The position numbers and the translations under genes were made by a program. Below, piece after piece: positions 1 through 64,000 of a DNA stretch of 64,000 nucleotides; positions within the stretch are counted from its first letter, which is position 1; each line of letters opens with the position of its first letter. Under the pieces are notes generated by a model, which ran no database searches, was not told the DNA's origin, and worked only from the letters and a program-made list of their open reading frames with translations. Origin of the DNA: an uncultured Granulosicoccaceae bacterium (GTDB lineage Bacteria; Pseudomonadota; Gammaproteobacteria; Granulosicoccales; Granulosicoccaceae); assembly GCA_937927895.1 (NCBI GenBank), contig CALGKA010000012.1, positions 1 to 64,000 of the forward strand, read 5' to 3'.

Positions 1-140
1 TAGCGAGGTTGTTCCAGGTGCGTGAGATTTTGCCTACTACATGTAGGCGTTTAGTCATTCTAAATAACGACATGTAGTCGGTAAAAGATTGCGTACCTGG
101 GGCGACCGCAGTAGCGTTCGTTTATGGATGGGCACTAGCT
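1..140. repeat. Palindromic MITE-like element, copy 1 (left end outside the window)
   Basis: This stretch closely matches 21130-21270. The right terminal inverted repeat lies at 120-140 (GTTTATGGATGGGCACTAGCT). The left terminus, about 25 bp, must lie before base 1. The two halves are imperfect reverse complements, so a transcript would fold into one long hairpin. There is no room for a transposase. A non-autonomous mobile element or a REP-like structural repeat are both possible. Confidence 0.8.
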
Positions 141-148
141 AGTGCCCA
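129..148. repeat. Perfect 20-bp palindrome at the element end
   Basis: TGGGCACTAGCTAGTGCCCA is its own reverse complement. It forms where the right end of the copy-1 element meets a further 12 bases that match an element left end (AGCTAGTGCCCA). This may be the scar of a second, mostly lost copy sharing the central AGCT. Confidence 0.8.
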
Positions 149-369
149 ATCAACCTGCAGCTCACCAACAGGTGGGCCAGCAACACACGATTCACCCCGG
201 AATCGGGAACTACCCGGGCGCCCTGCGTAAACCCTGGCGCTCGCCACCAGAAACCCAATTTAGCGCGCTTTTAAGCGACACCACAGTGACAAGACGTTGA
301 ACTCCAAGCAACCTTAGTAGTAGGTGTGGTCAAATGGGAAATTGACGTGAAGTCTCGGGAGAACAATCC
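141..369. other. Intergenic region upstream of the HerA-like gene
   Basis: I see no convincing ORF here. It is the leader of the plus-strand gene at 370 and ends in a good ribosome binding site (GGGAGAA about 7 bases before the ATG). No clear promoter hexamers were identified. Confidence 0.5.
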
Positions 370-1896
370 ATGGCAAAAGTTAAAAACGTACTGATTGGCA
401 AAGGTGAAAAACTCGTCGAGTTACAGCCACAATATGCCAACCGTCACGGGCTCATCGCAGGCGCTACAGGCACAGGTAAAACTGTCACACTACAAGTACT
501 GGCAGAGGGTTTCTCACGTATTGGTGTGCCTGTTTTTCTGGCTGATGCTAAAGGCGATCTTTCAGGTATTAGCCAAGCTGGCAGCGAACACCCTAAAGTA
601 ACAGAGCGCGTCAAAGAGATCGGTATCGATGACTTTGCATTCGAAGATAACACCTGTGTATTTTGGGATCTATTCGGTGAGAAAGGCCACCCTATCAGAG
701 CAACCATTTCAGATATGGGGCCGGTATTGTTATCGCAACTACTTGGCTTAAACGATACTCAAACTGGAATCATGAGCGCTACCTTCCGATTTGCAGATGA
801 CGAAGGTTTGTTATTACTCGATCTTAAAGATCTCACCACCACGTTAAAGCACATTGGCGACAACGCTAAACAACTTAAGAGCGACTATGGAAATATTAGC
901 TCTTCATCGGTGGGCGCTATCCAAAGAAAATTACTAGAACTTGAAGACAGCGGCGCCGACGAATTTTTTGGCGAACCCCAGCTTGATCTTTGGGATTTAA
1001 TTCGTGTAGATGCCAATGGGCGCGGCAACATTAATATTCTGGCCGCAGATAAATTAATGATGAAACCAAAGCTCTATGCAACCTTTTTACTATGGTTGAT
1101 CTCAGAGCTGTTTGAAGATCTACCCGAAGTAGGTGATCAAGAAAAACCACGCTTTGTATTCTTTTTTGATGAAGCTCACCTGCTTTTTGAAGATGCACCA
1201 AAAGCACTGGTTGATAAAGTAGAAATGGTGGTGCGCTTAATTCGCTCTAAAGGTGTGGGCATATATTTTATTACCCAGAGCCCACTAGACATCCCGGAAG
1301 ACGTTTTAGGCCAACTAGGTAATCGCGTGCAACACGCACTACGCGCCTTCACACCAAAAGATAAAAAAGCTGTCAAAGCCACCGCACAAACCATGCGTGA
1401 AAACCCTGCCTTTGATTCCGAAGAGGCCATTATGCAACTAGGCGTTGGCGAAGCACTGGTATCCACCCTTGAAGACAACGGTATTCCATCAATTGTTGAA
1501 CGCACAATGATTCGACCACCCGTCTCACGCATTGGCCCGGCAACAGAATCTGAACGTGCCAGTGCACTAAAAAGCAGCCCATTTGCAGGCCGCTATGACA
1601 AAGAAATCGATCGCGAATCCGCCCACGAGATACTCAAAGCCCGCGTGGAAAGCATAGAAGCACCGAAACTTAATCAGTTTCCATCAGCCGCCGAACAAAA
1701 GCTCAATACGTTTCCAAGTGCTGCACAAAAAAGCGCCAAAAAAAGCAGCGCTGTCGCCAAACCCAAAGGTAGACAACGTCAAACAGTCACCGAAGCATTA
1801 ACCAAAAGCGTTGTACGCTCAGTGGGTTCCAGCATAGGCAGACAAATTGGCCGCGGCCTACTTGGTGGTATTATGGGTGGCAGAAGAAGGCGTTAG
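370..1896 (+). CDS. HerA/YjgR-like ATPase (DUF853 type)
   Basis: Predicted P-loop ATPase of the HerA-FtsK superfamily, in the chromosomal YjgR (DUF853) group, of unknown cellular role. The Walker A motif GATGTGKT is at residues 31-38. A Walker B-like strand with an acidic pair (FFFDEAH) is near residue 265, and a conserved ITQSP sensor-like segment follows. The C-terminus (about 440-508) is low-complexity and basic, ending in GGRRRR, which suggests nucleic acid or membrane-surface contact. The 508 aa length is normal for YjgR. The start is supported by GGGAGAA upstream. No Sir2, DUF4297 or NurA-type nuclease lies next to it, so there is no sign that it is a HerA-type defence system. Confidence 0.85.
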
Positions 1897-1986
1897 TACC
1901 CGGACACACTAATCCATAGTGCTACGATCTAACTGCAACCAAACACTTAAGCCCGCACAGCACCTAAAGAAAGACACAAATAATTC

Positions 1987-3864
1987 ATGGCATTAATCAG
2001 ACTGCGCGGCATCACATTATCGTTTGGCCCAGACAAGCTTTTAGACAACGCTGAGCTTGTTATCAACCAAGGTGAACGCATTGCTATCCTCGGTCGTAAT
2101 GGTCAAGGCAAGTCAACCTTGCTTAAAGTCATCGACGGTGAGATCGAACCTGATGAAGGCGAGATAGTACTCTCTGAAGGCGCTCGACTCGCGCGCCTGC
2201 AACAAGAGGTACCTTCCGGTGAAGATGATCGCACTGTCTTTGAAGTAGCCGCCTCCGGTTTTGACGATCATACCGCCCGAGCGCTGCAGCAGATCGAAGC
2301 CGATGGCTACACCGACCTTGAAGTAGAAGGCACCGATGTCTGGCGTGCTTCAGCCGATATAAAAAGCATCATTTCAAAACTCAAGCTTGACCCTGAGTCC
2401 AAAGTGGCGAGTTTATCCGGTGGTCAAAAAAGGCGTGCAATGCTTGCCCGCGCTTTGGCCGCAGACCCAACTGTGTTACTGATGGATGAGCCAACCAACC
2501 ACCTTGACATCGACTCCGTTATTTGGCTTGAAGAATTTCTACACAAAATAACAGCTACGCTAGTTTTTGTTACCCACGATAGAAAGCTGATTAAAAGCCT
2601 TGCCAATAGAATTGTCGATATCGATCGCGGCAATGTCACCAGCTGGAACCACCCTTACGAAAAATTCTTAGAGCTACGTGCAGATGCACTAGCCGCTGCA
2701 GAAACACACGACAAACTATTCGATAAAAAGCTCAAGCAAGAAGAAACCTGGATACGACAAGGCATAAAAGCCCGCCGCACAAGAAACGAAGGGCGAGTGA
2801 GAGCTTTAAAAAAACTACGTGACGAGCGCTCACAGCGTCGTGCTAAAACCGGCAACGCTGACATCAATATTCAGACCGATAATAAGTCTGGAAAAATTGT
2901 TTTTAAACTTGAGAAAGTCAGTAAAACGCTCAGCGATAGAAAACTCATTAGTAATTTTTCAACCACGGTTATGCGTGGCGACAAAATTGCGATCATCGGT
3001 CCAAATGGATCTGGCAAAACTACATTACTCAAATTAATTCTCGGTGAACTAGAGCCCGATGAAGGCGTCTCTTCACATGGCACTAACCTGGACATTGCCT
3101 ACTTTGATCAACTACGCGCAAAGCTCGATGAAAAAAAATCTGCCGCCGAAAACGTTGGCGAAGGCGCAGACTTCATTGAAATCAATGGCGAACGCAAGCA
3201 CATAATGGGTTACATGCAAGATTTTCTGTTTGACCCGGAACGCGCCCGAGCGCCGATAAACAAATTATCAGGCGGTGAAAGAAACCGACTGTTACTAGCA
3301 AAACTGTTTACCAAGCCTGCCAATGTATTGGTACTGGATGAGCCCACCAACGACCTTGATGTAGAAACCCTCGAACTACTTGAGTACACCCTACTCTCGT
3401 TTACCGGCACAGTACTAATGGTAAGCCACGATCGGGAGTTCATTGATAACATTGCTACCAGCACTATCGTGCTTGAAGGTGAGGGTAGACTTTCAGAATA
3501 CGTAGGTGGCTACTCTGACTACTTAAAGTATGCTGCAAACAACGCCAAAAACAACAAGCCAGCCGCTAAAGGCAACAACAAAAATAGCAATAATAAAAGC
3601 GCCAAGACTGAAAATAAATCAGTTGCTGCAAAGCCAGTGAAGCTAAGCTATAAAATCCAACGCGAGCTCGACGAGCTTCCAGCCAAAATTGAAACGCTAG
3701 AAGAACAAAAAACCGCTATTGAAGAGCAACTCGGTGACCCGGCGGTTTTTAAAGACGCTGAAAAAATGCAGGTAGCGCAAAACGCGTACTCTGAAAACGC
3801 CGACAAATTGACTACGGCTTATGCGCGCTGGGAAGAATTAGAGAAGCTAGCCAATCCAGAGTAG
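1987..3864 (+). CDS. uup: ABC-F family ATPase Uup
   Basis: Cytoplasmic ABC-F protein with two tandem nucleotide-binding domains and no membrane segments. Domain 1 has Walker A GRNGQGKS (about 36-43) and signature LSGGQKRR (about 143). Domain 2 has Walker A GPNGSGKT (about 337) and signature LSGGERNR (about 427). Both have the DEPTNHLD/DEPTNDLD Walker B. A Lys/Asn-rich linker (about 515-545) leads to a C-terminal coiled-coil domain of about 80 residues, typical of Uup, which binds branched DNA and ribosomes. The 625 aa length fits Uup. It lies 90 bp after the HerA-like gene on the same strand. The ribosome binding site is weak. Confidence 0.93.
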   Translation: MALIRLRGITLSFGPDKLLDNAELVINQGERIAILGRNGQGKSTLLKVIDGEIEPDEGEIVLSEGARLARLQQEVPSGEDDRTVFEVAASGFDDHTARALQQIEADGYTDLEVEGTDVWRASADIKSIISKLKLDPESKVASLSGGQKRRAMLARALAADPTVLLMDEPTNHLDIDSVIWLEEFLHKITATLVFVTHDRKLIKSLANRIVDIDRGNVTSWNHPYEKFLELRADALAAAETHDKLFDKKLKQEETWIRQGIKARRTRNEGRVRALKKLRDERSQRRAKTGNADINIQTDNKSGKIVFKLEKVSKTLSDRKLISNFSTTVMRGDKIAIIGPNGSGKTTLLKLILGELEPDEGVSSHGTNLDIAYFDQLRAKLDEKKSAAENVGEGADFIEINGERKHIMGYMQDFLFDPERARAPINKLSGGERNRLLLAKLFTKPANVLVLDEPTNDLDVETLELLEYTLLSFTGTVLMVSHDREFIDNIATSTIVLEGEGRLSEYVGGYSDYLKYAANNAKNNKPAAKGNNKNSNNKSAKTENKSVAAKPVKLSYKIQRELDELPAKIETLEEQKTAIEEQLGDPAVFKDAEKMQVAQNAYSENADKLTTAYARWEELEKLANPE

Positions 3865-3891
3865 AAAAGAACCTACGCAAGTATCAGAGAA

Positions 3892-4536
3892 TTACGGTTT
3901 ATACCGGACCACCTCTGTGAAGTCACCTCGAACATACAGAGTAACTGTCAGGTCTTGCTTATCTCTATTGCGCCAAAACCAACCATGAACACCGTCAAAG
4001 GCCGCTATTAGCAAACCTTCATCACCCTCTTTGCCACGCCCTTTTGCATAGCTTGTGGACTCACCCTTCGCATCACCTTCACCATCGCCGTGAAGATCAT
4101 AATTTGCACGTCCACCCGATGCCACCCATAAATACTCAACTTGCGCACCGACGTTCATTCTTAGTTTTATTTCTACACCTTCACTGGGTGCGAGAACAAA
4201 TTCAATTTGCTCCTGCCATTCTTTCACTGCAGGCTCTGCTGCATATGCACTCTGAATGAATACACTAGAGAGTGACGCAAAGAAACCACTATTGCCTATA
4301 ACGCCATTGCTTGAATGCTCATCAGCTTTAGCCTCTTCATCCAAATGGTGTCTTATCTCTCCCATTTGGGTTAAGCCTAACAAACGCCCTATACCGGTAG
4401 GGTCTATTGCATATTCAGCGGGTAACACCACAGTAACCAGTATAACAACGGCCGCAACGGCGGCAATTATCGTAGACTTTAAAAGTTGAGCCTTACTTGG
4501 TAGCTCATCAATGTTCGGATTGTTTGCGTTATACAT
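3892..4536 (-). CDS. Membrane-anchored periplasmic protein paired with HupE-like gene
   Basis: Protein of 214 aa with one membrane segment near residues 22-42 and the rest probably periplasmic. The N-terminal pattern (MYNANNPNIDELP, then a membrane helix, then AEYAIDPTGIGRLLGLTQMG) matches proteins often annotated as transmembrane anchor protein and found beside HupE/UreJ genes, sometimes near metal-efflux genes; this is from memory. The C-terminal half is beta-rich in appearance (VEYLWVASGG, then GWFWRNR). I chose the ATG at 4536, 20 bp after the HupE-like stop, because it gives the family N-terminus; a longer reading would overlap the upstream gene. It forms an operon with the gene before it. 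The exact function is unknown. Confidence 0.75.
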   Translation of the reverse strand: MYNANNPNIDELPSKAQLLKSTIIAAVAAVVILVTVVLPAEYAIDPTGIGRLLGLTQMGEIRHHLDEEAKADEHSSNGVIGNSGFFASLSSVFIQSAYAAEPAVKEWQEQIEFVLAPSEGVEIKLRMNVGAQVEYLWVASGGRANYDLHGDGEGDAKGESTSYAKGRGKEGDEGLLIAAFDGVHGWFWRNRDKQDLTVTLYVRGDFTEVVRYKP

Positions 4537-4556
4537 GCTTAAACTCTTTAATTTTC

Positions 4557-5261
4557 TCAAGAATAGAAATAGCCAGTCAATTGCAGACCGAGTAACACAA
4601 AGCCTGCACACATCATGAATACATTTGCGTTATAAGCATGTTTCCAGAAACCCGCGGTGCGACGCCAAAACCCCATGGCAATCAGAATCAGGGAAAGTGC
4701 TGCCAACTGGCCTAATTCTACACCGACGTTAAAGGCGACTAAATTAACCAGCAAGCCGTATTCATCTATACCGTAGTCTAAAACCTTGGTTGCTAAACCC
4801 AGCCCGTGAAACAAGCCAAAAATAAAGGTAGCCTTCCTGGTGTCTGGCTGCACACCAAACCAACGCTTAAATGCACCCAGATTATCTAGCGCCTTATAAA
4901 TAATTGACAAAGCAATGATGGCATCAATCAAGTAGGCGTTAACACCCCATCCGAAATATACCCCTAGCATCATGGTGACGGAATGACCGATCGCAAATAA
5001 AGTGACATAAATAGCGATATCACTTAACTTATATAGAAAAAAGATAACACCAAATAGAAATAAAATATGATCGTAACCGGTGATCATATGCTTCGCACCA
5101 AGGTACATAAAAGGGCCAATATGAATTCCCCATACTTCCTGGATGTAGCCTTTATCACCTTCAGCTACCGCATGAGCCATAACTAACTGACAGCACAAAA
5201 GTGACAGTAATCCGCTTTGCAACATCCTTTTAATTGTTAAAGTAAAAACACGCCCCAACAT
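4557..5261 (-). CDS. HupE/UreJ-family membrane protein
   Basis: Protein of 234 aa with an N-terminal signal or membrane helix, then about six membrane segments. It carries family features such as GYDHILFLFGVIFF, AIGHSVTM and GLFHGLGLA, whose histidines could bind metal. Members are proposed nickel or cobalt permeases or accessory proteins. No urease or hydrogenase genes are near, so the substrate is not indicated. I chose the start at 5261 because GGAG lies about 10 bases upstream and it follows the carboxypeptidase stop by only 4 bp. A later ATG at 5225 is an alternative. It lies between the M32 peptidase and its membrane-anchored partner, all in one direction. Confidence 0.82.
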   Translation of the reverse strand: MLGRVFTLTIKRMLQSGLLSLLCCQLVMAHAVAEGDKGYIQEVWGIHIGPFMYLGAKHMITGYDHILFLFGVIFFLYKLSDIAIYVTLFAIGHSVTMMLGVYFGWGVNAYLIDAIIALSIIYKALDNLGAFKRWFGVQPDTRKATFIFGLFHGLGLATKVLDYGIDEYGLLVNLVAFNVGVELGQLAALSLILIAMGFWRRTAGFWKHAYNANVFMMCAGFVLLGLQLTGYFYS

Positions 5262-5265
5262 TGCG

Positions 5266-6771
5266 TTAATACTCCGAACGAATATAGCGTGCTTCAAGAT
5301 GCTCTATTAAGGCATCAGCACTGCTGCCTGCAGCTGTGGCGCTTTGCATAAGTTCTTGCGACTGAAATGCACAGCCTTTTGACCAGATCTTTTCTTGCAG
5401 CCAATTTCTTATAAATTGCACATCACCTGTCTTAAGGTGCTCTTGCCAATCGGGATGATCTTGTTTTATTTTTGCAAAAATCTGAGCGGCATTGGCAGCA
5501 CCGATTGTGTATGAAGGAAAATAACCAAACGCACCGTCAGTCCAGTGGATATCTTGCATACAGCCATTGGTGTAGTCGCCCTTTGTATCAACACCAAGCA
5601 ATGCTTGCATTTTTTCATTCCAAAGCTCTGGAATATCGTCTACTTCGATCTTGCCATTGATCAGATCACTCTCTATTTCATAACGCAGCATTACATGCAA
5701 CGGATAAGTAACCTCATCAGCTTCTACTCTGATTTTTCCGGGCTCCACGTGAGTGCCTAAGGCCCAGAGTTCATCTGCACCGAGATGTTTTGCAGAAGGC
5801 ATTGATAGGTGAATTTTGTCTGCCATAAATCCCATAAATGCCTTTGAGTAAAACACTTGCTTTTCAAACAATAAGCTCTGGCTTTCATGAATACACATAT
5901 TGCGTGATTCACCTATTGGAAGACCGCGCCACTGCTCGGGCAATGAGCCTTCATAACTAGCATGCCCCGCCTCATGTGCGGTACCTGCTAACGCCTCTAA
6001 GAATGCACCTTCGTTATAACGGGTGGTAATACGTGAATCACCGGCGCTGCCCGTGCTAAACGGATGCATACTTTGATCTAACCTGCCGGCAGTGAAATCA
6101 AAACCTAACGCATCGAGCATTTGTTTATTTATTTGCAGCTGCTGATCGATCGGGTACTGACCTTTTTCAGAAACCGATAAGCTACCTTGTTTGTCCATAA
6201 CCCGTTGCAACAAATCTGGCAACACTGTGCGCAGTTGCGAGAAAACAGAATCGATCATCGCTTCAGTATCGCCATGGCAATGCAAGCCAAGCATCGCTTC
6301 ATACGGTGTAGTGGCGGAGCTTGCTGATTGCCTAAGCTGCGCTTCTTGTCGGGATAATTCAACTACTGGTTTGAAGTTCTTAACAAAGCCCTTCCAATCG
6401 TTGTTACGCCGTTGCGTCCGCCACCCCATCTCACAGGCCGAGCCTGCTACAATTTGCTCTTTTACAAGCTCCGCGGGAAGGCAATTGGCATTGCTCCATA
6501 CTCTTTTCATTTCCCGCACACTGGCGGTAAATTCTTGATGACCTTCCAGCACAACACCATCAAGTGCTGCTAACCAGTCAGCGACTTCAGGTGCTGTAAG
6601 CTTGCCATGACTAATACCTGCAAGCTCTGCTATTGACTCAGAGCGTGACTGGCTGCCCTGGGCTGGCATCATGACCATTTGATCCCAATTTAGATAAGTG
6701 ATCGCATGATTTATTCGATCAAGCTCTTTGAATCTTTCACAGAGGTTGTCGTAGGCCGAGTTTGATTGCAT
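5266..6771 (-). CDS. Carboxypeptidase M32 (Taq family)
   Basis: Zinc metallocarboxypeptidase, cytoplasmic, that removes C-terminal residues from peptides. The HExxH zinc motif is HEAGH at about residues 266-270, and the downstream HES motif (CIHESQSLLFE) near 295 gives the third ligand region. Other family marks are the N-terminal YLNWDQ segment and the C-terminal GYFPSYTIGAANAAQ segment. The 501 aa length is normal. The ATG at 6771 has GGGA upstream. It is first in a run with the HupE-like pair; the functional link is unclear. Confidence 0.93.
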   Translation of the reverse strand: MQSNSAYDNLCERFKELDRINHAITYLNWDQMVMMPAQGSQSRSESIAELAGISHGKLTAPEVADWLAALDGVVLEGHQEFTASVREMKRVWSNANCLPAELVKEQIVAGSACEMGWRTQRRNNDWKGFVKNFKPVVELSRQEAQLRQSASSATTPYEAMLGLHCHGDTEAMIDSVFSQLRTVLPDLLQRVMDKQGSLSVSEKGQYPIDQQLQINKQMLDALGFDFTAGRLDQSMHPFSTGSAGDSRITTRYNEGAFLEALAGTAHEAGHASYEGSLPEQWRGLPIGESRNMCIHESQSLLFEKQVFYSKAFMGFMADKIHLSMPSAKHLGADELWALGTHVEPGKIRVEADEVTYPLHVMLRYEIESDLINGKIEVDDIPELWNEKMQALLGVDTKGDYTNGCMQDIHWTDGAFGYFPSYTIGAANAAQIFAKIKQDHPDWQEHLKTGDVQFIRNWLQEKIWSKGCAFQSQELMQSATAAGSSADALIEHLEARYIRSEY

Positions 6772-6878
6772 TGCTGTTCCCGAGAATCTAATCTTAAATA
6801 GACAATAGGTGCGAATGCGCTAAATTAACAGTTTCAAACAAGTAAAAAGAATGGGTGGGGCAAATAGTTAAGAAAGTA

Positions 6879-7829
6879 CTATGCGCAATAGATAGAATCT
6901 TCTGCCCAACGGTGGATAACCACAGGCCGCTCTGCTGCTAACCGGACTCGCGCCTCTTGCCATAAGGTTCGCCACTGCTCAGCGTTCACATTGACCGTTT
7001 CCGGATGCTTGCGGCTCCTGACAACAAAGTCTGGAAACATTGGTCTGCCAGTAGCATGACCGGTAACGTTGTATCGAAGATCAAAACTCCAACGGATGGA
7101 GTCACTGTTATTCACACGGGAACTATGAATAGTGTTCGGATGAAACAAAATTGCACCACCTGCTTTCACCGGTAGGGCTACCGCATCGTCCACATTAAAT
7201 TCCTGTGTTGGAATACTAAGCTGCGGTGAAGGGCAGTGGCGCAACATATTAAATTGATGGCTATTGGGAATCACTTGCAAACATCCGTTCTCAAGCGTTG
7301 CATCAGTGATGGCAACCCACACGGTAACCATTTCAGTGGTATCTGCCGACTCTAATGTTACAGCACGATCTTGATGCCAATCCGTACTAGTAATATGTGC
7401 TCGCACTTCATCGTTATAGAGTTCCGTTGCGGGTGGTTTAATACGCACATGTTGGATCGGGTTTGAGGTGATCTCAGGGCCAATTAATGATTCAACTGCG
7501 CTAAGCAATTGCGGACTGGTTATTAAATTAAAAATCGCAGGCCCTGCATGGAACGGTGTATCTGGTTCTATATCACCCGGGGGCAACGAGATATCAAGTG
7601 GCTGGAAGTAATCAAGCCCGGCGTCATAGGCTGCACGTATTCGCGCCTCAAAGGAATCGATCGATTTATCATGCTTCAGTAAACCTTGCGTTGTCCAGTC
7701 TGTACAAAGATCACTCAATAGCTTCTCGTATTCGGCTATGACCGCCTTAAGCACCTGCACCTCTACTATATCGTCAACTACTAAATAGCCGTTTTCATTA
7801 AATTGCGATAGTTGCTTTGCACTTAACAT
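6879..7829 (-). CDS. Phytanoyl-CoA dioxygenase (PhyH)-like protein
   Basis: Predicted Fe(II)/2-oxoglutarate-dependent oxygenase of 316 aa. The iron motif HxD is seen in WHQD (about 151-153). The distal His is in NTIHSS (about 231), followed by the 2-oxoglutarate-binding Arg in SIRWSFDLRY. A long loop rich in acidic residues and prolines lies between residues 75 and 105. The start is well supported by AAGGAGG just upstream of the ATG. The gene stands alone, so no substrate can be inferred; members of this family hydroxylate lipids, osmolytes or secondary metabolites. Confidence 0.82.
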   Translation of the reverse strand: MLSAKQLSQFNENGYLVVDDIVEVQVLKAVIAEYEKLLSDLCTDWTTQGLLKHDKSIDSFEARIRAAYDAGLDYFQPLDISLPPGDIEPDTPFHAGPAIFNLITSPQLLSAVESLIGPEITSNPIQHVRIKPPATELYNDEVRAHITSTDWHQDRAVTLESADTTEMVTVWVAITDATLENGCLQVIPNSHQFNMLRHCPSPQLSIPTQEFNVDDAVALPVKAGGAILFHPNTIHSSRVNNSDSIRWSFDLRYNVTGHATGRPMFPDFVVRSRKHPETVNVNAEQWRTLWQEARVRLAAERPVVIHRWAEDSIYCA

Positions 7830-7988
7830 GGTCCCTCCTTAATGCACCTTAGCGCGCAGACATTATGCAGTGTTAACACGAGTCTGATTTCAGTGTGCCT
7901 GCAGCAATCATTACTCGCAAGTAACGTAATGAGCATTAGCTTTAGGGGTTAAGATAGAGAAATTCGTTTGACTGGCTTTTTACAGACG

Positions 7989-8014
7989 AAAAAAAGGGCG
8001 CCGAGGGACGCCCT
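7989..8014 (-). terminator. Rho-independent terminator-like hairpin, minus strand, no gene assigned
   Basis: Read on the minus strand, AGGGCG pairs with CGCCCT around an 8-base loop, followed by seven T. It would end a leftward transcript. The nearest rightward gene on that strand is minC, about 800 bp away. Confidence 0.65.
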
Positions 8015-8046
8015 GAAATTTCACGCACATTTTATTATTATTAGTA

Positions 8047-8193
8047 TTACCAGTCGTGGCTATACAACACGCCACCTTCCATCGTCGCTTCCGGACCCGC
8101 TATATCCAGACCGACAGAAGACTGCAAGCACTGCGCTGTGCTTATCTGCGCGAAACCACTTTGGTTTCGCTTTTTCTTGATATCTAAATCCGC
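8047..8193 (-). pseudogene. Possible C-terminal gene remnant
   Basis: A minus-strand frame of 48 codons runs from just after a TGA to a TAA that sits 33 bp before the minus-strand terminator. It has no usable start near its beginning, and ends in the protein-like sequence EGGVLYSHDW. The arrangement of frame end, clustered stop codons and terminator suggests the tail of a decayed gene. I do not recognise it. Confidence 0.25.
8150..8175 (+). terminator. Rho-independent terminator-like hairpin, plus strand, no gene assigned
   Basis: GCGAAACCA pairs perfectly with TGGTTTCGC around a 3-base loop, followed by TTTTT. It is strong, but no plus-strand gene ends here. It may end a small RNA or be left over from a lost gene. 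Confidence 0.65.
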
Positions 8194-8538
8194 TCAACTC
8201 ACAACGAAAATGGAGGAAGGTCTCCGCCGTGTCTCGAGCAGGGGTCCACTTTAGTTTCCAATTGAGAAAAAAACAACACCTGTATCAATATATTTCCAAT
8301 TTGTTTGATTATTGCAACACTCGCAAATTCATTAATATATCTATTAATATCAATAAGATAAATATAAATAACCTTGAATTATTACCGCTGGAGCTAACCG
8401 CTGTGTAATTTAATTGACACAGCCATGGCGTAATTTTACTACTTCCACGCTTTAGGGATAATGCTTGGAAGGGCTCAAATAACCCTTTAACCAGCAGTCG
8501 GTTACACGCGTATAGCAAATCCGAAGCATCACACCAGA

Positions 8539-8646
8539 AAGTCCCTCGCTAACGCTAGCGGGCTCCCAAAAAAATGACGAGCGAATTTTGATTAAGAGCA
8601 GCTCGATGCGCTCGCAAGGAAGCCCGCCAGCGTAAGCGAGGGACTT
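8539..8646. repeat. Second palindromic element (REP/MITE-like)
   Basis: The left arm at 8539-8564 and the right arm at 8621-8646 are 26-bp inverted repeats with two mismatches, each starting or ending in AAGTCCC/GGGACTT. They enclose about 56 bp. There is no coding capacity. A partly similar GGGACTT-ended hairpin occurs at 60445-60462. Confidence 0.75.
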
Positions 8647-8828
8647 AAGAACTGTGAAGTTTAAATTAATCTCCAGCTACAAAAAAAACTGAAACGCACT
8701 TACGGAATAGATGAGCTACAAGGCAGTTCTCAGCCAATCAAACGCTACCAGATCTTCGAATGCATCCCTGGAACCGCTGCCCGTTTAGAATTACGCTAAA
8801 GTACCTTGTTACTGCATCTACCGTTAGG

Positions 8829-9575
8829 CTATAAAGGCTCAATGTATAGTTGATCGCCTTCAAGACGTATCTGTACAGGACAATTTTTTATTTCCTCAGG
8901 AATTTCCTCTAGTACTTTATAGTGCCCTGCCACTGATACCAATTGAGCTTCAAGTGCTGAACAATATATTCGCGCACTTGTATCACCATGAACACCGCAT
9001 AACGCACGGCCACGCAAGGTACCGTAGACATGAATATTGCCATCAGCAATCAGTTCAGCATCGGGGTTGCATTGCGACAGCACTATGAGATCACCGGCCT
9101 CTGCCGTACATTGCTGGCCCGCACGAACCGGTGTATCGATCACAATAGATCTACTTTGCTCACGCAGCCGCTCAAGTTTTTCGGTCTCTTCCTTCGTGCG
9201 TTCAGCACTACCTGATGCAGCCAATTCAACTATCGGAACACCTATATTCTGAAATTTTTCGCGCAGTGATTCTTCAATGCCGCGTACCGCCACGGGCAAA
9301 AGTTGTTGTTGCCTAACCATTTTGAACAGCGAGTTAAAGTCAAAATTTTCAGTGATAGATACGTTCGCAAAATCTACAATGACGGGTGTATTTTTAAAAA
9401 ACGCAGGCGCTTGCGAGACGCGCTCTGTTAGATCAGTGTTAATAGATTTTAAATCACTGACTCTCAACACAATTGACATCAAGGTGTACATGTTGCCTTT
9501 GATATCAATAGCTTTTCTGGTGTTGCCGTTAGCAACACTTTTTTCTATAGCACTGTCGGTGGAGTTTTCCGTCAT
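8829..9575 (-). CDS. minC: Septum site-determining protein MinC
   Basis: Inhibitor of FtsZ assembly that places the division septum at mid-cell, working with MinD (membrane recruitment) and MinE. The N-terminal domain (about 20-115) is followed by a charged linker and the C-terminal beta-helix with the family signature ADGNIHVYGTLRGRA near residue 178 and GDTSARIYC after it. Length is about 248 aa. I chose the ATG at 9575; a GTG at 9623 would add 16 unconserved residues, and neither start has a clear ribosome binding site. minD and minE, which normally follow minC, are absent here: the next kilobase holds no gene. Confidence 0.92.
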   Translation of the reverse strand: MTENSTDSAIEKSVANGNTRKAIDIKGNMYTLMSIVLRVSDLKSINTDLTERVSQAPAFFKNTPVIVDFANVSITENFDFNSLFKMVRQQQLLPVAVRGIEESLREKFQNIGVPIVELAASGSAERTKEETEKLERLREQSRSIVIDTPVRAGQQCTAEAGDLIVLSQCNPDAELIADGNIHVYGTLRGRALCGVHGDTSARIYCSALEAQLVSVAGHYKVLEEIPEEIKNCPVQIRLEGDQLYIEPL

Positions 9576-9852
9576 AGGAGAGCAATAGAAGGCTTTGAGT
9601 TTATGGGACCGCCACTCTGGCACGCTGATCTTACAATAATGATATCACCGCCCACCTGGCTACAAAACGGTTTCCATACCTGAAAACGCCGGAATCGAAC
9701 AAAGCCATTCAGTGTTTACGATTCAATACAGCGTTGGCTTACTATTGGTAAGCACGAGAAAAAAGCAAGGCAAACGGGAGAGGAATACTAAACAACAGAC
9801 AAATCGGCGCTGTCAACTGCCGGCATAACGCCGACAGCTGAGACACTACCTA

Positions 9853-10131
9853 TTAGTCACGCGAGGTCACTTCTAGTAGGTGATAACCAAACTGTGTTTT
9901 CACAGGGCCATGAACTTCACCAACCGCTTCATTAAAAACTACTTTATCAAATTCAGGCACCATCATTCCTGGACCGAATGAACCCAGATCACCACCTTGC
10001 TTACCTGAAGGACAACTAGAGTGCTCTGAAGCTAGCGCTGCGAACTCAGCACCGTCTGCAATTTGTTTTTTAAGGTCAAGGCATTTTTCTTCTGAATCAA
10101 CCAATATGTGTCTTGCTGTAGCTTGTGACAT
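9853..10131 (-). CDS. ppiC: Parvulin-type peptidyl-prolyl isomerase (PpiC-like)
   Basis: Small cytoplasmic parvulin of 92 aa that catalyses cis-trans isomerisation of Xaa-Pro bonds. It is a single rotamase domain with the typical segments ARHILV, FAALASEHSSCPSG, GGDLGSFGPGMMVPEF and TQFGYHLLEV. There is no signal peptide. Length and sequence match PpiC. The start has GGAG 7 bases upstream. It is a stand-alone gene. Confidence 0.93.
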   Translation of the reverse strand: MSQATARHILVDSEEKCLDLKKQIADGAEFAALASEHSSCPSGKQGGDLGSFGPGMMVPEFDKVVFNEAVGEVHGPVKTQFGYHLLEVTSRD

Positions 10132-10318
10132 GTAAAAACTCCTATTAATTTAAGGGAATAAATAAAAATAGATTAGACAAAATAAGGGGTAGTTTTTTAA
10201 AGAGCGATTAGGCTCGGCAATAATGAAACTAATTTACTGACAGTCACCAATAAAGGCAGTCGATACGGAATATTCGACCCCTTTGGTTTAAGCTTGCGCA
10301 ATATTTGCGCAAACCAAT

Positions 10319-10597
10319 CTATGACATACCAGGCTTCCAAACACCAGACGCCGAAGCCATCTGTTGTTCTGATTGCTGTCGCGATACATCGTCAGATACT
10401 TGCGCCGCAAATGCCATTAGTTCCTCTAGCACTTCCCTTTTCTGCGGCTCTGGCATGCCTTCCTGGCCCAATAAAAAACCAATGATAGCGCTCAGGTATT
10501 GCGAGGCGACTCCCGGATCTTGGGCAGCTGGGTCGTGTTGCGACAATACTTGCCTGATATCTGCAACAAATTTTCCACTGAGTTGAAGTTGTGACAT
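10319..10597 (-). CDS. Small conserved-looking protein of unknown function
   Basis: Protein of 92 aa, mostly predicted helical, with two amphipathic stretches (residues 5-20 and 30-70) and a Gln/Ser-rich C-terminus. No membrane segment, cysteine motif or known domain is visible. It lies divergently upstream of bolA, about 150 bp away. The ribosome binding site is weak. The coding call rests on length, an uninterrupted frame and reasonable composition. Function unknown. Confidence 0.5.
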   Translation of the reverse strand: MSQLQLSGKFVADIRQVLSQHDPAAQDPGVASQYLSAIIGFLLGQEGMPEPQKREVLEELMAFAAQVSDDVSRQQSEQQMASASGVWKPGMS

Positions 10598-10748
10598 GCC
10601 AACACTAAATATTTATGAAAGAATTCTAAGGATATCAGAAATGCGTACGACTCGCGCCACAGGACAGTAAACTACTTAGCAAAATACCCTGCTCTGCACG
10701 GCATTCACAATCAATTACAGTCGCTAACCACCCATAATCGAGGTCCGC

Positions 10749-11072
10749 TTGAACATTCAATCAATAATCCAATCAAAAATTGAGGCAGCACTTCAAACCA
10801 CCGTGCTTGAAGTTGAGAATGAAAGCCACATGCATAGTGTTCCGGCGAATTCCGAAACTCATTTTCGTGTGGTACTGGTCAGTGAGGACTTCGATAGCAA
10901 ACCGTTAATTGCCAGGCACAGGCAACTCAACAAGCTATTGGAAGAGGAACTCAACGGTGGCGTACATGCGCTTGCTTTGCACACCTATACACCAGCAGAG
11001 TGGCAAGCACGCGGCGAGTCTGCAAAGGCATCACCTGAGTGTCGTGGTGGCTCGGCAGCAGAGTCAAAGTAG
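10749..11072 (+). CDS. bolA: BolA family protein
   Basis: BolA-type protein (107 aa), a small alpha/beta fold that partners monothiol glutaredoxins in iron-sulfur trafficking and affects cell shape. Family features are IQSIIQSKIEAAL at the N-terminus, SHMHSVPANSETHFRVVLVS (the histidine region) and the helix with RHRQLNKLL, then VHALALHTYTPAEW. The start is TTG, supported by GAGG 5-6 bases upstream. The C-terminal tail after residue 90 is unconserved. It converges with slt. Confidence 0.9.
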   Translation: MNIQSIIQSKIEAALQTTVLEVENESHMHSVPANSETHFRVVLVSEDFDSKPLIARHRQLNKLLEEELNGGVHALALHTYTPAEWQARGESAKASPECRGGSAAESK

Positions 11073-11140
11073 GGGAAAGTCTAATCACGGGGCAAAGCAA
11101 GATGATCGCCCTGGTGACCACCACCAGCATTCGATTTGCG

Positions 11141-13084
11141 TTAGCCGGATTGAGATAACGCAGGCATACGCAACTGCAAACGCGTGACAGCACCGTTGTT
11201 GAGCAACCACTGTGACACCACTGTATTAAACAACACCGCTTGAACATAAGCTCTCGTTTCATCAAACGGGATAATCTCAGCCCATACGTCTGCAGCCATT
11301 GTTTGTTTTGGAATCCACTTATTTACCCGGGACGGGCCTGCATTGTAAGCAGCAGAGGTAAGCACAATATTGTTGCTAAACCGGCCGGATAAGTAATCAA
11401 GATACTTAACGCCAAGCTTAATATTTAAGTCACCTTCAATGAGCTGCCACTTTGGCGCTTTAATACCAAGCACTTTACCCATTTGCTTTGCGGTCGCCGG
11501 CATCAACTGCATGAGTCCGACTGCGCCGGCAGATGATTTTATATCGGCTATAAACAAGCTTTCCCTACGCATCACACCGTAAATAAATTCTCGCTCTACC
11601 GAGTATTCTTCTGACATACGGTTAACTGTACTTTCAAACGGTGCAGGAAAAAGCGCCTCAAGGGCACCGCGCTCACCAGCGGATATCATGGCGGCAAGCG
11701 CCCGATCATGCCAACCAACGCTCTGTGCCACAAAAGATGCAGCAATATACTTTTCTTTAGCTGCAGTCTTTAGTGCCTGATTCCATTCGCGCCGCCCTTC
11801 CCACGATATATCGACTAAAAAATATTCTATCGCGCGGGCAATTTGCGCTGAGTTGGCCAACGCCTCTACCTCTGCAGCACTCACTACAGGTTGATTCATA
11901 TTAAACGAGTAGTTTTTTCCAAGCTTGTCAGCAGCAAGAAACCCATAGTAGTCAAAACGATCCGCTATGCCTTCGTATGCCTTTACAGCAGCCAACTTAA
12001 ACCCTTGCTGCTCTAAACATCGCCCACGCCAGTAATTCCAACGAGACTCTTGCTGCTCTTTTTTGGTCAATTTTTCAAGCATTGCCAGACAGCGAGCCCA
12101 GTCTCCAGCTTGCAGTGCCAAACGCACACGCCAGAATCGAACATCACGATCAGCCTCCACCCGATCGAGTAAACCTGCAGCTTCAGGCAGATCGCGCTTT
12201 GCCGCTAAGACCGCGTATTTTGATAGCGTCTCATGAGTACGCTTATTACTAAAGCCAAAGCGTTTGGCATTCGCACGCCAAAACGCATGTGCCGCGACTA
12301 AATCTTTGCGCGCCCATCGCTTTAATAATTCAATAGCCATCTCTTGGTGATGAACAGAATCACCACGGACAGTTTTAGATGGCAGAATTTTTTCAGGCTT
12401 TTTTACACCTTCAATCCAGGCGGTAACCGTTCGCCGATCACGCTTATTAAAATACTTAAGGAGCTTTTCTGTTTGCTTTACATCACCACGCTTCAGCAGT
12501 GCGACGGCACGACTCCAAAGCGCACCAGTAGGCACATCGGGTACTGTTGACAACAACATAGCGAACGCTTCATCGCATCTTTTGGTGTGGCGCGAGACAT
12601 CAGCCCACAACACACTGTTAGACTTATCAAACTTTATCGCGTTGCCCGCTTTGAACCCTGACATTAGATCATCACAGGGGTGAACCGGGACGTTATCGCC
12701 CTTAGAAGCTTGGCGGTAGTCTTGCCAACGATCAAGCTTAGCACTGCGATTTTTAATCGCACTGAGTAGTTTTCGGTGCAAACGCTTATCGTGAGTAAAC
12801 TGATTTACCTGCTCAAGCATTTGCCCGGGTTTTGCGTGTAGATTGATCTCTTTTTTTAATAACAAAAAATCCAGGTAATCAGCCAACGGATAGTTATTGA
12901 GTTCGCTGCGACGAGACTTTACTTCGCTGATCTCACCACTCTCTAGTAGAGCCGTGAGTTGCAGAAACGTTTGGCGCTGAACACTGTAGCGATCTAAAAA
13001 AGACGCTGTCTCTGCCTGCACGTGGAGCGGCAGCACAAAGACACACAACAACAGAGAACGCGACAAGAAATTATTTTTGAGCAT
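11141..13084 (-). CDS. slt: Soluble lytic murein transglycosylase
   Basis: Periplasmic Slt70-type enzyme (647 aa) that cleaves peptidoglycan with 1,6-anhydro product formation. It has a signal peptide (residues 1-24, ending VQAETA), a long helical superhelix domain (about 40-470) and a C-terminal transglycosylase domain. The catalytic Glu is at about residue 507 in VMRRESLF, followed by SSAGAVGLMQLMPATA and the AAYNAGPSRV motif. Length matches Slt70. It is monocistronic between bolA and tatD. Confidence 0.93.
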   Translation of the reverse strand: MLKNNFLSRSLLLCVFVLPLHVQAETASFLDRYSVQRQTFLQLTALLESGEISEVKSRRSELNNYPLADYLDFLLLKKEINLHAKPGQMLEQVNQFTHDKRLHRKLLSAIKNRSAKLDRWQDYRQASKGDNVPVHPCDDLMSGFKAGNAIKFDKSNSVLWADVSRHTKRCDEAFAMLLSTVPDVPTGALWSRAVALLKRGDVKQTEKLLKYFNKRDRRTVTAWIEGVKKPEKILPSKTVRGDSVHHQEMAIELLKRWARKDLVAAHAFWRANAKRFGFSNKRTHETLSKYAVLAAKRDLPEAAGLLDRVEADRDVRFWRVRLALQAGDWARCLAMLEKLTKKEQQESRWNYWRGRCLEQQGFKLAAVKAYEGIADRFDYYGFLAADKLGKNYSFNMNQPVVSAAEVEALANSAQIARAIEYFLVDISWEGRREWNQALKTAAKEKYIAASFVAQSVGWHDRALAAMISAGERGALEALFPAPFESTVNRMSEEYSVEREFIYGVMRRESLFIADIKSSAGAVGLMQLMPATAKQMGKVLGIKAPKWQLIEGDLNIKLGVKYLDYLSGRFSNNIVLTSAAYNAGPSRVNKWIPKQTMAADVWAEIIPFDETRAYVQAVLFNTVVSQWLLNNGAVTRLQLRMPALSQSG

Positions 13085-13299
13085 CTATTCCACGGCTATT
13101 GATCAACCACACGAAGCGCCAATTTTCTAATACGTTTTTTGATTCACACTATATTCACGAACTACAATAGTTTCTATAGTCAATCAGTTGGCAGATGCGC
13201 GTGGGTTGTTTTAATTATGATATCGTTGCCAGCATAGCAGCGATCGCAACCGTATCAGCTGCGTCAGTTTCGCTTTAGTTTAACAGCATTGGAAAATTT

Positions 13300-14112
13300 G
13301 TGTTCACTGTAAGCCCCTCTAAAAAGCCTTTAATAGACATCGGTGCTAACCTTACACACGAGTCATTTAAAGAAGACTTCAGTGACGTTATAAAGCGTGC
13401 ACAGAGCGCAAATGTACAGCACCTTGTGTTGACCGGCTCAGACCTTAACGACAGTTTGAAGGCGATAACCATCGCAACTGAAAACCCTTCGTTATTTTCA
13501 GCCACAGCAGGCATACACCCACACTATGCTGATCAATATAACGTCGACACAAAATCTAAACTTACAGAATTATTGCAACAATACAATGTATCTGCAGTGG
13601 GCGAAACTGGATTAGATTTTTTCCGCGACATTTCACCGCGAGACGTACAAATAGAAAGCTTCATTGCTCACATAGAACTAGCAAAGCAATTCGACAAACC
13701 ACTGTTTTTACACCAGCGGCACGCGCACGATGCCTTTCTATCGATCTTGAAGGAACACAGAGCATCCCTGAGACACGTAGTGGTCCATTGCTTCACCGAT
13801 ACCGCCGAGGCGATGCAAGATTACTTAGATTTGGATTGTTATATTGGCATTACAGGCTGGATTTGCGACGAACGAAGGGGCGCGCACTTATTAAACTGCG
13901 TTGATTCCATACCATTGAACCGGCTTATGATCGAAACAGACGCACCCTACTTGATGCCGCGCAACTTAAGACCAAAACCTAAAACCCGACGCAATGAGCC
14001 TTGCACTCTACCAATAGTATTAGAGACGGTAGCTTCAGTCCGGCCAGAAACCGTAGATGCGCTGGCGCAAGCTACCACAGAGAACGCCAAGCGCTTTTTC
14101 GGGCTTAGTTAA
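13300..14112 (+). CDS. tatD: TatD-family metal-dependent DNase
   Basis: TIM-barrel metal-dependent nuclease (270 aa), close to enterobacterial TatD itself: DIGANLTHESF at the N-terminus, GIHPH, GETGLDF, VHCFTDT, IGITGWICDERRG, ETDAPYLMPR and RRNEPCTLP. It degrades DNA 3' to 5' and acts in DNA repair or cleanup. The start is GTG at 13300 with GGAA upstream. It is not linked to tatABC. Confidence 0.92.
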   Translation: MFTVSPSKKPLIDIGANLTHESFKEDFSDVIKRAQSANVQHLVLTGSDLNDSLKAITIATENPSLFSATAGIHPHYADQYNVDTKSKLTELLQQYNVSAVGETGLDFFRDISPRDVQIESFIAHIELAKQFDKPLFLHQRHAHDAFLSILKEHRASLRHVVVHCFTDTAEAMQDYLDLDCYIGITGWICDERRGAHLLNCVDSIPLNRLMIETDAPYLMPRNLRPKPKTRRNEPCTLPIVLETVASVRPETVDALAQATTENAKRFFGLS

Positions 14113-14115
14113 TTT

Positions 14116-14160
14116 GCAGCTCTGCCCAATTTACCGCAGCTCTGCCCAATTTACATTGGG
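14116..14160. repeat. 19-bp tandem duplication followed by a hairpin
   Basis: GCAGCTCTGCCCAATTTAC occurs at 14116-14134 and again at 14136-14154. The second copy runs into the inverted repeat CCCAAT-TTAC-ATTGGG (14145-14160). It lies just after the tatD stop, in the convergent gap with adk. There is no T-tract, so a terminator role is uncertain. Confidence 0.7.
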
Positions 14161-14183
14161 CCGAGCCAGCATCGCTTGCAGCT

Positions 14184-15581
<1,398 letters not shown>

Positions 15582-15615
15582 GTCACTCATGGCCCCAGCA
15601 AAGAACATCCTACAC

Positions 15616-15639
15616 AAAAAAGGGGCTAACGCCCCTTTT
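15616..15639. terminator. Bidirectional Rho-independent terminator
   Basis: AAAAGGGGC and GCCCCTTTT pair perfectly around a TAAC loop. The A-run and T-run allow termination in both directions. It lies between the convergent methyltransferase and the peptidoglycan-binding protein gene. Confidence 0.9.
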
Positions 15640-15666
15640 CTGTCACAACGGTTTAATAAAAACTCT

Positions 15667-16635
15667 CTATCGAAGCTTCACACTTAGCGAATCTAGAGTT
15701 TCCATCGTTACCCCACCACGAGCCAAGCCCGCAGAACGCTGATAACCTTCTACAGCCGTGAGTGTAGAACTACCCAACACACCATCGACATCACCCGGGT
15801 TAAAACCTTTGGTCTTAAGCGCTTGTTGTAAGCGCGCGATAATGTCCTGGTTGACATTGGTCTCACATAGGATCGGTTGCCAGTTAAGTCTCTCAGCAGA
15901 GACTTTGACGCGTTTAGTCACCGTTTGAAACTCAGCAGGAAGATTAATACGCTGCTCGCTCGCTGGTTGAACCATCTTGCGCACTTTAATAGTCGTGTAC
16001 TCTGCAGGGCTGGTAGCTTTGCGAACTTCAGCTGGTCGATCAACCACTTGCTTACGAATAGTTTTGAACACAGGGGGCACGTCTACTGCACGTGATGATG
16101 CTGGAGACTTTACAATCGTGCGATTAATCGTTTTATAGGTCGCAGGCTCTACCACTAAACAAAGAATCTCACCGGTCGTGTTATCAACCCGTTCTATTGG
16201 GCCACGGCCTTTTTTCCAGACAGTCTGCTCCGGTCGGTCAAGCACACGCTCTGAGACAGTCTCATACGTCGCAGGCACAGGCACTAGTCGGGTGCTAGCT
16301 GGCTCAACCATAATTTTTTCTTCCACCCAACGATAAACCGCGGGTACTACTTGAATGGATTCCGCTGCTTCTTTGGTTAGAACGCGCTCTTCCACCCACT
16401 CATATTTGGCTGGAATGATACTGACTTTTTCACTCGCCTCACGCTTCACGACCTTTTCACTGATCGTGTCGTATTTGGCTGGAACTAATACTTTGGCGTA
16501 GCACTCACCAGGCCGGGCATCCGGCGGGTAGAGGCTTAGGTTGTTCTGGCTCACATCCTGAGATTCAGCAACTCCGGTAGCAACTAGCGCAAACGCTATT
16601 GCAACCCCCAATTTATGTAAGTTTATAGATGACAT
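15667..16635 (-). CDS. Secreted repeat protein with C-terminal peptidoglycan-binding domain
   Basis: Protein of 322 aa with a signal peptide (about 1-25). After YPPDARPGECYAKV come about eight repeats of 22-23 residues (about 48-255) on the pattern V(x)PA(x)Y(x)T(V/I)(x)xx(V/I)(x)xx(P/E)A, for example LVPVPATYETVSERVLDRPE and LVVEPATYKTINRTIVKSPA. Repeat 4 carries a longer insert ending in a Cys. A PG_binding_1-type domain follows (about 265-322, with LQQALKTKGFNPGDVDGVLG). It is probably a periplasmic or envelope protein that binds peptidoglycan; the role of the repeats is unknown. It is monocistronic, with the terminator at 15616-15639 downstream. Confidence 0.8.
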   Translation of the reverse strand: MSSINLHKLGVAIAFALVATGVAESQDVSQNNLSLYPPDARPGECYAKVLVPAKYDTISEKVVKREASEKVSIIPAKYEWVEERVLTKEAAESIQVVPAVYRWVEEKIMVEPASTRLVPVPATYETVSERVLDRPEQTVWKKGRGPIERVDNTTGEILCLVVEPATYKTINRTIVKSPASSRAVDVPPVFKTIRKQVVDRPAEVRKATSPAEYTTIKVRKMVQPASEQRINLPAEFQTVTKRVKVSAERLNWQPILCETNVNQDIIARLQQALKTKGFNPGDVDGVLGSSTLTAVEGYQRSAGLARGGVTMETLDSLSVKLR

Positions 16636-16771
16636 ATCAACAATCTCTTATTGGTTGTTTTGGCACTGCGTAGCTCACAATCTAAATGTTGCGATACTGT
16701 TATGTGCATTATGTCGCAAAACTTACCGGTTTGTCACTCTAGTATCAAATTATTTTCAAGTTGATACACAT

Positions 16772-17455
16772 TTATGACATTCGCATCTTGGCGAAGGCCT
16801 CTGGATCCGCCAGTTCGCCGGTTTCAGGATCTAGCTCTGGATACGGCAAGCCGTGAGTATCGCAGTACACTGCCTCTTTTCGACGGTACCATTTGAACAA
16901 AGTTCGCTGATAAACCTCTGGATCCAGGCGGCATGCCGTGTAATAACCCGCCTCCTCTCGCTGACGCTGTGCCTCGGTTAGCACAATCGCTGCAGCCACA
17001 GATACGTTATAAGACTCAACCATACCCTGCATCGGGATGCTGACATGTGCATCTGCAAGATCAGCCGCCTCTTCACTGACACCAAATAATTCAGCACCAA
17101 AGAGCATTGCGGTTTTTTGGCAGTAATCGTTTTGCCTAAAATTGCCTGAACGCGCGCTCTTGTGCACGGCCACAATTCTAAACCCATCGCGCTTTAACGA
17201 CTCCATGGTGGGCTTAATTTGATGATGCACAGATACATCCAGCCATTTGTCACTGCCCATCGCAATACCGCTTCGCGCCCTGAAGGTTTCATCTTCGGGC
17301 ATAACCGCATGCAAACTAAACACACCAGTAGCGTCACAGGTTCGCATTATCGCGGACACGTTATGTGGCTTATGCATGTGATCAGTGATCACTGCAAGGT
17401 CAGGTTGACGCCTATCGAGACAAGCTTTTATTTTGTTAAATCGTTCTACAGTCAC
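16772..17455 (-). CDS. trmH: tRNA (guanosine(18)-2'-O)-methyltransferase TrmH
   Basis: SPOUT-class methyltransferase that makes Gm18 in the D-loop of tRNAs. It aligns over its length with E. coli TrmH: RRQPDLAVI, HKPHNVSAIMRTCDA (Asn and catalytic Arg), the trefoil-knot segments LFGAELFGVSEEA and IPMQGMVESYNVSVAAA, and GLPYP near the C-terminus. Length is 227 aa. The start is GTG, and its first bases overlap the TGA of the hydrolase gene by 3 bases within GTGA, so translation is probably coupled. Third gene of a metY-hydrolase-trmH operon. Confidence 0.93.
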   Translation of the reverse strand: MTVERFNKIKACLDRRQPDLAVITDHMHKPHNVSAIMRTCDATGVFSLHAVMPEDETFRARSGIAMGSDKWLDVSVHHQIKPTMESLKRDGFRIVAVHKSARSGNFRQNDYCQKTAMLFGAELFGVSEEAADLADAHVSIPMQGMVESYNVSVAAAIVLTEAQRQREEAGYYTACRLDPEVYQRTLFKWYRRKEAVYCDTHGLPYPELDPETGELADPEAFAKMRMS

Positions 17456-18252
17456 AAACAGCCTTCAATTATTTCAACTAGCGCACAATGCGTTGCTTCC
17501 GGTTTTTCAGACATCATCATGTGGCCGCAGTCGGGAAGGCATATTTTACGGGCATTGGGAAATGCCTCAAGCACTTTCAACGCACCTTTTACGGGTGTCA
17601 TTTGATCAAGCTCGCCAAGAATCAACCCCACAGGGCATTGTACTTTTGCCGCTGCTTCAAAACCTGCCGTGTAGTCTTTACACGCTTTGAGATCGGCATA
17701 CATTACACCGTCTGCTGCGTTTTCAAGTAGACGCTCACCCAGGTTTTGCGCAGAGATACCTGCTATTGGGTTATTGCCCAGTTGTGCGCCATAGCTGTGA
17801 CCGAACAAAGAAACAATATCTACCGATAAGTGATCGTTATCATGCGCAGCATTTAGCAATGCATCGCCAACCCCCATAGGCACTGCTGTACCAAGCATTG
17901 CCAAACACTTTATATTCGGCAACCTGGAGGCCACATCTAATGCCACCAATGAACCCATACTATGGCCAACAACATACACAGATTCTACCAAGTTGAGTGA
18001 CGTTAGAAGCCGCACTATAAACTCAGCATTTTCTTCTATGCTATTTAATACCTGCCCACCTGTTAGGCCATGACCAGGCAAATCCAGTGATACAACGTTG
18101 TATCCCGCTTTAGCCCAGTACCTGGCATATAAAGTCCAAACCGTATGATCAAGTGCCGCACCGTGTATAAAAACCATAGTGTCTTGCTCTGATTGGTGGT
18201 CAGCACCACCGGTATAGCAATACACTTCATAGCCCTCAAATTTCACCCTCAT
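17452..18252 (-). CDS. Alpha/beta hydrolase
   Basis: Alpha/beta-hydrolase fold enzyme (266 aa) with the oxyanion region HGAALDHTVW (30-39), nucleophile elbow GHSMGS (about 96-101), acid in GELDQMTP (about 213-220) and His in CGHMMM (about 241). There is no signal peptide, so it is cytoplasmic. Its ATG overlaps the metY stop (ATGA) and its stop overlaps the trmH start (GTGA). It could be an esterase or acyltransferase-like enzyme; MetX-type homoserine acetyltransferases are also alpha/beta hydrolases, but this protein is too short and lacks their motifs. Confidence 0.85.
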   Translation of the reverse strand: MRVKFEGYEVYCYTGGADHQSEQDTMVFIHGAALDHTVWTLYARYWAKAGYNVVSLDLPGHGLTGGQVLNSIEENAEFIVRLLTSLNLVESVYVVGHSMGSLVALDVASRLPNIKCLAMLGTAVPMGVGDALLNAAHDNDHLSVDIVSLFGHSYGAQLGNNPIAGISAQNLGERLLENAADGVMYADLKACKDYTAGFEAAAKVQCPVGLILGELDQMTPVKGALKVLEAFPNARKICLPDCGHMMMSEKPEATHCALVEIIEGCL

Positions 18253-19547
18253 GCTTTTACACCTTTTTGAGCAGCGCGTAAGCCATTGGCCAGGTCATCA
18301 ATAAGATCACGTTGATCTTCCAGTCCAATTGAAAGCCGTACCAATCCTTCCGAAATACCTGCTTCACGCAAGGCCGCTACATCCATTCTGCTATGAGTAG
18401 TGCTGGCCGGATGAATCACCAGTGATTTCGCATCGCCAACATTTGCAAGATGTGAAAACAAATTGAGTTTATCAATAAAGCGCTTGCCTGCTTCACGACC
18501 ACCGTTTAATTCAAAACTAAATACAGCAGTGGTACCGTCAGGCATAAGTTGCTCGGCTAGTTTGCGATCAGGGTGATCAGGCAACTCCGGGTAGGCAACA
18601 CTCTTAACGGCTTCGTGTTCGGCAAGATAAGCCACCACTGCACGGGCATTTTCTATATGGCGCTGCATGCGCATAGATAAAGTCTCACAACCTTGCAGCA
18701 AATAAAATGCATTAGCCGGGCTTAAGCTTGCACCAAAATCTCGCAAGCCTTCTTTACGCGCACGCATGACAAACGCTGCGGGGCCGAACTCTTCAACGAA
18801 ATTCATGCCATGGAATCCATCATAGGCTTCAGACAGCTGAGTAAATTTTCCAGAACCTGCCCAATCAAAACGACCAGAGTCAATCACACAGCCACCAACA
18901 GCGACACCATGACCACCAATAAACTTAGTTAAAGAGTGCACGACGATATCAGCACCATGGTCCAGGGGCTTAAACAAACAAGGTGGAGTAAGCGTTGAGT
19001 CAATGACCAACGGCACTTTTGCATTGTGGGCAATGCTTGCAATTTTTTCTACATCGAGTACTTCACAACCCGGGTTGGCGACAACCTCGCCAAAAAAGAG
19101 TTGCGTGTTATCACGTATCGCATCTTGCCATTGCTGTGGATCTTGCGGATCAACAAACGTTGTTTCTATTCCAAAACGCGGCAACGTATAGGCAAGCAAG
19201 TTATGCGTGCCACCATACAGCGCGCGCGATGCAACAATATGCGCCCCGGTGTTTGCGAGGGTCATTATGGCAAGATGAATAGCCGCCATTCCGCTCGCTG
19301 TGCAGACTGCTCCCACTCCACCCTCAAGGGCTGCCATACGTTCCTCTAACACAGCGACCGTAGGGTTGGAAATTCGCGAGTACACATGCCCTGCACGGCC
19401 TACATTAAATAACGATGCAGCATGATCGCTGTCTTTAAAGACAAAAGAGGTACTCTGATACAAAGGCGTTGCGCGGGATCCAGTACTTGGGTCGGGCCGT
19501 TGCCCGGCGTGCAACATCAAAGTGTCAAAACCGATATGACGTGGCAT
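18249..19547 (-). CDS. metY: O-acetylhomoserine sulfhydrylase-like PLP enzyme (MetY type)
   Basis: PLP-dependent enzyme of the Cys/Met metabolism family (432 aa). It probably condenses O-acetylhomoserine with sulfide or a thiol to make homocysteine. Family marks are TLMLHAGQRPDPSTGSRATP, YSRISNPT, the PLP lysine in HSLTKFIGGHG (about 204) and NVGDAKSLVIHPASTTHS. The ATG at 19547 matches the family N-terminus (MPRHIGFDT); upstream ATGs lack support. Cystathionine gamma-synthase is a less likely alternative. First gene of the operon with the hydrolase and trmH. No SAM riboswitch or MetJ box was recognised upstream. Confidence 0.87.
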   Translation of the reverse strand: MPRHIGFDTLMLHAGQRPDPSTGSRATPLYQSTSFVFKDSDHAASLFNVGRAGHVYSRISNPTVAVLEERMAALEGGVGAVCTASGMAAIHLAIMTLANTGAHIVASRALYGGTHNLLAYTLPRFGIETTFVDPQDPQQWQDAIRDNTQLFFGEVVANPGCEVLDVEKIASIAHNAKVPLVIDSTLTPPCLFKPLDHGADIVVHSLTKFIGGHGVAVGGCVIDSGRFDWAGSGKFTQLSEAYDGFHGMNFVEEFGPAAFVMRARKEGLRDFGASLSPANAFYLLQGCETLSMRMQRHIENARAVVAYLAEHEAVKSVAYPELPDHPDRKLAEQLMPDGTTAVFSFELNGGREAGKRFIDKLNLFSHLANVGDAKSLVIHPASTTHSRMDVAALREAGISEGLVRLSIGLEDQRDLIDDLANGLRAAQKGVKA

Positions 19548-19785
19548 AAGAAAGAATCCCATAAATAATCTAGTTGAATGACGCACTGAATGCACCCACC
19601 AGGGGTATCACTGACAATGGACGGTTCAGCACGGCAAGGAGGGCATCAGGACAAATCAATTCCCGACGACCAAATTTACACTTGCGACAAGCGTTAAGTT
19701 TATCAGATGTAAGCACTGATTCGACTGGTGCAAAACGCCAACTTCCCCTACACTCGCGGCGTCGATACAACTTACAGGCAAGGTC

Positions 19786-21084
19786 ATGTCAGCAGCAATA
19801 CAGAAAGTCGCCGTAATTGGCGCAGGCACTATGGGCGCCGGAATAGCCGGACTTTGCGCCGCCACAGGCGTTGAAGTGATTTTGCTGGATTTACAAACAG
19901 AGACATCGCAAAAAGCGATCGAACGCTTAACTGGCGGCAAGCGACCTGCCATCACAGAAGAACAAGCGAAACTTATTACTGCAGGTTCACTTGAAACCGA
20001 CCTGCAAACGGTTGAAGACTGCGACTGGATCTGTGAAGCGGTGGTTGAAAACCTACAGATTAAACGTGATCTTTTCAGCAAGCTGGAAGCGGTAAGAAAA
20101 GATGGTTCACTGCTCACCACTAATACATCTGGCATTCCGCTGAAAGATATCTACGCCGACATGCCTGCAAGAATGCAACACGATATTGCTGTCACACACT
20201 TTTTTAATCCTGTCCATGTAATGAAACTGGTAGAGCTAATCCCAGGTAGTAAAGCGGATCCATCGGTCACTAAAAGACTAGCTGAATTTCTATCAGGCCC
20301 ATTAGGCAAAGGCGTTGTATATGCCAAAGACACTGTTAACTTTATTGGCAACCGCATTGGATGCAACTGGATGTTATCGGGCTTACACAAAGCGGCAGAA
20401 TCTAATCTTTCAATCGAAACTGTCGATGCACTCATGGGTAAGCCAGTAGGTCTGCCACCCACAGGTCTTTACGGATTAATCGATTTAATCGGTTTAGATG
20501 TCATGGACTTTGTTGCAAAAAACCTTGATCAAAACTTACCCACTAATGATCCAGGGCGTGAGTTTATTAAGATGCCCGCACCAGAACTTGCCATGCTTAA
20601 AAATGGACAGCTTGGGCGCAAAACCGGTGGAGGTTTTTATAAGCTAAGCAAATCAGAAAGCGGCGAAAAATCAATGGAAGTATTTGACCTGCAGTCACAA
20701 ACCTGGAGACCCATGTCACCCGCTTCACTGGATAACGAGCACATGGATATTGCCACGTTAATGTTCAGTGATGATAACGAGGGAAAATTCGCATGGGATC
20801 TAATCGGTTCAACCCTCGCCTACACCAACTCACTAGTGCCTGAAATCTCTGACGACATAGTCAATGTAGACCGCGCTATGCGCTGGGGCTTCGGTTGGGC
20901 ACAAGGCCCTTTCGAGCTACTAGATGCAATAGGCCCTAAAAAATTCGCCGAAAAGCATGCAGCAAACGGCGGCACAATAGACGGCATGCTTAAAGTTCTA
21001 CAAGACAGCGGCAATGATACTTTTTACAAAGGCAATACCTACCTAACAACAGCCGGTAATTACGAAGACATACCAGCCGAGTAA
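19786..21084 (+). CDS. 3-hydroxyacyl-CoA dehydrogenase, apparently lacking a hydratase domain
   Basis: Oxidises 3-hydroxyacyl-CoA with NAD+ in fatty-acid beta-oxidation. The NAD-binding motif GAGTMGAGIA is at residues 12-21. Catalytic features are THFFNPVHVMKL and the second C-terminal helical domain (VPEISDDIVNVDRAMRWGFGW). The closest architecture I know is a fused protein of about 780 aa with an enoyl-CoA hydratase domain after this region. Here the ORF stops at residue 432, just where the linker to the hydratase would begin. A palindromic repeat starts 20 bp after the stop, and no hydratase sequence follows it. Either the gene was shortened or this is a natural dehydrogenase-only form. 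Confidence 0.85.
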   Translation: MSAAIQKVAVIGAGTMGAGIAGLCAATGVEVILLDLQTETSQKAIERLTGGKRPAITEEQAKLITAGSLETDLQTVEDCDWICEAVVENLQIKRDLFSKLEAVRKDGSLLTTNTSGIPLKDIYADMPARMQHDIAVTHFFNPVHVMKLVELIPGSKADPSVTKRLAEFLSGPLGKGVVYAKDTVNFIGNRIGCNWMLSGLHKAAESNLSIETVDALMGKPVGLPPTGLYGLIDLIGLDVMDFVAKNLDQNLPTNDPGREFIKMPAPELAMLKNGQLGRKTGGGFYKLSKSESGEKSMEVFDLQSQTWRPMSPASLDNEHMDIATLMFSDDNEGKFAWDLIGSTLAYTNSLVPEISDDIVNVDRAMRWGFGWAQGPFELLDAIGPKKFAEKHAANGGTIDGMLKVLQDSGNDTFYKGNTYLTTAGNYEDIPAE

Positions 21085-21104
21085 GCAACAAGCTAGATAT
21101 AATC

Positions 21105-21270
21105 AGCTAGTGCCCATCCATAAACAATGCGTAGCGAGGTTGTCTCAGGTGCGTGAGATTTCGGCTACCACATGTGGGCGTTTAGTTGTTCTAAATAACC
21201 ACATGGGGTAGTCGAAAGATTGCGTGCTTGAGGCGACCGCAGTAGCAGTCGTTTATGGATGGCACTAGCT
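21105..21270. repeat. Palindromic MITE-like element, complete copy
   Basis: About 166 bp with terminal inverted repeats AGCTAGTGCCCATCCATAAAC (21105-21125) and GTTTATGGATGGCACTAGCT (21251-21270), differing by one base. The inner halves are also imperfect reverse complements around a turn near 21185-21190, so the whole unit folds into one hairpin. It matches 1-140. No clear target duplication is visible; both ends carry CTAG. Confidence 0.88.
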
Positions 21271-21273
21271 AAC

Positions 21274-21296
21274 AGCGGGCTTGCAAGAAGCCCGCT
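21274..21296. terminator. Hairpin between convergent genes
   Basis: AGCGGGCTT and AAGCCCGCT pair perfectly around GCAAG. The T-tract is poor (TTACTTC). It may end the dehydrogenase or ClC transcript, with the repeat inserted between the dehydrogenase gene and its terminator. Confidence 0.5.
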
Positions 21297-21450
21297 TACT
21301 TCATTCAAACACACACATCCCACTTCCACCACGTTGCACACCAGGGTTAAACCAATGTGCGTAAAACCATACCGATTGCCGCTACTGCACAAAGTGCCAA
21401 GTGCTGTAAAAAGCCAGCGCAACCCATCAGCGTCTGTTTAATGAAAGTGC

Positions 21451-23178
21451 TCAGTTAACGCCGTACTCTTCTGAACGCGCAGCGCGCATCATGTCATATA
21501 GCGCTTTCAACACATCACTGCGATAGATAACACCGACTACTTCTTCGGCCTCATCTCCGGTTTTGGTCACCGGAGCATAGTTAGTATCATGCTCATTTAA
21601 AAACTGGAGGGCGGCGAGTAAGCTTGTGCTGTGCGGAATAGCATGCTCAACGTTATTCATCGCAGTCTCACAAACAGCATCGCGATCTTGCACCATGCCA
21701 GCCATAAGCTCATCGGTCGATAAACTACCAATAAACTGATTCTCTTCATTCATCACAATAGCGATGTATCGTCTGTGTGCATACATCGAAGATTCAACCG
21801 CAACCAGTGCTGCATCTGCTTCTACTCTTATAAAATTCTGCGTGACAAATTCATCAATCGTTTTAGTTCTAAGTAAACCCTGGTCGCGCCCAGTATTAAG
21901 ATTTATACCTCGCTCTGCTAACTGCCAGCGAAAGAATGAACTGTGAGGCATGTACTGCATAAAAGTACTGGCCATAGCCGCTGCAAGCATTACCGCTATA
22001 ATGAGATCGTAATCGACTGTTAACTCAAAAACGATCAACAAGGTTGAGATGGGAGCACCTAACATGGCAGAGGCAATTGCCGCCATGCCGACTACGGAAT
22101 ACACACCTTGACTGGATAACTGCAGAGGTACAACCAGTTCTATTAAGTACCAATAAACTCCACCAAGCATTGCACCAATAAACAACGCTGGACTGAACAC
22201 ACCGCCTGGCATACCACTACCAAGCGCCACTGCACCACCTAATACCTTGGCTATTAACAGCCCAACCAACAATGCAATAGGTAAGCTTTCATTGAGGGCA
22301 AGTGAGGTTCCTTCATAACCTACGCCTAGCGCCAATGGAAAATACATGGCCATTGCACCTATCAATATTCCTGCAATTGATGGCCTTATCCAGACCGGCA
22401 CAGTTGATTTATCCCATCCGGCACGGCACATCATCATCAAGAAGATAAAACCCTGAACAACAATAGCAGCTACAAAACCCAACAAAGCAAACGCCGGTAA
22501 CTCCCACAAAGAATCAATCTGGTAGTCGGGCAAACTAAATTCCGGTCGATTACCGTATGCACCATGGCGCACAATGACCGCACCCATCGCGGCAATAACG
22601 ACTGGTGCGAAAACACTCAGTGCGTAGTAACCAACAATCACTTCAAGTGCGAATATCACACCGGCAATCGGTGTATTAAAAGAGGCAGTCACAGCGGCCG
22701 CGGCAGCGCAACCGAGCAAGGTTAAGGATCGATTACGATCAAGGTTAAACCTTTCAGCAAGCCATGAAGTCAGTGACGCACCAATATGAACTGCAGGCCC
22801 CTCACGACCTAACGGCGCACCAGAACCCAACGATATAGTCGTGGCTACTGCTGCAGTGACACCGGTTCGAACATCCATTTTACCGGCACGCAGTGCGCTG
22901 GCTTCCATCACATCTGGTATACCATGAAAGCGTTGTCCGGGCAGGTGTCGTAGCATAAGACTAATAGCTACTCCACCGAGTATAGGCCCAAAAAAAGCAG
23001 ACCAACCTGATAGCTTACCCACAAACTGATTTGGATCATCTTCGGCCGAAATACCAAACAGCAACTGCTGCAGAAAACCGACACACTCAATCAACACCAC
23101 TGTACTGGTGCCAACAAGCAGACCGGTAAATGCCGACAGCAAAAAGAAACCAAAGCGGCTGTTGATAAATTCTTTCAT
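21451..23178 (-). CDS. ClC-family chloride channel or antiporter with CBS domains
   Basis: Inner-membrane ClC protein (575 aa) with about ten or more membrane helices over residues 10-420. Selectivity motifs are GSGAPLGREGPAVH (GREGP, containing the gating Glu) and GSGMPGGVFSPALFIGA (GxFxP). The gating Glu is retained, which allows H+/Cl- exchange. Two C-terminal CBS domains (about 440-570, with EFVTQNFIRVEADAALVAVE and APVTKTGDEAEEVVGVIYRS) probably sense nucleotides. I chose the ATG at 23178; a TTG 18 bp upstream is the alternative. Confidence 0.92.
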   Translation of the reverse strand: MKEFINSRFGFFLLSAFTGLLVGTSTVVLIECVGFLQQLLFGISAEDDPNQFVGKLSGWSAFFGPILGGVAISLMLRHLPGQRFHGIPDVMEASALRAGKMDVRTGVTAAVATTISLGSGAPLGREGPAVHIGASLTSWLAERFNLDRNRSLTLLGCAAAAAVTASFNTPIAGVIFALEVIVGYYALSVFAPVVIAAMGAVIVRHGAYGNRPEFSLPDYQIDSLWELPAFALLGFVAAIVVQGFIFLMMMCRAGWDKSTVPVWIRPSIAGILIGAMAMYFPLALGVGYEGTSLALNESLPIALLVGLLIAKVLGGAVALGSGMPGGVFSPALFIGAMLGGVYWYLIELVVPLQLSSQGVYSVVGMAAIASAMLGAPISTLLIVFELTVDYDLIIAVMLAAAMASTFMQYMPHSSFFRWQLAERGINLNTGRDQGLLRTKTIDEFVTQNFIRVEADAALVAVESSMYAHRRYIAIVMNEENQFIGSLSTDELMAGMVQDRDAVCETAMNNVEHAIPHSTSLLAALQFLNEHDTNYAPVTKTGDEAEEVVGVIYRSDVLKALYDMMRAARSEEYGVN

Positions 23179-23231
23179 TAATAAGCAGTCAATCAATCAG
23201 CCAACATTGACACAGACCGGTTCCACAAGCC

Positions 23232-23648
23232 TCACAACTGACGATTCTTTAAAAGGTCTCTGATCTCAGAAAGAATCACAATAGATTCTTCAGGTGTCTC
23301 TTGTTGACCGCTACGCAACTTGTTAAGCAACTTAATAACTATAAAGATCGCCGCGGCAATGATTATGAAACTGATTAAGGTATTTACAAAGTTACCCCAG
23401 TTAATCGTCACAGCACCCGCGGACTTTGCCGCCGCCAATGAGTTATAAGGGGCTGCTGGCGTGCCTTCTTTCAACACTGTGAAGATTGCACTGAAATCTA
23501 CACCACCAAGCAACATACCTATGGGTGGTAAAATTATATCTTCTACCAAACTACTGACGATAGTGCCAAAGCCCGCGCCAATCACAATACCGACGGCCAT
23601 ATCGACCATATTGCCGCCAAGAACAAAACTTTTGAATTCTTCTAACAT
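23232..23648 (-). CDS. mscL: Large-conductance mechanosensitive channel MscL
   Basis: Homopentameric inner-membrane channel that opens under membrane tension and protects against hypo-osmotic shock. TM1 has the pore constriction segment AVGIVIGAGFGTIVSSLVED, and TM2 lies near residues 85-110. The C-terminal helix (SEIRDLLKNR) is the cytoplasmic bundle. Length is 138 aa from the second ATG, which I chose because GGGGG lies 6 bases upstream of it and abuts the first ATG. It lies 53 bp from ClC, another osmotic-stress candidate. Confidence 0.95.
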   Translation of the reverse strand: MLEEFKSFVLGGNMVDMAVGIVIGAGFGTIVSSLVEDIILPPIGMLLGGVDFSAIFTVLKEGTPAAPYNSLAAAKSAGAVTINWGNFVNTLISFIIIAAAIFIVIKLLNKLRSGQQETPEESIVILSEIRDLLKNRQL

Positions 23649-23986
23649 CAGCATCCCCCGTGGTGCTTTACACCGTTATCGTTGTTTTTTTGAGCTTACT
23701 TTAAACCGTCAGGCCATCACTAATTAATTGCGCAGACAGGCAAGCATAGCAAAACGAAAGCCAGCGCAAACTCACTCGTTTGCAATGTAACAAGGATAGG
23801 GCACGTCAGTTATCTGGCAATCGCTGCTGGCAATTACTACTGATATAAGCAGTTCAGCCGAGCTATCTGCTCTCACAGCCATACGAATAATGGAATCCGT
23901 TACGCTCAAGTTTACTGAAAGGGGGGAGTGTGTGGTCGTAGGATTTAAAGATGCTTCCACTACGGAAAGCATCTTGTGCGCTAAAT
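23649..23986. other. Intergenic region upstream of mscL
   Basis: 338 bp. Apart from a hairpin at 23948-23975, I see nothing clear. A minus-strand ORF at 23772-23972 starts inside that hairpin and is not supported. Confidence 0.5.
23948..23975 (-). terminator. Terminator-like hairpin downstream of comEA
   Basis: AAGATGCTTCC pairs with GGAAAGCATCTT (one bulge) around ACTAC, 11 bp past the comEA stop. The T-tract is short (CTTTAAAT on the minus strand), so this is a moderate call. Confidence 0.55.
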
Positions 23987-24328
23987 CTAGCTTGCAGGTA
24001 ATGCTGGCTGTTTAGCCGCAGGTTTTACAGGTTTCACTTTGGCAGGGGCAACCGCGGGTGCAACAATCAGAAATTCCCGAATCCGATCGACTGTCTTTAT
24101 CCCTATGCCTTTAACGTTGACTAAGTCATCAACGCTCTCAAAACGGCCGTTCTTGGTTCGATAATCAACAATAGCCTGTGCTTTTGATTCGCCGATACCT
24201 GAGATACTTTGTGCCAGAGTGGCTACATCAGCGGTATTAATATTAACTACTTGGGCGGCGAATGCTGCAAGAGGCAAAACGACCGATAGGAAGGAAACTA
24301 CAATGGCACTACGAATTAACTTCAACAT
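23987..24328 (-). CDS. ComEA-like helix-hairpin-helix protein
   Basis: Protein of 113 aa with a signal peptide (1-24, ending AAFAAQ) and one helix-hairpin-helix DNA-binding domain (about 27-90: VNINTADVATLAQSISGIG, then VKGIGIKTVDRIREF). Periplasmic ComEA proteins bind incoming DNA during natural transformation. The C-terminal tail is rich in Pro, Ala and Lys. The start has GGAG 8 bases upstream. No other competence genes are near. Confidence 0.9.
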   Translation of the reverse strand: MLKLIRSAIVVSFLSVVLPLAAFAAQVVNINTADVATLAQSISGIGESKAQAIVDYRTKNGRFESVDDLVNVKGIGIKTVDRIREFLIVAPAVAPAKVKPVKPAAKQPALPAS

Positions 24329-24645
24329 CTTTACTACTCCGAATTACATTAATAAATACTTCTAAATGCATGATCAGCCAAACTTCTAAAATAGGTTGTA
24401 CGTTAATTAAACTAATTAACAAGGAACAATAAGCCTAGATTACTTAACTGATCGCGTCTGAAAACATCAAACTAACTGTTAACAGGCGATAAAAATTAAC
24501 ACAGTGATTTATTATTTTTTCGGAATTAGATCACAAAAACAAACGGGAACGAGATGCGCGTCACGCAAGGATCGTTGTCTGGTTCGCAAATTTTATGCGC
24601 CTTAAATCAAGCAGTGCTTAAAGAAAATAAAACTACTGAAGAATA
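24329..24645. other. AT-rich intergenic region upstream of comEA
   Basis: 317 bp. It holds the comEA leader and the region just past the CHASE2 kinase stop. I see no gene, no clear hairpin and no unambiguous promoter. A short plus-strand ORF starting at 24554 runs into the antisense of the kinase gene and is not supported. Confidence 0.45.
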
Positions 24646-27264
24646 TTATTCGTTCGTTTCCATTTCAACAATTGGCAAGGAAAGCGTAATAGTTGTACCT
24701 TCATTTTCAATACTGGAGGCTGCTACCGTACCACCATGTTGCTTTAACACTGTGGCAACCAAAGCAAGGCCAAGCCCCGTGCCCTGATAATTTTTCTGCA
24801 CATCAGGGTCTCGATGAAAACGCTGAAAGAGCTTATCTATTCTTGACTCTGGAATACCAATACCCTGATCAATAATATCAGTCACTATCCATTTTTTATC
24901 TTTGATCCAGGTTGAAACTATAACCTCTGTGCCTTCAGGTGAGTACTTTATTGCATTACCCACTACATTCACAAACGCACGCTCCAGCAAACTAGAATCC
25001 GCTGTTACCCAGACATCTTCGTCGATTTCTTTAGTGGTAAGCGTTATGTTTCGTTGCTTTGCTTGCGGCAGTAATTGATCTTTAGTGCTTTCAACTAAGT
25101 TCTCAAAAAAGACCGGCTGTAACTGCTCTACAGAAAGATTTTCCGCACGGGTTAACCCCAATAGATCGTCGATCATTTTAAGGGTTTTGTTTATATTTTT
25201 TTCCACTTGAACCAGTGGCGTCACATTTTTATCAGCATCGGCATCTTCGCGCTCTTGCGATACTAAATAAAGTGACGATATAAGTGGCGATCTTAAATCG
25301 TGAGATAAATATTCAATCAACTCACTACGCAAACGCTCCGCACGCCTAATCTCACTTAAATCTACTGCGCTGGCTACAATCAATCGCTCTGATAGATCTT
25401 CACCCAGCACATTAAAATCTATTACTAATTCTTTCTCACCATGTACAAAATTTAACTGCCAATTACGACCATGCTGCATAATGGAATCAAAAACTTCTTT
25501 GTCAATTTGAGCCGGATCTTTACCAAGGCTCACAAAAAAATCAAACACCGTTGTATCTGCTAAATTGATATGTTCAAACATTTCGTCGGCAAGATCATTA
25601 AAGCGCAACACTTCACCCACTGCGTTCCAAACCACTAACCCTGCTGGACTACCATTAAATATATTGTCGTTCAGTACTCGCAGTTGCAGCATGCGCTGAT
25701 TTTGCTTACTCAGACGATCAGCATTGGTTTGCAGGGTCTCTATTGCACCACTGCTGCTATCAGGGCGTTCAATTAACCCTTGTACACGCGAAGTTTTGTC
25801 AAGGTAACCACCGAAGCGATCGTTCAAAGCCTCATTGGCAAAACTGTAACCAACAACCAACGGGCTGTTTGAAATATATTTTTTTACTCGCATTTCACCG
25901 CGTTCAGACCATTCTTCGGTAGTGATTTTCTCGATATCCGAACGCACTAAAGAGTCACTAGAATTAAAATCATCTTTCGATAGAACAAACCAGGACTTAA
26001 GGTTCAGATGGGTCGCAGCGTTTTCAAATAAGCTTACTAATGGCATTCCAGCTGTCACATCCAGGTCATCGTCATAGATGGATAATTTGCTTGTTTCCGT
26101 TCTTAAGAATCGCGTTGCAAACTCAAGTCTGTGCCATGTCCATAACGGAAAGGCTAAAAGAATTGGCAAGGTGGCTAGCAGCGGTGAAAACCAAATATCA
26201 GCAAATCGATATAAACAGAAACTAACAAATACCGGCATGATGCCCAGTACCACTGTTGTTAAGAAACCCCACCGTGGGCGAAGTCGCGAATAAACAAAAA
26301 GCAACAATGCAATAGACAGCGCCACCATAATATAGGCGAGTAAAGGGCCTATTTGGCCGATCATTCTTCCAGATTCCAGTGCACTATAAATATTAGCGTG
26401 AACTTCCACTCCTGGTATCGGCTGATCAAGACCAAGAATAGGTGTCGGTACTGCGTCACCCAAACCTGTCGCGGTAAGGCCAAAAAATACGGTACTTCCG
26501 TTAAACAACTCAGGATCAAACGCATTATTTAAAACATCTACCGCCGATACGGTAGTGAAGGTACCTTTAGGCCCATGAAACGGAATAAGTACTTCATGAT
26601 CCCCTACCCAGTTTGTTGCAGTATCTAAATGGCTGACTCTTTTACCCGGCAACTCTTCCGGGGCAATGCCCAAACTTTCCATTCCAACCAGAGACAGCAT
26701 TGACCAGTGCGCTCTTTTGAATCCCGCTTTCAGAAAAACACGCCGAACAATACCGTCACTGTCTATCGGTAAGAAAATATGTCCGAGGTTACGCGCCGCC
26801 GTAGCAATTTCAGGTATCGGTAACCGTTCACCATAAGCCGCATCAGCGCCGCGACCTTCGGTGACTATCGGCAAAATCACCGCACCAGAGCGCTCAATTG
26901 CATAAGCCAGTTTTGAATCACCTTCAGGGTTACCTACCCCGAAGTCGGGATACAAAACATCAATAAGAATTATTTTGGCTCCGGCATCGGTGAGATTATC
27001 AATGATGAGCGCCTGATCGTTTCGCGACCATGGCCAGCGACCATTGGTTTTTACGCTGTTGGCATCTATACCAACTATAACGATATCGTCGCGCGGCTCT
27101 GATTGCCCTAGACGCACCCAGTTATCATGGATCAGACGATCCATCTTTAGTGTCACTTCGGCGCTGCTCATTAACCATGTAAGCACGCCAAAGAACAAAT
27201 AGAATGCAATTAGTGTCCAATAACCGAGTCGACCGCGCCGGCGAACAACTGCAGATGAAACCAT
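24646..27264 (-). CDS. CHASE2-domain sensor histidine kinase
   Basis: Membrane sensor kinase of 872 aa. The first membrane helix (about 15-33) is followed by an extracytoplasmic CHASE2 domain (about 40-300; IVIVGIDANSVKTNGRWPWSR), then three membrane helices (about 305-375). A cytoplasmic linker and PAS-like region (about 530-640) lead to HisKA with the phospho-His in YLSHDLRSPL (about 655) and a HATPase domain (about 745-865; NAIKYSPEG, DQGIGIP, GTGLGLALV). It lies 10 bp after the LysM-FecR gene, with the response regulator upstream of that, so the three probably form one pathway. The signal is unknown. Confidence 0.92.
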   Translation of the reverse strand: MVSSAVVRRRGRLGYWTLIAFYLFFGVLTWLMSSAEVTLKMDRLIHDNWVRLGQSEPRDDIVIVGIDANSVKTNGRWPWSRNDQALIIDNLTDAGAKIILIDVLYPDFGVGNPEGDSKLAYAIERSGAVILPIVTEGRGADAAYGERLPIPEIATAARNLGHIFLPIDSDGIVRRVFLKAGFKRAHWSMLSLVGMESLGIAPEELPGKRVSHLDTATNWVGDHEVLIPFHGPKGTFTTVSAVDVLNNAFDPELFNGSTVFFGLTATGLGDAVPTPILGLDQPIPGVEVHANIYSALESGRMIGQIGPLLAYIMVALSIALLLFVYSRLRPRWGFLTTVVLGIMPVFVSFCLYRFADIWFSPLLATLPILLAFPLWTWHRLEFATRFLRTETSKLSIYDDDLDVTAGMPLVSLFENAATHLNLKSWFVLSKDDFNSSDSLVRSDIEKITTEEWSERGEMRVKKYISNSPLVVGYSFANEALNDRFGGYLDKTSRVQGLIERPDSSSGAIETLQTNADRLSKQNQRMLQLRVLNDNIFNGSPAGLVVWNAVGEVLRFNDLADEMFEHINLADTTVFDFFVSLGKDPAQIDKEVFDSIMQHGRNWQLNFVHGEKELVIDFNVLGEDLSERLIVASAVDLSEIRRAERLRSELIEYLSHDLRSPLISSLYLVSQEREDADADKNVTPLVQVEKNINKTLKMIDDLLGLTRAENLSVEQLQPVFFENLVESTKDQLLPQAKQRNITLTTKEIDEDVWVTADSSLLERAFVNVVGNAIKYSPEGTEVIVSTWIKDKKWIVTDIIDQGIGIPESRIDKLFQRFHRDPDVQKNYQGTGLGLALVATVLKQHGGTVAASSIENEGTTITLSLPIVEMETNE

Positions 27265-27274
27265 ATAGTGTCAG

Positions 27275-28642
27275 CTAGCGACTTTGCTTATCGAAAAAGT
27301 AAAGAGCTCCATAAGGCGACACAGTGCCGTTGTTTACTATTTTGCGTCCCTGTATATACCATTGCTTAGATACATCAATGGGTAACGTTATGGTTTCTCC
27401 TGCTTTCAGTTCATGAGTGCTGATGCCAATCAAAAATTCAGTCGATTCGATTGTCTCCAGCGCGTTGCCTATTTTAACTTCATAGGCGCCAGTGCCTGCA
27501 GCAGTCGACACTTGCATTTGCGAGTCACTCAGTACTAATTCCAATTCGGGCGCTGCTGCATTCTGATCTACTTTAACCCTTGCGAATTTCCGCTTGCCAG
27601 AGAAGCCACGTAATCCATTGGCATCTACAGCACGAGTGCTGATGTAATAATCACCTGTCGCTAAAGAAGGCGGCGGTGTTACGTTGCCAGTCTCTGCTCT
27701 TGAAACAAGTATATCTTGCATAACTTCACCAGTGGCGTAGGCCACAAGGTATTTTTCTGCACCCTGCACGTTTTCCCAACTGATGACATCTTCAGCGCTG
27801 ACTCGATTGACGTTGTCACCAAGACGAATCGGCGGCTCGACTAACAAGTCAAAGGTGTCGTTAATTGATTTGCCTTCACCTGCCAGAACACCTTTACCAA
27901 TTGGGATGTCGTTGCGAATACCGTTGAGCGATATCTCTACTGTGCCATCCGTGACGCCAAGAACATTACCTTCATCAACATCAAAATCGAATTTAGTACC
28001 ACGCACGGCAGCACTTGCATACGGTGAATCAATACTAAACACGGTGGGTTTTTCGAAGCCAACATTTTTAACTTCAAGGCCCAACTGCCCGCGCTCAGAC
28101 CTAAGATTGATTTCGCAAGCGGCCTCTTTATCTATGCAGGCAAGAATATCAATACGCATCGTACTATCAGGCTGCAAGTTAACGGAAGAACCACCTGCAA
28201 ACGAGAGGCTCACGAAGCCGTTTTCGTCTGTCTCTATCATGTCACCAGGATAAATCTTCGAACCCTTGGTAACCTCTACTTTGGTATCCTTGGCAACGTT
28301 ATGGTGTATGGCTTTGCCTTTCACAAACACTACTTGTGCGTAGTTGCGGCGCTTAAGCACTTCGGCGGGAATAACAATGACATCACCCGGCCGAAGGGTA
28401 TCCGGGGATTCCAGCTTGTTGTAGCGGGCCACTTCACCCCAGGCATCAAGTGCTATAAGTTCTCGAGAGACAATACCGGTAAAGGTGTCACCAGATTCAA
28501 TAGTAATGTGCAAATCTTCGCTATCATTTATGGTCTGGGCAGCAACCACGGCAGAGACGAGAGTCAATCCAGTACCGAACAAACCAAAGCGGATGGCACG
28601 ACTTAAAAATGCAGCGTTATCTCGAATCAGGTGTTTATTCAT
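27275..28642 (-). CDS. Periplasmic LysM-FecR domain protein
   Basis: Protein of 455 aa with a signal peptide (about 15-35, ending VVAAQT). A LysM-like domain (about 45-95; ESGDTFTGIVSRELIALD, ending LRPGDVIVIP) may bind peptidoglycan. A FecR-type domain (about 110-235) contains YASAAVRGTKFDFDV and VTDGTVEIS. The C-terminal part looks like fibronectin-type repeats (residues about 265-440). FecR proteins in such operons often pair with CHASE2 kinases or cyclases. I chose the ATG at 28642, since upstream residues are not signal-like. Confidence 0.85.
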   Translation of the reverse strand: MNKHLIRDNAAFLSRAIRFGLFGTGLTLVSAVVAAQTINDSEDLHITIESGDTFTGIVSRELIALDAWGEVARYNKLESPDTLRPGDVIVIPAEVLKRRNYAQVVFVKGKAIHHNVAKDTKVEVTKGSKIYPGDMIETDENGFVSLSFAGGSSVNLQPDSTMRIDILACIDKEAACEINLRSERGQLGLEVKNVGFEKPTVFSIDSPYASAAVRGTKFDFDVDEGNVLGVTDGTVEISLNGIRNDIPIGKGVLAGEGKSINDTFDLLVEPPIRLGDNVNRVSAEDVISWENVQGAEKYLVAYATGEVMQDILVSRAETGNVTPPPSLATGDYYISTRAVDANGLRGFSGKRKFARVKVDQNAAAPELELVLSDSQMQVSTAAGTGAYEVKIGNALETIESTEFLIGISTHELKAGETITLPIDVSKQWYIQGRKIVNNGTVSPYGALYFFDKQSR

Positions 28643-28774
28643 TTTCAGGGTTCCAATGCGCTCAACAGTCGCGCTATTTCCAATACCCATATATTACACC
28701 AAGCACAATACCTAAAATGGTGTTACCACAATTTTCTACAATTAGTTTATTGCAGAAACTTATGTTTTAGATCA

Positions 28775-28797
28775 CTCACTGGACGAATGCCAGTGAG
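28775..28797 (-). terminator. Intercistronic hairpin between the response regulator and LysM-FecR genes
   Basis: CTCACTGG pairs perfectly with CCAGTGAG around a 7-base loop, 15 bp past the response-regulator stop. There is no T-tract. It may attenuate or process the transcript rather than end it. Confidence 0.5.
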
Positions 28798-28811
28798 CAT
28801 AGCCACGAGGA

Positions 28812-29525
28812 TTAGGCCGATTCTGGAGGCGGTGTGTACTCTTCCAGACGGTAGCCATGTTGGTATATCGACGTGAGCTTCCATTTCTCAGTCGCTGATA
28901 ACTTTAGCTTTTTACGTAGGCGACTTGCGTGGGTGTCTACTGTTCGGGTATTGAGTTCAGCCGAGGTACCCCAAACCGACGTCAGCAAGTGCTGCCGTGA
29001 TAAAACCCGGCCTCTATTGCGGAACAAAAACAACGCAAGGTCGTATTCTTTTTCGGTCAGCTTTACAGGCTCCCCATCAACTGTGATCTGGCGATTACTA
29101 GTATCAAAGGTGTAGGGATCGTATTCCAGAATTTCAGTTTCCGGCTGTGCACGCCTGGCTAATGCACCAATTCTTGCCAATAACTCAAACTGCCTTACTG
29201 GCTTAACCAGATAATCGTCAGCACCTGCTTCAAGGGCTGCAACAATATCTGACTCCCCCTGACGCGCTGTGATAAAAATTACCGGTACATCGCTTACCAG
29301 GCTTTGTCTGATCCACTTAAGAATCTCTAACCCGGTAGCATCTGGTAGGTTCCAATCCAAGGTCACTACGTCATAGCTTGTTTTTCTAAACGCTCGCTGG
29401 AACTCTTCCGGTGTATGAAAAACTTCACACTGGTGCCCGCGCTCAGTAATCCATCCACTGGCCCTATTCGCTTGATCGACGTCATCCTCGAGCATACCTA
29501 CACGAAGTATCTGATTTTCAGCCAA
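28812..29525 (-). CDS. OmpR-family response regulator
   Basis: Two-component response regulator (237 aa). The receiver domain (1-120) has the acidic pair EDDVDQ, the phospho-Asp in VVTLDWNLPD (about 56), Thr in FITAR and Lys in YLVKPV. The C-terminal winged helix (about 140-230) has LTEKEYDLALFLFRN and VDTHASRLRKKL. The start is TTG, fixed by a strong AGGAGA 8 bases upstream. It is the likely partner of the CHASE2 kinase downstream. The target genes may include the LysM-FecR gene after the 170-bp gap. Confidence 0.93.
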   Translation of the reverse strand: MAENQILRVGMLEDDVDQANRASGWITERGHQCEVFHTPEEFQRAFRKTSYDVVTLDWNLPDATGLEILKWIRQSLVSDVPVIFITARQGESDIVAALEAGADDYLVKPVRQFELLARIGALARRAQPETEILEYDPYTFDTSNRQITVDGEPVKLTEKEYDLALFLFRNRGRVLSRQHLLTSVWGTSAELNTRTVDTHASRLRKKLKLSATEKWKLTSIYQHGYRLEEYTPPPESA

Positions 29526-29590
29526 GTTAAAATTCTCCTGAAAGTTCCTGAATGCGTTTAGTGCCCAAAGCTTTTAATATCGCGTGAGTA

Positions 29591-30238
29591 TCACGCCAGC
29601 TCTGGACTCGGATTAAAATAATGTCTACCCGCCTGAACGGTTTTGATCTGCTTCAGAAGACGCTGGTAATCTTGATCATTTTGAGCAAAATCAATATCTG
29701 TAGCGTTGATGATCAACAGAGGGGTCTCTGTGTAATTATGAAACATCTCGGTGTACGCCTTTTGTAAGCGTGCGACATAACTACTCGCGATAGTTTGCTC
29801 TGACGCAATAGCGCGCTTCTCGATGCGATCGTACAACACATCGAGGGGTGCTTGCAGATAAACCACTAAATCGGGCACCAATAAATCAAATTCGAGCTCT
29901 TTTGAGATCGCAGAATACAATTCAAACTGCTTGGCATCGAGCGTTAGCCCAGCAAAAAGCCGATCTTTCTGAAATAGAAAATCAGACACGCAACACATTG
30001 ATTCATCTACATTTTCACTTAAATCTCTCAATGCTTCGCGACGCGACATTAAAAAATGCAGCTGTGTAGGCAGGGCCAAATGCTCAGGTTGCCGGTAAAA
30101 ATCGTCTAAAAATGGATTATCGGCGGGCTGCTCGAGAATTAGCTCTGCGCGCAAGGATCCGGCGAGCTTCTTAGCCAAAGTAGTCTTACCCACACCAAGT
30201 GGCCCCTCTACTGCGATGTATCGCAAATGATTTTCCAC
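29591..30238 (-). CDS. Deoxynucleoside kinase family protein
   Basis: Phosphorylates deoxynucleosides (deoxyadenosine/deoxyguanosine-type) in salvage. P-loop GPLGVGKT is at residues 13-20. Other motifs are EQPADNPFLDDFY, the DRS-like region SDFLFQKDRLFA, and RIEKR in the lid. Length is 215 aa. The start is GTG, fixed by AGGAG 6 bases upstream. It follows pcnB by about 125 bp; in many gammaproteobacteria folK sits between the two, but no folK is present here. Confidence 0.9.
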   Translation of the reverse strand: MENHLRYIAVEGPLGVGKTTLAKKLAGSLRAELILEQPADNPFLDDFYRQPEHLALPTQLHFLMSRREALRDLSENVDESMCCVSDFLFQKDRLFAGLTLDAKQFELYSAISKELEFDLLVPDLVVYLQAPLDVLYDRIEKRAIASEQTIASSYVARLQKAYTEMFHNYTETPLLIINATDIDFAQNDQDYQRLLKQIKTVQAGRHYFNPSPELA

Positions 30239-30362
30239 AACAATCTCCTAATCTGTGGCGCGAGTGTCGCACACTGTATTGGGTTTTTCATTATTCCAAC
30301 ATCGGTGTAATCAGACGCTTGAAAATGATCACCGGGCGAGTCATCGTTAGGGCTAATTGCTA

Positions 30363-31652
30363 TCAGCTTGCGGGCTGCCTGTTTTTGGATCGATTACCTC
30401 CACGACGTGGGCGCTTAAAGCGTGCTTTGGTTCTTGCCTCTAGCAGCAATGCTTGTGCTTCCGGGGACTCTTGTATTTTCTCCCACGCGGCGCACAACTC
30501 ACCAACATCTTCACCGGTATCACGACGCAGGCAAAGAAAATCGTAAGCAGCTCTGAAGCGCGGGTTACTCAGCAAACGTTTAGCGCGAACACCTTTGGTA
30601 TTGTTTAACCTGGGCTGCATCAACCAAATTTCTTTCATCGGTATTGAATATCTTTTTGGCAACGAAGTAGCGGCGAGTTGCTGCGGTATGACTTCATCTG
30701 ATGCCATATGCAATGCAGGCACGGGGTCAGCACCTTCCTGTTCATATTTCTGTGCAAGCTCACGAATATCCGGCCACAACAACACGGCATATATAAACGC
30801 AGGCGTCACTGGCATTTCAGCGGCTATTCGAGTGTCAGTGTTAGTGAGGCCCAATGACATTATTTTTTCAGCGTATTCATCACCGCTTTTTAACCGAGAA
30901 TCTGTTAAAGGAAACAGGTAGCCGAATAAATCATGTTGGCGCAACAGTGCAACACTTGCTACTCCATGCCCAGACTGCAAAAGCTTTAAGGCCTCTTCAA
31001 ATAAACGGGCCGCAGGTATGTCAGCAAGTTGATGACGATGCTCTTTAACTGCTGCTATGCAGTCTTGATCCATTTGTAGATCAAGCTTTGCAGCAAATCG
31101 CACTGCGCGCAAAGCACGCACTGGATCTTCAACAACTCGATCAAATGCATTGCCAATAAATTTCAGTATGCCTTCGTCGAGATCTTCAACACCTTCAAAA
31201 AAATCGACCACGGAAAAATCGTCAATGTTGTAGTAGAGCGCATTGACAGTGAAGTCGCGTCGCACTGCATCATCAGCGAGTGTACCGCCGTAGACGTTGT
31301 CGCGAACTATCCGCCCTGTATCGCCCGTGACACCGCCATCGCCTTCACTATGCGGCGCACGGAATGTTGCCACCTCTATGATTTCCCGGCCAAACACTAC
31401 ATGCGCCAAGCGAAAACGGCGGCCTATTACTCGGCTATTTTTAAATAGAGCATGCACTTGCTCCGGGCTTGCATCAGTTGCGATATCAAAATCTTTGGGA
31501 GATTTTTCTAACAACAAATCTCGCACGCCGCCGCCAACTAAATAGCTTGCATAGCCCGCCTCATTGAGGCGATATAGCACTTTCAACGCATTTTTACTAA
31601 TGTTATCGCGAGAGATATTGTGCTCGCTACGCGAAAGTGTTTTTAATTGCAT
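30363..31652 (-). CDS. pcnB: Poly(A) polymerase I
   Basis: Adds 3' poly(A) tails to RNAs and promotes their decay. The nucleotidyltransferase core has LVGGGVRDLLL and the catalytic acidic pair in KDFDIATDA (about 50-60), then RRFRLAHV and EVATFR, with RRDFTVNALYYN following. The RNA-binding domain ends in a basic tail (about 395-429, KARFKRPRRGGNRSK), typical of PcnB and absent from CCA-adding enzymes. Length is 429 aa. No clear ribosome binding site precedes the ATG. Confidence 0.93.
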   Translation of the reverse strand: MQLKTLSRSEHNISRDNISKNALKVLYRLNEAGYASYLVGGGVRDLLLEKSPKDFDIATDASPEQVHALFKNSRVIGRRFRLAHVVFGREIIEVATFRAPHSEGDGGVTGDTGRIVRDNVYGGTLADDAVRRDFTVNALYYNIDDFSVVDFFEGVEDLDEGILKFIGNAFDRVVEDPVRALRAVRFAAKLDLQMDQDCIAAVKEHRHQLADIPAARLFEEALKLLQSGHGVASVALLRQHDLFGYLFPLTDSRLKSGDEYAEKIMSLGLTNTDTRIAAEMPVTPAFIYAVLLWPDIRELAQKYEQEGADPVPALHMASDEVIPQQLAATSLPKRYSIPMKEIWLMQPRLNNTKGVRAKRLLSNPRFRAAYDFLCLRRDTGEDVGELCAAWEKIQESPEAQALLLEARTKARFKRPRRGGNRSKNRQPAS

Positions 31653-31679
31653 AGGTTTTTTTTAGATCAATAGCCTCTA

Positions 31680-32030
<351 letters not shown>

Positions 32031-32089
32031 TCACTATCAAGCATGCAGCTTGCGCTTATAGAAATTAGTTATACAGTAAAGTACAGAGA

Positions 32090-33289
32090 CTACCCATCAA
32101 AGCGGGGAGATGCAGAAACTTTGTGAATACTGAGATCAGCCCCTTGGTATTCGTCTTCCTTACTTAGCCTTATACCTACAGTTAGTTTCAATACTCCATA
32201 AATAACAAACCCACCGACTAAGGCAAAAATCACCCCTGCCAACGTGCCAATCACTTGTGATACCAACGAAACACCACCCATACCGCCAAAGCGCTCTAAG
32301 CCAAAAATACCGGCTGCAATTCCACCCCAAGCACCACAAACTCCATGCAGCGGCCAAACACCTAATACATCATCAATTTTTAGTCTGTTTTGAGTAAACA
32401 CGAATAGCCAGACAAATAGTGCCCCTGCGACCAGACCTACAACCAGCGCTCCCATTGGGTGAAGTATATCTGAGCCTGCACAAACAGCGACTAAGCCTGC
32501 CAGCGGTCCGTTATGAACGAAACCCGGGTCATTACGCCCAATCACCAAGGCAGCAAGCAAGCCACCAACCATTGCCATTAGAGAATTTAAAGCAACCAAG
32601 CCACTAATGCCGCCTATCTCTTGCGCTGACATCACATTAAAGCCAAACCAACCAACAGTCAGAATCCATGCGCCCAACGCCAGAAAAGGAATACTTGAAG
32701 GTGGGTGAGCTAGCAACACTTTGCCATCGGAAGTATAGCGACCAACGCGCGCACCCAATAAAAGGACAGCCGCTAGCGCTAACCAACCTCCAAACGCATG
32801 CACTACCACCGAGCCGGCAAAATCATGGAAGGGCTGACCACCCACTGAAGTGACCCAATCTTGAAAACCATAATTACCGTTCCAAACCATGCCTTCAAAC
32901 AACGGATACGCAACAGCGACAATCACCAACGAGGCAAACAGCTGCGGATAGAACTTTGCACGCTCTGCTATACCGCCGGAAATAATCGCAGGTATAGCGG
33001 CCGCAAAGGTCAATAAGAAGAAAAACTTGACCAACTCATACCCATTAGCAGACGCTAGTTCTGGCGCTGGTCGAAAGAAATCGACCCCATAAGCTATGGA
33101 AAAGCCAACGAAAAAGTAGGCAATCGTCGATACGCCAAAATCGCAGATGATTTTGACTAACGCATTGACCTGGTTCTTTTCTCTAACGGTTCCGACTTCT
33201 AGAAAGGCAAAGCCCGCGTGCATCCACAACACCAAGATGGCACCTAGTAGCACAAAAAGTGTGTCCGCCCCTGATTGCAGGTTTTCCAT
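32090..33289 (-). CDS. amtB: Ammonium transporter AmtB
   Basis: Inner-membrane ammonium channel with about eleven helices (399 aa from the chosen ATG). The twin pore histidines are in GSVVVHAFGG (about 160) and WPLHGVCGAWGGI (about 305). AERAKF and FNVMSAQ are also family features. It is blocked by the PII protein encoded 71 bp downstream when nitrogen is plentiful. I chose the ATG at 33289 (MENLQSGADT); a GTG at 33319 is the alternative. No clear sigma-54 promoter was found upstream. Confidence 0.93.
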   Translation of the reverse strand: MENLQSGADTLFVLLGAILVLWMHAGFAFLEVGTVREKNQVNALVKIICDFGVSTIAYFFVGFSIAYGVDFFRPAPELASANGYELVKFFFLLTFAAAIPAIISGGIAERAKFYPQLFASLVIVAVAYPLFEGMVWNGNYGFQDWVTSVGGQPFHDFAGSVVVHAFGGWLALAAVLLLGARVGRYTSDGKVLLAHPPSSIPFLALGAWILTVGWFGFNVMSAQEIGGISGLVALNSLMAMVGGLLAALVIGRNDPGFVHNGPLAGLVAVCAGSDILHPMGALVVGLVAGALFVWLFVFTQNRLKIDDVLGVWPLHGVCGAWGGIAAGIFGLERFGGMGGVSLVSQVIGTLAGVIFALVGGFVIYGVLKLTVGIRLSKEDEYQGADLSIHKVSASPRFDG

Positions 33290-33382
33290 TGTTAAGTCGT
33301 CGCTCCGCTTCAAAACCACCTATGGTAGGGGATTTGAGCGCTAGCAACAAAAGATATTGTTGCAAGAAGTCGAATTTTGACT

Positions 33383-33787
33383 TCAATCTTGGATATCGCG
33401 GCCTTTGAACCGGTGTAGTTGTCGCCGATCACGCTTAGTTGGCCGCCCTGCAGGGCGCTCAGAGTGGGCAAACATGCGGTCATCTTTGAGTGACAGCTGC
33501 AGTTTCTGACGCGCTTCAATGCTCTCAGGCGTTTCAGTATACGCGGTCACCGCGATCGAAGCCGCCACACGTTTTGCCAGCAGCTTGTCTATTTTGACCA
33601 CATACTGAAAAGGGCCTTTTTGGATCTCTAGTATTTGCCCGACACAAACCTGCCGTGAAGGTTTGACCCTCGCACCGTCAACATGGATCTTACCACCACC
33701 GACGGAATCAGTAGCCAGGCTCCTGGTTTTAAAAAACCGCGTTGCCCAGAGCCACTTATCGAGCCGAATTTTCTCAAGTTCTGCCAT
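33383..33787 (-). CDS. hslR: Heat shock protein 15 (S4-domain RNA-binding)
   Basis: Ribosome-associated Hsp15 (134 aa) that binds stalled 50S subunits carrying nascent chains with tRNA. The S4 domain covers residues 6-65 (IRLDKWLWATRFFKTRSLA, then VDGARVKPS). A basic C-terminal tail (ERPAGRPTKRDRRQLHRF) is typical of HslR. It lies about 90 bp upstream of amtB on the same strand and is not obviously related to it. Confidence 0.92.
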   Translation of the reverse strand: MAELEKIRLDKWLWATRFFKTRSLATDSVGGGKIHVDGARVKPSRQVCVGQILEIQKGPFQYVVKIDKLLAKRVAASIAVTAYTETPESIEARQKLQLSLKDDRMFAHSERPAGRPTKRDRRQLHRFKGRDIQD

Positions 33788-33850
33788 TCGACCATTATAC
33801 CCATCTAGTCAACGATTATTGTCAGACACACGCACGACTAGATTGCCATA

Positions 33851-34507
33851 TCAACCCTGCTTTAGATACTCATCAATCCACTCGCACATCGCGGCATCAC
33901 GGGTTTCATCCAGCTGCTTTTGAATTTTCTTGATATCTTTAACATGATCAATATCAACTACAGGCTCAAAAACGGCACATTCAAGCCCGGTTTTAAACAT
34001 CGCCTCCAGGGTCTGATCGGCAACATGTTTAGAGCCCCAATCAATGCCACGAAATAGCTGGTAGTTTTTGGTCGACAAACCCAGCGCAACATAACCACCA
34101 TCTTTCGCTGGCACCATGACTGCATCAGCACCAAAGTCTAGTTCTTCGGCGATCGCGTCGATCAAATCTATATCTATCGCCGGGCAATCAGCGCCCACAA
34201 GAATAGGAAGACGACCGCGTCTGAACGAACTGGCACAGGCGTTTTCCATGCGAATGCCCAGATCACCTTCGCACTGACGGCGAAAGCCTAAATGATACTT
34301 GCTGATCAATGATTTGTAGCGTGCCTTAGCAGCTGAATCTGTTCCCCACAATTCAAGATCTACACTGCCGTGCAATCGCCAAAGCAGATCTTCCAGTAAG
34401 GCCATCTGCAATTCACATGCAGCTTGATCTCCAACCTCTGGAATCATCCGTGTTTTTACGCTTCCCGCTTGCGGATACTTTGCGAACACTTGAACGAGCA
34501 CCGACAA
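33851..34507 (-). CDS. DUF2064/TIGR04282-type glycosyltransferase-like protein
   Basis: Protein of about 218 aa related to nucleotide-sugar transferases of the TIGR04282 group, found with ArsS-type radical SAM genes. Visible marks are VFAKYPQAGSVKTRM (near the start), LVGADCPAID and VPAKDGGYVALGL. The start is probably a TTG at 34507, because AGGGG lies 8 bases upstream and it leaves a 4-bp gap to the preceding gene; a TTG at 34555 would make a 44-bp overlap. It forms an operon with the TIGR04283-type gene and probably arsS. Likely role: handling a sugar or ribosyl moiety in arsenosugar synthesis (inference). Confidence 0.83.
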   Translation of the reverse strand: MSVLVQVFAKYPQAGSVKTRMIPEVGDQAACELQMALLEDLLWRLHGSVDLELWGTDSAAKARYKSLISKYHLGFRRQCEGDLGIRMENACASSFRRGRLPILVGADCPAIDIDLIDAIAEELDFGADAVMVPAKDGGYVALGLSTKNYQLFRGIDWGSKHVADQTLEAMFKTGLECAVFEPVVDIDHVKDIKKIQKQLDETRDAAMCEWIDEYLKQG

Positions 34508-34511
34508 TTTA

Positions 34512-35198
34512 TTAACCCCTGTAAAGTTTGGCAAGCCGATCAACTGGCACGCCAATAAAATGATAAAGACGTAGTTTCCACATTAGCAACACTGTGCGCA
34601 ACACACCATTTTTTTCCCAACGTCTGCTCGAGGTTATTACTTTTGCACTAAGGCAGATGGGGGCACTTTGTTTTTTAAGGGCTTTTGAAATATCTACGTC
34701 TTCCATCAAGGCTTGTTCAGGGAATCCATTAACTCGATCAAAACACTCTCTGGTAATAAAAATCCCTTGATCACCGGTGGCAATACCTGTGAGTCGTGAG
34801 CGCCAATTCATAAAGAATGCAATCACCTTAAAAGGTATTTTCGGTGAGCTAAATCGAACATTGAATCTACCCCAACACTTCCCAGGGCTGTTATCGAGCG
34901 CATCGCACACTATCGCCGCCCCGTCTGTGGGCACTAGCGTATCGGCATGAACAAACCACAAAACCTGCGCAGTTGCGGTGGCAGCGCCTGCATTGAGTTG
35001 CCGTGCACGACCTTTTTCTGACACAACTATGCTATCGCACAAGGGCATCGCCAAGGCGCAAGTGTTATCGCTGCTTCCACCGTCAACTACAATGATCTGA
35101 TCTGCAGAGCCACAAGCAGCGCGCAAATTACGCAAAGTGCCTTCAATACCTGGCGCTTCATTCAGCACCGGAACGATAATACTAAGTGGCACTAACAC
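34512..35198 (-). CDS. TIGR04283-type family 2 glycosyltransferase
   Basis: GT-A glycosyltransferase of 228 aa. LSIIVPVLNEAPGIEGTL (about 4-22) opens the fold. VDGGSSDNT and VHADT provide the nucleotide-sugar and metal site (DxD-like HAD), and GDQGIFITRE with MEDVDI follows. No membrane helices are certain. The start is GTG; a second GTG two codons on is also possible. It sits between arsS and the TIGR04282-type gene, the usual company of this family in arsenosugar clusters. Confidence 0.87.
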   Translation of the reverse strand: MLVPLSIIVPVLNEAPGIEGTLRNLRAACGSADQIIVVDGGSSDNTCALAMPLCDSIVVSEKGRARQLNAGAATATAQVLWFVHADTLVPTDGAAIVCDALDNSPGKCWGRFNVRFSSPKIPFKVIAFFMNWRSRLTGIATGDQGIFITRECFDRVNGFPEQALMEDVDISKALKKQSAPICLSAKVITSSRRWEKNGVLRTVLLMWKLRLYHFIGVPVDRLAKLYRG

Positions 35199-35271
35199 TC
35201 ACCTATAGCGACACACTTAAGCACGAGTTCGCCTTACTGGAAATTGCACAAACGCCTACTTAAAGCGTCAC

Positions 35272-36234
35272 TTATTGCAGCGCACCACCACAGCTTGAGC
35301 CTTGACCTGCAGTGCAGCCGTAACAATGATCGGCAATAGCGATAGGCTGGTTATCAAGTGCTGAAAGCTTAAGGTCCTTAACGTGCGTTCTCGATAACTT
35401 TTTACCACCCAATGGCATGGCCAGCATTTGGTTAAAGTCACAATCGTAAACATAGCCATCATAATCAATGCTTATGGTGTTTTTACACATCACAGACTGT
35501 AAGTTATCTGCACTATACGCATCTTTTAAAAGATTCATGTATGGCTCAAACTGACCTTTAGAAATAAGCATGCTGCCAAAGCGTTGAATCGGTAGATTCG
35601 TAAGCGTTAGCAAGCTATGAAATTCTATTCCAAACTCTTTGCTTAAAAAGGCTTTGTAATCTATTTCAAGTTGCGCCTGCGGCGGCGGTAACACCGGCCC
35701 TTGTGGATTAAACACCAGATCAAGCTTTAAATTGGAATCAGGTTTTCCATAACCCAAGGCATTGAGCTTCTCCAACCCCTTGATACTGTCGCCGAACACA
35801 CCCTTGCCACGTTGCTTATCAACGTTGTCTTCCATGTAGCACGGTAAAGACGCCACAATATCGACCCCATTGGTAGCAAGATATTCAGCAAGGTCTTCCT
35901 GACCAGGCTCTTCAAGTACGGTTAAGTTACAACGATCAATCACTCTGACACCGGCGGCCTTACCACCTTCAACCAACTTTCTGAACTGTGGGTTCAACTC
36001 CGGTGCTCCACCTGTGAGATCAAGCGTATGGATATCGGAGTCTTGTAGCAGCGATAACACCTGGTCAGCGGTGGCTTCATCCATCATTTCGGTACGCTTT
36101 GGGCCAGCGTTCACGTGACAATGGGTACAACTCAGGTTGCAGTAATATCCAACATTGATTTGCAGTATTTCGAGCTTCTTGCGCTTTATCGCGGGAAAGT
36201 CTGTTTTTTCAAGCAAAGGAAAGGTGGCATGCAT
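35272..36234 (-). CDS. arsS: Arsenosugar biosynthesis radical SAM protein ArsS-like
   Basis: Radical SAM enzyme (320 aa) with the CxxxCxxC iron-sulfur motif at Cys32, Cys36 and Cys39 (CNLSCTHC), LTGGAPELN as the SAM-binding region, and a Cys-rich C-terminus (HCYGCTAGQGSSCGG). ArsS is thought to add a 5'-deoxyadenosyl group to dimethylarsinous acid on the way to arsenosugars. Some relatives carry selenocysteine in the C-terminal motif; here it reads Cys. The two transferase-like genes downstream support the call. No arsM methyltransferase, arsR or arsenate reductase is in the window. Confidence 0.88.
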   Translation of the reverse strand: MHATFPLLEKTDFPAIKRKKLEILQINVGYYCNLSCTHCHVNAGPKRTEMMDEATADQVLSLLQDSDIHTLDLTGGAPELNPQFRKLVEGGKAAGVRVIDRCNLTVLEEPGQEDLAEYLATNGVDIVASLPCYMEDNVDKQRGKGVFGDSIKGLEKLNALGYGKPDSNLKLDLVFNPQGPVLPPPQAQLEIDYKAFLSKEFGIEFHSLLTLTNLPIQRFGSMLISKGQFEPYMNLLKDAYSADNLQSVMCKNTISIDYDGYVYDCDFNQMLAMPLGGKKLSRTHVKDLKLSALDNQPIAIADHCYGCTAGQGSSCGGALQ

Positions 36235-36423
36235 AGAGTTACATTCTTCAGGTTATATCGCACAATCACTGTAAAATTTAAGCCTATCGCAGCAAGGCAC
36301 AAGGCAGGGTAGCAAAACAGCAATCAATTTTCAGCGCAAATGGGTTTTTCGGACTGGAGCCATTAAACTCTCCAGTATGCTCGCACAGCTTAAAATTTAC
36401 GGCACGCCCACTATGGACAATAA

Positions 36424-36696
36424 ATGAACGTATTCGTTTACCGAAGCCTGAAAAAAAATGGCTATTATTTGTACACGTCGGAAAGAGATAACTTTGAGGT
36501 CGTACCAGAAGCCTTGCTTGCCGGGCTTGGGCAGCTTGAGTTCGCGCTTGATTTCGAACTGACCAGTGATCGCAAACTAGCCTCTGAAAACCCTGAAACC
36601 GTACGACAAAACCTCCTAAATGCGGGCTATCACCTGCAAATGACTGACCCACTGTTAACACCGCACATTCCTGACAAAACGCCTATCAGTAAGTAA
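36424..36696 (+). CDS. YcgL domain-containing protein
   Basis: Small protein of 90 aa of the YcgL family, known mainly from gammaproteobacteria, with a compact alpha/beta fold of unknown function. Family marks are VYRSLKKNGYYLYT, RDNFEVVPEALLAGLG and RQNLLNAGYHLQM. In E. coli ycgL lies beside minC; here the two are about 27 kb apart. A perfect ACTGGAG/CTCCAGT hairpin (36353-36376) lies in the leader. It ends at a strong terminator. Confidence 0.9.
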   Translation: MNVFVYRSLKKNGYYLYTSERDNFEVVPEALLAGLGQLEFALDFELTSDRKLASENPETVRQNLLNAGYHLQMTDPLLTPHIPDKTPISK

Positions 36697-36702
36697 TAAC
36701 GT

Positions 36703-36735
36703 AAAAAGGCCAGCTCTGATGAGGTGGCCTTTTTT
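36703..36735. terminator. Bidirectional Rho-independent terminator
   Basis: AAAAAGGCCA and TGGCCTTTTT pair perfectly around a 12-base loop, with an added T. It ends ycgL on the plus strand and the tRNA-Asp transcript on the minus strand. Confidence 0.9.
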
Positions 36736-36738
36736 AAT

Positions 36739-36815
36739 TGGCGGAGCGGACGGGACTCGAACCCGCGACCCCCGGCGTGACAGGCCGGTATTCTAACCAA
36801 CTGAACTACCGCTCC
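36739..36815 (-). tRNA. tRNA-Asp (GTC)
   Basis: A 77-nt cloverleaf on the minus strand. The acceptor stem GGAGCGG pairs with CCGCTCC, the D arm is TAGTTCAGTTGGTTAGAA, the anticodon stem is CGGCC/GCCGG-like with loop CTGTCAC (anticodon GTC), and the T arm contains GGTTCGAGTCC. The 3' CCA is encoded. A terminator follows directly at 36703-36735. Confidence 0.96.
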
Positions 36816-36899
36816 AAAACAAGTAGGCAACATCCTGCGCTTAACTAGCCCGCTTTTAACCAGCAATGCTGCCAGCCGCATATAGTTACCGCTTTGAAG

Positions 36900-37241
36900 C
36901 TATAGATCCAGTGATTTAAGCTCAGACTCCTGGCTTGAAAACCATGCTGCCAGATCTTTTATATCTTGATCACTTAAGGCAGCTGCAAAGCCCGCCATAA
37001 TGGCGTTTTCACGCTCACCAGAGCGATAACCCTTGAGCGCATGAACCAGGTAGTCTTCATATTGCCCAGCAAGAATAGGATTCATGTCTAGCGTGCTATT
37101 GCCATCAGCCCCATGACATGCCGCACAAGTGGCTGCGAGCTTTTCACCATTGGCGGCGTCACCACCCGCGAGACTGATCTCAGCCACTAACAACAGAGGC
37201 AGCGCAAATAGGATGGCAACTAATAATCTAAATTTGTTCAT
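36900..37241 (-). CDS. Class I cytochrome c
   Basis: Periplasmic monohaem cytochrome c of 113 aa with a signal peptide (1-26) and the haem motif CAACH at residues 39-43. A distal Met ligand is likely in AIMAGFAAAL. The pattern resembles one half of a dihaem cytochrome c4. I chose the ATG at 37241 because GGAG lies 5 bases upstream; a GTG precedes it directly. It follows another small cytochrome by 11 bp, so the two are co-transcribed. Confidence 0.9.
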   Translation of the reverse strand: MNKFRLLVAILFALPLLLVAEISLAGGDAANGEKLAATCAACHGADGNSTLDMNPILAGQYEDYLVHALKGYRSGERENAIMAGFAAALSDQDIKDLAAWFSSQESELKSLDL

Positions 37242-37252
37242 CACAGCTCCGG

Positions 37253-37579
37253 TTATTTCAATGAGGCAAAATAGGCAGCGATATCAGCAATGTCTGTATC
37301 ACTGAGTGCCGAGGCATTTGCATGCATAGTGGCATGCGCGCGAGTTTTGTTCTTGTAAGCTGTGAGAGCGGCAATCAGATACTGTGCGTGCTGCCCACCT
37401 ATCTTTGGAACCTTGTACGTCGGATAAACATTTACTTGATCTGGAATACCGTGGCATCCCAAGCAAGTCTCTGCTAGTTTCTCGCCGGCAGCAGGGTCTG
37501 CAGCGAGTACCGTGTTAGTGACTAACACTGTGGCGAGTAAACTTACAGGTAGTACGCTTCTTTTAAGCTTAGATTTCAT
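37253..37579 (-). CDS. Class I cytochrome c
   Basis: Periplasmic monohaem cytochrome c of 108 aa with a signal peptide (1-26, ending VLAADP) and CLGCH at residues 39-43. The Met ligand is likely in HATMHANASAL. It shares the GGQ/GQ-xxYL and ALSDxDIxDxAAxF pattern with its downstream neighbour, as expected of a duplicated pair like the two halves of cytochrome c4. The redox partners cannot be told from the context. Confidence 0.9.
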   Translation of the reverse strand: MKSKLKRSVLPVSLLATVLVTNTVLAADPAAGEKLAETCLGCHGIPDQVNVYPTYKVPKIGGQHAQYLIAALTAYKNKTRAHATMHANASALSDTDIADIAAYFASLK

Positions 37580-37762
37580 TGGTTTGTAGCCGTTAAAATT
37601 CGAATTCTTTTAATTTATGCCGCAATACAGTTGAACGGCGATCAGCCCCGTATATTACGCAGCTCAAGCCGCTAATAATAGTAGGTTTTGACAGTCTGAT
37701 GGCGTTGCATATCGACCACCTTGGTAAAAAACAGCAATTATCAGACAGCTACCACTTAGTTA

Positions 37763-37799
37763 AACAAAAGGTCGGCCAAAAAAGAGCCCCTGGCCGACC
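37763..37799 (-). terminator. Rho-independent terminator downstream of htpG
   Basis: GGTCGGCCA pairs perfectly with TGGCCGACC across a 12-base loop. On the minus strand it is followed by TTTTGTTT. It starts about 20 bp after the htpG stop. Confidence 0.85.
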
Positions 37800-37819
37800 A
37801 ATTTATTGTCTTACGATGC

Positions 37820-39748
37820 CTAACTAGACTCAGTCAGCGCAATAATCAGCCCATTCATACGGCTTACAAAACCCGCCGCATCATCGAGTTGGCCACCCTC
37901 CGCAAGCACCGCCTGATCGAGCAACAAACTGCTCCAATCGCCAAACCGATCTTCATCCACTTCGTTATCCATTTTCATAAGGATCGGATGCTGCGGATTA
38001 ATTTCAAGGGTCGGCTTACTGCTGGGTATTTCATGACCCGCTTGTTTCATGAGCTGCTGCATATGCATAGCCATCTCTTGCTCACCCAGTACAACACAGG
38101 CAGGTGAAGTGGTTAGGCGATGCGAAACACGTACGTCTTCGACTTTATCTTTTAAGTTTTCTTTTAGCCGCTCAACCAGCTTTTCAAATTCTTTTTCGAC
38201 GCTTTCTTGAGCATCTTTCTCTGCTTTGTCATCAACTCCACCAAGATCAAGATCACCTTTAGCGACTGAACTTAACGTTTTACCATCAAACTCGTTGAGG
38301 TAAGACATCATCCACTCATCAACGCGGTCATACATAATCAACACTTCAACATCTTTCTTGGCAAAGATCTCAAGGTGCGGGCTGTTCTTACCAGCCGCAT
38401 AACCATCAGCAGTTATGTAGTAGATTTTTTCTTGCCCGGGCTTCATGCGTGACACATAGTCTGCAAAGCTGACACTCTGTTCATCAGTGCCTTTATGGGT
38501 TGATGCAAATCGGTACAACGCGGCGACTTTTTCTTTATTGGCAAAGTCTTCACCTGGCGCCTCTTTTAAGCACGCACCAAACTGACTCCAAAACTCTTTG
38601 TAATTATCGGGCTCGTTTTTAGCCATACCTTCAAGCAGCGACAATACTTTTTTAACGCTTGCTGCACGAATGCTCTCTACCACTTTATTACTCTGCAGTA
38701 TTTCTCTAGAGACATTCAGTGGCAAATCACTTGAATCAACCAGGCCACGCACAAAACGCAAGTAGCGTGGCATGAGTTTTTCAACTTCATCCATAATAAA
38801 AACACGCTGAGCATAGAGTTTTATACCCTGCTTTTGCTGATTATCGTAAAGATCAAACGGCGCTTTCTTTGGAATATAAAGCAGCGATGTATATTCGAAC
38901 TTACCTTCAACATGATTGTGTGACCAAACTAATGGATCTTCCCAATCGTGGCTGACTTGCTTGTAGAACGCTTTGTATTCATCTTCAGTGATGTCATTGC
39001 GTGAACGCATCCATAACGCCGATGCGTCATTGACCTTTTCCAACTGCGCTACAGGTGGCTCTTTGTCTTTATCTTCTTCGTCTTCAGATGGCGGCGGTAG
39101 TACTTCCAACATCTTGATCGGGAACGTTATGTGATCAGAGTACTTTTTAATAATGCCACGTAAACGCCAGTTGTCAGCGTACTCATAAGAGTCTTCACGC
39201 AAGTGCAACACCACTGTAGTGCCTTTGGTGTCTTTGTTTACTTGCTCTAGCTGATAGCTGCCTGTCGCTTCGCTTTCCCAACGCACGCCGTTAGCTGCAT
39301 CATCACCGGCTTTACGGGTGGTAAGCGTTACTTTATCAGCAACTACAAAGGCTGAATAAAAACCAACGCCAAACTGACCAATCAGGTGAGCATCTTCTTT
39401 TTGATCGCCTGTCATGGCTTCTAGAAACTGTTTAGTACCAGACTTAGCAATGGTGCCGATATTATTAATAACATCGTCGCGGTCCATGCCAATACCGTTA
39501 TCAGAGATAGTGACCGTATGGGCGTCAGCATCAAATGCTACGGTAATAAAAAGTTCTGATTCGCCTTCACTCAACGCATCGTTAGCTACCGCTTCAAAGC
39601 GCAGTTTGTCACAAGCATCTGAGGCGTTAGAGATCAGTTCGCGAAGGAAAATCTCTTTGTTGGAGTAGAGCGAATGAATCATCAGCTTCATCAGCTGATT
39701 GACTTCCGCCTGAAATTCCATTGTTTCTGGTGAGGATTGAGTCGTCAT
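37820..39748 (-). CDS. htpG: Hsp90-family chaperone HtpG
   Basis: Cytoplasmic ATP-dependent chaperone (642 aa). The N-terminal GHKL ATPase domain has LRELISNASDACDKLR, the DNGIGM motif (about 85), and GQFGVGFYSAF. The middle domain contains the catalytic Arg region NVSREILQ, and the C-terminal dimerisation domain follows. Length is normal. I chose the ATG at 39748 because GGGAG lies about 9 bases upstream; a TTG 18 bp before it is less likely. Single gene with its own terminator. Confidence 0.95.
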   Translation of the reverse strand: MTTQSSPETMEFQAEVNQLMKLMIHSLYSNKEIFLRELISNASDACDKLRFEAVANDALSEGESELFITVAFDADAHTVTISDNGIGMDRDDVINNIGTIAKSGTKQFLEAMTGDQKEDAHLIGQFGVGFYSAFVVADKVTLTTRKAGDDAANGVRWESEATGSYQLEQVNKDTKGTTVVLHLREDSYEYADNWRLRGIIKKYSDHITFPIKMLEVLPPPSEDEEDKDKEPPVAQLEKVNDASALWMRSRNDITEDEYKAFYKQVSHDWEDPLVWSHNHVEGKFEYTSLLYIPKKAPFDLYDNQQKQGIKLYAQRVFIMDEVEKLMPRYLRFVRGLVDSSDLPLNVSREILQSNKVVESIRAASVKKVLSLLEGMAKNEPDNYKEFWSQFGACLKEAPGEDFANKEKVAALYRFASTHKGTDEQSVSFADYVSRMKPGQEKIYYITADGYAAGKNSPHLEIFAKKDVEVLIMYDRVDEWMMSYLNEFDGKTLSSVAKGDLDLGGVDDKAEKDAQESVEKEFEKLVERLKENLKDKVEDVRVSHRLTTSPACVVLGEQEMAMHMQQLMKQAGHEIPSSKPTLEINPQHPILMKMDNEVDEDRFGDWSSLLLDQAVLAEGGQLDDAAGFVSRMNGLIIALTESS

Positions 39749-39857
39749 AGAGGTAAGCTCCCGCAAAAGCCGCTAGGGCCAGTGGTTATTTATATCGAGA
39801 TAAATTGCGGATCATCGGCAGATAATCAAGAGCTGCGATGAAGAGAGATGCAAATCC

Positions 39858-39884
39858 AATCGGCGGCGGAACCGCCGCTCGATT
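39858..39884 (-). terminator. GC-rich hairpin downstream of rplS
   Basis: GCGGCGG and CCGCCGC pair around AA, extended by AATCG/CGATT with one bulge. It lies about 45 bp past the rplS stop on the minus strand. The T-tract is weak (TTGGATTT), so termination is probable but unproven. Confidence 0.55.
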
Positions 39885-39926
39885 GTGGCGCGCCGAGCCT
39901 CGGGCCGGGCGCAAATGTTTTAGCTA

Positions 39927-40274
39927 TCAGCCAAGCTTTTCTTTAATACGTGCAGCGCGACCTGTTAGGCCACGAAGGTAATAAAGCTTAGAGCGTCGAA
40001 CATCACCGCGTCTTTTCACTTCAATACCTGCAACCAATGGGCTGTAGGTTTGGAAAACACGCTCAACACCTTCGCCGTGTGAAATCTTGCGAACCGTGAA
40101 TGCTGAATTCAAGCCACGGTTACGACGTGCGATAACTACGCCTTCAAATGCCTGAAGTCGCTCACGCTCGCCCTCTTTAACCCGTACTTGCACGACTACG
40201 GTGTCACCAGGACCAAACTTTGGCACTTCCTTATCCATCTGTTCCGCGTTGATCGCGTCGATGATGTTGCTCAT
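39927..40274 (-). CDS. rplS: 50S ribosomal protein L19
   Basis: Protein of 115 aa at the 30S-50S interface. Typical segments are [49 protein letters not shown] and RAARIKEK. The ATG has GGAG upstream. Last gene of the rpsP-rimM-trmD-rplS operon, 46 bp after trmD. Confidence 0.97.
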
Positions 40275-40320
40275 AGCTCCACTCCAATTACGTGTGGTTA
40301 TAATTTATAGACCCTGAAAA

Positions 40321-41091
40321 CTATTTATCAGAATCGGTATTCGATTTTTTACGCTCGTCCATAAATTGTTCTAACAAGCGCTTATCCTTAAGCTCAAGTT
40401 TTTCAACATCGATCAACGATCGACGCCGCAGCCACGTTCTACCTAGTGACTGCATCCGACGCCAGCGTGCAATTGCCGCATGGTCACCGCTTAACAAAAC
40501 CTTTGGCACTTTTACACCGTCGCTAACTTCAGGCCGGGTGTAGTGCGGACAATCAAGCCACCCCTCACCTGCATATGAATCATTGATAGCCGATTCGTTA
40601 TGCCCCAGTACTCCGGGTATTTGCCTGGCCACAGCATCGATGACTACCATCGCTGCCAACTCACCACCACTCAGAACGTAGTCACCGATTGAGATCTCAC
40701 GATCGACTTTTTGTTCGATCAAACGCTCATCAATACCTTCGTAACGACCGGCCACGAGTACTACATTTTTAATACTGGCGAGCTCCTCAACCAACGCTTG
40801 GTTAAGCTGCTCACCTTGCGGGCTCATGTAAATCACCTGAGCTTCTAAACTTGTTATTTGCCGTGCGTGATCAATTGCCTCACCCAGTGGCCCTACTTTC
40901 ATCAACATACCGGGACCTCCGCCATAAGGCCGATCATCAACCGTATTATGTCGATCAGTTGCAAAGTCTCGCGGATTAACCGTTTGCACCTGCAACAATC
41001 CGTTGTCTATCGCTCGACCGGTAACTCCGTGTTGCCCGACCACATCAACCAAAGCAGGGAACAAAGTCACTACTGCGATTGAGTTATTCAA
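40321..41091 (-). CDS. trmD: tRNA (guanine-N1)-methyltransferase TrmD
   Basis: SPOUT methyltransferase that makes m1G37 next to the anticodon and prevents frameshifting. Key segments are [35 protein letters not shown] and the knot region [15 protein letters not shown], then [10 protein letters not shown]. Length is 256 aa. The only workable start is TTG at 41091, supported by AAGG 8 bases upstream. Third gene of the operon. Confidence 0.96.
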
Positions 41092-41185
41092 ATTGTTTGC
41101 CTTGCCTGCTGTACCACTTGCCCGCTGTACTATTGCTGCTTTACCAAAGGCTGCTTTACCAAAGGCGTGCCGAATACTTTACAGA

Positions 41186-41701
41186 TTAGAAGTCAGGATC
41201 CCAATCAACTGTGATCGACTTGTCCGCAAGGTTTACATCAACAATTACCTCGCCCTCTATCCATGGGACCAGACGCTCTTTATCTCCCTTCACTACCAGC
41301 ACGTCATTAGCGCCAGTTTCCATCATGCTATCTACTACACCAAGCTCCACACCTTCTTTGGTGCTGACTTGCAGGCCGATTAAATCAGCCCAGTAATAAC
41401 CGCCATCCGATTCAAGCATCTGATCACGGCTTACAACAATTTCTGAATGGGTTAATAGAGCCGCTTCATCGCGATCATCAACCCCGTCAAATTTCACAAC
41501 GATAAACTTGCCGTGTGGCTTGCTCTCCACCACATTGAGCGTTTGCGTTGTGCCGTTTTTTCTAACCGACCACTGCTGGTAGTCGAGTATTCCTTCCGGT
41601 GGCTCAGTATAGGAAGTTACTTTGCTCCAGCCCCGCACACCAAAAGGCGCCGACATTTTCCCTAGAACAATATCCTGGGAACTGTTGTCCCGGTCTTCCA
41701 T
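41186..41701 (-). CDS. rimM: 16S rRNA processing protein RimM
   Basis: 30S maturation factor (171 aa) that binds S19 and helps 3'-domain assembly. The N-terminal RimM domain (about 10-95, LGKMSAPFGVRGWSKVTSYTEPPE) is followed by a PRC-barrel domain (about 100-171, YYWADLIGLQV, RLVPWIEGEVIVDV). Second gene of the operon, between rpsP and trmD. Confidence 0.95.
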   Translation of the reverse strand: MEDRDNSSQDIVLGKMSAPFGVRGWSKVTSYTEPPEGILDYQQWSVRKNGTTQTLNVVESKPHGKFIVVKFDGVDDRDEAALLTHSEIVVSRDQMLESDGGYYWADLIGLQVSTKEGVELGVVDSMMETGANDVLVVKGDKERLVPWIEGEVIVDVNLADKSITVDWDPDF

Positions 41702-41744
41702 GAAGCGAACTTAAACTTTGCAGCCGGCTTTCGCCAACCAATTT

Positions 41745-42008
41745 CTAAGCTGCTGCCGCCGCTTTTGCACGATGCTCTTTAACCAACTTCGCCACACGCT
41801 CAGACAACTGAGCTCCGTGACCGACCCAGTGGTCAACGCGATCAAGATCAAGACGCAACGCTTCTTCATGCTCATTACGAGTCATTGGATTGTAGAAACC
41901 CAAACGCTCCAGGTAACGACCATCACGTCGATTGCGGCTATCAGTAACCACGATCTGATAGAACGGCTTCTTTTTTGCGCCACCGCGCGACAGTCGAATA
42001 GTAACCAT
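41745..42008 (-). CDS. rpsP: 30S ribosomal protein S16
   Basis: Small ribosomal protein (87 aa). The N-terminus [20 protein letters not shown] and [14 protein letters not shown] are characteristic. I chose the ATG at 42008 for the family N-terminus; an upstream ATG would add seven residues. The tail is Ala-rich (RAKAAAAA). First gene of the trmD operon, with a long untranslated region before it. Confidence 0.96.
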
Positions 42009-42468
42009 GTAACTTAAAATCCAGTGCATCTCGACAGAAACATCGAGGTTTTTTCAGGTCGCAACAGACAACCTGATTCGGGGAACCCCCAACTATACAA
42101 CAAATTTGACGTATTTGAAGCCCCAGAACAGATAAATTCAGCCAATCACGGCTCATTCCAAACCACAAACACACGAGCAGCCCCAAAAAATCACCAAATG
42201 AATACTGAAAGCCGGTAATCCCAAAAGCTAAAGGACAACACACTAACACTTATGACCCTCCGTGGAAGATTAAGAAAGCACTCAAAATCCCACCCCCCAG
42301 ATCATTCGAAAATCACCCCAAAATCATCCAACCCCAGACAACTCAGGCAACTCAACCCCACAACCAACCAAACCCCCAAAGAAATAACCCAAGACACGGG
42401 TATTAAAATCTAACAGCCACGCAAACCCTCCCTGAGCGTCGCGAACCCGCAACCGAGCGTCTGTTTTG

Positions 42469-42577
42469 TTTTTTGAAATCTTCCGCAGTGGGCTCAAAGC
42501 GCCAGGGACGGCGCTTTGAGCGCGGTGCACATGGATGTGCATACCGCGCGACCCTTTGGTCAGGAGATTTCAAAAAA
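42469..42577. repeat. Cloverleaf-like inverted-repeat structure
   Basis: An outer 13-bp perfect stem (TTTTTTGAAATCT at 42469-42481 with AGATTTCAAAAAA at 42565-42577) encloses three hairpins. These are a 12-bp perfect stem at 42492-42521 (GCTCAAAGCGCC arm), a bulged stem at 42521-42548 (GCACAT/ATGTGC core) and GACC-CTTT-GGTC at 42550-42561. This is a branched fold with no tRNA signature. It could be a repeat unit or a structured RNA. Confidence 0.75.
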
Positions 42578-42631
42578 TGGCGCAGCCACCCCTTTTTTAT
42601 AATCAACCAGGGGCAAAACATCCGCGAAAAA

Positions 42632-42710
42632 CACTTTTGGTTACTTTTCGTGTTTTGAAAAGTGACTCGTAACGCCAGTGACTGGCATCGAAACATCGCC
42701 ATGGATGGCG
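42632..42710. repeat. Further inverted repeats downstream of ffh
   Basis: CACTTTT (42632-42638) can pair with AAAAGTG (42658-42664), with an alternative inner stem ACTTTTC/GAAAAGT (42643-42663). CGCCAT-GG-ATGGCG (42697-42710) is a perfect hairpin. The wording of these motifs resembles dispersed repeats seen in other gammaproteobacteria, from memory. Confidence 0.6.
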
Positions 42711-42818
42711 TGCCGCTCAAGTCAAAAACTAAGCCGCTCAAGCCAAGCAAGCAGCCAGAGCCAAGCGCCAGCGAATAAAAAGCCAGCCCGGCATGCAATG
42801 CCAAAGCGCCGCAGGCCC

Positions 42819-44174
42819 CTACATCATGCCGGGCGGCATCTTCCCCTGCATCCCACGAAGCATCTTCTTCATGCCACCCTTAGCCATCTTCTTCATCATC
42901 TTGCTCATCTGCAGATGCTGCTTCATAAGCTTATTAACATCTTGAATCTGAACGCCAGACCCCATCGCAATACGTTTCTTGCGCGAGCCTTTTATAAGCG
43001 CCGGAAACTTACGCTCCTGCGGAGTCATAGAATTAATAATAGCGATAGTGCGGCGCACCTCACCATCGTTGGCTTGATTCTTAACTGCATCAGGCAAGTT
43101 GGCCGCACCTGGCAACTTATCAATCAACGATGCCATGCCACCCATTTTTTGCATCTGTTCCATCTGATCACGAAGATCAACCATGTCAAAGTTTTTGCCC
43201 TTCTGCATCTTGCGGGCAAGCTTTTCGGCTTTATCGTGATCAACCTTTTCATGGACTTCCTCGACCAGGCTGACAACATCACCCATGCCGAGTATGCGTC
43301 CTGCCACTCGATCCGGATGAAACGCCTCAAGGGCTGCCATCTTTTCACCGGCACCAATAAACTTAATTGGCTTACCAGTGATCACTCTGACCGATAACGC
43401 CGCACCACCGCGTGCATCACCATCTGTTTTAGTCAGGATCACACCGGTTAATGGCAATGCTTCACCAAAGGCTTGTGCAGTCGTCGCGGCATCCTGGCCG
43501 GTCATGCTGTCGACAACAAAGAGGGTCTCAATTGGTGATAACACCTGATTAAGCTCTTTTATTTCTGACATCATTTCTTCGTCGATCGCTAGCCGGCCAG
43601 CGGTATCAACAATAAGTACATCAATGAATTTCTTTTTCGCCTCAGCAAGGGCGGCATTGGCTATATCAACAGGCTTTTGATCAGGCTCACTGGCAAAGAA
43701 CTCTACACCTACATCGCCTGCAAGCTTTTTAAGCTGCGCGATGGCGGCTGGTCGGTAAACGTCGCAACTGACCACCATAACGCTGCGCTTTTCTTTATCT
43801 TTCAGGCGCAGCGCAAGCTTACCCGTTGTAGTGGTTTTACCAGAGCCTTGCAGACCCGCCATTAACACCACGGCCGGCGGCTGTGAGGCAAGATTCAGAG
43901 ACTCTGACTCTTCCCCCATAATCTGTACCAGCTCATCGTTCACTACCTTGATCAGTGACTGGCCTGGCGACAAGCTACCCAAAACTTCCTGGCCAAGCGC
44001 TTTGACCTGTACCGAGGCAATAAATTGCTTCACCACCGGCAAGGCGACATCTGCCTCAAGCAGTGCCATGCGAACTTCGCGTAGGGCGTCTTTTACGTTT
44101 TGTTCAGTAAGGCGACCTTGGCCACGCAGGTTTTTAACCGTGCGGCCGAGTCTTTCGCTTAGATTTTCAAACAT
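42819..44174 (-). CDS. ffh: Signal recognition particle protein Ffh
   Basis: GTPase that binds signal peptides and 4.5S RNA and delivers ribosomes to FtsY (451 aa). N domain about 1-85. The G domain has GLQGSGKTTTTGKLA (about 107-121), DTAGR, TKTDGDARGG and FIGAGEK. The M domain (about 330-451) ends in a Met-rich stretch (MRGMQGK-like, MPPGMM). GAGAAAAG precedes the ATG. It is divergent from the ccsA-like gene, as in the common ypjD/ffh arrangement. Confidence 0.96.
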   Translation of the reverse strand: MFENLSERLGRTVKNLRGQGRLTEQNVKDALREVRMALLEADVALPVVKQFIASVQVKALGQEVLGSLSPGQSLIKVVNDELVQIMGEESESLNLASQPPAVVLMAGLQGSGKTTTTGKLALRLKDKEKRSVMVVSCDVYRPAAIAQLKKLAGDVGVEFFASEPDQKPVDIANAALAEAKKKFIDVLIVDTAGRLAIDEEMMSEIKELNQVLSPIETLFVVDSMTGQDAATTAQAFGEALPLTGVILTKTDGDARGGAALSVRVITGKPIKFIGAGEKMAALEAFHPDRVAGRILGMGDVVSLVEEVHEKVDHDKAEKLARKMQKGKNFDMVDLRDQMEQMQKMGGMASLIDKLPGAANLPDAVKNQANDGEVRRTIAIINSMTPQERKFPALIKGSRKKRIAMGSGVQIQDVNKLMKQHLQMSKMMKKMAKGGMKKMLRGMQGKMPPGMM

Positions 44175-44360
44175 GACTTTTCTCGAACTATGGCGATGTC
44201 AGCAAAGGCGCAAACAACACTCCAAAGGCAATTTGGGAGCAATTTACGGGTAATTATAATTCATGCAGGCGTCGCCGTATTGGCTGGGTGCTAATATATT
44301 TCACAACAAGCTGCCCAACTATTTATCCATGGCAGTCTAAAGCAAATGTAGAATCAAGCG

Positions 44361-45224
44361 ATGGAACCCAACGAAGCCTACCAATATTTACCCGGTATCG
44401 CCGCATTGACATTGTATTTGAGCAGCGCGGCCTTATTGTGGCGTGCAGTTGTCGGCGGCCAAACCCAAGCCAATGCTAGCAGCAATGCCAGCACGCAGGC
44501 TTTTAGCGGCCTACGCCCAAACCACAGCCGCCTGATCGGCGCATTGGCACTGGCTGCCGCCCTGTTGCATGCTATGGCGCTATACAGCACAACAATAAAA
44601 GCGGGTGCTCTCAACCTGTCGTTTTTCAATTCATTGTCGGTTACTGCCTGGTTCACGGTAATTTTACTGCTGGGCGTTAGTATCGGGCGCCCCGTATTAA
44701 CGCTGGGCTTGATCGTATTTCCCACCGCCGCCCTGGTAGTTGCTTTAGCACTGGCATTCGCCAAACAGCAAACCCTCTCAGTAGAGCCACAACTGCAGTG
44801 GCACGTGCTGTTCTCTGTTATCGCTTACGCACTACTTACGATGGCCGCAGTGCAATCGATTTTGGTTTCGCTGCAAGACAAAAGACTCCACGACCATCGA
44901 CCAGGCGGCTTTCTACGCGCCTTGCCATCACTGAAAATAATGGAGCAAGTGTTATCTCAGCTGCTGATCGCAAGCTTTGCCATGCTGTCTTTGGCATTGA
45001 TTACAGGTTTTGTTTTTTTAGATGACCTTTTCGAACAAAGGCTGGTGCACAAAACCGCGCTGTCGATTTTCGCGCTGGCATTATTGGCAATTTTACTGAT
45101 CGGACACTTCAGATTTGGCTGGCGCGGGCAAAAGGCCGCAAAAATGACTCTAGCGGCTTATTTTGCTCTGCTGCTGGGTTATTTCGGAAGTAAATTCGTA
45201 AAAGAACTACTGCTAAGCACATAG
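44361..45224 (+). CDS. CcsA/YpjD-family inner-membrane protein
   Basis: Protein of 287 aa with about eight membrane helices, of the cytochrome c assembly (CcsA/CcmC/HemX-like) superfamily, in the YpjD position beside ffh. LHAMALYSTT and QWHVLFSVIAYALLTMAAVQS carry the histidines that in this family may contact haem. The exact role is not settled. The ribosome binding site is weak. It is followed on the same strand by the CorC-like gene, matching the E. coli ypjD-yfjD order. Confidence 0.88.
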   Translation: MEPNEAYQYLPGIAALTLYLSSAALLWRAVVGGQTQANASSNASTQAFSGLRPNHSRLIGALALAAALLHAMALYSTTIKAGALNLSFFNSLSVTAWFTVILLLGVSIGRPVLTLGLIVFPTAALVVALALAFAKQQTLSVEPQLQWHVLFSVIAYALLTMAAVQSILVSLQDKRLHDHRPGGFLRALPSLKIMEQVLSQLLIASFAMLSLALITGFVFLDDLFEQRLVHKTALSIFALALLAILLIGHFRFGWRGQKAAKMTLAAYFALLLGYFGSKFVKELLLST

Positions 45225-45325
45225 AACCGACCGCATACAACCCAAACTGGCGCACGCCACACCTTGACACACGAATCACCAGACTATACTTATAAGACTC
45301 CCTATGGCTTGGACTTACAGGTTAC

Positions 45326-46663
45326 TTGAACGATTTACCTACCGGTCTTGCGATAATCACTTTGATTATCCTGATCGTGCTCTCCGGATTTTTCTCGGGC
45401 TCTGAAACAGCGCTAATGACACTCAACCGTTATAGGCTCAGAAACTTAGCCAAGAACGGCCATAGCGGGGCGATCAAAGCAGCAGCTCTGCTCGATAAAC
45501 CTGACCGACTCATCGGTCTGATTTTACTCGGCAATAATTTTGTCAATATTCTTGCCTCAGCCATTGCCACCGTGCTCGCGATGCAAACCTGGGGGGATGC
45601 GGGGGTCGCGATTGGCACCGGTATACTGACGTTAATCATTTTAATTTTTGCTGAGGTATTACCCAAAACGCTTGCCACCCTGCGTCCGGAAAAGCTCGCC
45701 TTTTTCGCCTCACACATTTATACGCCATTGCTTTCTGCTACCTGGCCGGTGGTATTTGTCGTTAACACCATCGTCAATAAAATGCTGTCATTCTTTGGGG
45801 TGCATCAGATCGACCCTAAAACCAACGAGCGACTCAACAGCGATGAATTACGCACAGTAGTAACGCAAACGGGTGACATGATACCGGAACGGCATCAGAA
45901 GCTACTGCTCAACATTCTTGATCTCGAAAAAGCAACTGTTGATGAAATCATGGTTCCAAGACACGACATACAGGGCATTGATCTAAACCGACCCTGGCAC
46001 GAAACCGTCGCAAGCCTTGGTGAAGCGGGCCACAGCAGGTTACCTGTGTACCGAGAAGATCTAGACAACGTCGAAGGCTTTGTTTATCTACGCCGAATGT
46101 TGAATTTTCTAAAAGGCGAAGAACTTACACAAGAATATTTCGAAAGCAATGTCCGTGAAGCGTACTTTGTACCTGAGGGCACACCGGTAACCTTGCAGCT
46201 ACTGAATTTTCAAAAAGAGAAAAAGCGCATTGGTTTAGTAGTAGATGAATATGGCGACATCCAAGGCCTGGTGACGATAGAAGACATTCTTGAAGAAATA
46301 GTCGGCGAGTTCACCACAGACCCTAGCCATCAAGATAGATTGGAGGAAATATCTATCATGCAAGATGGCACTTATTCGGTTCAAGGAAGCATTTCTGTAC
46401 GTGAGCTCAATCGGGAACTTAATTGGAACCTACCCACTGAAGGACCTAAAACACTCAACGGCTTAGTGCTTGAACACCTGCAAAATATTCCAGAAAACGG
46501 CGCCACATTTATTATCAATGGCCGACCTATTGAGGTGACTCAAGTGCAAGGCAACGTCGTTCAAATGGCACGCATCGACAAACCACTAAGCAACTTTGAA
46601 CCGAGTGAAAATAGTGGTGTTGAACTTACCGAATCGAAAATGCGTGCAGCACTTCACTCGTAA
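45326..46663 (+). CDS. CNNM/CorC-family transporter with CBS domains (YfjD-like)
   Basis: Protein of 445 aa. The DUF21/CNNM membrane domain (about 5-180) has SGFFSGSETALMTLNRYRL. Two CBS domains (about 200-320, with DEIMVPRHDIQGID and GLVVDEYGDIQGLVTIEDILEEIVGEF) and a CorC_HlyC domain (about 345-425) follow. Members act in magnesium or cobalt homeostasis. The start is TTG, since no other start precedes the first membrane helix; AGG lies 4 bases upstream. Confidence 0.92.
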   Translation: MNDLPTGLAIITLIILIVLSGFFSGSETALMTLNRYRLRNLAKNGHSGAIKAAALLDKPDRLIGLILLGNNFVNILASAIATVLAMQTWGDAGVAIGTGILTLIILIFAEVLPKTLATLRPEKLAFFASHIYTPLLSATWPVVFVVNTIVNKMLSFFGVHQIDPKTNERLNSDELRTVVTQTGDMIPERHQKLLLNILDLEKATVDEIMVPRHDIQGIDLNRPWHETVASLGEAGHSRLPVYREDLDNVEGFVYLRRMLNFLKGEELTQEYFESNVREAYFVPEGTPVTLQLLNFQKEKKRIGLVVDEYGDIQGLVTIEDILEEIVGEFTTDPSHQDRLEEISIMQDGTYSVQGSISVRELNRELNWNLPTEGPKTLNGLVLEHLQNIPENGATFIINGRPIEVTQVQGNVVQMARIDKPLSNFEPSENSGVELTESKMRAALHS

Positions 46664-46714
46664 ACTACCACTTACCATTACAGATTGAAGCTGCCACGCC
46701 CGCGATTATTATAA

Positions 46715-47623
46715 TTAACCTGCGCTATGGCACACAGCTTCAGTCGTTACCTCTTTACCCGATAATACATCAAGGGTTGCCGCGGTCTTTAACGCCTTAT
46801 TAATAAATTTTTCACGCTGCCCGTCCGACTGCAGATTAATATAATCCTGTAAAAAGCCTTTCCACAATTGTTCATTGCCAGCCCACTGCTCAGGATACGC
46901 GTTTTCAGTAATTTGCCACATAGAATTGATGTGCTGCACCATGCGTTTTTTGAAAGGCGGTTTATCACGCGTGCCAAGCAAGGCTATAAATTCTTCTAAC
47001 CAGACTCGCCGCAATTCAAAACGCTTTGCGCCTAAACTATTCTGATCGGTTAATGTTTTTTGCAGTAAATCAAATTGCTGCTGCGTAAAGCTCGCACCTG
47101 CTCGCGTTGCCCATTTACGAATAGTCTTCGCACGCCGATCATTTCTCTCTGCAACCGATTCCGCACGGTATTCTTCTTCGTGGAGGTCGTGTTCCTTGCG
47201 AAGTTTTGCTGCCACTTGTTGCACTTGCTCATCAGTCAAAGAAACCAATAAATCTGTCGCGTTATTCAGTGGATTGCAGGCGCGCATTTCAGCACCGAAA
47301 CCACGTGCAGATTCCCACCACGCCTCTGTGGTTTCAATGCTCCGCTTTCCAGCCACAGAAATATCATCAACCACTTGGCGCAACAAGGCTGCATAGCTAC
47401 TCAACTGATTGCTACGATGCCAACTGTGATAGCTCGCGGCAAGGTGTTCTATTTGTGCTTCTTGCTGCGTATCAAATGCGGCATAGGCTTTAAAGCGCTT
47501 AGCTGATTGTGATCCAAAGCCATCGTAGACCTTGCCAAGAACCACCGGATTGGTACAGCCAGTTAAAAACACTGCGCACACAAACAGCGCAAAGTAGACT
47601 GTGGAGAGTCTTACGACCGTCAT
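46715..47623 (-). CDS. DUF6279-type lipoprotein
   Basis: Predicted lipoprotein of 302 aa. The signal peptide ends in the lipobox LTGC, with the lipidated Cys at about residue 23, followed by TNPVVLGKVYDGFGS. The rest is helix-rich with many charged residues and Trp. The pattern resembles proteins annotated DUF6279, of unknown function. It starts 5 bp after the cupin stop, so the two genes are co-transcribed. Asn at +2 does not give an Asp retention signal, so an outer-membrane location is likely. Confidence 0.75.
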   Translation of the reverse strand: MTVVRLSTVYFALFVCAVFLTGCTNPVVLGKVYDGFGSQSAKRFKAYAAFDTQQEAQIEHLAASYHSWHRSNQLSSYAALLRQVVDDISVAGKRSIETTEAWWESARGFGAEMRACNPLNNATDLLVSLTDEQVQQVAAKLRKEHDLHEEEYRAESVAERNDRRAKTIRKWATRAGASFTQQQFDLLQKTLTDQNSLGAKRFELRRVWLEEFIALLGTRDKPPFKKRMVQHINSMWQITENAYPEQWAGNEQLWKGFLQDYINLQSDGQREKFINKALKTAATLDVLSGKEVTTEAVCHSAG

Positions 47624-47628
47624 TCTAG

Positions 47629-47982
47629 TTAAAGCCTTGTTATCTCTGCCGCGGTTTCTTTATTTCCAGTATTCGGTGTTCCGGTAGGCTCGATAAGCAA
47701 CAGGTGGGTTTCTTCGTCTGCGCGCGGGCAATGCTCAACACCTTTTGGTACAACGTACAATTCTCCCGGGTTCAACACTACATCGCCGTCGCGCAGCTGT
47801 ATAACGAGGCGCCCGGACAACACCAGAAAAAAGTCATCTGTATCAGCGTGATCGTGCCAATTGAACTCACCCTGAACCTTAACCACCATGACATCGTGGC
47901 CGTTGAATTCGGCTACCGTTTTCGGCGCCCAATAATCTGAGAATTGGGCTAGCTTATCGTTCAAATTGATACTTTTAGTCAT
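47629..47982 (-). CDS. Cupin-domain protein
   Basis: Small single-domain cupin of 117 aa. The metal-binding cupin motifs are visible: FNWHDHADTDDFFLVLSG, with two His and a downstream acidic residue, and PGELYVVPKGVEHCPRA, with the last His. It is probably cytoplasmic. The ATG has AGGAAGG upstream. Its operon partner is the lipoprotein gene. The function cannot be told; it may be a metal-dependent sensor or small enzyme. Confidence 0.87.
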   Translation of the reverse strand: MTKSINLNDKLAQFSDYWAPKTVAEFNGHDVMVVKVQGEFNWHDHADTDDFFLVLSGRLVIQLRDGDVVLNPGELYVVPKGVEHCPRADEETHLLLIEPTGTPNTGNKETAAEITRL

Positions 47983-48089
47983 AGAAACCTTCCTGGGTAA
48001 AGCGACAGTAAAACATTAGTGCAACGCAGCGCAGCGATGAGCGCCCTTCACAGGTACAATACTCCAAATATTCATTAAGCGGCTCTGTC

Positions 48090-49445
48090 ATGGCCAAAAC
48101 CAAACTCAGTTATAGTTGCAGGGCCTGCGGAGCTCTTGCGCCAAAATGGAGCGGCCAATGTGCCGAGTGCAACGAGTGGAACTCCCTTGAAGAGGCAATC
48201 ACTGCAGGCACCAGCAAGCAACCGGCACGATTTGAAGGCTATGCTGGCAAATCGGTAATTACTTCAATTGAAAATGTCAGCCTTGAAGAAGAGCCAAGGC
48301 TTAGCAGCGGATTAAGTGAACTTGATAGAGCGCTGGGCGGTGGATTAGTGCCGGGCTCCGTTACACTTATCGGGGGTGACCCGGGCATTGGTAAATCGAC
48401 TTTGCTGTTGCAGTGTCTAGCGGCCATCTCTTCTGAGTACCCAACACTCTACGTCACCGGTGAGGAATCACTACAGCAGGTAACCTTACGAGCTCGACGA
48501 CTCGGCTTGCCGGCAAAAAACTTACGACTACTCACTGAAACCTGCGTTGAGACAATAACCGCGCACGCGCAATCGGACAAACCACAAATTATGGTGGTCG
48601 ATTCTATCCAGACGGTCTACACCGAGGGCATGCAGTCCGCACCGGGTTCCGTGGCACAGGTGAGAGAATCAGCAGCACACTTGGTGCGTTACGCTAAACA
48701 AAGCAACATTGCTATGTTCCTGGTAGGTCACGTGACGAAAGAGGGCGCGCTGGCCGGGCCCCGCGTACTGGAGCACATGGTTGATACGGTGCTGTACTTT
48801 GAAGGCGATACCAACAGCCGCTACCGAGTAATACGCGCGATCAAAAACCGTTTTGGTGCAGTCAACGAGCTCGGTGTTTTTGTAATGGAAGAAACAGGCT
48901 TAAAAGGCGTTAAGAATCCATCGGCATTGTTTTTATCTCGCCACGACGAACCCGTTGCAGGTTCAGTCATTATGGTCACCCGCGAAGGCTCACGACCGCT
49001 TTTGGTTGAAGCACAAGCTTTAGTTACCGGTGGCCACGGCAGTTACCCGCGGCGCGTAACACTGGGGCTTGAGCAGAATCGACTCAATATGCTTTTGGCA
49101 GTTTTACAACGCCATGCAGGTGTCACCCTGCACGACCAAGACGTTTTCATTAATATAGTCGGTGGCGTGCGAATCTCAGAGACCGCCGCTGACTTACCGG
49201 TATTATTGGCTGCCGTCTCGTCGTTTAGAGACATTACACTTGATAACAAACTTGCCGTCTTTGGTGAGATAGGTCTATCAGGTGAAGTCAGACCCGTCAC
49301 TAATGGCCAGGAACGCTTAATAGAAGCACAAAAACACGGCATCAAACAGGCGATTGTGCCTTTTGCCAACAAACCACGAGCCGCTATAAAGGGCCTTGAA
49401 GTTATTGCAGTAAAAAGGCTAACTGACGCGCTAGAACATTTATAA
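48090..49445 (+). CDS. radA: DNA repair protein RadA
   Basis: RecA-related branch-migration ATPase (451 aa). An N-terminal zinc finger (Cys10, Cys13 and CAEC near 27-30) is followed by Walker A GGDPGIGKST (about 92-101), the RadA-specific KNRFG motif (about 252) and a C-terminal Lon-protease-like domain (about 330-451). Length is normal. It is divergent from the cupin operon. The ribosome binding site is weak. Confidence 0.95.
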   Translation: MAKTKLSYSCRACGALAPKWSGQCAECNEWNSLEEAITAGTSKQPARFEGYAGKSVITSIENVSLEEEPRLSSGLSELDRALGGGLVPGSVTLIGGDPGIGKSTLLLQCLAAISSEYPTLYVTGEESLQQVTLRARRLGLPAKNLRLLTETCVETITAHAQSDKPQIMVVDSIQTVYTEGMQSAPGSVAQVRESAAHLVRYAKQSNIAMFLVGHVTKEGALAGPRVLEHMVDTVLYFEGDTNSRYRVIRAIKNRFGAVNELGVFVMEETGLKGVKNPSALFLSRHDEPVAGSVIMVTREGSRPLLVEAQALVTGGHGSYPRRVTLGLEQNRLNMLLAVLQRHAGVTLHDQDVFINIVGGVRISETAADLPVLLAAVSSFRDITLDNKLAVFGEIGLSGEVRPVTNGQERLIEAQKHGIKQAIVPFANKPRAAIKGLEVIAVKRLTDALEHL

Positions 49446-49535
49446 CCATAATATTTATAGTGTTTAATCACACCTATTATTTAAGATTAGCACCAGATCA
49501 AAAGTTAAAGAACAGAGACACAGCAAGGGCACGGC

Positions 49536-49784
49536 ATGAGTAAAAAATCTGCAAGTATTCCAAAGAGTACAAAGTTTGAGGATGCACTCGGTGAATTGGA
49601 AGAACTAATAGAAAAACTCGAAGGTGGTGAACAAACACTAGAAGAATCACTAGTGCAGTTCGAACGTGGCATGAAGCTCAGTAAATTTTGCCAACAGTCA
49701 CTCACAGATGCCGAAAAGAAAATCAAAATTCTAATGGCTGACAAAACCAGTGAAGACGGTGAGCTGCAGGATTTCGATTCGTGA
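49536..49784 (+). CDS. xseB: Exodeoxyribonuclease VII small subunit
   Basis: Small subunit of ExoVII, a single-strand DNA exonuclease (82 aa). Family marks are FEDALGELEELIEKLEGGE and LEESLVQFERGMKL, with predicted coiled coil. The large subunit xseA is not in the window, which is usual. AAGGG precedes the ATG. Its TGA overlaps the ispA GTG (GTGA), so translation is probably coupled. Confidence 0.95.
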   Translation: MSKKSASIPKSTKFEDALGELEELIEKLEGGEQTLEESLVQFERGMKLSKFCQQSLTDAEKKIKILMADKTSEDGELQDFDS

Positions 49785-50692
49785 CGGCACAACCTGAGCA
49801 AGCATCTATAGAGCAGCGATTAAGTCACTACCAGTCTAGAGTTGATGAAGCACTGCTTAAGCATCTACCGGCTCTGGATCAAACCGGCACTACCCTTGAA
49901 GCCGCCATGCAGTATGCGACTCTCAATGGCGGCAAAAGAGTGCGCCCTACTTTGGTTTACGCCACCGGTAAAGCATTCGGTGCAGAGCCTGCAACCCTTG
50001 ATGTTCCCGCTTGCGCTATCGAGATCATGCACGCCTATTCGCTCGTGCATGACGATCTACCATCAATGGATGACGACGACCTACGCCGCGGCAACCCTAC
50101 CTGTCATATCAAGTATGGTGAGGCAACTGCCATTCTTGCCGGTGACGCATTGCAAGCACTTGCTTTTACTACTTTGGCTATCTCTCTTAAAGACAAACTA
50201 CCCGCCGACACTATTATTAACATGATAGATGAGCTCGGCCGCGCCAGCGGTATTGAGGGTATGGCAGCAGGTCAAGCCATTGATCTACAATCGGTTGGCA
50301 AGACGCTCAACTTAGAACAACTCGAAAGCATGCATCGGTGTAAAACCGGGGCACTCATCCGCGCTAGCGTGATCCTGGGCGCTACTTGCGGTAACGTTAC
50401 GGATCAAAGTGTGATCGACAATTTACGCACTTACGGTGATGCAGTCGGCCTGTCTTTTCAAATTGTTGACGACATCCTCGATGTAGTGGGCGACACTGAA
50501 GTACTAGGAAAGACCCAAGGCGCTGATATTGCCTTGAATAAACCTACATTTCCGTCAATATTAGGCCTCGACGGCGCGCGCCAACATGCGGTGGAACAAC
50601 ACGACCGCGCGCTTGCAGCTTTAGATAACTATGGCGAAGAATTTGATGAACTCCGTGAACTGGCAAGCTATATCGTCAGCCGTTCTCACTGA
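49781..50692 (+). CDS. ispA: Farnesyl diphosphate synthase
   Basis: Short-chain trans-prenyltransferase (303 aa) that makes farnesyl diphosphate from IPP and DMAPP or GPP. The first Asp-rich motif is in HDDLPSMDDDDLRRG (about 86-100). The second is in VDDILD (about 229). GGKRVRP binds diphosphate. The start is GTG overlapping the xseB stop; AGGA lies about 9 bases upstream. It is placed before dxs, which supplies the same pathway. Confidence 0.94.
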   Translation: MTAQPEQASIEQRLSHYQSRVDEALLKHLPALDQTGTTLEAAMQYATLNGGKRVRPTLVYATGKAFGAEPATLDVPACAIEIMHAYSLVHDDLPSMDDDDLRRGNPTCHIKYGEATAILAGDALQALAFTTLAISLKDKLPADTIINMIDELGRASGIEGMAAGQAIDLQSVGKTLNLEQLESMHRCKTGALIRASVILGATCGNVTDQSVIDNLRTYGDAVGLSFQIVDDILDVVGDTEVLGKTQGADIALNKPTFPSILGLDGARQHAVEQHDRALAALDNYGEEFDELRELASYIVSRSH

Positions 50693-50707
50693 AGGGGTGC
50701 AAGCGGG

Positions 50708-50713
50708 TATAAT
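50708..50713 (+). promoter_or_regulatory. Possible -10 element upstream of dxs
   Basis: TATAAT lies 128 bp before the dxs ATG. The matching -35 position (about 50685-50690) is poor, so this is only a candidate for a dxs promoter. Confidence 0.35.
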
Positions 50714-50841
50714 GGGCCACTTAAACCCCAGCTTCAGACTCTGCCCGTAGAAATGCCAGCAGAAATCTGGGCGCAACTGAAGAGCGGTGCGGCACTTGAA
50801 TTCGTGCTCACCAATAATAAGAAGCCGGTAACTACTAGTAG

Positions 50842-52746
50842 ATGCAAATGCTGAATCCAAACGATTACCCATTGCTCGGTAAAGTTCATCAGCCTGAGGA
50901 TATCAAAGAATTCTCAACGGAGGAGCTGATCGCGCTCGCTGCAGAATTACGCACCTATCTGGTCAACTCTGTAGCGCAAACCGGCGGCCACCTGGGCGCA
51001 AGTTTAGGAACCGTTGAACTCACAATCGCATTGCACCATGTTTTTAACACACCACACGATCGACTAGTGTGGGATGTCGGCCATCAAACTTACCCGCACA
51101 AAATTTTAACCGGCCGCCGCGACCGCATGCACACCATGCGCAAGCACGGTGGCTTGGCCGGTTTTCCGAAACGCAGTGAAAGCGAATACGATACCTTCGG
51201 TGTCGGCCATTCAAGCACTTCAATAAGTGCCGCCCTTGGCATGGCAATCGCGGCAAAGCTTAAAGGTGAGGATCGAAAAGCCATTGCCGTAATCGGAGAT
51301 GGCGCTTTAACCGCAGGAATGGCTTTTGAAGCACTGAACAATGCCGGTGATCAAAAAGCCGATTTACTAGTAGTGCTGAACGACAACGACATGTCTATCT
51401 CACCGAACGTTGGTGCGCTGAATAAGTATCTCACCAGAATTCTTTCAAGCCGAACGTATTCTGGCGCCAGAGAAGGCGGTAAAAAATTACTGAAGCATAT
51501 TCCTCCGGTAATGGAGTTTGCTAAAAGAACAGAAGAACACATGAAAGGCATGGTGGTTCCGGCCACTATGTTTGAAGAACTCGGCTTTCAATACTTTGGC
51601 CCGGTAGATGGTCATGACTTACCCAATCTTGTCAAAGTACTTAACAACTTACTCACCATTCCAGGGCCACTGCTATTACATGCCGTAACCCAAAAAGGTA
51701 AAGGCTACAAATTCGCTGAAGAAGACGCACTCGCCCTTCACGCCGTCACACCTTTTGACCCAGCAACTGGTAAAAAACTTTCAAGCAGCAGTAAGACTGG
51801 CCCCACTTACACGGAAGTGTTCGGCCAATGGATATGTGATATCGCAGCCATTGACGACAAAGTCGTTGGCATTACACCTGCCATGCGTGAAGGTTCTGGC
51901 TTAGTTGAATTTGAACAACAATACCCGGATAGATACTTTGATGTTGGTATAGCAGAACAACACTCGGTTACCCTGGCTGCAGGCCTTGCATGTGAAAACA
52001 TGAAACCGGTAGTCGCTATTTATTCTACTTTTATGCAGCGCGCTTATGACCAAATTGTGCATGACGTCGCGGTACAAAACCTCAACGTATTATTTGCCGT
52101 GGACCGCGCGGGCCTGGTAGGCCCAGATGGTCCAACTCACGCTGGAAACTATGACTACTCCTACCTTCGCTGCCTACCGAACATGGCAGTCATGGCCCCG
52201 GCAGATGAAAACGAATGTCGGCAAATGCTCTACACAGGCTTACAGCACAATGGACCGGTAGCAGTGCGTTACCCGCGTGGCACGGGTGCAGGTGTAAAAG
52301 TTGAAGCAGAAATGACAGCCCTGCCGTGGGGCAAGGCCGATATAGTCACTAAAGGAAGCGCTGTGGCACTACTGGCTTTTGGCAGTATGGTAGAACCTGC
52401 AAAATCTATAGCGAAAAAAATCGGCGCTACTGTGGTTAACATGCGATTTATCGCGCCACTCGATGAAGAAATGATAAAAAACATCGCTGACAGCCATGAA
52501 TCACTCGTGACAATAGAAGAAAATACCGTTGCGGGTGGCGCCGGTAGCGCGATTAATGAGACCTTACATCGACTTGATTTAGGCAACCGCGTGCTCAACA
52601 TCGGTTTGCCAAATTGCTATGATGAACACGGCGAGCGCAACGAATTACTTGCACAATGTCAGCTTGATGAAGCAGGTATTCAACAACAAATAGATCAGTT
52701 TCTTAGTAGCAGTCGCCTGGAAGCCGTTGGCGAGAAACTAGCTTGA
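50842..52746 (+). CDS. dxs: 1-deoxy-D-xylulose-5-phosphate synthase
   Basis: Thiamine-diphosphate enzyme (634 aa) that condenses pyruvate and glyceraldehyde 3-phosphate, the first step of the MEP isoprenoid pathway. The ThDP motif [18 protein letters not shown] is near residue 152-169. The catalytic Glu region is [15 protein letters not shown], and AVRYPRG and the DGPTHAG segment are also present. Two in-frame ATGs (50842 and 50848) start it; neither has a clear ribosome binding site. It follows ispA by 149 bp. The stop lies inside a degenerate tandem repeat. Confidence 0.95.
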
Positions 52747-52788
52747 TTAGCAACTAGATTAATAGGCAACTCGCTTGATAGGCGACAA
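52741..52788. repeat. Three degenerate 16-bp tandem repeats across the dxs stop
   Basis: GCTTGATTAGCAACTA, GATTAATAGGCAACTC and GCTTGATAGGCGACAA follow each other, with GCTTAAG starting a fourth. The first contains the dxs stop codon. Repeat slippage could move the end of the gene or leader length. Confidence 0.6.
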
Positions 52789-52850
52789 GCTTAAGAAGGT
52801 ATACAACTGCAGCGTTTACAGGAAGTCTGCAGCATTTAAACAACCCTATA

Positions 52851-52867
52851 TCCGGCACAGTGCCGGA
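52851..52867. promoter_or_regulatory. 17-bp palindrome upstream of folE2
   Basis: TCCGGCAC-A-GTGCCGGA is a perfect interrupted palindrome ending 19 bp before the chosen folE2 ATG. It may be an operator or a weak terminator for dxs (CACACTTTT follows). It does not look like the AT-rich Zur boxes known for folE2 genes. Confidence 0.5.
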
Positions 52868-52886
52868 CACACTTTTCGCAAACCTT

Positions 52887-53690
52887 ATGAACGATACAAA
52901 CAGTTCGAACGGCCAAATGCCAGACGTTCAGAACTACAAAGATTCGCGCCAGCTTGATATCACCCGGGTTGGAATAAAATCTATTAAAAGCCCGATCATT
53001 GTGCGAGATAAATCTCAGGCACAGCATAGTGTGGCTGACTTTGCGATGTCTGTATTCTTACCGCAAGATCTAAAAGGGACGCATATGTCCCGCTTTACAC
53101 AGCTGGTTAATGACTACAGAAGTTCAGAAATTACTGCCACCAATATCACCGCTATGCATACCGAAATGCTGACGCGCCTTGAAAGCAAGATTGGCACTAT
53201 TACTATGCAATTCCCATACTTCATTGACAAGAAAGCACCTGTCACAGGCCAAAGTGGCATGCTTGACTACAACATAACGCTAGTAGCAAATACTAACAAC
53301 GCAGGTAAAACCGAAATTCGTGTAACCACTGATGTGCCTGTAACCACGCTTTGCCCTTGCTCTAAAGAAATTTCAAAATACGGCGCTCACAGCCAGCGTT
53401 CAGTTATTTCAATCAATGCATTAGTCAAAGACCCACAATCCTTCTATTGGGAAGATCTAATAACAAGCGCTGAAGAGCAAGCATCGGCCCAGCTATACAG
53501 TCAACTAAAACGCGCAGATGAAAAATTCGTCACTGAACACGCTTATGAAAACCCACGTTTTGTTGAAGACCTAATTCGCGAAGTAGCAACCGTACTAAAC
53601 CGCAACAGTGCGATAGAGTCCTACGAACTTGAAGTAGAAAACTTCGAATCCATTCACAATCACTCAGCGTGGGCTCAAATTCTTAGCTAG
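52887..53690 (+). CDS. folE2: GTP cyclohydrolase I type 2 (FolE2)
   Basis: Makes 7,8-dihydroneopterin triphosphate from GTP for folate and queuosine-type pathways. FolE2 works with metals other than zinc. Key features are the catalytic Cys in TTLCPCSKEIS, YGAHSQRS, and ENPRFVEDLIREV. The start is uncertain: 52887 (MNDTNSSN) is chosen; a GTG at 52860 lies inside a palindrome, and 52917 (MPDVQNYKD) would also keep the conserved core. No zinc-uptake genes are near to support Zur control. A lone repeat end follows the stop. Confidence 0.92.
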   Translation: MNDTNSSNGQMPDVQNYKDSRQLDITRVGIKSIKSPIIVRDKSQAQHSVADFAMSVFLPQDLKGTHMSRFTQLVNDYRSSEITATNITAMHTEMLTRLESKIGTITMQFPYFIDKKAPVTGQSGMLDYNITLVANTNNAGKTEIRVTTDVPVTTLCPCSKEISKYGAHSQRSVISINALVKDPQSFYWEDLITSAEEQASAQLYSQLKRADEKFVTEHAYENPRFVEDLIREVATVLNRNSAIESYELEVENFESIHNHSAWAQILS

Positions 53691-53694
53691 CTCT

Positions 53695-53715
53695 AGCTAG
53701 TGTCCATCCATAAAC
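53695..53715. repeat. Lone terminal inverted repeat of the palindromic element
   Basis: AGCTAGTGTCCATCCATAAAC differs by one base from the left end at 21105-21125. No internal element sequence and no right end follow. It starts 4 bp after the folE2 stop. Confidence 0.75.
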
Positions 53716-53830
53716 AGCTTGGCACCTAAACAATAAAGCATCAGAAATAAGCCCTACTGCGACGCAATCAAACACGCGTCCCATTCGTTTGAAGAAATAT
53801 ATTTGTACTTTTGTACCTACGCGAGCAGCC

Positions 53831-54280
53831 ATGAGCAAAAAACGCAATAAAATTAAAAATAACCTGCCCAATAAATCTGAGCAGTCGATCTCTCGCAGAA
53901 AACTAATTGCCTGGCCGTTAGTTATTGTCGCGGTGGGCGCGTCGATCTTCGGCATCAAAGCGATAGAAGCTAACAACAGCGAGTTGCGCGATCTATCGGT
54001 TATCGGTAAGGGTAGCCCTGTGATCGTGCAAATCTATGACCCGGCGTGCTCTGTGTGTAGACGGCTAAGCAAGGTACTGAAAATCTCGACTAAAGATCAA
54101 GATACCGTAAAGCAACGACTCGCCGACATCACAACAACAGAAGGCAAAGCGCTGCAGACAAAATACAACGTACCGCATATAACGTTGTTGTATTTTAATG
54201 AAAAAGGCAGACACATTCATACCACTAGCGGCATGCAGACAAAAGACAACATAACAGCTGAAATAAAGCGTTTGTTCTAG
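53831..54280 (+). CDS. Membrane-tethered thioredoxin-like protein
   Basis: Protein of about 149 aa from the chosen ATG. A basic cytoplasmic N-terminus (about 1-28) precedes one membrane helix (about 29-48, LIAWPLVIVAVGASIFGI), which leaves a periplasmic thioredoxin-like domain with a CxxC motif in DPACSVCRRL and the cis-Pro region VPHITLLYF. It is probably a periplasmic thiol-disulfide protein, but shorter than DsbA/TlpA enzymes. An ATG at 53789 is an alternative start; the one at 53831 gives a normal basic N-terminus. Confidence 0.72.
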   Translation: MSKKRNKIKNNLPNKSEQSISRRKLIAWPLVIVAVGASIFGIKAIEANNSELRDLSVIGKGSPVIVQIYDPACSVCRRLSKVLKISTKDQDTVKQRLADITTTEGKALQTKYNVPHITLLYFNEKGRHIHTTSGMQTKDNITAEIKRLF

Positions 54281-54316
54281 CCGGGTTACAACCTGGTTTG
54301 TAAGCTGTAAACAAAA

Positions 54317-54346
54317 AAGCCCCAGTCAATATTTCAACTGGGGCTT
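54317..54346. terminator. Terminator between the thioredoxin-like gene and katG
   Basis: AAGCCCCAGT and ACTGGGGCTT pair perfectly around a 10-base loop. On the minus strand it is followed by TTTTTTGTTT, a good katG terminator. On the plus strand the T-tract is weak. Confidence 0.88.
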
Positions 54347-54410
54347 AGTTAACAAACAATGATCAGATAGCCACCAAACAATGGCTATCTTTCTCATCAA
54401 ACAACAACTA

Positions 54411-56585
<2,175 letters not shown>

Positions 56586-56614
56586 CTACTTAATTAGACT
56601 TGATAATAAAATTG

Positions 56615-57046
56615 TTAATCTTGCTGACAACCGGGGCAAGTGCCCCAATAAATCACTTCGGCTTCATCTATTAAATAACCATGATCATCATCGGCGATTA
56701 AGCACGGGGCTTTTCCAATGGCACAATCAATATCAACTAAAGACTGGCATACTCGACAAATCAAGTGATGGTGGTTATCTACCCGATCCTCAAAACGTGC
56801 AGCAGAACCAGCTGGCTGTATGCGGCGAATGAGCTCATGTTCAGACATCACATTTAAAGCGTCGTATACCGCTTGCCGCGATACAGTGCCAAGCTCAGAG
56901 CGTACGCAATCGCTGATCTCATCAGCCATCGCGTGAGGCTTATCCCTCACGGCCCGATACACTGCAAGGCGCTGCGCCGTTACCTGCAGGCCTGCACTAC
57001 GTAGTGCATCAGAAATATCTGATGGAGTATTGTTCCGTGCTGCCAT
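56615..57046 (-). CDS. Fur-family regulator (PerR/FurA-like)
   Basis: Metal-dependent repressor of 143 aa. The N-terminal winged helix (about 10-80; [26 protein letters not shown]) is followed by a dimerisation domain with metal ligands HHHLICRVC (about 91-99) and a C-terminal CPGC. The second CxxC pair suggests a structural zinc site. The place directly before katG is that of FurA in actinobacteria and of PerR-type regulators, so it probably senses peroxide or iron and represses katG. Confidence 0.9.
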
Positions 57047-57304
57047 GCGCCTATGATCGAACCAATTCTGGACTGTGTCAAGAATTGCTTGGCGCTAAAT
57101 TATTACCATTTCAGATGCACTTTGTTGTGCCCGAGAGACAAGTCACCAAGCTGTTGTATTCACTTTTTACTCACGATCGCTATTAGGTACTCCGGGCGCT
57201 AACACACTTCCGTTCTACTACTGTTTGCGTTGATCTCACCCGTACTGAGCCAGCTTCGGTTATCAACCATCGGACAATGTAATCTCTAAAGGCAATAACA
57301 CACC

Positions 57305-57460
57305 ATGAGTAAAAAACGCCCCCTTATTGCCGCCGCAATCGCTAGCGCCCTATTCAGTGGCACCGCCATGACCGATGGCCACTCGGTAGCTGACGATGTC
57401 ATAGCCGCACAAAGATCAGCACTAGCGGCAACCACTGAAGGAGCTGGATTTGGCCAGTAA
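57305..57460 (+). CDS. 51-residue secreted peptide, possible remnant of a larger gene
   Basis: ORF of 51 codons too short for most gene finders. AAAGG lies about 12 bases before the ATG. Residues 1-22 form a signal-peptide-like segment (MSKKRPLIAAAIASALFSG). The rest reads TDGHSVADDVIAAQRSALAA then TTEGAGFGQ. From memory, DVIAAQRxALAxxTxGxGFG is how the mature part of delta-class carbonic-anhydrase-like proteins begins, where GPQSPRD would follow; here the frame stops at once. The stop codon lies in the stem of a strong terminator. Either a trimmed gene or a true short peptide. Confidence 0.55.
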   Translation: MSKKRPLIAAAIASALFSGTAMTDGHSVADDVIAAQRSALAATTEGAGFGQ

Positions 57461-57479
57461 ATTTTTACTGGCCTTTTTT
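57452..57479 (+). terminator. Rho-independent terminator overlapping the end of the small ORF
   Basis: GGCCAGTAAA pairs perfectly with TTTACTGGCC across TT, followed by TTTTTT. The ORF's TAA stop is within the left arm. Confidence 0.92.
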
Positions 57480-57520
57480 ATAGCGTGTTTTTCTGCGATA
57501 AATTGACTGGCAAAGCAGCT

Positions 57521-58432
57521 TTAGTGGTTGGGTTTTATAAAAGTATCATTCTTTAAATCACTCATAGCTTGCATGATTTCTTCACGAGTATTCATCACTA
57601 TTGGACCGTGCCATGCAACCGGTTCTTGTATTGGCGCACCCGATACCAATAAAAAGCGCACGCCTGCACTACCCGCTTGAACAGAGATTTCAGAACCAGT
57701 GCCAAACTGCACTAATGTACGATTACCGCTCTGATCTCGAATATTAACCTCTTGCCCTGCAAATTCTTTTTCAACCAAAATTCCAGTTGGGTTTGAGGCA
57801 TCTTTAAATTGGCCAGAGCCTTCAAACACATAAGCAAACGCCCGACGGTAGGTATCTACTGGTAAGGTCTTGCGCACACCTGCGGGTATAAATATATCAA
57901 GGTACTGTGGGTCTGCCGCTATGCCATCTACAGGACCACTCTTGCCCCAGAAGTTACCGATAATAATTTTGACAGTGGTACCGTCATCATCAATGACTAC
58001 AGGTATATCTTTACCTTCAATATCTTGATAACGCGGTGCGGTCATTTTTAATGAGCTCGGCAGATTGGCCCACAGTTGAAAGCCGTGCATTTGTCCTTGC
58101 GCATTACCCTTAGGCATTTCTTGATGCAAGATACCGGAACCGGCTGTCATCCATTGCACAGAGCCTGCATCCAATGTTCCTTCATTCCCTAAGCTATCAC
58201 CATGATCAACAGTGCCATTTAAAACATAAGTAATCGTTTCGATACCGCGATGCGGGTGCCACGGAAACCCCTTTTCAAAGTCTTGCGGATTCTCATTGCG
58301 AAAATCATCAAACAATAAAAACGGATCAAACTGCTCCGGGTTTTGAAAGCCAAAGGCGCGGTGTAGTTTTACACCAGCACCTTCCATTGTTGCTTGCGCT
58401 AGCTGTTCAGAAATAACGGGTCTTATAGACAT
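57521..58432 (-). CDS. Pirin family protein
   Basis: Bicupin of the pirin family (303 aa). The N-terminal cupin has the metal ligands in FPWHPHRGIETITYVLNG and the Glu/His of GILHQEMPKG. The C-terminal cupin has no complete metal site, as usual. Bacterial pirins can act as quercetinases or bind partner enzymes. GAGG lies 8 bases before the ATG. It is 50 bp downstream of the IlvD-family gene on the same strand. Confidence 0.92.
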   Translation of the reverse strand: MSIRPVISEQLAQATMEGAGVKLHRAFGFQNPEQFDPFLLFDDFRNENPQDFEKGFPWHPHRGIETITYVLNGTVDHGDSLGNEGTLDAGSVQWMTAGSGILHQEMPKGNAQGQMHGFQLWANLPSSLKMTAPRYQDIEGKDIPVVIDDDGTTVKIIIGNFWGKSGPVDGIAADPQYLDIFIPAGVRKTLPVDTYRRAFAYVFEGSGQFKDASNPTGILVEKEFAGQEVNIRDQSGNRTLVQFGTGSEISVQAGSAGVRFLLVSGAPIQEPVAWHGPIVMNTREEIMQAMSDLKNDTFIKPNH

Positions 58433-58482
58433 AACCTTATCCTCAAGCGAACTAGCGAATTAAAGCCAGAACTCTATTTTTA

Positions 58483-60357
58483 CTAGCTGAACTCTTTTTG
58501 CGTACCTTCACGATACTTGTTATGCGGTACAAAACCAGTTCTTACAGGCTCACGTGGTTCTGGCACAAATAGCTCACGGTCCGGGTGCATACCGGCACCA
58601 TAGACAGCAGAAACAGCCGAGCGGCGCATGCGATTTAACAAGCGAGTATCTACCTCACCACACATCGGGTGCACTCCATTGTTAGCAGCGACTTCTTTTT
58701 CCCATGCAGCTGTGCGTGATGCCAATGTAGCGGCATCTTGCAACTCGGTACAGTTAAGTTCATTGGCTTCCAGGTCTGCAATGATTTCATCGCCATCTTC
58801 AACTAATGCTATAGGGCCACCCAGCGCCGCCTCAGGACCAACATGACCAATCACCAGACCTACAGAGCCACCAGAGAAACGCGCGTCAGTCATCATACCG
58901 ACAACAATATTTTTCTCACGGCACAGCGTGGTTATACGTGAGGTTGAGTCGAGCATCTCTGGCATACCAGGGGCACCACTTGGGCCTTCATAGCGCACAA
59001 TGACCATATCGTTGTTTGCAAATTTTTCAGGGTTTGCCTCTAGTGCATCAAGCAAGCTTTGCTCACCGTTAAATATTCTTGCACGACCGACGAAACGGTT
59101 ATTCTCAAGACCACCTTCAACACCTGCAAGTTTTAATACTGCACTAAATTCAGGTGAAAGATTGCCGCCAAGCACACGTAACCCGCCGGTGGCTTTGTAT
59201 GGTTTTTCAACCGGATACACCACTGTGCCATCAACATCAGAAGTATCCAGCCTTTTAACTTGCCCGGCTAATGTTTCCCCCGTACAAGTAGGTACATCGC
59301 CATTCAATAGCCCTGCTTCAAGCAATGTTTTAACGATAACTTGCACACCGCCTTTCGCATCTATGTCTACCATTGAATAAGTGCCGTAAGGTCGCGCATC
59401 AGTTAAGACTGGCACTACGTGCTGCGAAAGATGGTTAAATTCTTCCGGTGACATAATATCTTTTGCAAAGTTACCGAAACCTGCAGCACGGGCAATCTCT
59501 GGTGCGTGCAATAGCACATTGGTAGAACCACCAACGGCCATTGATACAATCACTGCGTTACGGATAGAGTCACGGTTAACAATGTCTCGTGGTGTGATAC
59601 CGCCATCAACCATTGCCGCTAGATAACTAACTAACTGTTTAGGGAAATCAACCAGGCGCCGGGGATCATCCGATGGCGGTGACACCATATGCAACGGTTG
59701 CATTCCCACCACACCTATAAACGTTTGCATAGTGTTGTAAGTAAACATACCGCCACAGCTGCCATAACCTGGACAAGCCTCTTTAGCTATGCGCTTTTTA
59801 AAGTCTTCATCGGTGTGAGCGGCCGCCTGAAAGCCGGTAATAATATCTATCGGTTGCTCAGTGACTGAATCTATACCCGGGCGAATCGGTCCGTCAGACA
59901 TAATTATGGCTGGGCGATTGTGCTCAAGAATTCCAGCCAGTGTTCCAACAGGTGGCTTATCACATGCCACTACGGCAATAGTGCCTTCCAGGCCACTAGC
60001 ACTTAAGTGTTCACAAACTGTATCGTTAGTAACTTCACGGCCAATCAGGGAGTAACGCATTTCTCGTGTGCCATTACGCATGCCATCAGAGGTAGCTACG
60101 GTGTATTCGGGCTGCACTAAACGCATACGCATTTGGTCGCTGCCATCGCCCAAACTTAGTCGTAAATGCTCATGGATCGCCTCTACTTTACGTTGCACAC
60201 CTAGATAACATTGGCTGTCACCTTTGGTGCCGATCACACCAACTGACGGCTCATGAATTAATTCTTCATCGGTGCCAAGCTGCCGGGCTACACCATAGGT
60301 CTGTGCATTTCGACCGGGGTTTTTATCAAACACTACAGATTTCGATTTCTCGCCCAA
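58483..60357 (-). CDS. IlvD/Edd-family dehydratase, divergent
   Basis: Iron-sulfur dehydratase (624 aa) related to dihydroxy-acid dehydratase, the third step of branched-chain amino acid synthesis. Ligand segments are GDSQCYLG, VACDKPPVG and CPGYGSCGGMFTYNTM, and MTDARFSGGSVGLVIGHVGPEA is well conserved. Differences from usual IlvD are Cys in QCYLG instead of the CNxH-type motif and GSCGGMFTYNTMQ instead of the TANTM form. It may be a true IlvD or a sugar-acid dehydratase paralogue. The start is TTG, with GAGAG upstream. No ilvC or ilvBN is near. Confidence 0.82.
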   Translation of the reverse strand: MGEKSKSVVFDKNPGRNAQTYGVARQLGTDEELIHEPSVGVIGTKGDSQCYLGVQRKVEAIHEHLRLSLGDGSDQMRMRLVQPEYTVATSDGMRNGTREMRYSLIGREVTNDTVCEHLSASGLEGTIAVVACDKPPVGTLAGILEHNRPAIIMSDGPIRPGIDSVTEQPIDIITGFQAAAHTDEDFKKRIAKEACPGYGSCGGMFTYNTMQTFIGVVGMQPLHMVSPPSDDPRRLVDFPKQLVSYLAAMVDGGITPRDIVNRDSIRNAVIVSMAVGGSTNVLLHAPEIARAAGFGNFAKDIMSPEEFNHLSQHVVPVLTDARPYGTYSMVDIDAKGGVQVIVKTLLEAGLLNGDVPTCTGETLAGQVKRLDTSDVDGTVVYPVEKPYKATGGLRVLGGNLSPEFSAVLKLAGVEGGLENNRFVGRARIFNGEQSLLDALEANPEKFANNDMVIVRYEGPSGAPGMPEMLDSTSRITTLCREKNIVVGMMTDARFSGGSVGLVIGHVGPEAALGGPIALVEDGDEIIADLEANELNCTELQDAATLASRTAAWEKEVAANNGVHPMCGEVDTRLLNRMRRSAVSAVYGAGMHPDRELFVPEPREPVRTGFVPHNKYREGTQKEFS

Positions 60358-60395
60358 TGTTCTGACTCTCTATATTTCAATATTTGCTAAGTGGA

Positions 60396-60462
60396 GAACG
60401 CACGCTAACGCGGATTAACGCTCCGTGCAGTGATGCTCGCTGGCTCCCGATGCTCGGGACTT
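60396..60462. repeat. REP-like hairpin sequence upstream of the IlvD-family gene
   Basis: TCCCGA-TGC-TCGGGA (60445-60459) is a perfect hairpin ending in GGGACTT. The flanking part (60396-60444) has AGCG/CGCT-type runs that may pair partly. It resembles the ends of the 8539-8646 repeat. Confidence 0.45.
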
Positions 60463-60575
60463 CAATAGATTTATTCTATAGATCTTGCCGATACCGCTCA
60501 ATCACTGAATGACTAAACTTACGAGATTAAGGCGTTTGCGAGACGTCAATGGCCATAATGGCTATAAAAGCAACG

Positions 60576-61343
60576 CTAGGCAACGGCATACCACGGGCTG
60601 GCGTTGTGGCGTTTAAGCACATGTACATTTTCATCTGCACGACGCAATCGATTGGCAACTGAGCCAAGCGCGTTATCAGGGGTATTGTTATTCTCACTCA
60701 GGTGTCCAAGGCAAAGCTTCTGCAAACCCGAATGCTCAACAGCTGCGGCCAAGGCTGCAGATTGTTCATTACTTAAGTGACCATAGTTGCCGTCTATGCG
60801 CTTCTGCAAATGCCAAGGGTAGGATCCGTTACTTAACATTTCACCGTCATAGTTAGCTTCTAACAACAAGGCATCAACACCTGACAATTGATCAAGCACG
60901 TACTCGGTAGTGAAACCCATATCAGTTGCAATAGCCAATCGCCGCTTGCCGTCTCCGATAATAAACTGACAAGGCTCTGCAGCATCGTGCGGAATGGGAA
61001 ACGGTGTCACTTTGGCATCGCCAATGCAAAATGACCCATGCGGATGAATAAACTCTACTTTGGGTATGTTCTTATCTTTTAATTTACGAAAGGTGCCCTG
61101 CGTTAGCCATACAGGTATATCGAACTTACGCGCCAGAACAGACAGCCCTTTTATATGGTCAGAGTGTTCGTGCGAAATTAAAATACCAGTCAGATCAGCG
61201 GCGCTAACATTCAGTGTCTCTAGACGCTCGTTAATCGCTTTGGCAGAAAAGCCAGTATCAACTAAAAGCAGCGTATCTTTAACTCGCACCACTGTAGAAT
61301 TGCCGCTACTACCACTACCCAGACTTGCGAACTGTAGACTCAT
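60576..61343 (-). CDS. Metallo-beta-lactamase-fold hydrolase (YycJ/WalJ-like)
   Basis: Protein of 255 aa with the metal motif HEHSDH (ISHEHSDHIKG, about 55-63) and the YycJ-type N-terminus FASLGSGSSGNSTVV, with later ligands in IPHDAAEP and ATDMGF and CLGHLSENNN at the C-terminus. Related proteins are 5'-3' exonucleases acting in DNA repair. I chose the ATG at 61343 because AAGG lies 8 bases upstream and it matches the family start. It follows dapA by about 150 bp; in many gammaproteobacteria bamC lies between them but no bamC is here. Confidence 0.88.
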   Translation of the reverse strand: MSLQFASLGSGSSGNSTVVRVKDTLLLVDTGFSAKAINERLETLNVSAADLTGILISHEHSDHIKGLSVLARKFDIPVWLTQGTFRKLKDKNIPKVEFIHPHGSFCIGDAKVTPFPIPHDAAEPCQFIIGDGKRRLAIATDMGFTTEYVLDQLSGVDALLLEANYDGEMLSNGSYPWHLQKRIDGNYGHLSNEQSAALAAAVEHSGLQKLCLGHLSENNNTPDNALGSVANRLRRADENVHVLKRHNASPWYAVA

Positions 61344-61493
61344 TTTGAGTACCTTGTGCGCAAGCGTAGACAAATAGTTTTTAACATGTTTTTCACAGGT
61401 TATTGTTCGACACAAACTTAAAGCCAAAACATAAAAGCGGCTTTAAGACCATCGCACCGAGTGTGCGAAAATATTTTAGAGATAGAGTTCTGG

Positions 61494-62369
61494 CTATAGC
61501 ACAAATGCTTTGTTAAGTGCCGCCATTACCTCTGCATGGCAACTCGCGTCAAGCTCAGTTAGCGGCAACCTAATTCCACCCCCTATTAAGCCCATTTGTT
61601 GCAGCGCCCACTTCACCGGAATTGGGCTGGATTCAACAAACAAGCTCTTGTGTAAATCGGCCACCTGCGCGTCTAACTCAGCAGCTTTTGCCTCGTCTTT
61701 AGCTAACGCCGCTGCACACATTTGATGCATGGTCGCGGGCGCTACATTAGCGGTCACTGAAATATTGCCACGGGCACCCGCAAGAATGCTGTCCATGGCC
61801 GTTCCGTCATCACCCGTAAAGACTAGAAAATCATCAGGGCAAAGCTTTAGCACTTCTTTTATTCGTTCAACCGTACCGTGTGCTTCTTTGGTGCCGATAA
61901 TATTTTTGATTGTTGCCAGTCGCGCAGTGGTAGCGGCGGTCATATCTACTGAGGTTCGGCCGGGCACGTTATAAAGAATTATAGGGATATCTACCGACTC
62001 AGCGATCTTCTTAAAATGCTGGTACAGACCTTCTTGAGTCGGCTTATTGTAATAGGGAGTGACTAATAAGCAGGCGTCAGCGCCAGCCTTTTTAGCGTTC
62101 TCGGTAAGCTCCAGGGCTTCTGCTGTGGAGTTTGCACCGGTACCCGCAATAATGGGAATCGCACCGGCTGCAAACTCTATTGTTTTGCTAATTACTGCTG
62201 AATGCTCTTGCATACTTAGCGTAGCAGATTCACCGGTGGTGCCAACTGAGACTATCGCGTCTGTGCCAGCATCAATGTGGAATTTGACTAATTTTTTAAG
62301 TGAATCGTAGTCCACCTGCCCGTCATTCAGCATTGGGGTCACAATCGCTACGATACTGCCTTGAAACAT
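61494..62369 (-). CDS. dapA: 4-hydroxy-tetrahydrodipicolinate synthase
   Basis: Condenses pyruvate with aspartate semialdehyde in lysine and diaminopimelate synthesis. The Schiff-base Lys is in IIGTKEAHG (about 157-165). The Tyr is in LYNVPGRT and the substrate loop in VGTTGESATL. Length is 291 aa from the chosen ATG at 62369, which has AAGG 8 bases upstream; a GTG 21 bp earlier is less likely. Followed by the MBL-fold gene. Confidence 0.95.
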   Translation of the reverse strand: MFQGSIVAIVTPMLNDGQVDYDSLKKLVKFHIDAGTDAIVSVGTTGESATLSMQEHSAVISKTIEFAAGAIPIIAGTGANSTAEALELTENAKKAGADACLLVTPYYNKPTQEGLYQHFKKIAESVDIPIILYNVPGRTSVDMTAATTARLATIKNIIGTKEAHGTVERIKEVLKLCPDDFLVFTGDDGTAMDSILAGARGNISVTANVAPATMHQMCAAALAKDEAKAAELDAQVADLHKSLFVESSPIPVKWALQQMGLIGGGIRLPLTELDASCHAEVMAALNKAFVL

Positions 62370-62539
62370 TTGGCTTGCCTTGGTTTTCACGCTTTCTAAT
62401 CAGACAGCTTACTGCCCGATCAAAGGCGTGACAAGCACCGCTTTCGACTCAGTTCGCAATCAACGAATGAGCGATCAGAATTAGACATTCTTAGACCAGG
62501 TTAGCGCAGCAAATTTGCGCATCTGCGACAGTGTAGGGA

Positions 62540-63655
62540 TCAGCTATCGACTAGTTCAGTCTCATTAGGGTTTTGATTACCACGTTCGCCATCGCCCGCG
62601 TTGGCGCCCCTGTGCCTTGGCCAGGCATCAAGTACCGCTTGCATTAGAGCGGCCAGTGGAATGGCAAAGAAAACACCCAATATGCCCCACAAGCCACCAA
62701 AGAAAAGCACCGAGATGATAATCGCCAACGGGTGCAGATCAACCACCTCCGAAAATAGCAACGGCACAATAACGTTGCCATCGATGATTTGAATCACTTG
62801 ATAGGCCGCCAGCAAGTAGCCAAATTTGGCGGTAAAGCCCCATTGAAAGTAGGCAATGATCGCAATTGGTACGGTCACAACAACCGCTCCCACAAAAGGA
62901 ATGATGACCGAAATGCCGACCAAAAAGCTCAACAACACGGCGTAGTTCAAACCCATCAATGCAAACGTGACATAACTCGCCAACCAGACAATCATGATTT
63001 CTATGAATTTGCCGCGAATATAGTTGGCTATTTTGGTATCAGCCTCAATCCAGACTTTTTCAGCAAGCTCACTTCTTGCTGGCATAAAGCCACGCGCCCA
63101 TTCAAGCAATAACGGCTTATCTTTAAGGGTAAAAAATACAATCAGTGGCACTAAAACCACATATACCGAAATAACAAACAAGTTGAGTGCACTGGCAATA
63201 GAGAAAGATAAAAAGTTTTGCCCCCATCGCCCTACCTGGCTGCGCACGCTGCCTATCAGCTCATTAATTTGATCGGCGGTAAAAATTGCTGGATACAATT
63301 CTGGCAGGCGCTGTAACTGCTGCTGACCGGCCGCAATCATGTTCGGCAACTCTCTAATCAACGATGTGACCTGCTGCGACAACAACGGCATCACACCAAA
63401 AAGAAGCAACAGACAAAAGAATACAAAGACCAGCATTACCGTGGCAGCCGCCAGCGGCCTGGGAATATGGTAGCGTTGCATGGCGGTTACGACACCATCA
63501 AGTAAATAGGCAAACACCAACGCCACCAACACAGGCGCTAGCACTCCACCGAGCAACCAGATCAGTAGAAAAGCAGATATTAATAGAAGGGCAAGGATTA
63601 CAGCCTGCGGATCAGAAAAATTCCGCTGATACCATTCTCTTATCGGATCTAGCAT
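62540..63655 (-). CDS. perM: AI-2E family permease PerM
   Basis: Inner-membrane protein of 371 aa with about eight membrane helices of the AI-2E (PerM/TqsA) family; the substrate of PerM is not known. It follows E. coli PerM along its length: WYQRNFSDPQA at the start, LVLVPLIVFFTLKDKP, TNYIRGK-like ANYIRGKFIEI, LNYAVLLSFLVGISVIIPF and VVDLHPLAIIISVLFFGGLWG. The start at 63655 matches that family; an ATG at 63694 gives an unconserved extension. The C-terminal tail is acidic and polar (GDGERGNQNPNET). Confidence 0.93.
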   Translation of the reverse strand: MLDPIREWYQRNFSDPQAVILALLLISAFLLIWLLGGVLAPVLVALVFAYLLDGVVTAMQRYHIPRPLAAATVMLVFVFFCLLLLFGVMPLLSQQVTSLIRELPNMIAAGQQQLQRLPELYPAIFTADQINELIGSVRSQVGRWGQNFLSFSIASALNLFVISVYVVLVPLIVFFTLKDKPLLLEWARGFMPARSELAEKVWIEADTKIANYIRGKFIEIMIVWLASYVTFALMGLNYAVLLSFLVGISVIIPFVGAVVVTVPIAIIAYFQWGFTAKFGYLLAAYQVIQIIDGNVIVPLLFSEVVDLHPLAIIISVLFFGGLWGILGVFFAIPLAALMQAVLDAWPRHRGANAGDGERGNQNPNETELVDS

Positions 63656-63694
63656 TTTAATGAGGTCTAACCATATGTTTTGGCAAGCGCCCAT

Positions 63695-64000
63695 CTAGCG
63701 ATGGGGCCTGAAGCCCTTAGTTCTTGTTAGTTATGATTCAGGGTCTGAGATTAGGATAGTTCAAGAGTCCAGCGATGTGGGAAAAGAGTCAATATATTGG
63801 CTTAAGATTGCAAATAAACCATTACAATTACATTTTAGGCTAGCTGAACACGGCTAAAAGCGCTTTTTATCAGCATATCGATGAACCTATCCCTGAGCAA
63901 ACTCTTCATGCCCATGATTTATGTTGGCTGGGACGCTATCCTACATCAAGCACCGCCCAACTGACATTAACAAGAAGATTATAAAGAATAGCCATGCGCA
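63695..64000. other. Region upstream of perM, right window edge
   Basis: 306 bp with no gene that I can support. A short plus-strand reading at 63881 ends after 27 codons. An ATG at 63994 preceded by AAGA-type purines may start a plus-strand gene that continues beyond the window. Confidence 0.4.

Follow-up and report, generated by a model that had tools for sequence, protein, structure and literature searches.

A palindromic MITE of Granulosicoccaceae with a likely ISNCY-family mobiliser and a hairpin whose inherited changes suggest selection on one strand

The repeated palindrome at positions 21110-21265 of the window (the whole 64,000-nucleotide stretch analysed, which is the start of contig C12 of the source assembly, a 4.55 Mb draft in 168 contigs that is 92.6% complete) is best read as a MITE that is mobilised by an ISNCY-family transposase, targets TARYTA sites and owes part of its success to an RNA hairpin of one strand; we place the probability of this joint reading at about 0.85. 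In the mechanism that we propose, the 16-bp inverted ends of the MITE would be recognised by an ISNCY-family DDE transposase whose gene lies elsewhere, in a full-length insertion sequence (IS) with the same ends (GTGCCCATCCA[TG]AAA...). Insertion, as recorded in the sequences themselves, takes place in TARYTA sites with duplication of 6 bp, and repeated insertion in a TARYTA beside an earlier copy would give rise to tandem copies with 6-bp spacers. The interior, a long quasi-palindrome, is maintained through compensatory changes, with those changes that are inherited suiting a folded RNA of one strand. The hairpin of this one-strand transcript probably makes the element more successful: it may render insertions harmless, by capping or processing transcripts close to gene ends, or it may help the element to propagate. 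Transposition itself does not strictly require it, since forms of 62-69 bp that lack the core have also moved.

The copies in the window and their parts are delimited as follows:

21104-21109, plus strand: left target-site duplication CAGCTA (sequence read directly; the length of 6 bp is taken from the flank survey described below).
21110-21265, plus strand: full MITE copy, 156 bp; the plus strand is the one with the best RNA fold.
21110-21125, plus strand: left terminal inverted repeat GTGCCCATCCATAAAC, 16 bp (sequence read directly).
21251-21265, minus strand: right terminal inverted repeat, GTTTATGGATGGCAC on the plus strand, with one G lost (sequence read directly).
21266-21271, plus strand: right target-site duplication TAGCTA (sequence read directly).
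1-135, plus strand: second MITE copy, missing its left end where the contig starts; identity to 21110-21265, 85%.
136-141, plus strand: target-site sequence TAGCTA after the second copy (sequence read directly).
53700-53715, plus strand: solo end GTGTCCATCCATAAAC, with TAGCTA before it and no element body after it (sequence read directly).

The right end of the full copy is the complement of GTGCCCATCCATAAAC minus one G (GTTTATGGATGG-CAC), and the CAGCTA and TAGCTA around it constitute a 6-bp target duplication with one mismatch. The terminal inverted repeats of 20-21 bp given in the preliminary description of this DNA reduce to 16 bp, the remainder being the palindromic target duplication TAGCTA. 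Both of the copies recorded there are real, but 'near-identical' is too strong a term for them, as 1-135 matches 21110-21265 at 117 of 138 positions; the lone end, formerly placed at 53695-53715, holds up as a solo end in which ~18 bases match before unrelated sequence begins. The TAGCTA at 136-141 is followed directly by GTGCCCA, perhaps the remnant of a tandem neighbour. When folded as DNA, a single strand of 21110-21265 forms one end-to-end hairpin of -50.8 kcal/mol, against a mean of -22.2 (sd 3.2) for its dinucleotide shuffles (z -9.1; 0 of 200 as good), which bears out the single long hairpin that had been proposed. No ORF of at least 100 aa among those listed overlaps the copy, in agreement with the earlier view that it contains none.

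Within the source genome, the 16-bp end pattern with up to 2 mismatches finds 190 matches (~95 elements or ends), whereas the reversed-pattern control finds 4, and more than 40 near-full or full copies match well, most copies being 156-160 bp long. These counts are far above chance and render a single segmental duplication without other copies, the circumstance under which the preliminary description would have failed, impossible. Many contigs of this assembly start or stop within ~150 bp of a MITE end, and the window, with contig C12, starts inside a MITE copy. The repeats probably limit the assembly, and because contigs start and stop inside copies the true copy number is probably higher than the counted one.

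The spread of the ends was surveyed by the same pattern in 40 genomes, namely the source genome and 39 others (13 of the same genus and 26 from outside it). Matches were present in 11-12 of the 13 same-genus relatives, two of them with a single weak match, and in 0 of the 26 genomes outside the genus. A scan with TAGTGYCCATCCATAAAC of contigs from one genome per species recovered at least 100 stretches, about two-thirds of which have a second inverted end at 50-235 bp; the carriers among the matches listed are Desulfobacterales, several Gammaproteobacteria, Bacteroidetes, Altarchaeum and Sinorhizobium. The interiors of the listed stretches comprise a large Granulosicoccaceae/AB1 family, a large Desulfobacterales family (140-174 bp) and many singletons, and in Desulfobacterales, Bacteroidetes and Altarchaeum the ends enclose MITEs of unrelated interior. 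The occurrence of these ends in both Altarchaeum and Bacteroidetes suggests a wide transfer of the ISNCY system. No plasmid relatives were found. The copies with unrelated interiors in Candidatus Altarchaeum are L085, L108 and L163, and those in Bacteroidetes/Bacteroidales are L089, L142 and L159; TAATTA duplications accompany L108, L163, L089, L142 and L159.

The interior of the hairpin shows strong compensatory change. Among 69 aligned copies, compensated double changes occur at 18 of 47 pairs, and the compensatory cells number 201 against 55.5 +/- 14.6 in shuffles, above all 500 of the latter; when the pairing partners are slid, they drop to 2-30. The consensus pairs 48-110 and 49-109 form a tandem G-A/A-G that is non-Watson-Crick and nearly invariant. 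A paired motif AGAUUUU/GAAAGAU with this tandem G-A/A-G internal loop is common to the two main families (A1 consensus pairs 47-111 to 53-105; AGATTT at 20 and AAAGAT at 118 in the Desulfobacterales 142-bp family), reflecting either common descent or a functional motif; AGATTTT/GAAAGAT as a pair is absent from most other families.

Substitution patterns were then used to ask whether the target is DNA or RNA. We used a strand-symmetric pairing, in which mismatches are scored alike, together with a tree and parsimony, and compared changes found in several copies with private ones. In the main family, internal branches carry 46 changes from Watson-Crick to GU and 16 to AC, and terminal branches 86 and 92 (Fisher p 0.0006; p 0.003 when signs are flipped by pair). 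An independent analysis of the Desulfobacterales family gave 15:4 and 69:52, respectively, for which the Fisher test alone is not significant (p 0.08) and the sign-flip test yields p 0.012. The two families combined have a CMH p of 8e-5, on counts that derive from parsimony on short sequences, and pairing slides of +/-2 columns also leave a mild internal GU excess (p ~0.03-0.05). The preponderance of GU over AC among inherited changes suggests selection on a one-stranded, RNA-like fold. As RNA, one of the two strands has the better fold in every copy (121 of 121 in the main family and 102 of 102 in the Desulfobacterales family); the consensus folds stand at -93.5 vs -62.3 and -75.2 vs -53.1 kcal/mol, respectively. 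That the GU excess stems from strand-biased mutation in a master copy was considered and finds no support: in paired columns on internal branches, C>T plus A>G changes balance G>A plus T>C changes (65:64), which argues against it.

A single DNA strand folding as a hairpin would produce an identical GU/AC mark. The alternative that survives best is that the hairpin is maintained at the level of DNA rather than RNA, be it as a cruciform or single-strand hairpin in transposition or replication, or by template-switching correction. The element is near-palindromic along its entire length, template switching gives paired changes, and most of the other MITE families with the same ends and different interiors fold as long hairpins too, all of which this alternative accommodates. 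A strand-symmetric process, however, predicts equal numbers of GU and AC, at odds with the inherited ratios when these are set against the private ones, and it sits poorly with two non-Watson-Crick pairs that hardly vary; the data would still agree with a hairpin in which one particular DNA strand folds. We regard DNA-level maintenance as unlikely, though worth keeping in view.

Returning to selection on RNA, we would tentatively go a step further, to a proposal that we ourselves hold at rather less than even odds: the spread of the MITE may be favoured by its one-strand RNA, such that source copies, and not dead-end ones, are selected for an RNA hairpin with a conserved tandem G-A loop, which would have arisen or been kept in both Granulosicoccaceae and Desulfobacterales with the same ISNCY ends. 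If true, a transposon-encoded RNA structure would be a fitness trait of a DDE-type MITE. The strand test (G-U vs A-C on internal vs terminal branches) could be carried over to ERIC, bcr1, NEMIS and others, to see if selection acts on palindromic MITEs as RNA or as DNA only.

The conserved fold, along with the setting of the copies, 20 of the 47 intergenic ones being placed between convergent genes at a median distance of ~20 bp from the ORFs on either side, might also be expected of a structured RNA or terminator module that benefits the host and is copied around, with transposition incidental. This appears improbable, in that sense and antisense copies number 22 and 21 with no preference relative to the neighbouring genes, private mutations freely strike the stem on terminal branches, and an intrinsic-terminator scan of the window copy came up empty. 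The same lack of orientation bias speaks against a UTR function in cis, which was rejected. The window copy yielded no sigma-70-like promoter, and the element has no Rfam match above the gathering score, its only match (E = 0.14) being to a microRNA family. The sole Rfam match of the window is a tRNA gene at 36742-36815 on the minus strand.

The movement of the MITE as DNA is recorded in its flanks. Both flanks were surveyed for 241 elements; the duplication is perfect over 6 bp in 98 of these and over 7 bp in 1, the consensus being TARYTA, which supplies the target duplication that alignment of the flanks had been expected to define. As 40 of these 98 are not self-complementary (TAGTTA, TAACTA, TAACTC, TAGATC, CAATCA and others), what is seen is direct duplication rather than a palindrome that extends further; an extended inverted repeat, or an IS630-like TA duplication at CTAG, is ruled out on the same grounds. 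The convergent gene pair around 21110-21265 is syntenic and without the element in two relatives, where the gap between the matched stretches is 89 bp (G003) and 59 bp (G006). The 6-bp duplications and these two syntenic sites without the element mark it as a transposed MITE and not as a REP or a segmental duplication. It is less than 300 bp long, has no coding capacity, and combines 16-bp terminal inverted repeats, a 6-bp target-site duplication and high copy number with element-free sites, as MITEs do. Tandem copies have one 6-bp spacer in common, as expected if the target duplicated by one element then received another.

Short forms of 62-69 bp, from which the core hairpin is deleted at one common junction region, were read at five loci:

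L064, 1101-1169: short form.
L063, 3135-3198: short form.
L078, 1111-1172: short form.
L039, 1501-1569: short form.
L057, 1453-1516: short form.

Four of these lie between perfect 6-bp duplications, each at a site of its own; thus, the ends and a short subterminal sequence suffice to transpose, and the fold is not strictly needed for it. The RNA, if real, would act on tolerance or success and not on chemistry.

An ISNCY-family DDE transposase (NF033593, cut-off 325 bits) is the likely mobiliser, as judged from the elements that combine ends matching the MITE with such an enzyme (L094, L148, L177, L214 and L215). L094, found by the end pattern alone, is a 1669-bp element in which these ends surround a 457-aa transposase scoring 418 bits against NF033593 and also matching Pfam DDE_Tnp_1. 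The genus itself has full-length ISNCY copies, both above the NF033593 cut-off, in G012 (L214 148-1825) and G010 (L215 1284-2947); the intact IS of the former has TAGTTA on both sides, whereas the flanks of the latter differ, with TAATTA on one side and TAGTTA on the other. At L214, a MITE (1-148) directly abuts the intact ISNCY IS through one common TAGTTA. Distant gammaproteobacterial ISNCY elements have related GTGCC... ends (GTGCCTGCACGA, GTGCCCGTCCG) and target-site duplications TAATTA and GAAGTA. An ISNCY transposase occurs in 3 of the 100 end-pattern stretches listed (L094, L148, L177), in each case starting ~90-110 bp inside an end, although the family is rare in the class, where no more than 2 of the 274 genomes gave a strong NF033593 match. 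We take the ISNCY elements discussed here to belong probably to the ISDol1 subgroup. Like the MITE, the ISNCY IS have ends of the form GTGCCCATCCA[TG]AAA or close variants and a 6-bp target duplication; unlike it, they encode a transposase of ~450-480 aa that starts ~90-110 bp inside one end. The MITE encodes nothing, its perfect end is longer (16 bp vs ~11-16) and its interior is unrelated. Because this interior has no visible likeness beyond the ends to the IS copies read, the MITE is not a simple internal deletion of those IS. Taken with the inverted ends, the duplications, the copy number and the element-free relatives, these IS with matching ends uphold the initial idea of a non-autonomous element mobilised in trans; its mover, then called an unknown transposase, can now be given a probable name, ISNCY (NF033593), from IS of the same genus and others. 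An autonomous element suspected at C20:16503-18651 was rejected, as its two ends come from different elements, the right one being a 69-bp short form; the ORFs inside it are not transposase-like by eye.

The source genome, a 92.6% complete draft whose contigs are broken at repeats, yielded no intact ISNCY transposase, the best matches being 34.5 and 28.1 bits against the cut-off of 325; the source of the transposase is therefore either lost, unassembled or acting from elsewhere. This negative, from a search limited to the ISNCY family, leaves some room for a different transposase that shares ends and target site with ISNCY, a prospect we consider remote given that the same ends with a 6-bp TARYTA-like duplication occur on same-genus ISNCY elements, that related ends occur on ISNCY of distant gammaproteobacteria, and that all three IS-like transposases seen beside exact ends, which were found by pattern alone, are ISNCY (the transposase query was itself ISNCY).

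The REP-type structure offered in the preliminary description finds no support and is very improbable: REP/REPIN-type repeats spread by a RAYT (Y1 HUH) transposase are likewise palindromic, multicopy, mostly intergenic and non-autonomous, but they are much shorter, GTAG-tagged and tied to a Y1 transposase (PMC3733652, PMC3116915). REPs are described as 20-40 bp long, ending in GTAG and associated with a RAYT (PMC3733652), and the type makes no target-site duplication, whereas the unit here measures 157 bp, has inverted ends of 16 bp and makes direct target duplications of 6 bp, and full-length elements with its ends encode an ISNCY DDE transposase and not a RAYT.

MITEs with transcribed hairpins are already known as a kind (PMC2229807, PMC3733652, PMC3446304). 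ERIC, NEMIS/Correia, YPAL and RUP are MITEs of ~100-200 bp, mostly with terminal inverted repeats and target-site duplications; when transcribed they fold into long hairpins and can influence mRNA, and an IS630-type transposase has been proposed as the mover of RUP (PMC2229807); they differ from the present MITE in ends, target-site duplications and transposases, and none is linked to ISNCY in that account. The bcr1 and other repeats of the Bacillus cereus group are MITE-like and partly transcribed (PMC3446304), and like the present element they are multicopy and intergenic, some with a conserved RNA fold; they have another sequence and another host, whereas our MITE has ends tied to a named IS family and a strand signal from substitution patterns. 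The present work adds the link to ISNCY, the TARYTA rule and the strand test. In a literature search that covered few subscription journals, no paper on ISNCY-linked MITEs or these ends was found, and the end sequence itself surfaced in only one unrelated paper. Within that literature the MITE group is previously unreported, and it gains a likely mobiliser, ends and a target rule, by which it can be annotated across Gammaproteobacteria, Desulfobacterales, Bacteroidetes and one archaeal lineage.

Two loci depart from the usual organisation. At L067 2573-2906 (contig C92 of the source assembly), a tandem array of the MITE has an identical 10-bp spacer, TAGCTTGCTA, instead of the usual 6 bp, and looks like a duplication of the unit rather than independent insertions. 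At L006 1300-1496, a copy of 197 bp contains an internal direct duplication of ~40 bp and still has TAATTA on both sides.
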